This document shows positions 1 through 34,058 of a stretch of 34,058 nt of DNA, piece after piece. The DNA comes from Acidimicrobiia bacterium (GTDB lineage: Bacteria > Actinomycetota > Acidimicrobiia > Spongiisociales > JAENVV01). The notes under the pieces were generated by a model. It was not told the origin of the DNA, did no database searches, and was given only the letters and a program-made list of their open reading frames with translations. Made by a program: the position numbers and the translations under genes. Positions within the stretch are counted from its first letter, which is position 1; every line of letters starts with the position of its first letter. The DNA is taken from positions 1 through 34,058 of the forward strand of contig JAENVV010000286.1 in the NCBI GenBank assembly GCA_016650365.1. The letters are read 5' to 3'.

Positions 1-621
1 ACCGGCCTGCTCCGCCCTGACAGTGGGTCCGTTTCCGTGGCGGGCCATGACGTGTGGCTCGATCCGGTGGCGGCCAAAGCCGTCATCGGGTTGGTGCCTG
101 ACCAGCCTCGCCTCTTCCAGAAACTGACGGGTGTCGAGTTGCTTCATTTCTCAGGGCAGCTGCGCGGCTTGGAGGAGCCGGCAGTGAGGGCCAGGGCTGC
201 TGAGCTGTTGGGTGTTCTTGGCCTGGCCGACGATGCCACGACTCTGGTAGCCGACTACAGCCTCGGAATGACCAAAAAGCTCGCCATCGCGGCCGCCTTA
301 CTCCATCGTCCGCTCGTGATCTTCCTCGATGAACCGTTCGCGGGGGTCGATCCGGTGTCCCGTCAGGTGGTCGAGGCGATTCTCGGCCGCTACGCGGCAG
401 GGGGCGGAACGGTCGTGTTCTCGGATCACGCCATGGATGTCGTCGAGCGCCTGTGCAGCAGCCTGGTCATCATCAACCAGGGTGCGGTGCTGGCGGCCGG
501 GTCCCTTGAATCCGTGACGGGTGGCCGGAGGCTGCAGGATGTGTTCGTAGAAATGGTCGGCGGGGCCGTGCTTGCAGATGGAGAGCTGTCATGGTTGGGG
601 TCTTTGCCCGACTCAAGCTAA
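1..621 (+). CDS. ABC transporter ATP-binding protein (5'-truncated by window edge)
   Basis: This is the nucleotide-binding subunit of an ABC exporter acting at the inner face of the membrane. The reading frame is open to base 1, so the N-terminus with the Walker A loop lies outside the window. Visible in order are a signature segment YSLGM (in place of LSGGQ), Walker B VIFLDEP, D-loop GVD and H-loop SDH. The YSLGM/YSxGM signature is common in ATPases that pair with ABC-2-type permeases. The gene's last 31 bases overlap the start of the permease at 591, so the two are probably translationally coupled and form one transporter. The substrate cannot be read from the sequence. Confidence 0.9.
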   Translation, partial: TGLLRPDSGSVSVAGHDVWLDPVAAKAVIGLVPDQPRLFQKLTGVELLHFSGQLRGLEEPAVRARAAELLGVLGLADDATTLVADYSLGMTKKLAIAAALLHRPLVIFLDEPFAGVDPVSRQVVEAILGRYAAGGGTVVFSDHAMDVVERLCSSLVIINQGAVLAAGSLESVTGGRRLQDVFVEMVGGAVLADGELSWLGSLPDSS

Positions 622-2156
622 GGACCCTCTTCAACATTGCTCGATCTGGCAAATGGCCCGTTCTGGCCGTGCTGGCGATCGTCATGATCGGGGGGTTCGG
701 GGTCGGTTTCGCCTGGTTGGTTCGTTTCGTCATCGAGAGGGTCGACGGTGATCCCGTCGTCGTGGGGATCATCTATTCGGCGGTGGCGCTCATCTGGATC
801 GTCGGACCGATCGTGATGGCCTCCATCGATCAGACGCTCGAGCCGAGGTCGTTCGAGAATTACCCCCTAACCCGCCATCAGATGGCCGCCGGGTTGACCG
901 TGGCAGGCATGATCAGTCCGGGGTCGGCGTTCACCTTGCTCCTGGTGGGAGGTGTGGCAGCCGGTCAGACAGATGCGCTCGGATGGGGCTGGGCGGCCGC
1001 TGGCGCATGGGTGGCGGCGGTCCTGGTGTGGGCGTTGTGCCTGCTTGAAGCGAGATTTCTGACGACATTCCTGAGCGACATGCTGCGATGGCGGCGAGGT
1101 CGAGAAATCGTATCACTGGCGGCGCTCATGCTGCTCGTTCTGCCAAGCCTCGTGCCAGTCACCTTCGTGGATAGCGCTAATCCTGATTTCGGGTGGGTGT
1201 CCAGGGTGGTTCGGTGGAACCCGTTTGGGGCGCTCGGCGGGGTCGGGGCGAGCCTGATGGAAGGTGACTGGATTTCTTCAATCGGGGTGCTGTCACTCGG
1301 CCTGGCCTTGTCGGCGGGTATGGTGTCGGGGTTTGGTTGGGCGCTTGGCCGCCTGAGTATCCAAACCGGTGACACCACGCCGGTCCAGCGTCTTAAGTCG
1401 ACCGGCCTCGGGTTCGGTTCGAGTCGGCTCATGAGCGGCCCGGTCGGGGCGGTAACCGCCAAGGAGCTCAAATATCTGCGTCGTGATCTCCGGGTCAAGG
1501 GTCAGTTGCTCGCCAGCGTCATCATTATCGTCGGACTCGCGTACTCAGCGCTTACCGGCCAGTTGGGGTCATGGGCACCGATGACCGTTTCAGCCGTCTC
1601 GTTCGCTCTCCTTGCCCCGCTCATGTTCAATACCTTTGGTCTCGATGGCGGCAGCTTCTGGATGTACGTTCTCTCCGGTGTCCGGGGAAGACAGGTGCTG
1701 GCCGGGAAGATTGTCGCCTATTTGTTGGCTGCCACTCCGGTATTGCTGGTCGTGACCGGGCTGCTGGCATGGTCAGGTCGAAGCATCTCCTATTTGGGAG
1801 CGGGATTCCTGACGGCGATGGCTACGTCGGGCCTGTTTGTCGGTGTGGGGGCAGTGGTAGCCGTTTATGCGGCATATCAATTGCCCGAAGAGAATCTGTT
1901 TGCGACTCGAACGGCCGGGCAGTTCCGCGTCATGCTTTTCGGCCTGGGTGGGTTCTTCGTGACCGGGCTTGCCCTCCTTCCGATGGCCGTGGGCCTACTG
2001 GTCGGCTGGGCGATCGGGGGAGTGGGAGGCGTAACGTTGGCTGCCCTCGTGGCAGTCATCTACGGCGGGGGAGTCCTGGCACTTGGACTGTGGGCAGGAG
2101 GAAGTTTGTTCGACGAGCGAGCCATGAGGCTCATTGAAATCCTCGACGCCGAATAG
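591..2156 (+). CDS. ABC-2-type transporter permease, polytopic membrane protein
   Basis: This 521-residue protein has about a dozen hydrophobic segments separated by short basic loops and no soluble domain, as expected for the membrane subunit of an ABC exporter. It begins inside the 3' end of the preceding ATPase gene, which fixes its partner. The first residues are amphipathic and basic (RLKLRTLFNIARSGKW), resembling the N-terminal coupling region of ABC-2 permeases. I recognise no substrate-specific motif. The assignment rests on topology and operon context rather than family signatures, so the function beyond export permease is open. Confidence 0.75.
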   Translation: MVGVFARLKLRTLFNIARSGKWPVLAVLAIVMIGGFGVGFAWLVRFVIERVDGDPVVVGIIYSAVALIWIVGPIVMASIDQTLEPRSFENYPLTRHQMAAGLTVAGMISPGSAFTLLLVGGVAAGQTDALGWGWAAAGAWVAAVLVWALCLLEARFLTTFLSDMLRWRRGREIVSLAALMLLVLPSLVPVTFVDSANPDFGWVSRVVRWNPFGALGGVGASLMEGDWISSIGVLSLGLALSAGMVSGFGWALGRLSIQTGDTTPVQRLKSTGLGFGSSRLMSGPVGAVTAKELKYLRRDLRVKGQLLASVIIIVGLAYSALTGQLGSWAPMTVSAVSFALLAPLMFNTFGLDGGSFWMYVLSGVRGRQVLAGKIVAYLLAATPVLLVVTGLLAWSGRSISYLGAGFLTAMATSGLFVGVGAVVAVYAAYQLPEENLFATRTAGQFRVMLFGLGGFFVTGLALLPMAVGLLVGWAIGGVGGVTLAALVAVIYGGGVLALGLWAGGSLFDERAMRLIEILDAE

Positions 2157-2307
2157 CGCCTAGCCGATGCCTCCGGCCAATGTGGCACTGGCAGGGGAGT
2201 GCTTGAGACGAACCATGGCCATAACCCCGACGGCTTCTGGTACTCGTGGTCGTCCTACCAAAGTCAGACCGACCTCATTGGTGGTCAAAGCGGGTTATCG
2301 TTACCGT

Positions 2308-2693
2308 GAGTTCGCCGGGCGACCGCCGGGAGAAATCCTGGAGGAAAGTCCGGACTCCACAGGGCAAGGGCGCTGGGTAACCCCCAGGCGGCGCGAGCCG
2401 ATGGAAAGTGCAACAGAAAGTAAACCGCCAACGCCGCAAGGCACGGTAAGGGTGAAACGGTGGTGTAAGAGACCACCAGCGTGTCGGGTGACCGGCACGG
2501 CTGGTAAACCCCGCCCGGAGCAAGGCCATGCAGAGACTATGACGGCCCGTCGATCCTCGTTTGAGGTGAACGTCTCGGGTAGGCCGCACGAGGTTGACCG
2601 GTAACGGCAATCCCAGATAGATGGTCGCTGCCTGTTTTGATCGAGCTTCGCTCGAAAGAAACAGGAGACAGAATCCGGCTTATAGGCGAACTC
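2308..2693 (+). ncRNA. rnpB: RNase P RNA, bacterial type A
   Basis: This is the catalytic RNA of RNase P, which removes 5' leaders from pre-tRNAs. The universal core is visible: GAGGAAAGTCCGGACTCC (2341-2358), the central GGTAAACCCC...CCCGGAGCAAGGCC block near 2513-2527, and the 3' conserved ACAGAATCCGGCTTATAGGC (2668-2687). The ends are set by a perfect 9-bp P1 helix, GAGTTCGCC at 2308-2316 with GGCGAACTC at 2685-2693. This gives about 386 nt, normal for type A. Open reading frames across this interval are artefacts of the structured RNA. Its own promoter is probably just upstream; TATCGT at 2296-2301 would place transcription start at P1. Confidence 0.96.
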
Positions 2694-2703
2694 AAACTTG
2701 TGG

Positions 2704-2726
2704 GATCCCGCCCGATGGGCGGGATC
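2704..2726 (+). terminator. rnpB: Terminator hairpin after RNase P RNA
   Basis: A perfect 10-bp stem (GATCCCGCCC / GGGCGGGATC) closes a 3-base loop 10 bases after the RNase P RNA. Only a weak T-run follows, as is common in GC-rich genomes. It also lies just beyond the 3' end of the minus-strand gene that stops at 2744, so it may serve both strands. Confidence 0.7.
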
Positions 2727-2743
2727 TCGCCGTTAACGCACTT

Positions 2744-3103
2744 CTACTTGGACCGGCTGGCCAGGTAGGCGCCTGTGGCACCAAGTCCGGCGGCGAGGAA
2801 CAGAAACCAAGCCTGCTGGACGGGCGGGGCGGGACTCCCTCCGGCCATTGAGGCAATCGTCACTCCGAATCCAAAGGCCAAGGCGGCCAGTGTGCCGTGG
2901 AATATCTTTCGCATCGAAAGCCTGCCGCCAACGTAGCCGGCTCCGACCAGTCCGACCAGAACTCCGAACACCACCGCGCCGGTAACGGAGTTTCGGCCCA
3001 AGGCAGCTGTGGCTGCCCACGTAAGCGTTGCAGCGAGCGAGGCGATCACGGCGGCCGCCCCAAAGCCGAGCATGAGAGCATGCCACTGTAACGTTCGGAA
3101 CAT
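2744..3103 (-). CDS. Small four-helix membrane protein of unknown function
   Basis: This 119-residue protein has about four hydrophobic segments (roughly residues 10-30, 42-60, 68-88 and 97-115) and a short basic C-terminus ending SRSK. The glycine- and alanine-rich helices and the GRLSMRKIF loop are typical of small integral membrane proteins. I recognise no family. It is transcribed away from the arsenite exporter gene and converges on the RNase P RNA terminator. A longer frame covering 2733-3374 on the same strand lacks membrane character and looks like a shadow. No function is inferred. Confidence 0.6.
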   Translation of the reverse strand: MFRTLQWHALMLGFGAAAVIASLAATLTWAATAALGRNSVTGAVVFGVLVGLVGAGYVGGRLSMRKIFHGTLAALAFGFGVTIASMAGGSPAPPVQQAWFLFLAAGLGATGAYLASRSK

Positions 3104-3281
3104 TGCGTGATCGATCCTTGGACTGGAGGGCGAGTACCGTCAACTCTACGACTGATGCCAGGCGATTATCCATTTCGCCACCTGAACCGTTCACGGGCGT
3201 CGTATGAGGCCCGTAGATTGACAGTAATCGGGATCGGGTTGTCTCCAACCGGAGCCGCCGTGAGATCCAATAGCCAGGACC

Positions 3282-3287
3282 TAAAAT
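3282..3287 (+). promoter_or_regulatory. Candidate -10 box for the arsenite exporter transcript
   Basis: TAAAAT is the best -10 match in the divergent region 3104-3337. It predicts transcription start near 3294, 6 bases before a possible leader peptide at 3300. No convincing -35 element is visible. The rest of this 234-base intergenic region shows nothing I can support. Confidence 0.35.
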
Positions 3288-3299
3288 GACTGACCGAAC

Positions 3300-3341
3300 A
3301 TGAATGGGTACGGGAGCCAGCCGATCGGGGTCCAGTCGTGA
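3300..3341 (+). CDS. Possible 13-residue leader peptide upstream of the ACR3 gene
   Basis: An ATG at 3300 opens a 13-codon frame reading MNGYGSQPIGVQS. Its TGA stop overlaps the GTG start of the ACR3 gene (GTGA at 3338-3341), the same coupling arrangement seen across this window. It has no clear ribosome-binding site and could be chance. If translated, it would couple leader translation to the exporter. Confidence 0.2.
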   Translation: MNGYGSQPIGVQS

Positions 3342-4420
3342 CCGGGAGCCAACCGACCGTGACCGAACCGGCACTCGCCCGATTGTCAGTCGTTGATCGT
3401 TTCCTGCCGGTCTGGATCATCGTGGCGATGATCCTCGGACTTGGTCTGGGCAGGGTCTTTCCTGATCTCAACGACTGGCTCGACACCGTCAAGATCGGAT
3501 CAGTTTCGTTGCCGATTGCGGTGGGACTGCTCGTCATGATGTATCCGGTGCTGGCGAAGGTCCGCTATTCGCAGATGGGTGAGATCGCCACCGACAGGAA
3601 ACTGATAGCTACTTCGTTGATACTCAACTGGGTGGTTGGTCCGGCCCTGATGTTTTCGCTGGCGTGGCTGATGCTGCCCGATCTGCCACAGTATCGGACG
3701 GGGCTCATCATTATCGGGCTGGCCCGGTGTATCGCCATGGTGCTTATCTGGAACGATCTGGCGTGCGGGGATCGAGAAGCCGCTGCGGTGCTTGTGGCAC
3801 TCAACTCGGTCTTTCAAGTCGTCGCGTATTCGGTATTGGGCTACTTCTACCTTGAGCTCTTACCGAACTGGCTGGGACTTGAGAGTGCCGCGTTGAATGT
3901 GTCGATGTGGGAAATTGCCAAGATCGTCCTCGTGTTCCTGGGGATTCCGCTGGCAGGTGGATATTTCACCCGCCGTTGGGGGGAACGTAGCCGTGGCGTT
4001 GAGTGGTATGAGGGAAGGTTCCTTCCCAAACTCGCCCCCTGGGCGCTCTACGGGCTCCTCTTTACCGTCGTGATCCTCTTCGCTCTCCAGGGCGAGACCA
4101 TCACCGCTCAACCTCTCGATGTGGCGCGCATCGCCCTTCCGCTTCTCGCCTATTTCGGGTTGATGTGGACCGTGGCGTTCGCACTAGGTCTGCGTTTGCA
4201 TCTGCCGTACGAGAAGAACGCCAGCGTTGCGTTCACCGCGGCGAGCAACAACTTTGAACTAGCGATTGCGGTAGCCATCGGTGTGTTTGGTGTTACGTCG
4301 GGTGAAGCGCTGGCCGGTGTGGTTGGTCCACTCATCGAGGTGCCGGTCTTGGTCGGTCTTGTATATGTTGCGCTGTGGGCGAGGAAACGGTTTTACGTCG
4401 ACCCCGCGGTTGCGGGGTAG
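3338..4420 (+). CDS. arsB: ACR3-family arsenite efflux permease
   Basis: This 360-residue, roughly ten-helix membrane protein exports arsenite (and often antimonite) using the membrane potential or proton gradient. ACR3 hallmarks are visible: VGLLVMMYPVLAKVRY near the N-terminus, GLARCIAMVLIWNDLACGD carrying the conserved membrane cysteine needed for transport, NSVFQVVAYSVLGYF, and the late ASNNFELAIAVAIGVFG segment. The GTG start at 3338 gives the usual family length and has a GGGG stretch just upstream. The gene stands alone: no arsR, arsC or arsM lies beside it in the window, so resistance may rely on reductase and regulator genes elsewhere. The symbol arsB follows loose usage; acr3 is equally correct. 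Confidence 0.93.
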   Translation: MTGSQPTVTEPALARLSVVDRFLPVWIIVAMILGLGLGRVFPDLNDWLDTVKIGSVSLPIAVGLLVMMYPVLAKVRYSQMGEIATDRKLIATSLILNWVVGPALMFSLAWLMLPDLPQYRTGLIIIGLARCIAMVLIWNDLACGDREAAAVLVALNSVFQVVAYSVLGYFYLELLPNWLGLESAALNVSMWEIAKIVLVFLGIPLAGGYFTRRWGERSRGVEWYEGRFLPKLAPWALYGLLFTVVILFALQGETITAQPLDVARIALPLLAYFGLMWTVAFALGLRLHLPYEKNASVAFTAASNNFELAIAVAIGVFGVTSGEALAGVVGPLIEVPVLVGLVYVALWARKRFYVDPAVAG

Positions 4421-4449
4421 AGGTTGGATCGGTGACCGCCGGGGCGGTC
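4402..4449. terminator. Two tandem hairpins between convergent genes
   Basis: CCCCGC-GGTT-GCGGGG (4402-4417) ends at the stop codon of the ACR3 gene. It is followed by GACCGC-CGGG-GCGGTC (4434-4449). Both are GC-rich stems with four-base loops, placed between the convergent ACR3 and cyclotransferase-like genes. They are likely a bidirectional terminator, although neither has a strong T-run. Confidence 0.5.
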
Positions 4450-4460
4450 GGATAGGGCAA

Positions 4461-4922
4461 CTACGCCGGGTTGTCCATGTGTTCTTCGAGTCCGGCAATC
4501 CAGCCGGTTGGCAGCTTCCAATGCCGGGCACCCAGAACGATCTGGCCCATGTACTTCTTCGAGGGATGGGCCACGCGATCGGAGCTATCCGCATGGACGT
4601 GGGTAACGACGCTGTGACGCTTGCCTTCGCGATCGACCGCCTTGAAGTCGTAGGTGATCGACCGCAGCTCTTCGAGTTCCGCTGCGCTGATCGCTTCGAG
4701 GTCCTGATCGCTTACCGCGAACATCGCCCCCCAGACCGTGTTCCCCGGCTCGGGACGAACCGATGGCAGAGCGCCGGCCCCAACTTCGAGTTCGAACGGA
4801 AAGATAAGTTTGGTTTCAGGGAGGTGGGCAATGAACTGGAACTCGGCTCCAGGTGCTACGTCCCTGAGACGATATGGCGACATGAGCGCCGTATATGAGA
4901 AGTACAGGGTCGTATCAGACAC
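4461..4922 (-). CDS. Gamma-glutamylcyclotransferase-like (GGCT/AIG2 fold) protein
   Basis: This 153-residue protein matches the GGCT/AIG2-like layout: an N-terminal beta strand with YFSYTALMSPYRL in place of the family YFAYGSNM..RL, a LIFPFELEVGAGALPSVRPEPGNTVWGAMFAVSDQDLEAI core (given here only as its key run VWGAMFAVSDQDLEAI), an acidic AAELEEL segment where the catalytic Glu usually sits, and a C-terminal YMGQIVLGARHWKLPTGWI. I chose the GTG at 4922, preceded by AGAAAGGAA, because family members begin just before the YFxY strand; an ATG at 4991 would add 23 residues. Loss of the G-S-N of the substrate loop suggests altered specificity. Cyclotransferase activity is not certain. Confidence 0.6.
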   Translation of the reverse strand: MSDTTLYFSYTALMSPYRLRDVAPGAEFQFIAHLPETKLIFPFELEVGAGALPSVRPEPGNTVWGAMFAVSDQDLEAISAAELEELRSITYDFKAVDREGKRHSVVTHVHADSSDRVAHPSKKYMGQIVLGARHWKLPTGWIAGLEEHMDNPA

Positions 4923-5300
4923 CGCGGCGAGTTCCTTTCTGTAATTCGTGAGATCTTGCCGTCCTATGGTAGTGCCACTGCCGGTGAACACCGAAACTGT
5001 GATCGAATCGTTTCCGGGGTAGTTCCGTCAGAGGTCCATATGGCGACAAGGTGTCACCCCGGATGACCATTCAACCGCAACTCTGGATCATCGCCGAGCC
5101 ACCCTCTTCGGGGCCACCGAACGATGGGGAGTTCGGGGTGGGATCACCCGACGATGGCGTCGGAAATCGTTCCGGACGGGCCGGCGCGGCTGGCTTGACC
5201 CTCACCGGTCTCCTTGGTGCGCCAGCCGGGAGTCAGTCCGCAAGTGCGGGTCCGGCGACTACGATGCGCGCAACATCCAAGTAGCCCGGAGATCGATGTT
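4923..5300. other. Intergenic region, 378 bases, between divergent genes
   Basis: This region separates the minus-strand cyclotransferase-like gene from trpD and should contain both promoters. A TACGAT -10-like hexamer lies at 5262-5267, but no good -35 is visible. A short frame at 5051-5284 would encode a Gly/Ser/Pro-rich, low-complexity peptide with no recognisable domain. I see no leader peptide rich in Trp codons, no riboswitch and no strong terminator. Confidence 0.5.
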
Positions 5301-6320
5301 ATGCAGTGGTCAAGCACGCTCAAACCGCTTTCAGAGGGCGCCGACCTGACGAGAGATCAGGCCCATGGAGCGATGACCGAGATCATGTCGGGCAGGGCGA
5401 CCCCCGCTCAGATTGCGGCATTCATCGTCGCCATCCGGATAAAGGGTGAAACGACCGACGAGCTAACGGGTCTGGTCGAGGCGATGCGCGAAGCCTCCAT
5501 TCGCGTGACGATAGACCGCCCGGTGCTCGACATCGTTGGCACCGGCGGAGATGGATTCGGGACGTTCAATATTTCGACCACGGCATCGTTTATTGCGGCA
5601 GGAGCGGGCTGCACGGTGGCCAAGCACGGTAATCGGTCGGCTTCTTCGAAGTGCGGATCAGCTGATGTTCTCGAAGCCCTTGGCATGGTCATAGACCTCG
5701 AGCCGGCCATGACGGTGCAAATTATCGAACAAGAGGGGTTCGGTTTCTTTTTCGCCCGGAACTACCACCCGGCCATGCGGCACGCCGGCCCTGTGCGATC
5801 GGAACTCGGGATTCCGACGGTATTCAATTTTCTCGGCCCGATGACCAACCCTGCCACGGCCCAACACCTGGCACTCGGAGTGGCCGACCCACAAATGGCC
5901 GAGAAGATGATCGGTGTGCTGGCCAACCTTGGTGCGGTCAGGGCTTTTGCGTTCTATGGCGACGACGGTCTCGACGAGTTGTCGACGATCGGTCCCTCGA
6001 CGTTATTTGAGCTCAACGGTGGCGTTATCAAGAAGTCAACCTTCGAGCCGGCCGATCATGGACTCAGGCGGGCGAAGCTGGAGGACCTTCTGGGTGGTGA
6101 CGCGGCCGATAACGTCACGATTCTGAGAAGCGTGCTGGCTGGCGAGGCCGGACCCCGGCGAGACATTGCGGTCCTCAATGCGGCGGCCGGGATCGCGGCG
6201 TCCGGCAAAGCTCCTTCGATTGCCGATGGGATTCCGCTTGCCGAAGCCTCCATTGATTCGGGGGCTGCTGAAAACGTGCTCCAAAGGGTTATCAACCTCA
6301 GCCAAGAGATGGATCGGTAA
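5301..6320 (+). CDS. trpD: Anthranilate phosphoribosyltransferase
   Basis: This enzyme transfers the phosphoribosyl group of PRPP to anthranilate, the second committed step of tryptophan synthesis. The 339-residue length is typical. Family motifs are present: the PRPP-binding glycine loop GTGGDG (residues 80-85), NIST (90-93), KHGNRS (108-113), the metal-binding region GDDGLDELS, and the N-terminal helical domain with SGRATPAQIAAFIVAIRIKG. The ATG at 5301 is preferred over an upstream GTG at 5214 because it matches the family N-terminus and has GGAG about 10 bases upstream. No other trp gene is nearby. Its stop overlaps the start of the Fur-family gene by one base (TAATG), so the two are cotranscribed. 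Confidence 0.96.
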   Translation: MQWSSTLKPLSEGADLTRDQAHGAMTEIMSGRATPAQIAAFIVAIRIKGETTDELTGLVEAMREASIRVTIDRPVLDIVGTGGDGFGTFNISTTASFIAAGAGCTVAKHGNRSASSKCGSADVLEALGMVIDLEPAMTVQIIEQEGFGFFFARNYHPAMRHAGPVRSELGIPTVFNFLGPMTNPATAQHLALGVADPQMAEKMIGVLANLGAVRAFAFYGDDGLDELSTIGPSTLFELNGGVIKKSTFEPADHGLRRAKLEDLLGGDAADNVTILRSVLAGEAGPRRDIAVLNAAAGIAASGKAPSIADGIPLAEASIDSGAAENVLQRVINLSQEMDR

Positions 6321-6766
6321 TGCACGTCGCCGCCGATGACCTGATCGCAGTCTTACGGGCAGAGGGCCTCCGGGTAACCGCCGCCCGTCAGGCGATTTGC
6401 CAGGTCATTGCCGACGGGCATGACAAACATTTGACCTCGGCGGGGGTGCACGATGAGGCCCAGAAAATCGCCAAACAGGCCATCAACCCCTCGACGGTCT
6501 ATCGGACGCTCGAGGTCTTCGAACGGCTGGGGATTGCCCATCATGTCCATCTCGGGCACGGACCGGGCGTTATCCACCTGAGTGAGTCAGAACCCCATCA
6601 CCACTTGACCTGCGACACGTGTGGCTCCACCATCGACGTGCCTGCCGGAGGGCTGGAGGGGTTCTTCAGGGAACTGCACGCTTCATACGGATTCACCGTC
6701 AACCCATCCCACTTTGCCCTCGGCGGATACTGTCGGGATTGTGAACATTTGGGGAACTCAGGTTGA
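6320..6766 (+). CDS. nur: Fur-family metalloregulator, probably Nur (nickel-responsive)
   Basis: This is a 148-residue DNA-binding repressor of the Fur superfamily. It has an N-terminal winged helix (GLRVTAARQAICQVI; NPSTVYRTLEVFERLG) and a C-terminal dimerisation/metal domain. The structural zinc pairs are CDTC (98, 101) and CRDC (138, 141). The His-rich linker AHHVHLGHG (73-81), the HHH at 93-95 and H131 in SHFALGG resemble the nickel and general metal ligands of actinobacterial Nur. A perfect Nur box (7475-7491) lies upstream of a nickel/cobalt transporter only 0.7 kb away, which supports Nur over Fur or Zur. Its position behind trpD, sharing one base, is unusual and suggests constitutive expression from the trpD promoter. 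Confidence 0.88.
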   Translation: MHVAADDLIAVLRAEGLRVTAARQAICQVIADGHDKHLTSAGVHDEAQKIAKQAINPSTVYRTLEVFERLGIAHHVHLGHGPGVIHLSESEPHHHLTCDTCGSTIDVPAGGLEGFFRELHASYGFTVNPSHFALGGYCRDCEHLGNSG

Positions 6767-6798
6767 GATAGATTTGATTCTGCTGCAAACTGGCCGGC

Positions 6799-7437
6799 AT
6801 GAACCGTTCCGCCAACCTTCTCGTCGTGTTCGGCCTTGTGCTGGGAGCCTGTGGCACCGACGTCTCCGTCGGGCTCGGGACCACGGCCACTTCGATCCCG
6901 GGCGCTGCAGGTGCGCCGACCACGAGCGCGGTTACCAGGCCGATCACTGAAACGACGTCAGGCGTCACCGGAGATACAGCTGTATCTCCGGCGGAGCGGG
7001 CACCGTCCGGAGTAGAGGGACCGGTCGCCCCTGACTTTTCACTGGTACTCGCAGACGGTTCGACCTTCACCTTGTCGGAAGGGTCCCGGCCGGTCTACAT
7101 GGTGTTCTGGGCCGAGTGGTGAAGTTCCTGCCAACGGGAGTTACCCGTTATCGACAAAGTTTCCGCTGACTATGCAGACCAGGTGACGTTCCTGGCGGTG
7201 GCGTGGAAGGGATCCTTGCAAGACACGACCGAACGGGCATCCCAACTGCTTCCGTCTGGCAGCGTGTTGTGGGGGTTAGACGCCGAAGAGAAGGTTTTTT
7301 CTGCCTACGGGGTTCCCTATCAACCGGTTTCCGTGCTCATCACCCACGATGGAATCGTGAAGACCTCGTGGGCTGGTGCAGCCGGCGAAGAGGTTCTTCG
7401 GGCGGAACTCGACTCCCTTGTCGAGACGGCCGGATAA
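6799..7437 (+). CDS. TlpA-like thioredoxin-fold lipoprotein, probable selenoprotein (in-frame UGA at 7120)
   Basis: This is a predicted extracytoplasmic thiol-disulfide oxidoreductase. Residues 1-18 form a lipoprotein signal with lipobox LGAC (C18). A Thr/Ala/Ser-rich linker follows to about residue 75, then a thioredoxin fold. The active site reads VFWAEW-UGA-SSCQRELP, where family members have WCxxC, so the UGA stands exactly at the first catalytic Cys (residue 108) with C111 intact. The same frame continues for 104 codons with a normal thioredoxin C-terminal half, including the cis-proline segment YGVPYQPVSVLI. A SECIS-like hairpin lies at 7133-7149. Read as selenocysteine, the protein has 212 residues. 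The alternative is a nonsense mutation of TGC; with no sel genes in view, that cannot be excluded here. Confidence 0.8.
6968..6991. repeat. 24-bp perfect palindrome inside the lipoprotein linker
   Basis: CCGGAGATACAG is followed directly by its reverse complement CTGTATCTCCGG with no spacer. It lies in the low-complexity linker coding region of the TlpA-like lipoprotein, where protein-level constraint is weak. It could be a protein-binding site or a hairpin in the mRNA. Confidence 0.85.
7133..7149 (+). promoter_or_regulatory. SECIS-like hairpin downstream of the in-frame UGA
   Basis: AACGGG-AGTTA-CCCGTT forms a perfect 6-bp stem with a 5-base loop whose second base is G. The loop begins 17 bases after the UGA. 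Bacterial SECIS elements are small hairpins with a G in the first two apical-loop positions, about 16-37 bases after the UGA, so position and form fit. No bulged U is obvious. Confidence 0.6.
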
Positions 7438-7442
7438 CCTGA

Positions 7443-7472
7443 TTCACGGTCGGCTCGGAATCGCCGTATAGT
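7443..7472 (+). promoter_or_regulatory. Promoter of the nickel/cobalt ECF transporter operon
   Basis: TTCACG (7443-7448), an 18-base spacer and TATAGT (7467-7472) form a plausible sigma-70-type promoter. Predicted transcription start, near 7479, falls inside the Nur box. Confidence 0.5.
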
Positions 7473-7474
7473 TA

Positions 7475-7491
7475 TTGCAAGTAGCTTGCAA
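7475..7491. promoter_or_regulatory. Nur box (nickel-responsive operator)
   Basis: TTGCAA-GTAGC-TTGCAA matches exactly the tTGCaa-N5-ttGCAA consensus reported for Streptomyces Nur. It covers the predicted transcription start of the ECF transporter operon and ends 11 bases before its ATG. Bound repressor would block transcription when nickel is plentiful. Confidence 0.75.
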
Positions 7492-7502
7492 GAGGCGATC
7501 CC

Positions 7503-8459
7503 ATGCATATTCCCGATGGTTTTATTAACGGCACGACGTCGCTTGGGGCGGGAGTAATTGCCGCCGGCGGAGTCGGTGGAGCGCTCCGCCAATCAGCAGC
7601 TCGTCTCAAAGACCGTCAGATCCCTCTGGCAGGACTGGTGGCGGCCTTCGTATTTGTGCTGCAAATGCTCAACTTCCCGGTGCTACCAGGCATGAGCGGC
7701 CATTTACTCGGCGGTGCGCTTGCGGCCATTCTGATGGGTCCATCAGTGGCAGTGGTGGTCGTCTCAGTTGTGATCATTCTCCAGGCTATGTTGTTCGCCG
7801 ATGGCGGAGTCTCGGCACTCGGCCTAAACCTGATCAACATGGCCGTGGTTACGACGCTGAGTGGTTGGTTCATGTTCCGATTGGTCCGGGCCCCGTTCCG
7901 GGCGTCCCGGCGGGCAGTTCTCGGTGCTTCATTTGTGGCGGCGACCCTGTCCGTGGTGGTGTCCGCAGTTATGTTTGTCGTCGAATACGCCATCGGTGGG
8001 GTCGGTGGAGTCAACCTTTTCAATGTATTGTTGCTCATGGCTGGCTCCCATCTCCTGATCGGCATCGGCGAGGGCTTCATAACAGTGGCGGTCGTCGGGG
8101 CGGTCCTTCAGGCCCGACCCGATCTGGTATTTGGAGCGAGCGACCTGACAGCCGAAGGTGGTCCCCGGCTGCCCATGAAACGATTTTGGATACTCGCCGG
8201 CGTCGCTGCGGCGATTCTGGTGTCACTTACCGTCTTCGCTTCCTCGAACCCCGACGGGTTGCAGTGGGTGGCCGAGCAAACCGGGTTTGCACAAGGAGCT
8301 CAGGGAAGTTTGACCGCCACCTCCCCGTTGTCGAACTACGGGGCAGCCGGTCTTTCTGCTGGAGCTGGCAGGATTGTGGCTGCTGCGGTGGGCATGGTTG
8401 TGACGTTTCTTCTCGGCTGGGTTACGTTCACCATATTGCGACGCAGGTCACCGGTATGA
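7503..8459 (+). CDS. cbiM: ECF transporter substrate-specific subunit CbiM/NikM fused to NikN-like domain
   Basis: This is the S component of a nickel/cobalt energy-coupling factor transporter. It opens with MHIPDGF, in which the free N-terminus and His2 coordinate the metal, so the start is certain. LPGMSGHLLGGALAAILMGP (residues 62-80) and GGVSALGLNLINMAV are CbiM hallmarks. After six to seven membrane helices, the C-terminal third (from about 225) adds a helix, the extracytoplasmic PDGLQWVAEQTGF (250-262) and a last helix. This corresponds to the separate CbiN/NikN (PDGLE) subunit, so the protein is an M-N fusion. The Nur box upstream argues for nickel rather than cobalt. Its stop overlaps the next start (ATGA). 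Confidence 0.93.
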   Translation: MHIPDGFINGTTSLGAGVIAAGGVGGALRQSAARLKDRQIPLAGLVAAFVFVLQMLNFPVLPGMSGHLLGGALAAILMGPSVAVVVVSVVIILQAMLFADGGVSALGLNLINMAVVTTLSGWFMFRLVRAPFRASRRAVLGASFVAATLSVVVSAVMFVVEYAIGGVGGVNLFNVLLLMAGSHLLIGIGEGFITVAVVGAVLQARPDLVFGASDLTAEGGPRLPMKRFWILAGVAAAILVSLTVFASSNPDGLQWVAEQTGFAQGAQGSLTATSPLSNYGAAGLSAGAGRIVAAAVGMVVTFLLGWVTFTILRRRSPV

Positions 8460-9223
8460 GTGGCGGCCACGCGCATGCTCTTCACATTCATGGGCACTCG
8501 GTCGTACATCGATTGCCCGGCCATCTGAAGGTGGCAGCACTGTTCTTGTTCGTCGTTGCGGTGGTAGCAACGCCGGCGCGGGCAGTCTGGGCTTTCGGCC
8601 TCTACGCGTCGGTGCTCGGTCTGGTGGCCGGATTAGCCGGCGTACCGGTCCGGTTTATTGCCCGGCGAATGCTCGTTGAGGTGCCATTTCTGGCATTTGC
8701 AGTGCTGCTCCCGTTGGTCGGGGAAGGCCCATTTCTCGAATTCGGCGGAGTCAGATTGTCCGAGGCCGGGGTTCTCGCCGCCTGGACGATCCTGGCGAAG
8801 GGCTCCTGTGGCGTAGTGGCTTCGATTCTGCTGGCAGCCACAACGGAGATTCCAGACATTCTGGCCGGCCTCAACCGCCTGCGTGCCCCGAAAGCCATCG
8901 TGGCGATTGCCGGTTTTATGGTCCGCTATCTCGAGGTGATAAGTGGTGAGATGGCGCGTATGCGTGTAGCGATGGCTGCCCGCGGCTACGAACCCAAGGC
9001 CTTCTGGCAGGTGAAGGCACTCGCCACCTCTGCCGGGGCGCTGTTCATTCGCTCCTACGAGCGGGGGGAGCGGGTCTACATGGCGATGGTGTCACGAGGT
9101 TACGCGGGTTCTATGCCGACGTTCGGCGAGGTCCCGACGTTGACCGCCGATGTGGTGCGGGCGTTGGCATTGCCCGGATTGGCGATCATTACGGCGGCGG
9201 TCGCCCTGGTGGTCTCCGGATGA
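8456..9223 (+). CDS. cbiQ: ECF transporter transmembrane component CbiQ/NikQ (EcfT)
   Basis: This 255-residue T component couples the ATPase to the metal-binding subunit. It has about five membrane helices and the two conserved coupling motifs: AMAARGYEP near the middle and MVSRGYAG later, the A-R-G type helices that sit in the grooves of the ATPases. The ATG at 8456 overlaps the preceding stop by 4 bases. An earlier in-frame start reaching back to 7865 would lie inside cbiM and is a shadow. The N-terminus is His-rich (GGHAHALHIHGHSVVH), giving six histidines in the first 18 residues, possibly a metal-gathering tail. It overlaps the ATPase gene downstream by 4 bases. Confidence 0.93.
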   Translation: MSGGHAHALHIHGHSVVHRLPGHLKVAALFLFVVAVVATPARAVWAFGLYASVLGLVAGLAGVPVRFIARRMLVEVPFLAFAVLLPLVGEGPFLEFGGVRLSEAGVLAAWTILAKGSCGVVASILLAATTEIPDILAGLNRLRAPKAIVAIAGFMVRYLEVISGEMARMRVAMAARGYEPKAFWQVKALATSAGALFIRSYERGERVYMAMVSRGYAGSMPTFGEVPTLTADVVRALALPGLAIITAAVALVVSG

Positions 9224-9957
9224 GCGCCTCGATCTCAGTCACCGATCTCACCTTCTCCTATCCGGGTGGTCTCAAGGCTCTCGATGGGGTGAATCTTCAC
9301 ATCGGGGCAGGAGAGCGAGTGGCGATGTTCGGCCCGAACGGGGCGGGTAAGACCACGCTCGTCCTGCATCTGAATGGCATCCACATGCCTCCGCCCGGAC
9401 GAGTGGTGGTCGGGGGAACGCCGCTCGATGACACCTCGGTGATGGACATTCGGCGCCGAGTCGGAATGGTATTTCAGGATCCCGATGATCAATTGTTCAT
9501 GCCAACCGTTCGTCAGGACGTTGCGTTCGGTCCAGCCAATTTCGGCGTTTCGGGTGACGAACTCGACGAGCGTGTCCGGGACGCACTCGGCGCGGTCGAG
9601 ATGGTGCATGCCATCGACCGCGCTCCACACCACCTTTCGCTTGGCGAGCGCCGCCGGGTGGCGGTGGCGACCGTGCTTGCTTCGAAACCCGAAATTCTGG
9701 TGCTTGACGAGCCTTCCTCCAACCTTGACCCCGCCTCCCGGAGAGAGCTGGCCACGATTCTCAAGGGCCTTGAAGTAACGATGCTCATGGTCACCCATGA
9801 TCTGCCCTACGCCCTTGAGTTGTGTGAACGAGCTGTCATTATCGACGCAGGGAAGGTGGTTGCCGATGGCGGAACCAGGGAACTGCTCAGCGATCCGGAA
9901 ATGCTGGCGGTCCATCGCCTTGAATTGCCGTACGGTTTCGATCTCAAAGCTGTGTAG
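9220..9957 (+). CDS. cbiO: ECF transporter ATP-binding protein CbiO/NikO
   Basis: This 245-residue ATPase energises the nickel/cobalt ECF transporter. Walker A is GPNGAGKTT (38-46), the Q-loop region is VFQDPDDQ (84-91), typical of ECF ATPases, the signature is LSLGE (139-143), Walker B is ILVLDEP (159-165), the D-loop SNLD follows, and the H-loop is VTHD. Only one ATPase is encoded, so it probably acts as a homodimer, as in NikMNQO. It starts at ATG 9220 inside the stop of cbiQ (ATGA) and ends 9 bases before the hydrolase gene, which may be cotranscribed. Confidence 0.94.
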   Translation: MSASISVTDLTFSYPGGLKALDGVNLHIGAGERVAMFGPNGAGKTTLVLHLNGIHMPPPGRVVVGGTPLDDTSVMDIRRRVGMVFQDPDDQLFMPTVRQDVAFGPANFGVSGDELDERVRDALGAVEMVHAIDRAPHHLSLGERRRVAVATVLASKPEILVLDEPSSNLDPASRRELATILKGLEVTMLMVTHDLPYALELCERAVIIDAGKVVADGGTRELLSDPEMLAVHRLELPYGFDLKAV

Positions 9958-9966
9958 ATTCGCCGT

Positions 9967-11373
9967 ATGAGCGTGTGGGAATTGGTGATGGTTGGGTCGT
10001 TGGCCGGGTTCGTCCTGTGGCCGTCCGTTACCGGCTTGCCGCGTCGGCCCTTTGGATGGATTCCTGTTCTGGCCGCCGCCGGGGCGTTGTTCATGCATGT
10101 TCGCGTCGAAAACATCCGATGGCAGCTCTATCCCATGTACCTCCTCGTCGTGATTCTCTCCGTGTCGACGGCCTGGGAGATTGTGTCGCCCACCCCGGAA
10201 TCTCCCGAAACACCTCGCGGGCGGATCGCTCAACTGGGCAAAGGCCTCTCGGGGGTCCTGGGGATCGGAGTGCTGGTCATTCCAACGTTGGCTCTTCCGG
10301 TGATTCAGTTGGCCGCTCCAACGACGCCGATCGGTACCATGACCGTGCGATCGGTGAGTCCTGACCGGGTGGAGCTCTACGGACCGAATCCGGGTGGTTT
10401 CCGCCAGATCACCCTCCAGATTTGGTACCCATCCGAACCGAGTGATGGACCTCTGGCCCCTTTTGTCGATTCGTTCGACGACTTTGCTCCAGCCACTGCC
10501 GCCTACCTCGGACTGCCTTCGTTTGCGCTCAACCATTTACGCAACGCCACTATGGGCAGCGTGTTCGATGCACCCGTTGCCGGCGAATCTGAACCGTATC
10601 CGGTCGTTGTGTATTCGCACGGGTGGGCCGGTTTCCGGACGGTCGCCTTCTCGCAAGCCGAGGCGTTGGCCACCGCCGGGTATGTTGTCGTGGCCATCGA
10701 CCACACATACGGCGCTCTGGGGACCACCATCGACGACGGAGCAACCTTCGCGGCGCTTGATCCGGCCGCCCTTCCTGACGAGGAAACGGTCGGCGACGCG
10801 GCGTACGCGGCCGCCTCAGAGACACTCGTTGACATCTTTCGATTGGATATCGGCCAGGCCCTGGCAGCCGTCGAGGACCTCAATGCCCGGGGTCCGATGG
10901 CCGGCCGCCTCGATCTGGGTCGCATCGGGGTTTTCGGCCATTCGACCGGCGGGGGGGCGGCGATCGAGTTCTGCGCCACCGACGATCGGTGCTCGGCGGT
11001 GTATGGCCTCGATCCCTGGGTCGAACCCGTCGATGAGGCGATTCTGGCCGGCGGCGTTCAGGTACCGATGGCGATCCTTCGCTCAGAAGCCTGGCTCAGT
11101 GAGCCGAACGAGATCCCGCTCGCCACGCTGCGGGAGGCCTCAACCGACGTTGTGTCCTTCGGGTGCATCATGGGAACCGCTCACCGGGATTTCACCCTGC
11201 TCCCGCGGCTATCGCCCTTGTCAAAGTACCTCGGGATCGGCGGGTCCCTCGACCCCATTCGGAGTAGTGAGCTGGTTGAATCGCAGCTCGTCTCGTTCTT
11301 TGATCGATACTTGAAGGGGGAGGGCGACGGACTGGCTGGACTCGACGCTCCCGAGATAGCCGGCTGCCGCTAG
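9967..11373 (+). CDS. Membrane-anchored alpha/beta hydrolase, PAF-acetylhydrolase-like
   Basis: This 468-residue protein has an N-terminal region of four hydrophobic helices (to about residue 118), then a serine hydrolase domain resembling platelet-activating factor acetylhydrolases and related lipases. Motifs are the oxyanion strand YPVVVYSHGWAG (211-222), the nucleophile elbow GHSTGG (S326), an acidic residue in YGLDPW (D349) and a histidine in GTAHRDFTLLP (H406), a plausible Ser-Asp-His triad in the family order. The catalytic domain probably faces outside the cell. It starts 9 bases after cbiO, with no strong ribosome-binding site, and converges on ccmG with 10 bases between stops. The substrate is unknown; short-chain ester or phospholipid hydrolysis is the family guess. 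Confidence 0.8.
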   Translation: MSVWELVMVGSLAGFVLWPSVTGLPRRPFGWIPVLAAAGALFMHVRVENIRWQLYPMYLLVVILSVSTAWEIVSPTPESPETPRGRIAQLGKGLSGVLGIGVLVIPTLALPVIQLAAPTTPIGTMTVRSVSPDRVELYGPNPGGFRQITLQIWYPSEPSDGPLAPFVDSFDDFAPATAAYLGLPSFALNHLRNATMGSVFDAPVAGESEPYPVVVYSHGWAGFRTVAFSQAEALATAGYVVVAIDHTYGALGTTIDDGATFAALDPAALPDEETVGDAAYAAASETLVDIFRLDIGQALAAVEDLNARGPMAGRLDLGRIGVFGHSTGGGAAIEFCATDDRCSAVYGLDPWVEPVDEAILAGGVQVPMAILRSEAWLSEPNEIPLATLREASTDVVSFGCIMGTAHRDFTLLPRLSPLSKYLGIGGSLDPIRSSELVESQLVSFFDRYLKGEGDGLAGLDAPEIAGCR

Positions 11374-11383
11374 GCAGGTGTCG

Positions 11384-11968
11384 TCAATCGTTTGGTGAGC
11401 CCTGCGGCGTGCCGGTCTCGGTTACACCGATGGTGTTGCCGGCTTTGATGTCTTCGATGATGCCCAGGATGAGTCCAAGATTGGCCGGGCCGGTGATCTT
11501 GGCAACGACGACCCCGGATTCATCCAGGAAGAACGTCTCCGGTACCCCAAACAGTCCGTATTCGATGGCGGCGAAGCCCGGTTCGTCAAACAGGTACTCG
11601 GCGGAACTGGCGCGCCCGAGTTCGTCGAGAAAGGCATTGGCGTCGGCTGGCGTATCAAGGTAGGTGATTCCGATGAGCTTGACATCGTCGGCCAACGTGT
11701 TCGCAGCCGCCGTGAGTTCGGGATGTTCCAGCCGACACTCGATGCACCACGACGCAAAGAAGTTCACCATGACGATCTTTCCGCGGTAATCAGCCAGGTT
11801 GATCTGACCGGCCCCGTCGAGTCGGGGAAGGTCGAATCCAGGTGCAGGCTGATTGATGAGCGGCGAGGATGAAACACGAGGTTCGGTATCTGCCAGGTTC
11901 ACCGCCAGAACGATCACCCCGGCAAGCAGGACCAATACACCAAGCCAGGCGATCCGGGAGGTTTTCAT
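11384..11968 (-). CDS. ccmG: CcmG/DsbE-type thiol:disulfide oxidoreductase of cytochrome c maturation
   Basis: This 194-residue protein is anchored by one N-terminal helix (about residues 7-25) with a thioredoxin fold outside the membrane. It reduces the haem-binding CxxC of apocytochrome c or of CcmH before haem attachment. The active site is FFASWCIECRLEHPEL, and GVPETFFLDESG is the cis-proline signature typical of CcmG rather than general TlpA. The C-terminal tail after about 175 is polar and probably disordered. It is the last gene of the ccm operon, and its start overlaps the stop of the TPR gene by 4 bases (ATGA). Confidence 0.9.
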   Translation of the reverse strand: MKTSRIAWLGVLVLLAGVIVLAVNLADTEPRVSSSPLINQPAPGFDLPRLDGAGQINLADYRGKIVMVNFFASWCIECRLEHPELTAAANTLADDVKLIGITYLDTPADANAFLDELGRASSAEYLFDEPGFAAIEYGLFGVPETFFLDESGVVVAKITGPANLGLILGIIEDIKAGNTIGVTETGTPQGSPND

Positions 11969-12711
11969 GAGCCGTCCTCAAGGGCGGCGATGGCGTTCGT
12001 GACCACGGAGCGGACGTCATCGGGCAAGTCCGGGCTGTCAGAGACCAATCGTAGGTCAGCCAGTGCCTCGTCGGTCCGGCCGAGTCGGGCATACACCAGG
12101 CCCCGGAAATAGTTGGCTTCGAGGTTGGCGGGGTTGGCTTCCAGGGCCAGGTCCTCGAAGCGCAGCGCGGTGTCGGGCTCGCCCGACTCGAGGATCATCC
12201 AGCCGATCCGAGCAAGAGCTTCAGACTCGTCGGCCGGAGCAGGTCCGGAATCGAGCACAACCTGGAACCACGTCAAAGCATCTGAGTATTCGCTCGCTTC
12301 GAAGTATCGCTCTGCCAGTGCCAGGCGCATACGGTTGACCTCGGGTATGTCAGGGTTGGCGTTGATCACTTCGATCATTTGCTCGTTACCGATGGTGGCA
12401 AGATCGACCTGACGATCGGGTCCAGAAAAAGCGTCGGGTTCCCTCCCGACCAAAGCACCACTGGCAGCCCAGGTGATTCCGGCGAAGGCGACGGCGAGTA
12501 TGACCGCTCCTACCATCAACCGGCTCCGAGAACGCGGCAAAGTTGAGGCCGGGTCTACCTGATCCTCAGCACCCTGTAGTCGGGCGATCTCGGCTTTGTA
12601 GGTGTCGGTGAGGCGGTTGGCGGTGGCCTCGTCGAGTTCGCCGCTGGCACGTTGTTCCTGGACATCAGCGAGATCTTGTTCAACCTGAAAGAGAAGGTCT
12701 CCCGGATTCAT
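11965..12711 (-). CDS. ccmI: CcmI-like TPR protein of cytochrome c maturation
   Basis: This 248-residue protein has a short N-terminal cytoplasmic region (QVEQDLADVQEQRASGELDEA), one membrane helix near residues 65-85 (VGAVILAVAFAGITWAASGA), and a C-terminal tetratricopeptide region with repeats around AERYFEASEYSDALTWFQVVL, ALARIGWMILESGEPDTALRF (both cited as landmarks only) and GLVYARLGRTDEALADL. CcmI proteins present apocytochrome c to the CcmF/H ligation complex. The ATG at 12711 overlaps the ccmH stop by 4 bases and is preferred over an upstream in-frame ATG at 12792. Sequence identity to classic CcmI is probably low; the role follows from topology and operon position. Confidence 0.82.
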   Translation of the reverse strand: MNPGDLLFQVEQDLADVQEQRASGELDEATANRLTDTYKAEIARLQGAEDQVDPASTLPRSRSRLMVGAVILAVAFAGITWAASGALVGREPDAFSGPDRQVDLATIGNEQMIEVINANPDIPEVNRMRLALAERYFEASEYSDALTWFQVVLDSGPAPADESEALARIGWMILESGEPDTALRFEDLALEANPANLEANYFRGLVYARLGRTDEALADLRLVSDSPDLPDDVRSVVTNAIAALEDGS

Positions 12712-13100
12712 GGCGAGTCTGCCCTGGGGCCTCGTCGGAGGGACCGCATTGCCCAGGCACCGATGAATATGGCCAGCCCGGGGGCCACCCACAACGCCAA
12801 CCCGAGGCCTGATGTGGATGGGTCGATGATGATTTCATCGCCGAAGCTATTCGCCAGGCCATCGAGGATCTGCCGATCACTTTGGCCCTGCGAAATCTCG
12901 GCCGCGATATAGGCGCGAATATTGCGAGCGTAGGCAGACTGGGAGTCGGCAATCGAGTTCTCGCAGACCGGACACGCCACCCGTGAGCTGAGACTCGCCA
13001 AACGGTCGGCGTCGCTTGGGGGGTTCCCCAGCATGCCCCACCCGACGATGGTGGCCAATGCCAACGTGATGACCAGGCGGATCCAACTACGTTTACGCAT
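12708..13100 (-). CDS. ccmH: Cytochrome c maturation protein CcmH (CcmH/CycL family)
   Basis: This 130-residue protein has an N-terminal helix, a periplasm-facing domain with VACPVCENSIADSQS (C43, C46) and a C-terminal helix (LALWVAPGLAIFIGAWAM). This is the short CcmH form, in which the CxxC reduces or holds the apocytochrome cysteines during haem ligation. The IADSxSAxAxxIR stretch after the CxxC and the later FGDEIII segment are family signatures. It overlaps ccmF by 8 bases and ccmI by 4, so production of the three ligation components is tightly linked. Confidence 0.93.
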   Translation of the reverse strand: MRKRSWIRLVITLALATIVGWGMLGNPPSDADRLASLSSRVACPVCENSIADSQSAYARNIRAYIAAEISQGQSDRQILDGLANSFGDEIIIDPSTSGLGLALWVAPGLAIFIGAWAMRSLRRGPRADSP

Positions 13101-15126
13101 CGGCCAGGGCGGGTTCCTTGACCGGGCCGTCCGGTTGCCTCGTCACACGGCGCATGGCGGCCGACCATACCCCACCCATGGCGATCACGAGACCGCCGAG
13201 CCACACCATCCACTGGAGCGGAAACCACCACACATCGGCAGTCATTGAGTCGGCCTGGATGTCGACGGCCGAAACATAAAGATCGCCCGATGGCAACGAC
13301 ATAACGCCCGGGGTAGGAATGAACTGCCCGACTCCGGCAAAGCGATTCAATCGTGGTTCCACCATGCCAATGGTTTGACCATCCTTACTCACAAATACCC
13401 GCGCCCCCAGCACCTCGCGATTCGGTTCTGACCGGCTGAAGGGCGACCGGTATTCGAGTTGGTATCCGGCGAACGTTGTCGATTCACCCACCGCGATCGT
13501 GGTGGTGTCCGTGACACCCAGACCACCTGATCCGGCGATGCCAACCGCCAGGATGAGTACGCCGAGATGGGAAACTTGACCGCCCCAGAAGCCGGGGTCA
13601 CCTTGCAGGACCCGGATCAAGGCCGCTCCCCACGTCAGATCGGTCTTGGCGCGGATTCGTCCGGCCTGGGTGAGCAGGTGTCGGATGATGACGGCGGCCA
13701 CGAATCCGGACAGTGTGAAGGTCAGAATGGGCCAGGCCGCCCGAACGCCAAGGAACACGGCGAGAGCTCCGGTGGCCAGGCCGACCTGCATCGGGGTGCG
13801 AATCCGGCCCCACACCAGGGTCGGGCTGGCTACCCGGTACGGCATAACGGGCCCGATTCCCATCGCCAAAATGAGTCCTAGTGACAGTGGGACCGCGAAT
13901 CGATCGAAGAACGGTGCACTGATGGTCACCGTCTGGTTCGCGAAGGCATCCACGAAGATTGGGAAGATGGTCCCGATCAGGACGACAAACCCGAACACGG
14001 TCAGGAGCAGGTTGTTCGTGAGAAATGCCCCTTCACGGCTTGAGAATGATTCAAGTCGAGGGGAACTTGCCACCAGCTCGGCTCTGGTGGCGAATAATGC
14101 AAACGAGCCGATCACAACCACGGCGAGAAACGCCAGGAGGGCAGGGCCGATAGCCGATTGGGTGAACGAATGCACCGAGGTTATGGCCCCCGATCGGGTC
14201 AAGAACGTACCGAGGATGGTGAGCGAAAAGGTCGAAATGACCAACACGAAGTTCCATGACTGGAGCATGCCGCGCCGGATCTGAACAAACGATGAATGTA
14301 TGAAAGCGGTTGCCATAAGCCAGGGCATGAGCGAAGCGTTCTCAACCGGGTCCCAGGCCCAGTACCCGCCCCAGCCGAGTACCTCGTATGACCACCAACC
14401 ACCCAACAGGATGCCGGTTGTCAGGGCAGACCAGCTGATGAGGGTCCACTGCTTGGTGCGGCGGGCCCATTCGATTCCGGGCAACCGTTGGGCGAGAGCA
14501 GAGATTGCGAAGGCGAACGGAACCGTCATCCCCACATAACCGGTGTACAGGATCGGGGGGTGAACCGCCATCAGAATGTGGTTTTGAAGGAGCGGATTGG
14601 GTCCCCGGCCTTCGATGATGGTCGCCGCACCGGCCCACGGCCAGGGCGAACTTCCCGCACAACTGGTTCCCAAGGCTTCGGTACAGACCGCGAATGGATT
14701 CGCGACGGTCACCATGAGGCCGAAGAAGAACAGAGCGACGATGCCGAGAACCGTGAGGGCGCCGGCCCCCAGCCGGTCTTGTGATCCATCAAACTGGCGA
14801 TGGACGAGCCAGGTGAATACGGCGAGCACCAATCCCCACAAGACGATGCTGCCCTCAAGGGAAGCCCAGGCAGACGCCATCTTGAAGATGGTTGGGGTGG
14901 TCGTTGCCGAGTTGTTCACAATGTACGCAATGGAAAAATTGTCCGTCAGTAACCCGATCTCAAGCGCCACCATCGAAACGATGGCTCCTCCCAGAAGGAA
15001 TCGGGTCCCGGTTCGGTACCAGCCGGGGAGAACCACGCCCCCTGCCAACTGGAAACCGGCTGCGATCAAGAGGATGGCACCGATCAGGGACGTGAGTAGT
15101 CCGACGTCGCCGAGGAGAGCGTTCAT
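13093..15126 (-). CDS. ccmF: Haem lyase CcmF
   Basis: This is the large membrane subunit that ligates haem to apocytochrome c outside the membrane. The 677 residues form about 14-15 helices. The tryptophan-rich haem-handling WWD motif is GWGGYWAWDPVENASLMPWL (251-270). Flanking conserved His candidates lie in MAVHPPILYTGYVGM (H189) and later FLTRSGAITSVHSF. A large outward domain sits near the C-terminus before the last helix, as in other CcmF proteins. It starts inside the end of ccmE (ATGA at 15123-15126). The length and motif order are entirely typical. Confidence 0.97.
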   Translation of the reverse strand: MNALLGDVGLLTSLIGAILLIAAGFQLAGGVVLPGWYRTGTRFLLGGAIVSMVALEIGLLTDNFSIAYIVNNSATTTPTIFKMASAWASLEGSIVLWGLVLAVFTWLVHRQFDGSQDRLGAGALTVLGIVALFFFGLMVTVANPFAVCTEALGTSCAGSSPWPWAGAATIIEGRGPNPLLQNHILMAVHPPILYTGYVGMTVPFAFAISALAQRLPGIEWARRTKQWTLISWSALTTGILLGGWWSYEVLGWGGYWAWDPVENASLMPWLMATAFIHSSFVQIRRGMLQSWNFVLVISTFSLTILGTFLTRSGAITSVHSFTQSAIGPALLAFLAVVVIGSFALFATRAELVASSPRLESFSSREGAFLTNNLLLTVFGFVVLIGTIFPIFVDAFANQTVTISAPFFDRFAVPLSLGLILAMGIGPVMPYRVASPTLVWGRIRTPMQVGLATGALAVFLGVRAAWPILTFTLSGFVAAVIIRHLLTQAGRIRAKTDLTWGAALIRVLQGDPGFWGGQVSHLGVLILAVGIAGSGGLGVTDTTTIAVGESTTFAGYQLEYRSPFSRSEPNREVLGARVFVSKDGQTIGMVEPRLNRFAGVGQFIPTPGVMSLPSGDLYVSAVDIQADSMTADVWWFPLQWMVWLGGLVIAMGGVWSAAMRRVTRQPDGPVKEPALADA

Positions 15127-15521
15127 GGGCTCTCTTGGTAGCCGTCGGGCGCTACGTATTGCTCGTCGTGTCGGATGATGATCTGGGTGGCCCGGAACCG
15201 ATCACCCTCCCAGGTGCCTTCGAGAAGCACCGGCATGTCATCGCCGAATAGCTGCGGAGGGGTTCGATCCGTGACGACTTCTATGAGGGTGCCCCCATCT
15301 GATACCCCAAACGTCGTTTCGTCAGTGGACACGACCGAACCGCTCACGACCCGGCCGCCGAGGCGGAAGACCCGGCCATCCGCGAAGCTGGTTCGCTGGG
15401 CGACAGCCTCGTCGGGGAATAGGTAGTACACCGTGTTCGAAGTCAGGCCGCCGCTGATCAGAAATGCGGCAATAACGCCAATGACTGCTACCGCCGGGAA
15501 AACAAACAGCTTGTTTCTCAT
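15123..15521 (-). CDS. ccmE: Haem chaperone CcmE
   Basis: This 132-residue protein has one N-terminal membrane helix (about 7-24) and an OB-fold domain. It binds haem covalently and carries it from CcmC to CcmF. The haem-binding segment RHDEQYVAPDG contains the His (H118) and Tyr (Y122) of the HxxxY signature. This is the His-type CcmE, not the Cys variant of some archaea and sulfate reducers. VYYLFPDEA and FRLGGRVVSGSV match the family. I chose the ATG at 15521, overlapping the ccmD stop, over an in-frame start at 15665, whose extra 48 residues only read ccmD and ccmC out of frame. Confidence 0.95.
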   Translation of the reverse strand: MRNKLFVFPAVAVIGVIAAFLISGGLTSNTVYYLFPDEAVAQRTSFADGRVFRLGGRVVSGSVVSTDETTFGVSDGGTLIEVVTDRTPPQLFGDDMPVLLEGTWEGDRFRATQIIIRHDEQYVAPDGYQESP

Positions 15522-15628
15522 GAGAGGTCCTTGCGCTGCTTTCGGTCTCGCCAGAACAGGGTTGCGACGTACGCAACCACGGCGACATACGTGATGAGGA
15601 ACGAGGAAAGCACGGAGGGATCGGTCAT
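15518..15628 (-). CDS. ccmD: CcmD-like small membrane protein (36 residues)
   Basis: This short gene between ccmC and ccmE starts MTDPSVLSSFLITYVAVVAY and ends RDRKQRKDLS: one membrane helix followed by a basic cytoplasmic tail. That is the CcmD layout, which stabilises CcmE with CcmABC during release of haem-loaded CcmE. It overlaps ccmC by 4 bases (15625-15628) and ccmE by 4 bases (15518-15521), exactly like the other junctions of the operon, which is the main evidence that it is translated. Very small genes of this kind are easily missed by gene callers. Confidence 0.85.
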   Translation of the reverse strand: MTDPSVLSSFLITYVAVVAYVATLFWRDRKQRKDLS

Positions 15629-16341
15629 GAGCCAGGCTGCAACTTGGGAGGAATGACCGCTGCACCGGCGTTGGGGGTGAGATGTGTCTGCGCCAGGCGA
15701 GCCTCTTCGAAACGAAGTTGATCAGCCCTCCATACCAACAGGCCGAGGTAGAGGATCGTGAAGGCCGCCAGATTGACGAGCATCGAGATCAACGTTTCGG
15801 TCGGCATGCTGGCACCATCGGGCCGCACGGATTGGGTTTGGTGAAGCGTCCGCCAGATATTGACCGAGAAGTAGACGAGGGGGACCTGTAATGCCCCAAT
15901 GGCACCCAATACGGCAGATCGGCGGGCGCGCTGTGTGGGGTCGGGAGTGGCCCGGCGCAACGCCAGGTAGCCGAGATAGACGAAGAACATCATGGCCGTG
16001 CTGGCAAGTCGTGCATCCCCCCAGTCCCAGGCGATGCCCCAGGTCGCTTTGCCCCAGATCATGCCGGTGATGAGCGCCAATCCAGTGAAGAGCACACCGA
16101 CTTCGGCAGACGCAGCAGCAAGATGATCTGCTCTGGCATGCTTGGTGACCAGCCAGGCGATCCCGAAAACGGCCGTCATTCCGAACGCCAGGAACGCCAA
16201 CCAGGCAGTCGGGACGTGCACGCTGATGATCCGAGCGCTTTCTCCCTGTACGGCATCGCCGGGCATCCGGGTAGCCCAGGAGAAGCCATACACCATGCCA
16301 ATGGTCGCCAGGCCGAGAAGGGCGTAGCGAGGCTTCATCAC
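15625..16341 (-). CDS. ccmC: Haem handling protein CcmC
   Basis: This 238-residue, six-helix protein delivers haem to CcmE. The WWD motif is WGKATWGIAWDWGDARL (96-112), and the two conserved haem-ligating histidines are in IISVHVPTAW (H42) and RTLHQT (H167). This order is diagnostic of CcmC. The C-terminus is longer and more polar than usual (about 25 residues after the last helix). ATG 16341 overlaps the ccmB stop (ATGA); a second ATG follows immediately, so the exact first residue is uncertain by one. Confidence 0.96.
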   Translation of the reverse strand: MMKPRYALLGLATIGMVYGFSWATRMPGDAVQGESARIISVHVPTAWLAFLAFGMTAVFGIAWLVTKHARADHLAAASAEVGVLFTGLALITGMIWGKATWGIAWDWGDARLASTAMMFFVYLGYLALRRATPDPTQRARRSAVLGAIGALQVPLVYFSVNIWRTLHQTQSVRPDGASMPTETLISMLVNLAAFTILYLGLLVWRADQLRFEEARLAQTHLTPNAGAAVIPPKLQPGS

Positions 16342-17006
16342 GTCGTCTCCTCAAGTGGTTGGGCTGTCACGACACCGATTACGGCTACCGCGAGTACGAC
16401 CGCGACCATAAACAATGCAGGGATAAGGATACCGTTCTTTGTGCGAATGGATTCCATCCCCTGGGCAGCGGGAACGAGAAGCGGAACGGAGAGCGGGGCG
16501 ACGAGGAGTGGAGCCAACGCCGATCTGGTCCGCAGTGACGCAGTGAGGTCGGCAGCCAGAGTTCCGATGATGGCGAGGCCGGCCGCCGCCAGGATTGCCA
16601 GGGGAGTTACTGCAAGCCAACCCGGGACTGCGGCAGGAGCGAACAAAACGATCATGGTGGGAGCCACTACCAGTTCAAAGCCCAGCAGCAGAATGGCACT
16701 GGCGGCTGCCCGACCGGTGAAGCGGGCGGCGGGATCCGTTCCGAGCATGCGTAGCTGCTCCTTCTGCGCCGATGATTCGGCCGCCGACTGACGAAACGTA
16801 ATGAACATGCCGAAAAGGAGCGTCACCACCCAGAACATGCCCGGTCCGATGGTCGACAGAAGTTCCGTATTCAGCGGGAGTGCCAGCGGTATCAAAAAGA
16901 GAGCCACGAGACCGAACGGAACGGTAATGAACATGGCTTCACCCGAGCGCCCTTCAATTCGCAAGTCTCTACGCAGAATGATCATGGCTTGTTTCCGAAA
17001 CGTCAT
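16338..17006 (-). CDS. ccmB: Cytochrome c maturation ABC permease CcmB
   Basis: This 222-residue protein with six helices is the membrane partner of the ATPase CcmA. CcmAB use ATP to release haem-loaded CcmE from CcmC. Matching features are the amphipathic N-terminus RRDLRIEGRSGEAMFITVPFG (landmark only), the TLLFGMFITFRQSAAESSAQ segment after the second helix, and LAALLLVAPLSVPLLVPA-like late helices. It sits between ccmA and ccmC with 4-base overlaps at both ends, which makes the assignment firm even though the sequence itself is weakly conserved. Confidence 0.92.
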   Translation of the reverse strand: MTFRKQAMIILRRDLRIEGRSGEAMFITVPFGLVALFLIPLALPLNTELLSTIGPGMFWVVTLLFGMFITFRQSAAESSAQKEQLRMLGTDPAARFTGRAAASAILLLGFELVVAPTMIVLFAPAAVPGWLAVTPLAILAAAGLAIIGTLAADLTASLRTRSALAPLLVAPLSVPLLVPAAQGMESIRTKNGILIPALFMVAVVLAVAVIGVVTAQPLEETT

Positions 17007-17617
17007 TTCAGCCGCCCCTCGTTCAATTCGATCGTGCAGCTGGCGAACGTGATCTCGGTGGCGTGCGAAACGATGACACAGGCCCCTTTTCTGCGGATAC
17101 AGCGTTCAACAAGTGCCTCAACCAGGCCGCCGGCAGCCCGGTCAAGGCCGGAGTGGGCTTCATCGAGGAGTAGCACGTCATGATCGACCAGGAGTAGACG
17201 TGCCAGGTCGGCGCGGCGTCTCATCCCCTCGGATGCCTCGCCTGCCCTGCGACTGCGGGCTCCGCTCAGCCCGACTGCCTCCAACGCTTCGTCGACCCGA
17301 TTTTTTGGAACGCCAGCCAGTTTGGCGACCAGGTGAAGGTTCTCGTCAAGCGTCAGATCTTCATACAGAGCCGGGTGGTGGGCGACGAGGCCGACCCGTT
17401 TCCTGGTAGCCGGACCGGGAGCCGCTCCGAACATTGACACCTGACCATTGGTGGGCCTCATCAAACCGGCCATCAATCGCAGGAGAGTTGATTTACCGGC
17501 CCCGTTCGGGCCTCTCAGCCAGGCGACGTCTCCGGGCATCAAGGCCAGCGTGATGTCGGACAGGATCGGAACCCGTCCAATGCGTAGGGAGGCGTCGTTG
17601 ATATCGATGTGTGGCAC
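17003..17617 (-). CDS. ccmA: Cytochrome c maturation ATPase CcmA
   Basis: This 204-residue ABC ATPase is the first gene of the ccm operon. Walker A is GPNGAGKST (36-44), Walker B is VLLLDEAHSGLD and the H-loop is VSHA. The signature is degenerate: EASEGMRRR rather than LSGGQ. VAHHPALYEDLTLDENL is the Q-loop to helical-domain region typical of CcmA. Translation starts at GTG 17617. A TACACT hexamer ends 7 bases before it, indicating a leaderless transcript, so the mRNA probably begins at the start codon. Confidence 0.94.
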   Translation of the reverse strand: MPHIDINDASLRIGRVPILSDITLALMPGDVAWLRGPNGAGKSTLLRLMAGLMRPTNGQVSMFGAAPGPATRKRVGLVAHHPALYEDLTLDENLHLVAKLAGVPKNRVDEALEAVGLSGARSRRAGEASEGMRRRADLARLLLVDHDVLLLDEAHSGLDRAAGGLVEALVERCIRRKGACVIVSHATEITFASCTIELNEGRLK

Positions 17618-17624
17618 ACCGGGG

Positions 17625-17630
17625 AGTGTA
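17625..17630 (-). promoter_or_regulatory. ccmA: Leaderless -10 box of the ccm operon
   Basis: TACACT on the minus strand (TANNNT) lies 7 bases before the GTG of ccmA, so transcription should start at or next to the start codon. The corresponding -35 region falls inside the 40-bp palindrome at 17641-17680 and has no clear consensus. Confidence 0.45.
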
Positions 17631-17640
17631 GAAACCTCAA

Positions 17641-17680
17641 AGCAGGTACCGGTCCGGCGTACGCCGAACCGGTACCTGCT
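17641..17680. repeat. 40-bp near-perfect palindrome between a secreted-protein gene and ccmA
   Basis: The outer arms are AGCAGGTACCGGT and ACCGGTACCTGCT (13 bp, perfect). They enclose a C/A mismatch and the inner 12-bp palindrome CGGCGTACGCCG. On the minus strand it lies 16 bases after the stop of the 17697 gene, so it can act as that gene's terminator. It also covers the -35 region of the ccmA promoter and could be an operator. Confidence 0.9.
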
Positions 17681-17696
17681 CGATGGCTGGTTCGGG

Positions 17697-18110
17697 TCAG
17701 TGGTTGGGGATTAGCGGACAGAGAAAGGCGGCTTCGGTGATCGGGTCTCCGATTATCACCCAACCATCGGCCTCGGCCTGAGCCAGTTCTGCGGCGGACG
17801 TGATCATGTGCCCGGCGGGAAAGTCCATGGTCTTGGTGACGGGCGTTGGAAGCCAACGTCCTCCGTTGTAGCCCTGGCCGGGAGCCGCTTCAGCAACCGG
17901 CTGCTGGTCGGGGACCAGGAAGAGTTGGTCGAATGACTTGTTGTGCCCGTTGTATGGCAGCGAGCCTTGCAAGATCGTTCCGTATAGATCTCCATCGGCG
18001 TAGATGAAGTCGGGGGTGATCGGGCCGCTTCCCGGCTTGGCGGCAAATGCCGGAGCCGCAGTAGTAATCGCCATCAACACTGCGATGGCCAGGATTGTGA
18101 TTCTCTTCAT
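17697..18110 (-). CDS. Small secreted protein of unknown function
   Basis: This 137-residue protein begins with a clear signal peptide (MKRITILAIAVLMAITTAAPAFA, given as landmark; cleavage likely after AFA at residue 23). The mature part of about 114 residues has no recognised domain; it contains YADGDLYGTILQGSLPYNGH, GQGYNGGRWLPTP and a single Cys close to the C-terminus (FLCPLIPNH). A perfect AAGGAGG ribosome-binding site lies 8 bases before the ATG, so expression is probably high. It is divergent from the two-component system at 18239, which may regulate it. I do not recognise the family. Confidence 0.78.
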   Translation of the reverse strand: MKRITILAIAVLMAITTAAPAFAAKPGSGPITPDFIYADGDLYGTILQGSLPYNGHNKSFDQLFLVPDQQPVAEAAPGQGYNGGRWLPTPVTKTMDFPAGHMITSAAELAQAEADGWVIIGDPITEAAFLCPLIPNH

Positions 18111-18117
18111 AAGTATG

Positions 18118-18124
18118 TCCTCCT
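18118..18124 (-). promoter_or_regulatory. Strong ribosome-binding site
   Basis: AAGGAGG on the minus strand lies 8 bases before the ATG of the secreted protein gene. It is the only full Shine-Dalgarno match noticed in the window and fixes that start codon. Confidence 0.85.
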
Positions 18125-18204
18125 TGAGAGAAGCGTCGATGGTTACTGTGCCGCTGGTCGAGGAAGGGCAGATAACGGATTGGTGAACATCCCGGGAACA
18201 CGGG

Positions 18205-18232
18205 TTGCGGGTTTCGGGCGCTGCCGTACGAT
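18205..18232 (+). promoter_or_regulatory. Leaderless promoter of the two-component system
   Basis: TTGCGG (18205-18210), a 16-base spacer and TACGAT (18227-18232) are followed 6 bases later by the ATG of the response regulator, which lacks a ribosome-binding site. The transcript should begin at the start codon. Confidence 0.6.
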
Positions 18233-18238
18233 GGCGTC

Positions 18239-18931
18239 ATGATTAAGCAAACCCGGGTGATGATCGTCGACGATGAGCCCACCATTCGCGAGGTCATGAC
18301 GACCTATTTACAGCGAGACGGCTTCCTTGTCGACACCGCCGCCACCGGCGCAGAAGCGGTAGCAAAGCTGCGAAAGGGTCTTCCCGACCTGCTCATTCTG
18401 GATCTCATGCTGCCGGGGGTGGGGGGACTCAACATCCTCAAAGAGCTACGCACCAACTCCACCGTGCCGGTCATCGTTCTCACTGCCCGTACCGAGGAGG
18501 CCGATCGGATCATCGGACTTGAGTTGGGCGCGGATGATTATGTTTCCAAACCGTTTTCTCCCCGCGAGCTGGTGGCCCGGGTTCGGTCGGTCTTGCGGCG
18601 GGTGAATGTCGAACCCGAACCGGGGGTAGAAGTTCTTGAGTTCGACGGGCTTACGATTGACACGGTCAGTCGGGAGGTGACCGTCAACGGCGAGTTGGCC
18701 ACGCTGACCGCCAGGGAATTCGATCTGTTGGTCTTCCTGGCGTCCTCGCCGCGGCAAGTCTTCTCGCGTTCCCAACTCCTCGACCACGTTTGGCACTCGT
18801 CGTCGGAGTGGCAGGACACTTCAACGGTCACTGTCCACGTCCGCCGCATCCGCCACAAGATCGAGCAAGATCCGGAACGTCCTGACCGTTTGGTTACCGT
18901 GCGCGGGGTCGGGTATAGGTTCGAGGGATGA
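18239..18931 (+). CDS. OmpR/PhoB-family response regulator
   Basis: This 230-residue DNA-binding response regulator has a receiver domain (residues 1-118) with the acidic pair D11/D12, phosphoacceptor D55 in LILDLMLPG, T82 in VLTAR and K104 in VSKPFSP. A winged-helix effector domain (about 130-230) carries LTAREFDLLVFLASSPRQVFS, STVTVHVRRIRHKIE and the terminal VRGVGYRFEG (first motif cited as landmark). All catalytic positions are present. It is cotranscribed with the histidine kinase, whose ATG overlaps its stop by 4 bases. Divergent orientation to the secreted protein gene makes that gene a candidate target. Confidence 0.96.
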   Translation: MIKQTRVMIVDDEPTIREVMTTYLQRDGFLVDTAATGAEAVAKLRKGLPDLLILDLMLPGVGGLNILKELRTNSTVPVIVLTARTEEADRIIGLELGADDYVSKPFSPRELVARVRSVLRRVNVEPEPGVEVLEFDGLTIDTVSREVTVNGELATLTAREFDLLVFLASSPRQVFSRSQLLDHVWHSSSEWQDTSTVTVHVRRIRHKIEQDPERPDRLVTVRGVGYRFEG

Positions 18932-20121
18932 AGCGGCTCGTCATCATTGTTGTTGCCCTCGCCACGGTCTGGGTGGCGTTAAGCGAAGCTGCCATGCAGC
19001 CGACCGCTCCGGAGCGGTTGGCCCTATATGGAATCTTCGGGGCCGTGACCGTCGTGACGGTCGCAGTCGGCTGGATTCTGAGAAAGTTCGCCAACCGTCT
19101 CACGTCGATCACGCTTACGATTCAGATAATTGCGGTGTCAGCGGTGCTCGTGGCCGCCCTCGGCTCTGTGATGGCTTCGCCCATGTTTCTAACCGCCCAC
19201 GACCTGCGGCTCATGTTCGTCGAGTTGGGGCTGGGAGTGGCGCTCGGATTGACGCTCGCCCTGAACGTGGCCGGTTCGGTAACCGACGATCTGGCCCAAA
19301 TCGCCAGGACCGCCGAACTTGTGGCGGCCGGCGACACGTCGGTTCGAACCCGGGTGTATCGTCCCGACGAGATCGGGACAACGGCGCGAGCCGTCGACGA
19401 GATGGTGGCCCAGCTCGACTCGGCCAAACGTCAACGGGATCGTGATGAGCAAGGGCGTCGCGACTTCCTGGCCGCAGTTGGCCATGATCTACGAACGCCA
19501 CTTTCGAGTCTTCGAGCAGGTCTTGAAGCCCTCCAGGATGGTCTGGTCGTCGACGAGGCTGTCATGTTGCATCGGCTGGTTGGCAACTTGGGAACTTTGG
19601 AGCGTTTGGTAGATGACCTGTCGATTCTGGGACGGGTCGAAGCCGGTGGGATCGTTCCGGTTGCCATCGACCTTGCCGAACTCGCCGACGAAACGGTCGA
19701 CAGTCTGGTGACTGTCGCGCAGGCCAATCGGGTCGAATTGACGGTGCTGGCGCCAGACCGGGTGATCGTGGTAGCCGATCCGAGTGCAGTTGGACGGCTG
19801 ATCCGGAACCTGGTCGACAACGCGATTCGGTATGCGCCGGCCGGGTCGGCGGTTCTGGTGCGGGTCTCGGTCGGCGGACTTGGTGGAATCGTCGAAGTGG
19901 CTGATCAAGGACCCGGTTTTGATCCGGATTTTGAACTGGTGGCTTTTGATCGTTTTACGACCAACGACCCATCTCGCAGCGCTTCGGGCTCCGGGCTCGG
20001 TCTGGCGATCGCCAGGTCTGTGATCGATGCTCACCATGGCACGATCGGGATTGGGCAGGGTCCCGGCGGAGTTGTGAGGTTTGAGCTACCCGCCACGCCG
20101 ATCGAAAGCGCCACCAGCTAG
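18928..20121 (+). CDS. Sensor histidine kinase
   Basis: This 397-residue membrane kinase is the partner of the adjacent response regulator. The N-terminus has four hydrophobic segments (about 3-21, 33-50, 62-84 and 96-118) with very short loops, so there is no large extracellular sensor domain and the stimulus is probably sensed in or near the membrane. A HAMP linker follows (about 118-172), then the dimerisation/phosphoacceptor helix FLAAVGHDLRTPLSSLRAGL with H186, an N box NLVDNAIRYAP, a G1 box ADQGPGFDP and a G2 box GSGLGLAIARSV. All ATP-binding boxes look intact. It converges on the desaturase gene with 4 bases between stops. Confidence 0.95.
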   Translation: MKRLVIIVVALATVWVALSEAAMQPTAPERLALYGIFGAVTVVTVAVGWILRKFANRLTSITLTIQIIAVSAVLVAALGSVMASPMFLTAHDLRLMFVELGLGVALGLTLALNVAGSVTDDLAQIARTAELVAAGDTSVRTRVYRPDEIGTTARAVDEMVAQLDSAKRQRDRDEQGRRDFLAAVGHDLRTPLSSLRAGLEALQDGLVVDEAVMLHRLVGNLGTLERLVDDLSILGRVEAGGIVPVAIDLAELADETVDSLVTVAQANRVELTVLAPDRVIVVADPSAVGRLIRNLVDNAIRYAPAGSAVLVRVSVGGLGGIVEVADQGPGFDPDFELVAFDRFTTNDPSRSASGSGLGLAIARSVIDAHHGTIGIGQGPGGVVRFELPATPIESATS

Positions 20122-20125
20122 GCCG

Positions 20126-21025
20126 TCAAGTGGCTAGACCGTACCTTCTCTCGAAGGTCTCGGCCTGCCGATTGGCGAGGGCCGGAATGCCCATGATCTT
20201 TTCCTGGAACTCCTGGGCTTTGGTGGTCAGCCCTTCCATGGACTCGATCTTCCAATCGCGAATGAGGGGGACCAGAACCCGGTCGTGGTGGATGCGCATG
20301 TTGTAGACGCCCGCTTTGGCCATTTGCAGGGCGCGGCGCATGTATTTGGGCATTCCCACCCCTGGCATGTCGAAGTTGGACAGCACCCGGTAGATCTCGG
20401 GCAGTACGACCGACGGATTTTCGGCCAGCATGGCCGTGACGGCCCCGCGATAGAACATGAAATGATGGTTTTCGTCCACGGCGATCCGTGACATGATCTC
20501 GTAGGCGACCGGATCGTCGGTTATCCGACCGGCATTACGATGCGAGACCCGGGTGGCGAGTTCCTGGGCCGACGTGTAGGCAAAGAGGGCAACCGGATTC
20601 GGCAGTCCCGTCGAATACCCTGTGGTCATGGTGGCCAGGCGGTCGTCCTCGAGTTCATGAGGGTCGCAGTTGCGTGAGGTAAGCAGATAGGACCGGATGG
20701 CGATGGCGTGTTGGCCCTCTTCAGCGGTCCACTGTCGATTCCATTCGGCGAGCAATTCGTGATCCTTCGAATGCAGTTCGATCTCGCTGTGGTAGTACGG
20801 AAGGTTGTCTTCGGTAAGCAGGTTCAATACCAGTGACGTGCGGGCTTCCGGGGAGATGGTGCACTGCGACTCATCCCATGGTTCATCTTTGAAGTTGCGC
20901 CCCAACTCCCAGGGGACGAGTTCGTGGGCGTACCAGTGTTCACGTCGCTCACGGTGCTCGTCCATCAGGATCTGGATCGACGGGGTTATGGCATTGAGCA
21001 GTTCATAGATTTCATTGGCGGGCAT
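20126..21025 (-). CDS. Soluble acyl-[acyl-carrier-protein] desaturase (DesA-type)
   Basis: This 299-residue diiron enzyme introduces a double bond into ACP-bound fatty acids. Diiron ligands are visible in the family order: Glu in TEDNLPYYHSEI, EExxH in WTAEEGQHAIAIRSYL, Glu in SAQELATRVSHRN and ExxH in AVDENHHFMFYR (equivalent to DEKRH of plant stearoyl-ACP desaturase). Mycobacterial DesA1 and DesA2 are close relatives. The ATG at 21025 has AAGAGG just upstream and matches the usual N-terminus; an in-frame start at 21106 would add 27 unlikely residues. The C-terminal GLTTKAQEFQEKIM is typical. It probably needs ferredoxin, not encoded here. Confidence 0.92.
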   Translation of the reverse strand: MPANEIYELLNAITPSIQILMDEHRERREHWYAHELVPWELGRNFKDEPWDESQCTISPEARTSLVLNLLTEDNLPYYHSEIELHSKDHELLAEWNRQWTAEEGQHAIAIRSYLLTSRNCDPHELEDDRLATMTTGYSTGLPNPVALFAYTSAQELATRVSHRNAGRITDDPVAYEIMSRIAVDENHHFMFYRGAVTAMLAENPSVVLPEIYRVLSNFDMPGVGMPKYMRRALQMAKAGVYNMRIHHDRVLVPLIRDWKIESMEGLTTKAQEFQEKIMGIPALANRQAETFERRYGLAT

Positions 21026-21053
21026 CGAACCTCTTGGTCTTGGTGGGCGAACT

Positions 21054-21683
21054 CTACTCGGGATTCGTTCCGACGGCCGGGCTTGTCCAGGTAATTGCAA
21101 GGGCAACCCCTACCACCACGGCCGCCAGATACCACCAGATGACCGAGTGGTTCAGGGCACTGCGAAACGGATCCGCAGCGGCCCGCACAAGTCCGGCCGC
21201 TGCAATGGCGGCTGCCGCTTTGGTACCAAGCGGCAGCCGATACACGATCAGCGCCGCCAGTCCGAAGGCAAGTCCGGCTATCTCGCCGATCGGAACTTCC
21301 CACGATCCGGCGGTAACCCCGCCACAGGCAGATCGGAACACGCAGCCAAGTTCCCAGCCGCTCAGTCCCACCAGGGCAGGTACGGCCATCGGGGCGAGCG
21401 AAATCGGCAGCGAGGTGGATCGGAAACGCCACGCCAGTGATCCGAGAGCCCCGATCGATGCCCAGCCAGGGTGGACGCCGGCCCGGACAAGGAGAATGAG
21501 TCCAGGGTGCGACCAGGGGTAGGAGCCACCTGCCACCATGGCGGCCAATCGCCCCACGAGCAGACCCATCAAGGTTGCGCCGAGGAGATCGTCGAATCGG
21601 CGCTGCCGGCGGTTCAGGAAGCGATCCGTCGCCCACATTGCCCCGGCGCCGAGAAAGACGGCCCACAGCAGGGTGAATTCCAT
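21054..21683 (-). CDS. Lgt-like membrane protein (prolipoprotein diacylglyceryl transferase superfamily)
   Basis: This 209-residue protein has about seven hydrophobic helices. The pattern GRLAAMVAGG, then VRAGVHPGWASIGALGSL, then GWELGCVFRSACGG followed by WEVP recalls Lgt and Lgt-like proteins, including the GCxxxxxCGG loop of the non-canonical group. At 209 residues it is shorter than true Lgt (about 260-290), and the canonical HGG and RxGNFxNxE segments are missing, so transfer of diacylglycerol to lipoproteins is doubtful. Its ATG overlaps the stop of the TlpA-like lipoprotein gene by one base, suggesting the two act together, perhaps in extracytoplasmic redox. Confidence 0.55.
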   Translation of the reverse strand: MEFTLLWAVFLGAGAMWATDRFLNRRQRRFDDLLGATLMGLLVGRLAAMVAGGSYPWSHPGLILLVRAGVHPGWASIGALGSLAWRFRSTSLPISLAPMAVPALVGLSGWELGCVFRSACGGVTAGSWEVPIGEIAGLAFGLAALIVYRLPLGTKAAAAIAAAGLVRAAADPFRSALNHSVIWWYLAAVVVGVALAITWTSPAVGTNPE

Positions 21684-22156
21684 CAGGGTTGCCGGATAAG
21701 ATCATCGATGCCGGATACGAGTGTTCGTTCGTCGATGATTCCCAGGTGCGTCGAGATGATCTCCCCACCCCGAGCAACGAAGTAGGTGATGGGAACGCCG
21801 ACCCCTCCCAGGGTGGCCGGGATGGAGCGGTTCGGGTCGGCAACATGGTCAAAATCCAACCGGAACTCGGCAATGAAGGCGGCTGCATCTTCTGGTCGAT
21901 CCTGAACGTCAACCCCGAGAAAGGTGACGGCGCCGGCGTATTGGAGGGCGGCCTCTCGTAGGAGGGGAGCCTCCGCCCGGCAGGGAAGACACCACGAGGC
22001 CCACACATTGACAACGATGGGCAGGTCGTTGGTTTTGAGGGTTTCAAGGAATTCGGCGGCGGTTACCTCGGGGATGGCAACCGACGAGGCCGGGCTTGGG
22101 GGTGGCGCGCAGGTGGCGAGAACCACGAGGAGAATCAGTAAAAAGCGATACTTCAC
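21683..22156 (-). CDS. TlpA-like thioredoxin-fold lipoprotein
   Basis: This 157-residue extracytoplasmic thiol-disulfide oxidoreductase begins with a lipoprotein signal (VKYRFLLILLVVLATC, lipobox LATC). The thioredoxin fold follows with active site VNVWASWCLPCRAEAPLL and cis-proline segment GGVGVPITYFVARGG. I chose the GTG at 22156 because it gives a compact lipoprotein; an ATG at 22618 would extend through the glgC promoter region and into glgC. It is divergent from glgC and cotranscribed with the Lgt-like protein. It is one of three TlpA-type proteins in the window and has the standard WCLPC motif. Confidence 0.88.
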   Translation of the reverse strand: MKYRFLLILLVVLATCAPPPSPASSVAIPEVTAAEFLETLKTNDLPIVVNVWASWCLPCRAEAPLLREAALQYAGAVTFLGVDVQDRPEDAAAFIAEFRLDFDHVADPNRSIPATLGGVGVPITYFVARGGEIISTHLGIIDERTLVSGIDDLIRQP

Positions 22157-22165
22157 TGCGCCATT

Positions 22166-22195
22166 CTGACACCAGCAACGTCCCCGGACTAGTTT
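22166..22195 (+). promoter_or_regulatory. glgC: Leaderless promoter of glgC
   Basis: CTGACA (22166-22171), an 18-base spacer and TAGTTT (22190-22195) are followed 6 bases later by the ATG of glgC, which has no ribosome-binding site. Transcription should start at or next to the start codon. Confidence 0.6.
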
Positions 22196-22201
22196 GACCA
22201 C

Positions 22202-23437
22202 ATGAGCCAACGCATTATGACCATGGTCCTGGCCGGCGGTGAAGGCAAGCGATTGCATCCCCTTACGAGATCGCGAGCGAAACCGGCGGTCCCGTTCGGT
22301 GGACATTACCGGCTCATCGACTTTGTACTGTCGAATCTCACCAATGCCCACTTCCACCACATCGCGGTTCTCACACAGTACAAAAGTCACAGCCTCGACA
22401 AGCACCTGAGCCAGGCCTGGCGTCTTTCGCCGATCCTTGGTAATTATGTCACCGCAGTTCCGGCTCAGATGCGGCGGGGTCCCCATTGGTATTCCGGGTC
22501 GGCAGATGCGATTTTTCAGAACCTCAACATCCTTGACGACGAGCGCCCTGACCATGTCATCGTCTTCGGTGCCGATCACATTTACCGGATGGATCCAAGG
22601 CAGATGCTCGATGCCCACATTGCATCAGGAGCCGGGGTCACCGTGGCCGGAATCCGGGTTCCCGTCAAAGATGCCACAGATTTCGGTGTCATCGACGCCG
22701 ACAGCACCGGCCGCATCAAGGCCTTCGTCGAGAAGCCCGCCGTTCCGCCAACGATTCCGGATGATCCTTCGCTCGCTTTCGCTTCGATGGGCAGCTATAT
22801 CTTCAGAAGAGACGTGCTCGAAGAGGTCATCCGAGCCGATGCCGAGGAGGAAGAGTCCAAGCACGACCTCGGCGGAAACATCATCCCGTCGCTGGTCGCG
22901 GCAGGAGTCGCTCACGTCTATGACTATGCGTCCAACCTCGTTCCCGGTCAGAGTCACCGGGAGGTGGGGTATTGGCGTGATGTGGGAACCATTGATTCGT
23001 ACTACGAAGCCTCGATGGACCTGATTGCTCTCGATCCGATCTTCGACCTCTACAACGAAGCCTGGCCGATCAGGACCTGGCAGCCGACCCACCCTCCGGC
23101 CAAATTTATCCACAATGAGGGCGAACGGCGCGGCCGGGCGATTAATTCGATGGTCTCGTCCGGTGCGGTGGTTTCCGGCGGGCACGTCGTCCAATCCATT
23201 CTGTCACCACTGGTTCGGATCAACTCTTTCTCGGAGATCGAAGGTTCCATCCTTTTTGAGAATGTCAGGGTCGGTCGGGGAGCGGTGGTGCGGAACGCCA
23301 TCATCGACAAGAACGTGTGGGTGCCGGCGGGCATGAAGATTGGAGTCGATCTCGAGGCTGATCGGGAACGGTTTACGGTCTCCGACAGTGGGATCATCGT
23401 TATTGGCAAGAACGACAAACTCGAAGAGCTCCACTAA
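22202..23437 (+). CDS. glgC: Glucose-1-phosphate adenylyltransferase (ADP-glucose pyrophosphorylase)
   Basis: This enzyme makes ADP-glucose from ATP and glucose-1-phosphate for glycogen and alpha-glucan synthesis. The 411-residue protein has the nucleotide-binding N-terminus [20 protein letters not shown] (residues 9-28), [17 protein letters not shown], the catalytic [14 protein letters not shown], and the sugar-phosphate region [20 protein letters not shown]-terminal left-handed beta-helix follows ([35 protein letters not shown]). All catalytic motifs are intact. No other glycogen gene is adjacent. Its stop overlaps the stop of the convergent lipoprotein gene by 4 bases. Confidence 0.96.
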
Positions 23438-24333
23438 CGCCGGTCGAGGTAACCGGCGATTTCGTCTGTCGCGTTGGTCAGCGCGCTCCGGCTGCTGTTT
23501 TGTCGGATGATCCCGGCGACCACCGGCCATCCGGCTTCGCGTAGTTGGGCGGCGAATCCATCGGTCACCTCCGGGTTCGGGTCGCTGTCACCCTGGAGCA
23601 ACGTGATCTCGAACGGTGGCCTGTCGACGTACTGATCGGGGTTGAGTAGCTCCCAGGTGGCTGGGGCTTGTTCGGCAGTCCCACCCATGAAGACATTCAT
23701 GGCGTCGAATGCATCAGCCGCAAGCTGGGAAGGGCTCCAGGTGCCGCCGATCGCCATCAGCCGTGCCGGTCTCACCGACCCGGTGTATTCGCAGCTGGTC
23801 GGACGGTACAGGTCGTCGGTGGTCAGCACGATGAAGGCAGCCAAAGCTCCGAACCCGGCTCCGATCACTTTGACCTGCTCCGGATCGCCGCCGAACGCGG
23901 CGGCGTCTGACGCCAGAGCAAGTGCACAACTGGCGGCAGACAGAGGATCAGGGAATCGTCCTCCTCTGATCGGACTGTCGTAGCGGGGGATTATCACGAT
24001 GTTCTCGGTGGCCAGCGCCCGTCCCAGCTCGGTGGCCTGTTCGGCTCCATCCAGGTCATGGACGATCACTACAACGGGTAATTCTGTACCTTGCTCGGGT
24101 CCGTAGACGTCATACCTGATTGAACCAGCCAGGGTTTGGTCCCTGGCCAGCGTGATCACCTCGACACGTTCGGGTGGAACGCTGGTAGTCGGGTTTGGAA
24201 TGACCGACGGGTTCGTCGAACCATCGATTGGTGGGTATGTGTTCAATGGCGAGCGCTCGATCGGTTCGGCAATGCAGGCAGCCGACATCATCGCGATGAG
24301 AAGGAGGGCTCGAACGTATCTAGTTGTTGGCAT
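23434..24333 (-). CDS. Lipoprotein with alpha/beta-hydrolase fold, nucleophile apparently lost
   Basis: This 299-residue protein has a lipoprotein signal ending in the lipobox SAAC, a Pro/Thr/Ser-rich linker, then an alpha/beta-hydrolase-like domain: strand [34 protein letters not shown], elbow [14 protein letters not shown] and late [17 protein letters not shown] with possible acid residues. The elbow that should read GxSxG reads G-A-G-F-G with a GGG codon at the nucleophile position, so esterase activity is unlikely; a binding or structural role is more plausible. The ATG at 24333 gives a proper signal peptide, unlike the in-frame start at 24393. It overlaps the P-type ATPase gene by 14 bases and is probably cotranscribed with it. 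Confidence 0.72.
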
Positions 24334-26710
24334 CGCCAGACCGGGCGCCCTTGAAAACCGTGACGACCGCGGCCACGAACGAGGTAACTCCACCCTGGGC
24401 TATCCAGCCGGAAAGCTGCCAGGCGGTATACATGATCGCTCCGGTAAAAGCGGCGATGCCGATCGATGCCCAGATGACGATGGCCGTTGGGAGCGGCAGT
24501 TCGTAGAAGACCCGGGCAGATTCGAGCGCCATCGTCATCATGAACAGCCCGGTCATCACCATCACGAGGACCTGGCGGGCGGTTGTCAATGGTCGGCTCA
24601 CGACGAGCAGGGCAAACAGACTTACGGCCACCAGGACAAGCGTGGCGGTTGTCCTGGCCTCGTCCAGTGGGACACCCTGGCTGCGGGCCAGGCCGTAGGC
24701 GCTGTAGGTGGCCGCAGCCGCGATCAATCCGGTCGGTATGGCAAATCGGAACACCCGGAGGAGAAAGCCGGGACGGACCAGGCTCGATGACGGTTGGAGG
24801 GCCAGGAAGAAGCCAGGGATGCCGATAGTCAGAGCGCCGACCAGGCTGAGTTGGCGAGGAAGGAACGGATAGGCGAGTTGCGATAGGGACGTCGATACCG
24901 CAAGTGCCATGGCGTAGACCGTCTTGGTGAGGAACAAGTTCGAAACCCGTTCGATGTTCCCGATGACACGTCGGCCCTCCGCAACGACATGGGGCAGGGC
25001 ATCGAAGGTTCCGTCGAGCAGCACGAGTTGGGACACGGCTCGCGAGGCGGCACTCCCGCCCCCCATGGCTACCCCGATATCGGCTTCCTTGAGGGCCAAG
25101 ACGTCGTTGACGCCATCCCCGGTCATCGCCACGGTGTGTCCGCTGGCTCGAAGGGCGAGGATCAGCGCCTTCTTCTGGTGGGGGGTGATTCGGCCGAAGA
25201 CGACCCCTCGCTCGGCGATGGAACGGAGCCGGGCGGGATCGGTCGGAAGGCGGGTTCCATCAACCACCCGATTGGACCCGGCTACTCCGGCCGTTCTGGC
25301 GATGCTGGCCACGGTCCGGGGGTCATCTCCCGAGATAATCTTGACCGCCACGCCTTGGTCGGCGAAATAGTCGAGGGCTGCTCGAGCGTCAGGTCGCACG
25401 GTGTCGCCCACAATGATCAACGCCCACGGAACGAGATCGGATGGCAAATCGGTGGTGGTCAGCGCCTGGTCGGTGTAGGCGAGGGCGATAACCCGGCGGC
25501 CCGAGTTGGTATGTTTCGCCACCGTCTTGGCAAGCGAAGTGTGCTGGGGCACGATGATGTCTGGAGCTCCAAGAATCCAGGTGCCGCGCTGGTGAAAACT
25601 GGCCCCGGACCATTTACGTTCTGACGAGAACGGTACCGACCCGATGATCCGCCAGCCGGGATCTTTCGTCGCGTCGGCCATTAGGCGGGCCGTGGCATTC
25701 GGTTGCTCCTCGACCCGCGAAATCGCTCCGAGTGCCTGGCGGACGGTGTCTTTGTCTCCGCTAATAAGCTGGGTGGCGACCAGGCGAAGGGTTCCTTCGG
25801 TCAAGGTGCCGGTCTTGTCAAAACAGACCACGTCGACCCGTGCCAACGTCTCGACAGCCGGCAATTCCTGCACCAGGACTCGATGGCGGCCGAGCCGTAC
25901 GACGGCCACCGCAAAAGCGACCGAGGTGAGGAGCACCAGGCCCTGGGGGATCATGGCAACCATTCCAGCGACCGCCCCGGTCGCAGCTTCCGAGAAGCCC
26001 TGAGTCAACTGACCGATAATGAGGATGGCGCCGATCGGGAAGAGCATCCATCCGATGATCATGAGCAACGTGTCGATCGCCGATCGGATTTCTGAATTGA
26101 CGAGTGTGAATTTGCGAGCTTCTACCGCCAGTTGGGCGGCGAACGAATCGACGCCGACGTGTTCGGCCCGCATGGATCCTGATCCGGCGACCACAAAACT
26201 TCCCGACCGGGCGTAGTCGCCGATTTGCTTGGTGACCGGATCTGCTTCTCCGGTCAGGAGGCTCTCGTCGATCTCGAGACCACGGCTGTTCGTGATGGCA
26301 CCGTCAACAATGATCTGATCACCTGATCCAACAAGCAACTCGTCGTCTTGAACCACGTCTTCTACCGCGACCGAGGTTTCGACTCCATTGCGGATCACCC
26401 TGGCATGGGGAGCCTGGATCAAGCGCAACTTGTCGAGGGTCAGTTTGGCGCGGAGCTCTTGGAAGATTCCGATCAGTGAATTGATGACCATGACAAGCCC
26501 GAACAGAGCGTCCTGGATCGGTGCCACGAAGACGATGACGACAACGAGAACCGTGATCAGCAGGTTGAAGCGGGTGAGGGTGTTCGCCCTGACGATGTCG
26601 CCCGTCGTGCGATCAGGCCCCGATGGTCTGACGTTACGGAGTCCGGCGGCCATGCGCTCGGCGACTTGCTCGTTTGTAAGACCTGGCATACGCGTGGTGG
26701 CGATCGACAT
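24320..26710 (-). CDS. ctpE: P-type cation ATPase, CtpE-like (probable calcium transporter)
   Basis: This 796-residue P-type ATPase has the actuator motif LLTGEADPV (151-159) in place of TGES, MIPQGLVLLTSVAFAVAV (253-270) in the ion-path helix, phosphorylation site FDKTGTLTEG (D298), and hinge MTGDGVNDVLALKEADIGVAMG. The MIPQGL segment and overall length match CtpE, a mycobacterial calcium-uptake ATPase. There are about ten helices and no N-terminal heavy-metal-binding CxxC domain, arguing against copper, zinc or cadmium. ATG 26710 is used; a second ATG at 26689 is possible. It is upstream of, and overlaps, the dead-hydrolase lipoprotein gene. Calcium specificity is inferred from the relative. 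Confidence 0.88.
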   Translation of the reverse strand: MSIATTRMPGLTNEQVAERMAAGLRNVRPSGPDRTTGDIVRANTLTRFNLLITVLVVVIVFVAPIQDALFGLVMVINSLIGIFQELRAKLTLDKLRLIQAPHARVIRNGVETSVAVEDVVQDDELLVGSGDQIIVDGAITNSRGLEIDESLLTGEADPVTKQIGDYARSGSFVVAGSGSMRAEHVGVDSFAAQLAVEARKFTLVNSEIRSAIDTLLMIIGWMLFPIGAILIIGQLTQGFSEAATGAVAGMVAMIPQGLVLLTSVAFAVAVVRLGRHRVLVQELPAVETLARVDVVCFDKTGTLTEGTLRLVATQLISGDKDTVRQALGAISRVEEQPNATARLMADATKDPGWRIIGSVPFSSERKWSGASFHQRGTWILGAPDIIVPQHTSLAKTVAKHTNSGRRVIALAYTDQALTTTDLPSDLVPWALIIVGDTVRPDARAALDYFADQGVAVKIISGDDPRTVASIARTAGVAGSNRVVDGTRLPTDPARLRSIAERGVVFGRITPHQKKALILALRASGHTVAMTGDGVNDVLALKEADIGVAMGGGSAASRAVSQLVLLDGTFDALPHVVAEGRRVIGNIERVSNLFLTKTVYAMALAVSTSLSQLAYPFLPRQLSLVGALTIGIPGFFLALQPSSSLVRPGFLLRVFRFAIPTGLIAAAATYSAYGLARSQGVPLDEARTTATLVLVAVSLFALLVVSRPLTTARQVLVMVMTGLFMMTMALESARVFYELPLPTAIVIWASIGIAAFTGAIMYTAWQLSGWIAQGGVTSFVAAVVTVFKGARSGDANN

Positions 26711-26882
26711 CAGACAACCCGCAGAGTAGTCAGCCTTCGTCTGGTGGACATGGGTTGTCGGCTCCGTGACTCAAGACCTAGGCGGAAGTGGCGACCCCCC
26801 ATGGGAAATCGTCATGCATACTCAGGAGCCTACCTCCCACGGCTAGCCTCCCTCTAGGACCAGCACCGCGAGGGGCATACGC

Positions 26883-27908
26883 ATGAATCTTGGGCTGATG
26901 ACCGGTTATTGGAGCGCCCAGCCGCCGGCCGGAATGGCCGAGCTAGTCGCCGAGGCGGAAGACCTAGGTTACGAGAGCCTCTGGACAGCAGAAGCCTATG
27001 GGTCCGACGCCCTGAGCCCACTCGCCTGGTGGGGTGCGCGTACCAAACAGCTACGTCTGGGGACGGCCATCATGCAGATGGCTGCCAGGACCCCGACCGC
27101 CACCGCCATGGCGGCGATGACCATGGATCATCTTTCTGAAGGAAGATTTGTGCTGGGACTAGGCGTGTCAGGGCCCCAGGTAGTGGAAGGATGGTACGGG
27201 CAACCGTATCCCAAACCGCTCGCCAGAACCCGGGAGTATGTCGAGATCGTCCGGCGAGTCATCGCCCGCGATGAACCGGTCGAATTCCACGGTGAGCACT
27301 ACGAATTGCCATACGATGGGGGAACCGGTCTCGGGAAGGCGCTCAAAGCGACGATTCATCCCCGACGACCCGACATCCCGATCTACCTGGGAGCGGAAGG
27401 CCCCAAGAACGTCGCGCTGGCCGCCGAAATCGCCGACGGATGGTTCCCGTTCTGGTTTTCGCCTCGTTCAGATGCGTTTTACCGGGAAGCACTCGCCGAG
27501 GGATTCGCCAGAGACGGCGCCCGGCGCGACTTCGATGACTTCGAGGTCGCCTGCCCGGTTCCGGTGATCGTGAATCCTGACCCTGAGCAGGCCGCTGATG
27601 TCATCCGCCCGATGCTGGCCCTCTATGTCGGTGGCATGGGTGCCAAAGGTGCCAACTTTCATTTCGACGTCATCGCCCGGATGGGCTACGAAGCGGAAGC
27701 CCACCGGATCCAGGACCTATACCTGGCAGGCAACAAAGCCGAGGCTATTGCTTCGATTCCGTTGGCGATGGTTGAGGATGTGGCGCTGGTCGGACCGCCG
27801 GAAAAGATCCGTGATGAAATGGAGCGGTGGTCCGAGACGGTGATCACGACCATGCTCGTGCAGGGTCCACCCGAGCTCCTGCGAATCCTGCCAGGGCTGG
27901 TCGGCTAG
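26883..27908 (+). CDS. LLM-class F420-dependent oxidoreductase
   Basis: This 341-residue TIM-barrel protein of the luciferase-like monooxygenase family most resembles F420-dependent members of actinobacteria. Visible features are the N-terminal strand [36 protein letters not shown] (landmark), [43 protein letters not shown], and [22 protein letters not shown] (last two cited as landmarks), all typical of the coenzyme-binding barrel. GAGGGG-like GAGGGGCA lies 8 bases before the ATG. The substrate is unknown; these enzymes reduce or oxidise many small molecules. It converges on hisIE, the stops overlapping by 4 bases. Confidence 0.93.
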
Positions 27909-28501
27909 CTGCGTCGGTTCAACTCGGAGCCGATTTCATGGACGGAGATCTCCTGGGCGGCTGCCAACGCCAGCATGTGATAGACCAGATCGGCCATCTC
28001 TTCAATCAGTCGTTGCCTGTCTCCCGACCCAGCGTCCAGGTCCTTGGACGCGAAGGCGACTTCCCCTGCCTCCTCAAGAACCTTGCGGGCCGCCAGGTCG
28101 TGATTGTCGGCGAGGGTGGTGGTGTATGAGCCTTCCGGTCGAGTTCCCATCCGAGCGTTGATCGTCGCCCATAGACGGCCGAACTCAGAGAACTCCGGGG
28201 GAGGGGATTGGTCGAAGCACGACGTGGTTCCGTTATGGCACGCAGGTCCGGTAGGTCGGGCGAGAACCAGCAACGTGTCCCCGTCGCAGTCGGGTTTCAT
28301 ACCCGCAAGTTGCAACTGGTTGCCGGACGTAGCGCCCTTTTCCCACAGTTCGTTGCGGCTGCGTGACCAGAACGTCACCAGACCGCTCGTCCTGGTCGCC
28401 TCAAGCGACTCATCGTTCATCCAGGCCATCATGAGAACTTGACCGGTATCGGCATCCTGGACGATGGCGGGAACCAAACCGTCTGGGTTGAATGTGATCA
28501 T
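27905..28501 (-). CDS. hisI: Bifunctional phosphoribosyl-AMP cyclohydrolase / phosphoribosyl-ATP pyrophosphatase
   Basis: This HisIE fusion catalyses steps 2 and 3 of histidine synthesis. The N-terminal PRA-CH domain (to about residue 105) has [34 protein letters not shown] (landmark), the metal-binding DCDGDTLL and [11 protein letters not shown]. The C-terminal PRA-PH domain (about 108-198) has [21 protein letters not shown] and [16 protein letters not shown], the acidic helices of the pyrophosphatase. At 198 residues it is a complete fusion. It is the last gene of the his operon; its ATG overlaps the hisF stop (ATGA). Most actinobacteria keep hisI and hisE separate, so the fusion is somewhat unusual. 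Confidence 0.95.
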
Positions 28502-29265
28502 TGCGAGGCCTCTCGTACGGGGATTCCGCTGGCAGCCATTCCGGCCTTCAGATCGGAGATCTCGATTTCGCGACGGTGAAAGATGGACGCCGCCAGAATG
28601 GCGCTGGCATCGGCGAGTTTGATTACATCGATGCAGTGTTGGATCGTTCCCGCCCCACCCGAAGCGATTACCGGGACCTCGACGGCTTCTGTGATCGCCT
28701 TCGTGACGGCAAGATCAAACCCGACCTTGGTGCCGTCGGCGTCCATGGACGTGAGCAGGATCTCGCCGGCTCCGCGCTTGGTGGCCTGGCGGGCCCACTC
28801 GATGGCGTCAAGTCCGGTTGGTCGGCGCCCGCCGTTCACGACGACCTCAAACCACCCGTCCCGCTGCTTCGTATCGATGGCGATGACGACGCATTGACGG
28901 CCGAAATGGCGGGCGCAGGCATCGAGCAGATCCGGATTCTCAACGGCCGCCGTATTGACGGCGACTTTGTCGGCACCTGATCGCAACACGGCGCGCATGT
29001 CTTCCATGCTGCGGACTCCACCACCGACGGTAAGGGGAACAAACACGTTGCCGGCGGTTCTTCTGACCACATCGAGAAGCGTGCCGCGTCCCTCGGGGGA
29101 GGCCGAGATGTCGAGGTAACAAATCTCGTCAGCGCCTTCGTCGGCATACCGGGTGGCCAACTCGACGGGGTCACCTTCGTCGGTCAGATTGACGAAGTTG
29201 ACGCCTTTGACAACACGGCCATTCTTGACGTCGAGGCACGGAATGATCCGGGTTCGCAGTGTCAT
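28498..29265 (-). CDS. hisF: Imidazole glycerol phosphate synthase cyclase subunit HisF
   Basis: This 255-residue TIM barrel uses ammonia from HisH to form imidazole-glycerol phosphate and AICAR. Catalytic Asp is D12 in [18 protein letters not shown], and the second is in VVIAIDTKQ. The phosphate sites are [10 protein letters not shown] and [11 protein letters not shown]. The ATG at 29265 overlaps the hisH stop; a larger frame reaching 29886 is a shadow. The length and motif order are typical. Confidence 0.97.
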
Positions 29266-29858
29266 GGAACCATCGCCACGAAGTTGGCGAGGAGTTGCAT
29301 TCCGTTCTCTCCTGAACGCTCCGGATGGAATTGGGTACCCATTCGCTGGCCGGATCTGACGGCGGCAGTAAATCTCCGACCATAGGTGGCCGTTCCGATC
29401 ACGTCGGCCGACCGGCCGGGCGTGGGGGCGTAGGAATGGACGAAGTAGAAGGTCGGGTCGGCACCGAGACCGGCGAACAGGGGGTCGTCGGTGATCGTGA
29501 CATCGTTCCAGCCGATGTGAGGTAGTCGGGGGGCATCCTCGAGCAGTTCGACCGTGCCGGGTAGAAACCCGAAGCATCGGGCATCGTCTTCGTCGGACGA
29601 GGCAAACAGGACCTGCATGCCCACGCAGATACCGAGCAGGGGACGGTCCCATTGTTCGATCGATGAGCGGAAGCCTCCGGCATCGATACCGTCCATCACG
29701 CCCCGGGTGGTGCCCACCCCGGGAAGGACCAGGGCGTCGGCGCCGGCAAGTCCTGACGGGTCCGTAGCCACCACGACGGTGGCCCCCACTCGTTCCAGGC
29801 CCTGGGCGATGGACACTAGATTTCCCGCGCCATGATCGACGACCGCAATGGTCGTCAC
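29262..29858 (-). CDS. hisH: Imidazole glycerol phosphate synthase glutaminase subunit HisH
   Basis: This 198-residue class I glutamine amidotransferase supplies ammonia to HisF. The nucleophile is C78 in LLGICVGMQ, and the His and Glu of the triad are in [10 protein letters not shown]. The N-terminal DHGAGNLVS and [13 protein letters not shown], and the YFVHSYA strand, complete the family pattern. It overlaps hisB upstream and hisF downstream by 4 bases each. Confidence 0.97.
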
Positions 29859-30439
29859 GTGGTGCCTTTGGTGGAGGCGATGCCAACCCGGCGACTATCT
29901 GCAGCGATCGCCATGCGGAGCGCCCTGGCGACGGCCTTTATGCCGGCCTCGGCGACATGGTGATCGTTGCGGCCGGTGGCCGTGAGATGCAACGTGAATC
30001 CGCCCGTGCGGGTAAGCGCTTCGAGCCCATGGGCGAAGTTCTGCGTCGTAAAGTTGCCGATGCTTGGTCCGACGAGGGATGCCTCGATTACCGCGTACGG
30101 ACGTCCACCCACATCGATTGCACAGCTGCCAAGAGCCTCATCCATCGGGACGGTGGCGTTGCCATAGCGCGAGATACCCGCCCGGTCTCCGAGGGCGGAC
30201 CCAAGAGCTTCGCCAAGCACCAACATCGTGTCTTCGACCGTGTGGTGGTCGTCGATGTGCAGGTCACCCTCACAACTGACCGTCAAATCGATGAGGCTGT
30301 GGTGGGCGAGTGACGTGAGCAGATGGTCAAGGAATCCGACTCCAGTGACCACTGTCGAACGGCCGGTTCCGTCGAGGTTGACGGTTACGGACACGTTGGT
30401 CTCAAGCGTGGTTCGTTCAATGGTGGCTATACGGGTCAT
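29855..30439 (-). CDS. hisB: Imidazoleglycerol-phosphate dehydratase
   Basis: This 194-residue monofunctional HisB carries out step 7 of histidine synthesis and is a manganese enzyme. Both metal-binding repeats are present: [14 protein letters not shown] and DDHHTVEDT in the first half, NFAHGLEAL and [14 protein letters not shown] in the second, with the C-terminal STKGT. No phosphatase domain is fused, as expected outside enterobacteria. It starts 13 bases after hisG, the only junction in this operon with a gap. Confidence 0.97.
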
Positions 30440-30452
30440 GAGTCTTGGTTCC

Positions 30453-31313
30453 TTAGGGGATCAGTTGTTCGATGCGTAATACGAGGATGTCGCGGGCTCC
30501 GGCAGCCTTCAGGTCGGGAAGGAGGTTCCAGATGGACCCGGCATCGACCACCGAGTGAACCGCCACCATCTGGTTGTCTGCGAGCGGAACAACGGTAGGC
30601 GCACCGAGACCGGGGATGATCTGCTGGATGCGGCTGACCGAACTAGCCGGTGCATTGAGGAGGAGATACCTCTTGCGCCGGCCCTGTGTGACGGCGGTTA
30701 GTGCGGTAACGACGGTATCAGTCTCGGCCGACCGAGTGGCCAGGGCGGCCGGGGAACCGACGAGCACTGCTTGGGACGTCAGGATCGTGTCGATCTGACG
30801 GAGGCCATTGACGAGCATGGTAGAGCCGGTCGAGACCAGGTCGACGATCGCATCGGCGACTCCGAGCTTGGGAGCGACCTCAACCGATCCGCGCAGCGTC
30901 ACGATTTCGGCCTCAATCCCGCGGTCGTCAAAGATTCGCCGGGTGGCATTGGGGTGGGCGGTTGCCACTCGCAATCCGTTGAGGTCTTCGAGCTTTTCCG
31001 CCGCCGACGCCTTGGGTACTGCCGCAACCAGGCGACAATGTCCGAATCCGAGCTCGGCCAGAACCGGGAGGTTCTTTCCGTCCTCGGCCAGCAAGTCCTG
31101 GCCGGTGATTCCGAGGTCGGCGGTTCCGTCGGCCACCAACTCGGCGATGTCCTCCGTCCTCACGAACAGAAGGTCGAGGTCTACGTTGCGGACGCTTACC
31201 GAGAGCGTGCGATCCGACTGTTCGAAGTCGAGGCCGGCATCGGATAGAAGGGACGCGGTCGTCTCGCGTAGTCGACCTTTGTTCGGGATGGCGAGTCTGA
31301 GGATGCGGGTCAT
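30453..31313 (-). CDS. hisG: ATP phosphoribosyltransferase, long form
   Basis: This 286-residue first enzyme of histidine synthesis is the long HisG, with a C-terminal ACT-like domain for histidine feedback inhibition. Features are LRLAIPNKGRLRETT at the N-terminus, ADLGITGQDLLAE, the PRPP loop AIVDLVSTGSTMLVNGL, and the regulatory region from about residue 205, with PTVVPLADNQMVAVHSVV. Its ATG at 31313 overlaps the stop of the TrpR/YerC-like gene (ATGA); an in-frame start at 31373 is unlikely. The long form does not need HisZ. Confidence 0.96.
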   Translation of the reverse strand: MTRILRLAIPNKGRLRETTASLLSDAGLDFEQSDRTLSVSVRNVDLDLLFVRTEDIAELVADGTADLGITGQDLLAEDGKNLPVLAELGFGHCRLVAAVPKASAAEKLEDLNGLRVATAHPNATRRIFDDRGIEAEIVTLRGSVEVAPKLGVADAIVDLVSTGSTMLVNGLRQIDTILTSQAVLVGSPAALATRSAETDTVVTALTAVTQGRRKRYLLLNAPASSVSRIQQIIPGLGAPTVVPLADNQMVAVHSVVDAGSIWNLLPDLKAAGARDILVLRIEQLIP

Positions 31314-31606
31314 GATTCTTCCTGTTGACGATTGAGAGCGAGCTGGTAGCCGCCCGTTCCATGATGAAACCACTGACTGACCCTTGTGACGGTGGCGGTG
31401 GAAGCCCCGGTTTGTTGGGCGATGTCCCGATAGGACATTCCACTGTCAAGCAGGCGTACGATTTGCCAGCGGCTCGCCATTTCGGTTATCTCCCTGCGTG
31501 TGCACAGGTCCCGAAGAAGGCCAGCGACTTCCTCGGCATCGCTCAGCGAAGCGATCGCCTCGCTCAAGGCGATTACCGGTTCGGTTCTCCAGTCATCGGT
31601 CGTCAT
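31310..31606 (-). CDS. TrpR/YerC-family DNA-binding regulator
   Basis: This 98-residue protein is a helical repressor of the TrpR superfamily, YerC/YecD type. The helix-turn-helix is REITEMASRWQIVRLLDSG followed by MSYRDIAQQTGASTATVTRV and SQWFHHGTGGY. The ATG at 31606 gives the family length; an in-frame start at 31696 would run through the operator. It is the first gene of the his operon and overlaps hisG by 4 bases. The 28-bp palindrome in its promoter is the obvious binding site, suggesting an autoregulated his repressor, an inference not shown for this protein. The co-repressor, if any, is unknown. Confidence 0.85.
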   Translation of the reverse strand: MTTDDWRTEPVIALSEAIASLSDAEEVAGLLRDLCTRREITEMASRWQIVRLLDSGMSYRDIAQQTGASTATVTRVSQWFHHGTGGYQLALNRQQEES

Positions 31607-31616
31607 AATCAGTGTT

Positions 31617-31646
31617 GTTTTCTCTATCGACTTAGTGTTGTAACAT
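31617..31646 (+). promoter_or_regulatory. hisA: Promoter of hisA
   Basis: TTTTCT (31617-31622), an 18-base spacer and TAACAT (31641-31646) are suitably placed. Start would be near 31653, with a 33-base leader and GAGG before the ATG. The -10 box lies within the palindrome. Confidence 0.4.
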
Positions 31647-31659
31647 GCTACAACACTAA
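31632..31659. promoter_or_regulatory. 28-bp palindromic operator between the divergent his transcription units
   Basis: The perfect 11-bp arms TTAGTGTTGTA (31632-31642) and TACAACACTAA (31649-31659) are separated by 6 bases. A further half-site copy AGTGTTGT occurs at 31611-31618. It covers the predicted -10 boxes of both divergent promoters and is the likely site of the TrpR/YerC-like protein. Confidence 0.8.
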
Positions 31660-31672
31660 AACAGATTGGCAA
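31645..31672 (-). promoter_or_regulatory. Promoter of the regulator-hisGBHFI operon
   Basis: On the minus strand TTGCCA (31672-31667), a 16-base spacer and TAGCAT (31650-31645) form a good promoter. The -10 box lies inside the 28-bp palindrome. The start would be near 31638, leaving a leader of about 30 bases. Confidence 0.55.
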
Positions 31673-31685
31673 GTCCGAGGTTCTT

Positions 31686-32438
31686 ATGCAGATCATTCCG
31701 GCAATTGATGTCCTCGACGGTCAGGTGGTCCGTCTCCTCAAAGGCGACTACGGCGCGGTCACCGCGTACTCCGACTCCCCGGTCGAGGCACTCGGATCGT
31801 GGGGCAGGGCGGGTGCCACCCTGGTGCATGTGGTTGATCTGGAAGGCGCTCGAACCGGGAAACCGTCGCCGGGGTTGGTGGAGACGATGGCCAGGGCCGC
31901 CATCCCGTTCCAGCTCGGAGGCGGGATTCGGACCGAGGCCGCCGCTGTTCGGGTTCTTGAAGCCGGCGCGGCGCGGGTGGTCCTTGGTTCGGCAGCGGTT
32001 TGGGAACCGGAGTTGTTGGCGATGCTGGTGGCTCGTTTCGGCGCCGACCGGATCGTGGCGGCGATCGACGTCAAGGCAGGATTGGCGACCGGGGCCGGAT
32101 GGCTTGACGAGGGGCGACCGTTTGGAGACGTGATCGCCCTGGTGGCCACTGCCGGGGTCGGTTGGATCCTCACCACCGGAATCTCAAGGGACGGCACGAT
32201 GAGCGGGCCGGATCTGGCGCTCACGAAGGAAGCCGTGCAGCGGGCACCGGACTGCCGGGTGATCGGTTCGGGAGGGGTTGGAACGCTCGCCGATCTTGTC
32301 GAACTGCGAAACGTCGGTGCGGACGCCGTGGTCGTTGGGAAGGCGCTTTACGAAGGAGCCTTCAGCTACGAACAAGCAGTGTTAGCGGTTGGCAAACCGC
32401 TCGAGGGCGAGACGGATGTGGTCGGGACCGACCGTTAG
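31686..32438 (+). CDS. hisA: Phosphoribosylformimino-AICAR-phosphate isomerase HisA
   Basis: This 250-residue TIM barrel isomerises ProFAR to PRFAR, step 4 of histidine synthesis. Catalytic Asp is D8 in IIPAIDVLDGQVVRLLKGDY, and the second is in VAAIDVKAG. Phosphate-binding loops are LGGGIRTE and GSGGVGTLADL. The LGGGIR segment fits HisA; the actinobacterial bifunctional PriA usually reads SGGIRDD here, so a separate trpF is expected. The ATG has GAGG upstream. It is transcribed away from the other his genes. The last 57 bases overlap the 3' end of the convergent AAA ATPase gene. Confidence 0.95.
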   Translation: MQIIPAIDVLDGQVVRLLKGDYGAVTAYSDSPVEALGSWGRAGATLVHVVDLEGARTGKPSPGLVETMARAAIPFQLGGGIRTEAAAVRVLEAGAARVVLGSAAVWEPELLAMLVARFGADRIVAAIDVKAGLATGAGWLDEGRPFGDVIALVATAGVGWILTTGISRDGTMSGPDLALTKEAVQRAPDCRVIGSGGVGTLADLVELRNVGADAVVVGKALYEGAFSYEQAVLAVGKPLEGETDVVGTDR

Positions 32439-34058
32439 GGCATGGTCGTCGCCTCGTAGCGTGTTGAGGGCCGCTTCGCGCAACATGCCGGTGAGATCTG
32501 CGAATGACAACCCTTCCGTATCGGCAGCTACCTGGTCGAGGTCTACATCTTCGCTAAAGGGGACATCGACGATATCGAGTAACGCCCGCCGTGCTTCAAG
32601 TTCGGGCAGCCCGAGTTCGATATGAACCTCGAATCGACCCGATCGCAGTAGGGCCGGATCGATGAGATCCTTACGGTTGGTGGCTCCGATAACGACAACA
32701 TCACCCCGTCCACCAAACCCGTCGAGTTCGGTGAGCAACGCCGCGACCACTGAATCGGTCACCGAAGAGTTCGAGGTGCCTCTCACGGGTGCCAGGGCGT
32801 CGATCTCGTCGAAGAACATCAACGAGGGTGCGGCCGCCCGCGCTCTGGCGAATACCTCTCGCACCCCTCGCTCTGACTCGCCAACGAATTTGTCAAGGAG
32901 CTCGGCGCCCTTGATCGGGAAGAACGCTGCCCCGGCCTCGTGGGCAAGGGCCCGTACGACAAACGTCTTTCCAGTTCCCGGAGGCCCGTAGAGGAGGATG
33001 CCCCGGGGCGGTTCGATTCCGAGGCGTTCGAATCGTTCGGGCTGGGTCATCGGCCAGATGACCGCCTCTGTGAGCCTCTGTTTCACATCTTTGAGCCCGG
33101 CGACCCGTTCGAATCCATAGGACGGGACTTCCCCGGAACCCACCGAACCCAGCGACGGGGTAGTCGAATCGATGGCGGCTGCCACCCGATCGGTCGTGAG
33201 CGGCTCGCCGAGGCGGGCAACCTCGGTTGAAGCCTGGAGCACCGCGCCGAGAATATCCGCACCCGAAAAGCCGGCGCTTCGCCCCGCCAGTTGAGCGTAG
33301 TCAATGTCGTTGGTCGGAACTTTGGCCAGGGCAGCTTGAAAGAGAAGCGTCCGGCGGTGAGCGTTTGGGGGAGGTACCTGGAGGGTTCTCGGCAGGAGGG
33401 GCGATTGCAGGGCTTCGACCGTGGCATGGGAGGTGATGCCGATCACACAGGCGATCGTTGGTCGGTCGGCGACCGCATCGAGGAACCATCGCATGATGGC
33501 TGCCACCTGGGTTTTGAACGGAGTCAGTCCTTCCTCACCAGCGACAGCCTCGAACCGATCCACGTAGATAACTGTCGATGGGGGAGACGTCTTGACTGCC
33601 GATTCGAGGAGGTCCAGCAGCCGAGCTGGTTTGAAAATCAGGTTCAGGTCGATCGACTTCACACTGCATCCGGCACCTTTGGCGGCAGCCGCGACAAGTT
33701 CGGATTTTCCGCATCCATGCGGACCCTCCAGCACGACGCCGGCCACCGAGGGAAGCCCCCAGGCGGTCGGGAGGTCACCGTCGCCCGTCAGCAGCGACAG
33801 CCACCCGGTCAGCAGATCCCGTTCGGTGTCGAGGCCGGCGAGGAGGGCCTCGGCGGTGGTGGGGGCGACTGGTTTGGAGGGATCCACCACAACCGTGGGC
33901 ACACTTGCCGGAGTCAGCTGGACATCGCCGGCCTGGAAACGGGTACTGGAGCTGATCAACCCGGCATCCAGCGGGATGACCTTTTCGACCGTGATCATCT
34001 GGCCGTCGATGTCCAGCTGGTCGCCGACCGTCACCGGATGGGTCAGCAATGAACGCAC
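32382..34058 (-). CDS. Cdc48/VCP-like two-domain AAA ATPase (5' end beyond window edge)
   Basis: This is the C-terminal 558 residues of a hexameric AAA unfoldase resembling the actinobacterial Cdc48-like protein (Cpa), which has been linked to the mycobacterial proteasome. The frame is open to the last base, so the N-terminal beta-barrel domain is cut. D1 has Walker A GPHGCGKS (112-119 in this fragment) but a degenerate Walker B VIYVDR (163-168). D2 has Walker A GPPGTGKT (358-365), pore loop DKFVGES, Walker B LMFFDEIDAL (413-422), and second-region-of-homology segments GATNRKDLIDPALLRSGRFE (landmark). D2 therefore looks like the active ring. It converges on and overlaps hisA. Confidence 0.9.
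   Translation of the reverse strand: MRSLLTHPVTVGDQLDIDGQMITVEKVIPLDAGLISSSTRFQAGDVQLTPASVPTVVVDPSKPVAPTTAEALLAGLDTERDLLTGWLSLLTGDGDLPTAWGLPSVAGVVLEGPHGCGKSELVAAAAKGAGCSVKSIDLNLIFKPARLLDLLESAVKTSPPSTVIYVDRFEAVAGEEGLTPFKTQVAAIMRWFLDAVADRPTIACVIGITSHATVEALQSPLLPRTLQVPPPNAHRRTLLFQAALAKVPTNDIDYAQLAGRSAGFSGADILGAVLQASTEVARLGEPLTTDRVAAAIDSTTPSLGSVGSGEVPSYGFERVAGLKDVKQRLTEAVIWPMTQPERFERLGIEPPRGILLYGPPGTGKTFVVRALAHEAGAAFFPIKGAELLDKFVGESERGVREVFARARAAAPSLMFFDEIDALAPVRGTSNSSVTDSVVAALLTELDGFGGRGDVVVIGATNRKDLIDPALLRSGRFEVHIELGLPELEARRALLDIVDVPFSEDVDLDQVAADTEGLSFADLTGMLREAALNTLRGDDHALTVGPDHIRLALERFANR

Follow-up and report, generated by a model that had tools for sequence, protein, structure and literature searches.

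The question raised by this locus is whether a reading frame interrupted by a single TGA in an Acidimicrobiia genome represents two small proteins or one protein that contains selenocysteine (Sec). The frame lies in the window, by which we mean the whole stretch of 34,058 nucleotides that was analysed, and read directly it runs from an ATG at 6799 to a TAA at 7435-7437, with one in-frame TGA at 7120-7122. A preliminary description had proposed a probable TlpA-like lipoprotein with a W-UGA-S-S-C motif. The sel genes of the genome, the SECIS hairpin and the UGA or Cys of the relatives support that proposal: this is one gene for one redox protein with a predicted membrane anchor, not two open reading frames, and we regard it as nearly certain that the gene encodes a selenoprotein. 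Its features are as follows.

6799-7437, + strand: selenoprotein gene of 212 aa with a TAA stop, comprising a lipoprotein signal peptide, a Ser/Thr/Pro-rich linker and a thioredoxin fold of the TlpA/ResA type with U108-S-S-C111
6799-6852, + strand: signal peptide and lipobox L15-G16-A17-C18, read directly from the sequence, with a predicted lipidated Cys18
7120-7122, + strand: selenocysteine UGA, which specifies the attacking, N-terminal redox residue of WUxxC, in frame in most copies of the order
7133-7149, + strand: bacterial SECIS hairpin AACGGG-AGUUA-CCCGUU within the coding sequence, with covariation, lost in Cys homologs
7324-7326, + strand: codon of the cis-Pro P176 (motif YQP), which does not vary across the family alignment

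The TGA falls in the same frame on the codon for the first Cys of the thioredoxin WCxxC motif, as the preliminary description had it, so that the motif here reads W-U-S-S-C with Sec at position 108. The same description had the frame continuing to 7437 with the C-terminal half of a thioredoxin and its cis-Pro; in agreement with this, the read-through protein matches the Pfam models Redoxin (1.2e-11) and AhpC-TSA (1.9e-9) over stretches that cover both sides of the TGA. Across the family alignment the invariant positions are W107, U/C108, C111, E114, P116 and P176. The AlphaFold model has a pLDDT of 93-96 over residues 71-210, most of the domain, and its best match among solved structures is ResA (TM 0.92 by target, rmsd 1.2-1.4), the other nearest being DsbF, DsbE/MPT53 and CcmG. 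Alignment, model and structure match thus converge on a thioredoxin fold of the TlpA/ResA type, with WUxxC in place of WCxxC and with the cis-Pro. The signal peptide and the LGAC lipobox, judged by inspection only, predict an exported lipoprotein tethered to the external side of the membrane, and an (A/G)AC lipobox pattern is common to most full-length homologs in the alignment.

Within the window, a frame split by TGA and followed by a hairpin is, taken alone, not rare and a weak sign: 12 TGAs have an open stretch of 100 codons or more on either side, about 7.6% of all TGAs have a comparable hairpin behind them, and the hairpin of this gene folds unremarkably as a single sequence (z = -0.8). 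What lifts the case far above chance is that this TGA sits at the catalytic residue of a thioredoxin-fold domain with significant Pfam matches, and that it recurs there in 93 genomes. A close homolog is found in 98 of the 138 genomes of the order, and 93 of these 98 have the TGA form. Altogether there are 111 copies, 105 with the TGA in frame and six with Cys at this position, and in every sequence that was read through the TGA occupies the identical codon. A comparison of orthologs at residue 108, suggested at the outset as a check, finds either UGA or Cys in the relatives. The related bacteria are uncultured, and those with names are mostly Acidimicrobiia metagenome-assembled genomes (MAGs). 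Decay of the downstream sequence in close relatives was also looked for, and what was found instead is purifying selection, as indicated by dN/dS values 3' of the TGA of 0.33, 0.12, 0.07 and 0.07 against four congeners, the first being the closest and separated by few changes.

The hairpin was found exactly where the preliminary description had placed it, with the spacing and the loop G of a SECIS element. It has a stem of 6 bp and a 5-nt loop, AGUUA, that begins 16 nt past the UGA and has G at its second position followed by U, with a folding energy of -7.8 kcal/mol. In place of a bSECISearch run, we compared it with the published bacterial model, which calls for a stem of 4-16 bp, a loop of 3-9 nt with G in its first two positions, a distance of 16-37 nt after the UGA and an MFE of at most -7.5 kcal/mol (PMC13188914), and it agrees with every one of these values. 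Because the folding energy of the single sequence is uninformative, we turned to covariation. Over 53 distinct sequences, 90% of the cells of the stem are paired, and 23 double-sided changes are seen against a mean of 5.4 in shuffled alignments, none of 500 shuffles reaching as high; when the partner is shifted by 1-3 columns, pairing falls to 37-69%. Compensatory stems occur, for example, in L019 (UACGGG/CCCGUA, z = -2.6) and L086 (CAAGGG/CCCUUG, z = -3.1). The encoded peptide also constrains the bases of the stem, yet in the six Cys homologs, whose peptides are similar, the pairing is lost: their stems are 50% paired, which is the level of the shuffles. Three sequences (L105, L106 and L108) have AACUY loops, in which the usual G is absent.

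The genome itself has the machinery that decoding would need. A search, family by family, of the source assembly (3.49 Mb, 98% complete) recovered all four sel genes whose presence the preliminary description had proposed to check: selA (422 bits) with selB in the adjoining frame on contig C167, a canonical tRNA-Sec (selC) with anticodon UCA (76 bits), and selD (389 bits). This selD (L079, G000:C5:22455-23384) is itself a selenoprotein gene, its own in-frame UGA being residue 11 of the matched stretch. Second tRNA-Sec-like matches of 53-56 bits in several genomes were considered as a variant selC, and the four that were fetched proved to be tRNA-Ser(UGA).

These lines of evidence bear on the two readings in which no selenocysteine is made. 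A true stop, whether in a pseudogene, through a sequencing error or between two small proteins, could draw on the ordinary use of TGA as a stop in this genome and on the 12 frames in the window that are split by TGA. It would have to accommodate a TGA that occupies one and the same codon in 93 genomes, selection acting after it, a covarying SECIS element, Cys replacements at the very site and a full set of sel genes, and we give it next to no weight; conservation and selection rule out the pseudogene, the sequencing error and the two genes alike. A changed genetic code is likewise ruled out, since the adjacent fur gene is terminated by TGA, and TGA is therefore otherwise an ordinary stop here. 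The idea that some other suppressor tRNA inserts cysteine, or a further residue, at the UGA gains something from Cys being the alternative residue at the site; the canonical tRNA-Sec and a SECIS element that covaries and is lost in the Cys forms make this highly improbable, on a search for other suppressor tRNAs that was not exhaustive. On the selenoprotein reading, the UGA at 7120-7122 would be decoded as selenocysteine by SelB and tRNA-Sec, guided by the hairpin at 7133-7149, as the very strong comparative evidence implies. Of the checks put forward in the preliminary description, those carried out all favoured the selenoprotein, and no outcome that it had named as refuting turned up.

The few Cys forms say something about the history of the gene. 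No tRNA-Sec was detected in four of the five genomes that have only the Cys form, compared with 19 of the 93 UGA genomes (74 have it), many of these 19 being incomplete MAGs; Fisher's test of tRNA-Sec against the UGA or Cys form gives p = 0.01, a value that ignores relatedness. In a tree of 73 domains, built on a short alignment and with many inner forks unresolved, the Cys rows are nested in the Sec clade, and parsimony counts four changes, of which well supported branches force at least three. The simplest reading is that the Sec form is apparently ancestral and has been replaced by Cys repeatedly, at least three times. The family would then offer a natural series that combines these replacements, mostly in genomes without detected tRNA-Sec, with the disappearance of the SECIS stem and with a tandem triplication in one genus.

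What the protein does can be approached through its fold and its surroundings, in which the following genes lie.

5214-6320, + strand: trpD, conserved upstream neighbour
6320-6766, + strand: Fur-family regulator, directly upstream, ending in TGA
7503-8459, + strand: cbiM-like cobalt transporter component, the downstream neighbour in some relatives
11384-11968, - strand: ccmG/DsbE-type CxxC oxidoreductase, at the end of a convergent cytochrome c maturation operon
11965-17617, - strand: rest of the ccm operon (TPR protein, ccmF, ccmE, ccmC, ccmB, ccmA)

Together, the last two make up what looks like a complete operon for System I cytochrome c maturation (11384-17617, - strand). In the relatives, trpD lies just upstream, often with fur, and most of those with enough flanking sequence have downstream either the convergent end of a ccm operon (ccmG, TPR, ccmF, ccmE, ccmC, ccmB) or a tlpA-lgt pair; matches to the latter set lie in the window at about 21-22.6 kb. 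Four loci (L103, L111, L130 and L133) have neither nearby. This adjacency is a hint, not proof, of the client, because convergent genes are not co-transcribed and a shared gene order may reflect descent alone. Elsewhere in the genome there are a CcdA/DsbD_TM protein and a DsbB homolog, and a search of the same genome for VKOR found none.

On balance we favour an extracytoplasmic thiol-disulfide reductant that is recharged by CcdA and whose likeliest client is c-type cytochrome maturation, and we consider this statement as a whole somewhat probable. The product would be exported, lipidated at Cys18, as the lipobox predicts, and kept on the external surface of the membrane. There, to judge by the fold, U108 would be the attacking nucleophile on a disulfide, or the acceptor of one, with C111 as the resolving residue, and a membrane protein of the CcdA/DsbD type would probably recharge it. 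Apocytochrome c or CcmG may be its client, alongside the CxxC CcmG encoded nearby, although both client and direction are read from context. A stronger version, in which the Sec-TlpA protein belongs functionally to System I maturation in this order, as a donor of electrons to apocytochrome c or to CcmG, is put forward only tentatively. To our knowledge, System I has been described with cysteine proteins only.

Two other functions of the same selenoprotein compete with this one. It could oxidise or isomerise disulfides outside the cytoplasm, in the way of DsbE and DsbF of Mycobacterium tuberculosis, and be recycled by DsbB, given that MPT53/DsbE (1lu4) and DsbF (3ios) are close in sequence and fold and that the genome has a DsbB homolog. 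The best fold match is nevertheless ResA, a CcdA-type carrier of reductant is present, and Sec in UxxC proteins is usually held to suit reduction, all of which make such a role rather unlikely. It could also serve mainly to reduce peroxides or oxidised extracellular substrates, using its UxxC in the manner of a peroxiredoxin. Sec favours peroxide chemistry, the Pfam matches are to Redoxin and AhpC-TSA, and several relatives have a Fur-family gene upstream; but the same Pfam models also match the nearby CcmG, and both the WUxxC position and the fold are of the thiol-disulfide oxidoreductase type and not of the TxxU peroxiredoxin site, so that we think this function distinctly improbable. Returning to the reductant, the placement of a selenoprotein beside a cytochrome c maturation operon suggests a connection of selenium with c-type cytochromes that can be tested.

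How new is this protein? The preliminary description treated UxxC redox motifs as an established class of bacterial selenoproteins, and rightly so: a 2026 review lists a thiol-disulfide isomerase-like, TlpA-like (cd02966) UxxC selenoprotein together with a Redoxin-family (PF08534) UxxC selenoprotein, the sequences behind these two entries being MGB1650493.1 and HEU0032618.1, and also contains NF041057, the Rcas_1661 family of DsbG-like, thioredoxin-like (seleno)lipoproteins with UxxC (PMC13188914). Our protein shares the TlpA-like domain and UxxC with the cd02966 entry, a domain-level entry compared by description only, and it resembles NF041057 in being a thioredoxin-like, predicted lipoprotein with UxxC; it does not match the NF041057 model at E 0.001, whereas 11 of 31 relatives match it weakly (best 1e-5). 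NF041054, a ResA-like protein with a WAxxUGC motif, is likewise a ResA-like selenoprotein family, but has its Sec in a UGC motif and a longer model (354 positions), on which the window protein, with USSC, reaches 30 bits where the cut-off is 300. Similarly, it reaches 55 bits on the ResA model NF002854, which has its cut-off at 170. Bacillus ResA (1st9) and CcmG (1kng, 2b1k) have the same fold and active-site position, with CxxC instead of UxxC and 18-25% identity; M. tuberculosis DsbE/MPT53 and DsbF share the fold and are extracytoplasmic, as is predicted here, with Cys instead of Sec and 25-28% identity. In ResA, E80 is catalytically important. It lies three residues past C77 (numbers from the PDB title), just as E114 lies three past C111 in the window protein.

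The suggestion that an anchored TlpA-type selenoprotein in this lineage would be new holds in part. The kind is already catalogued, as cd02966 and NF041057, while the clade appears to be order-wide and unmodelled: the window protein scores above the cut-off of no curated NCBIfam model, and standard annotation is therefore expected to truncate it at the UGA. A literature search for selenoprotein together with Acidimicrobi- found nothing on point. The novelty is modest; the Sec form is widespread, in 93 of the 138 genomes of the order searched, and what would be new is the connection that it may have with cytochrome c maturation. In a phylum-wide sample of 396 genomes, close relatives are almost confined to this order.

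Several related genes were seen along the way. In genus g34, three Sec-TlpA genes stand in tandem (L084 at 3621, 4516 and 5649, in G101), each with its own UGA and with hairpin-like sequence behind it, and the triplet pattern is repeated in G066, G093 and G085. The genome of the window also holds a second Sec-TlpA paralog (WUPYC), reduced to a C-terminal remnant of 38 residues (L152, G000:C156, about 4348-4461, - strand). The core with the UGA is absent, and a stretch of about 185 nt upstream is repeated, which may reflect decay or an assembly fault; the paralog keeps its UGA in the sister species G004 (L086) and G003 (L087). Three distant TlpA-like U-x-x-C proteins of family f9 of the class (L093:4169 +, L094:3439 + and L095:3659 -) fall outside the present clade in the tree. 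The hairpin behind their UGA is a different one (CCUC-GGUC-GAGG), predicted in two of the three, and the folding energies of these f9 proteins were uninformative. Finally, a TlpA-like WUTVC protein from another lineage of the phylum (L148:1794, - strand, G262) has a Cys homolog, L146, as its sister in the tree.
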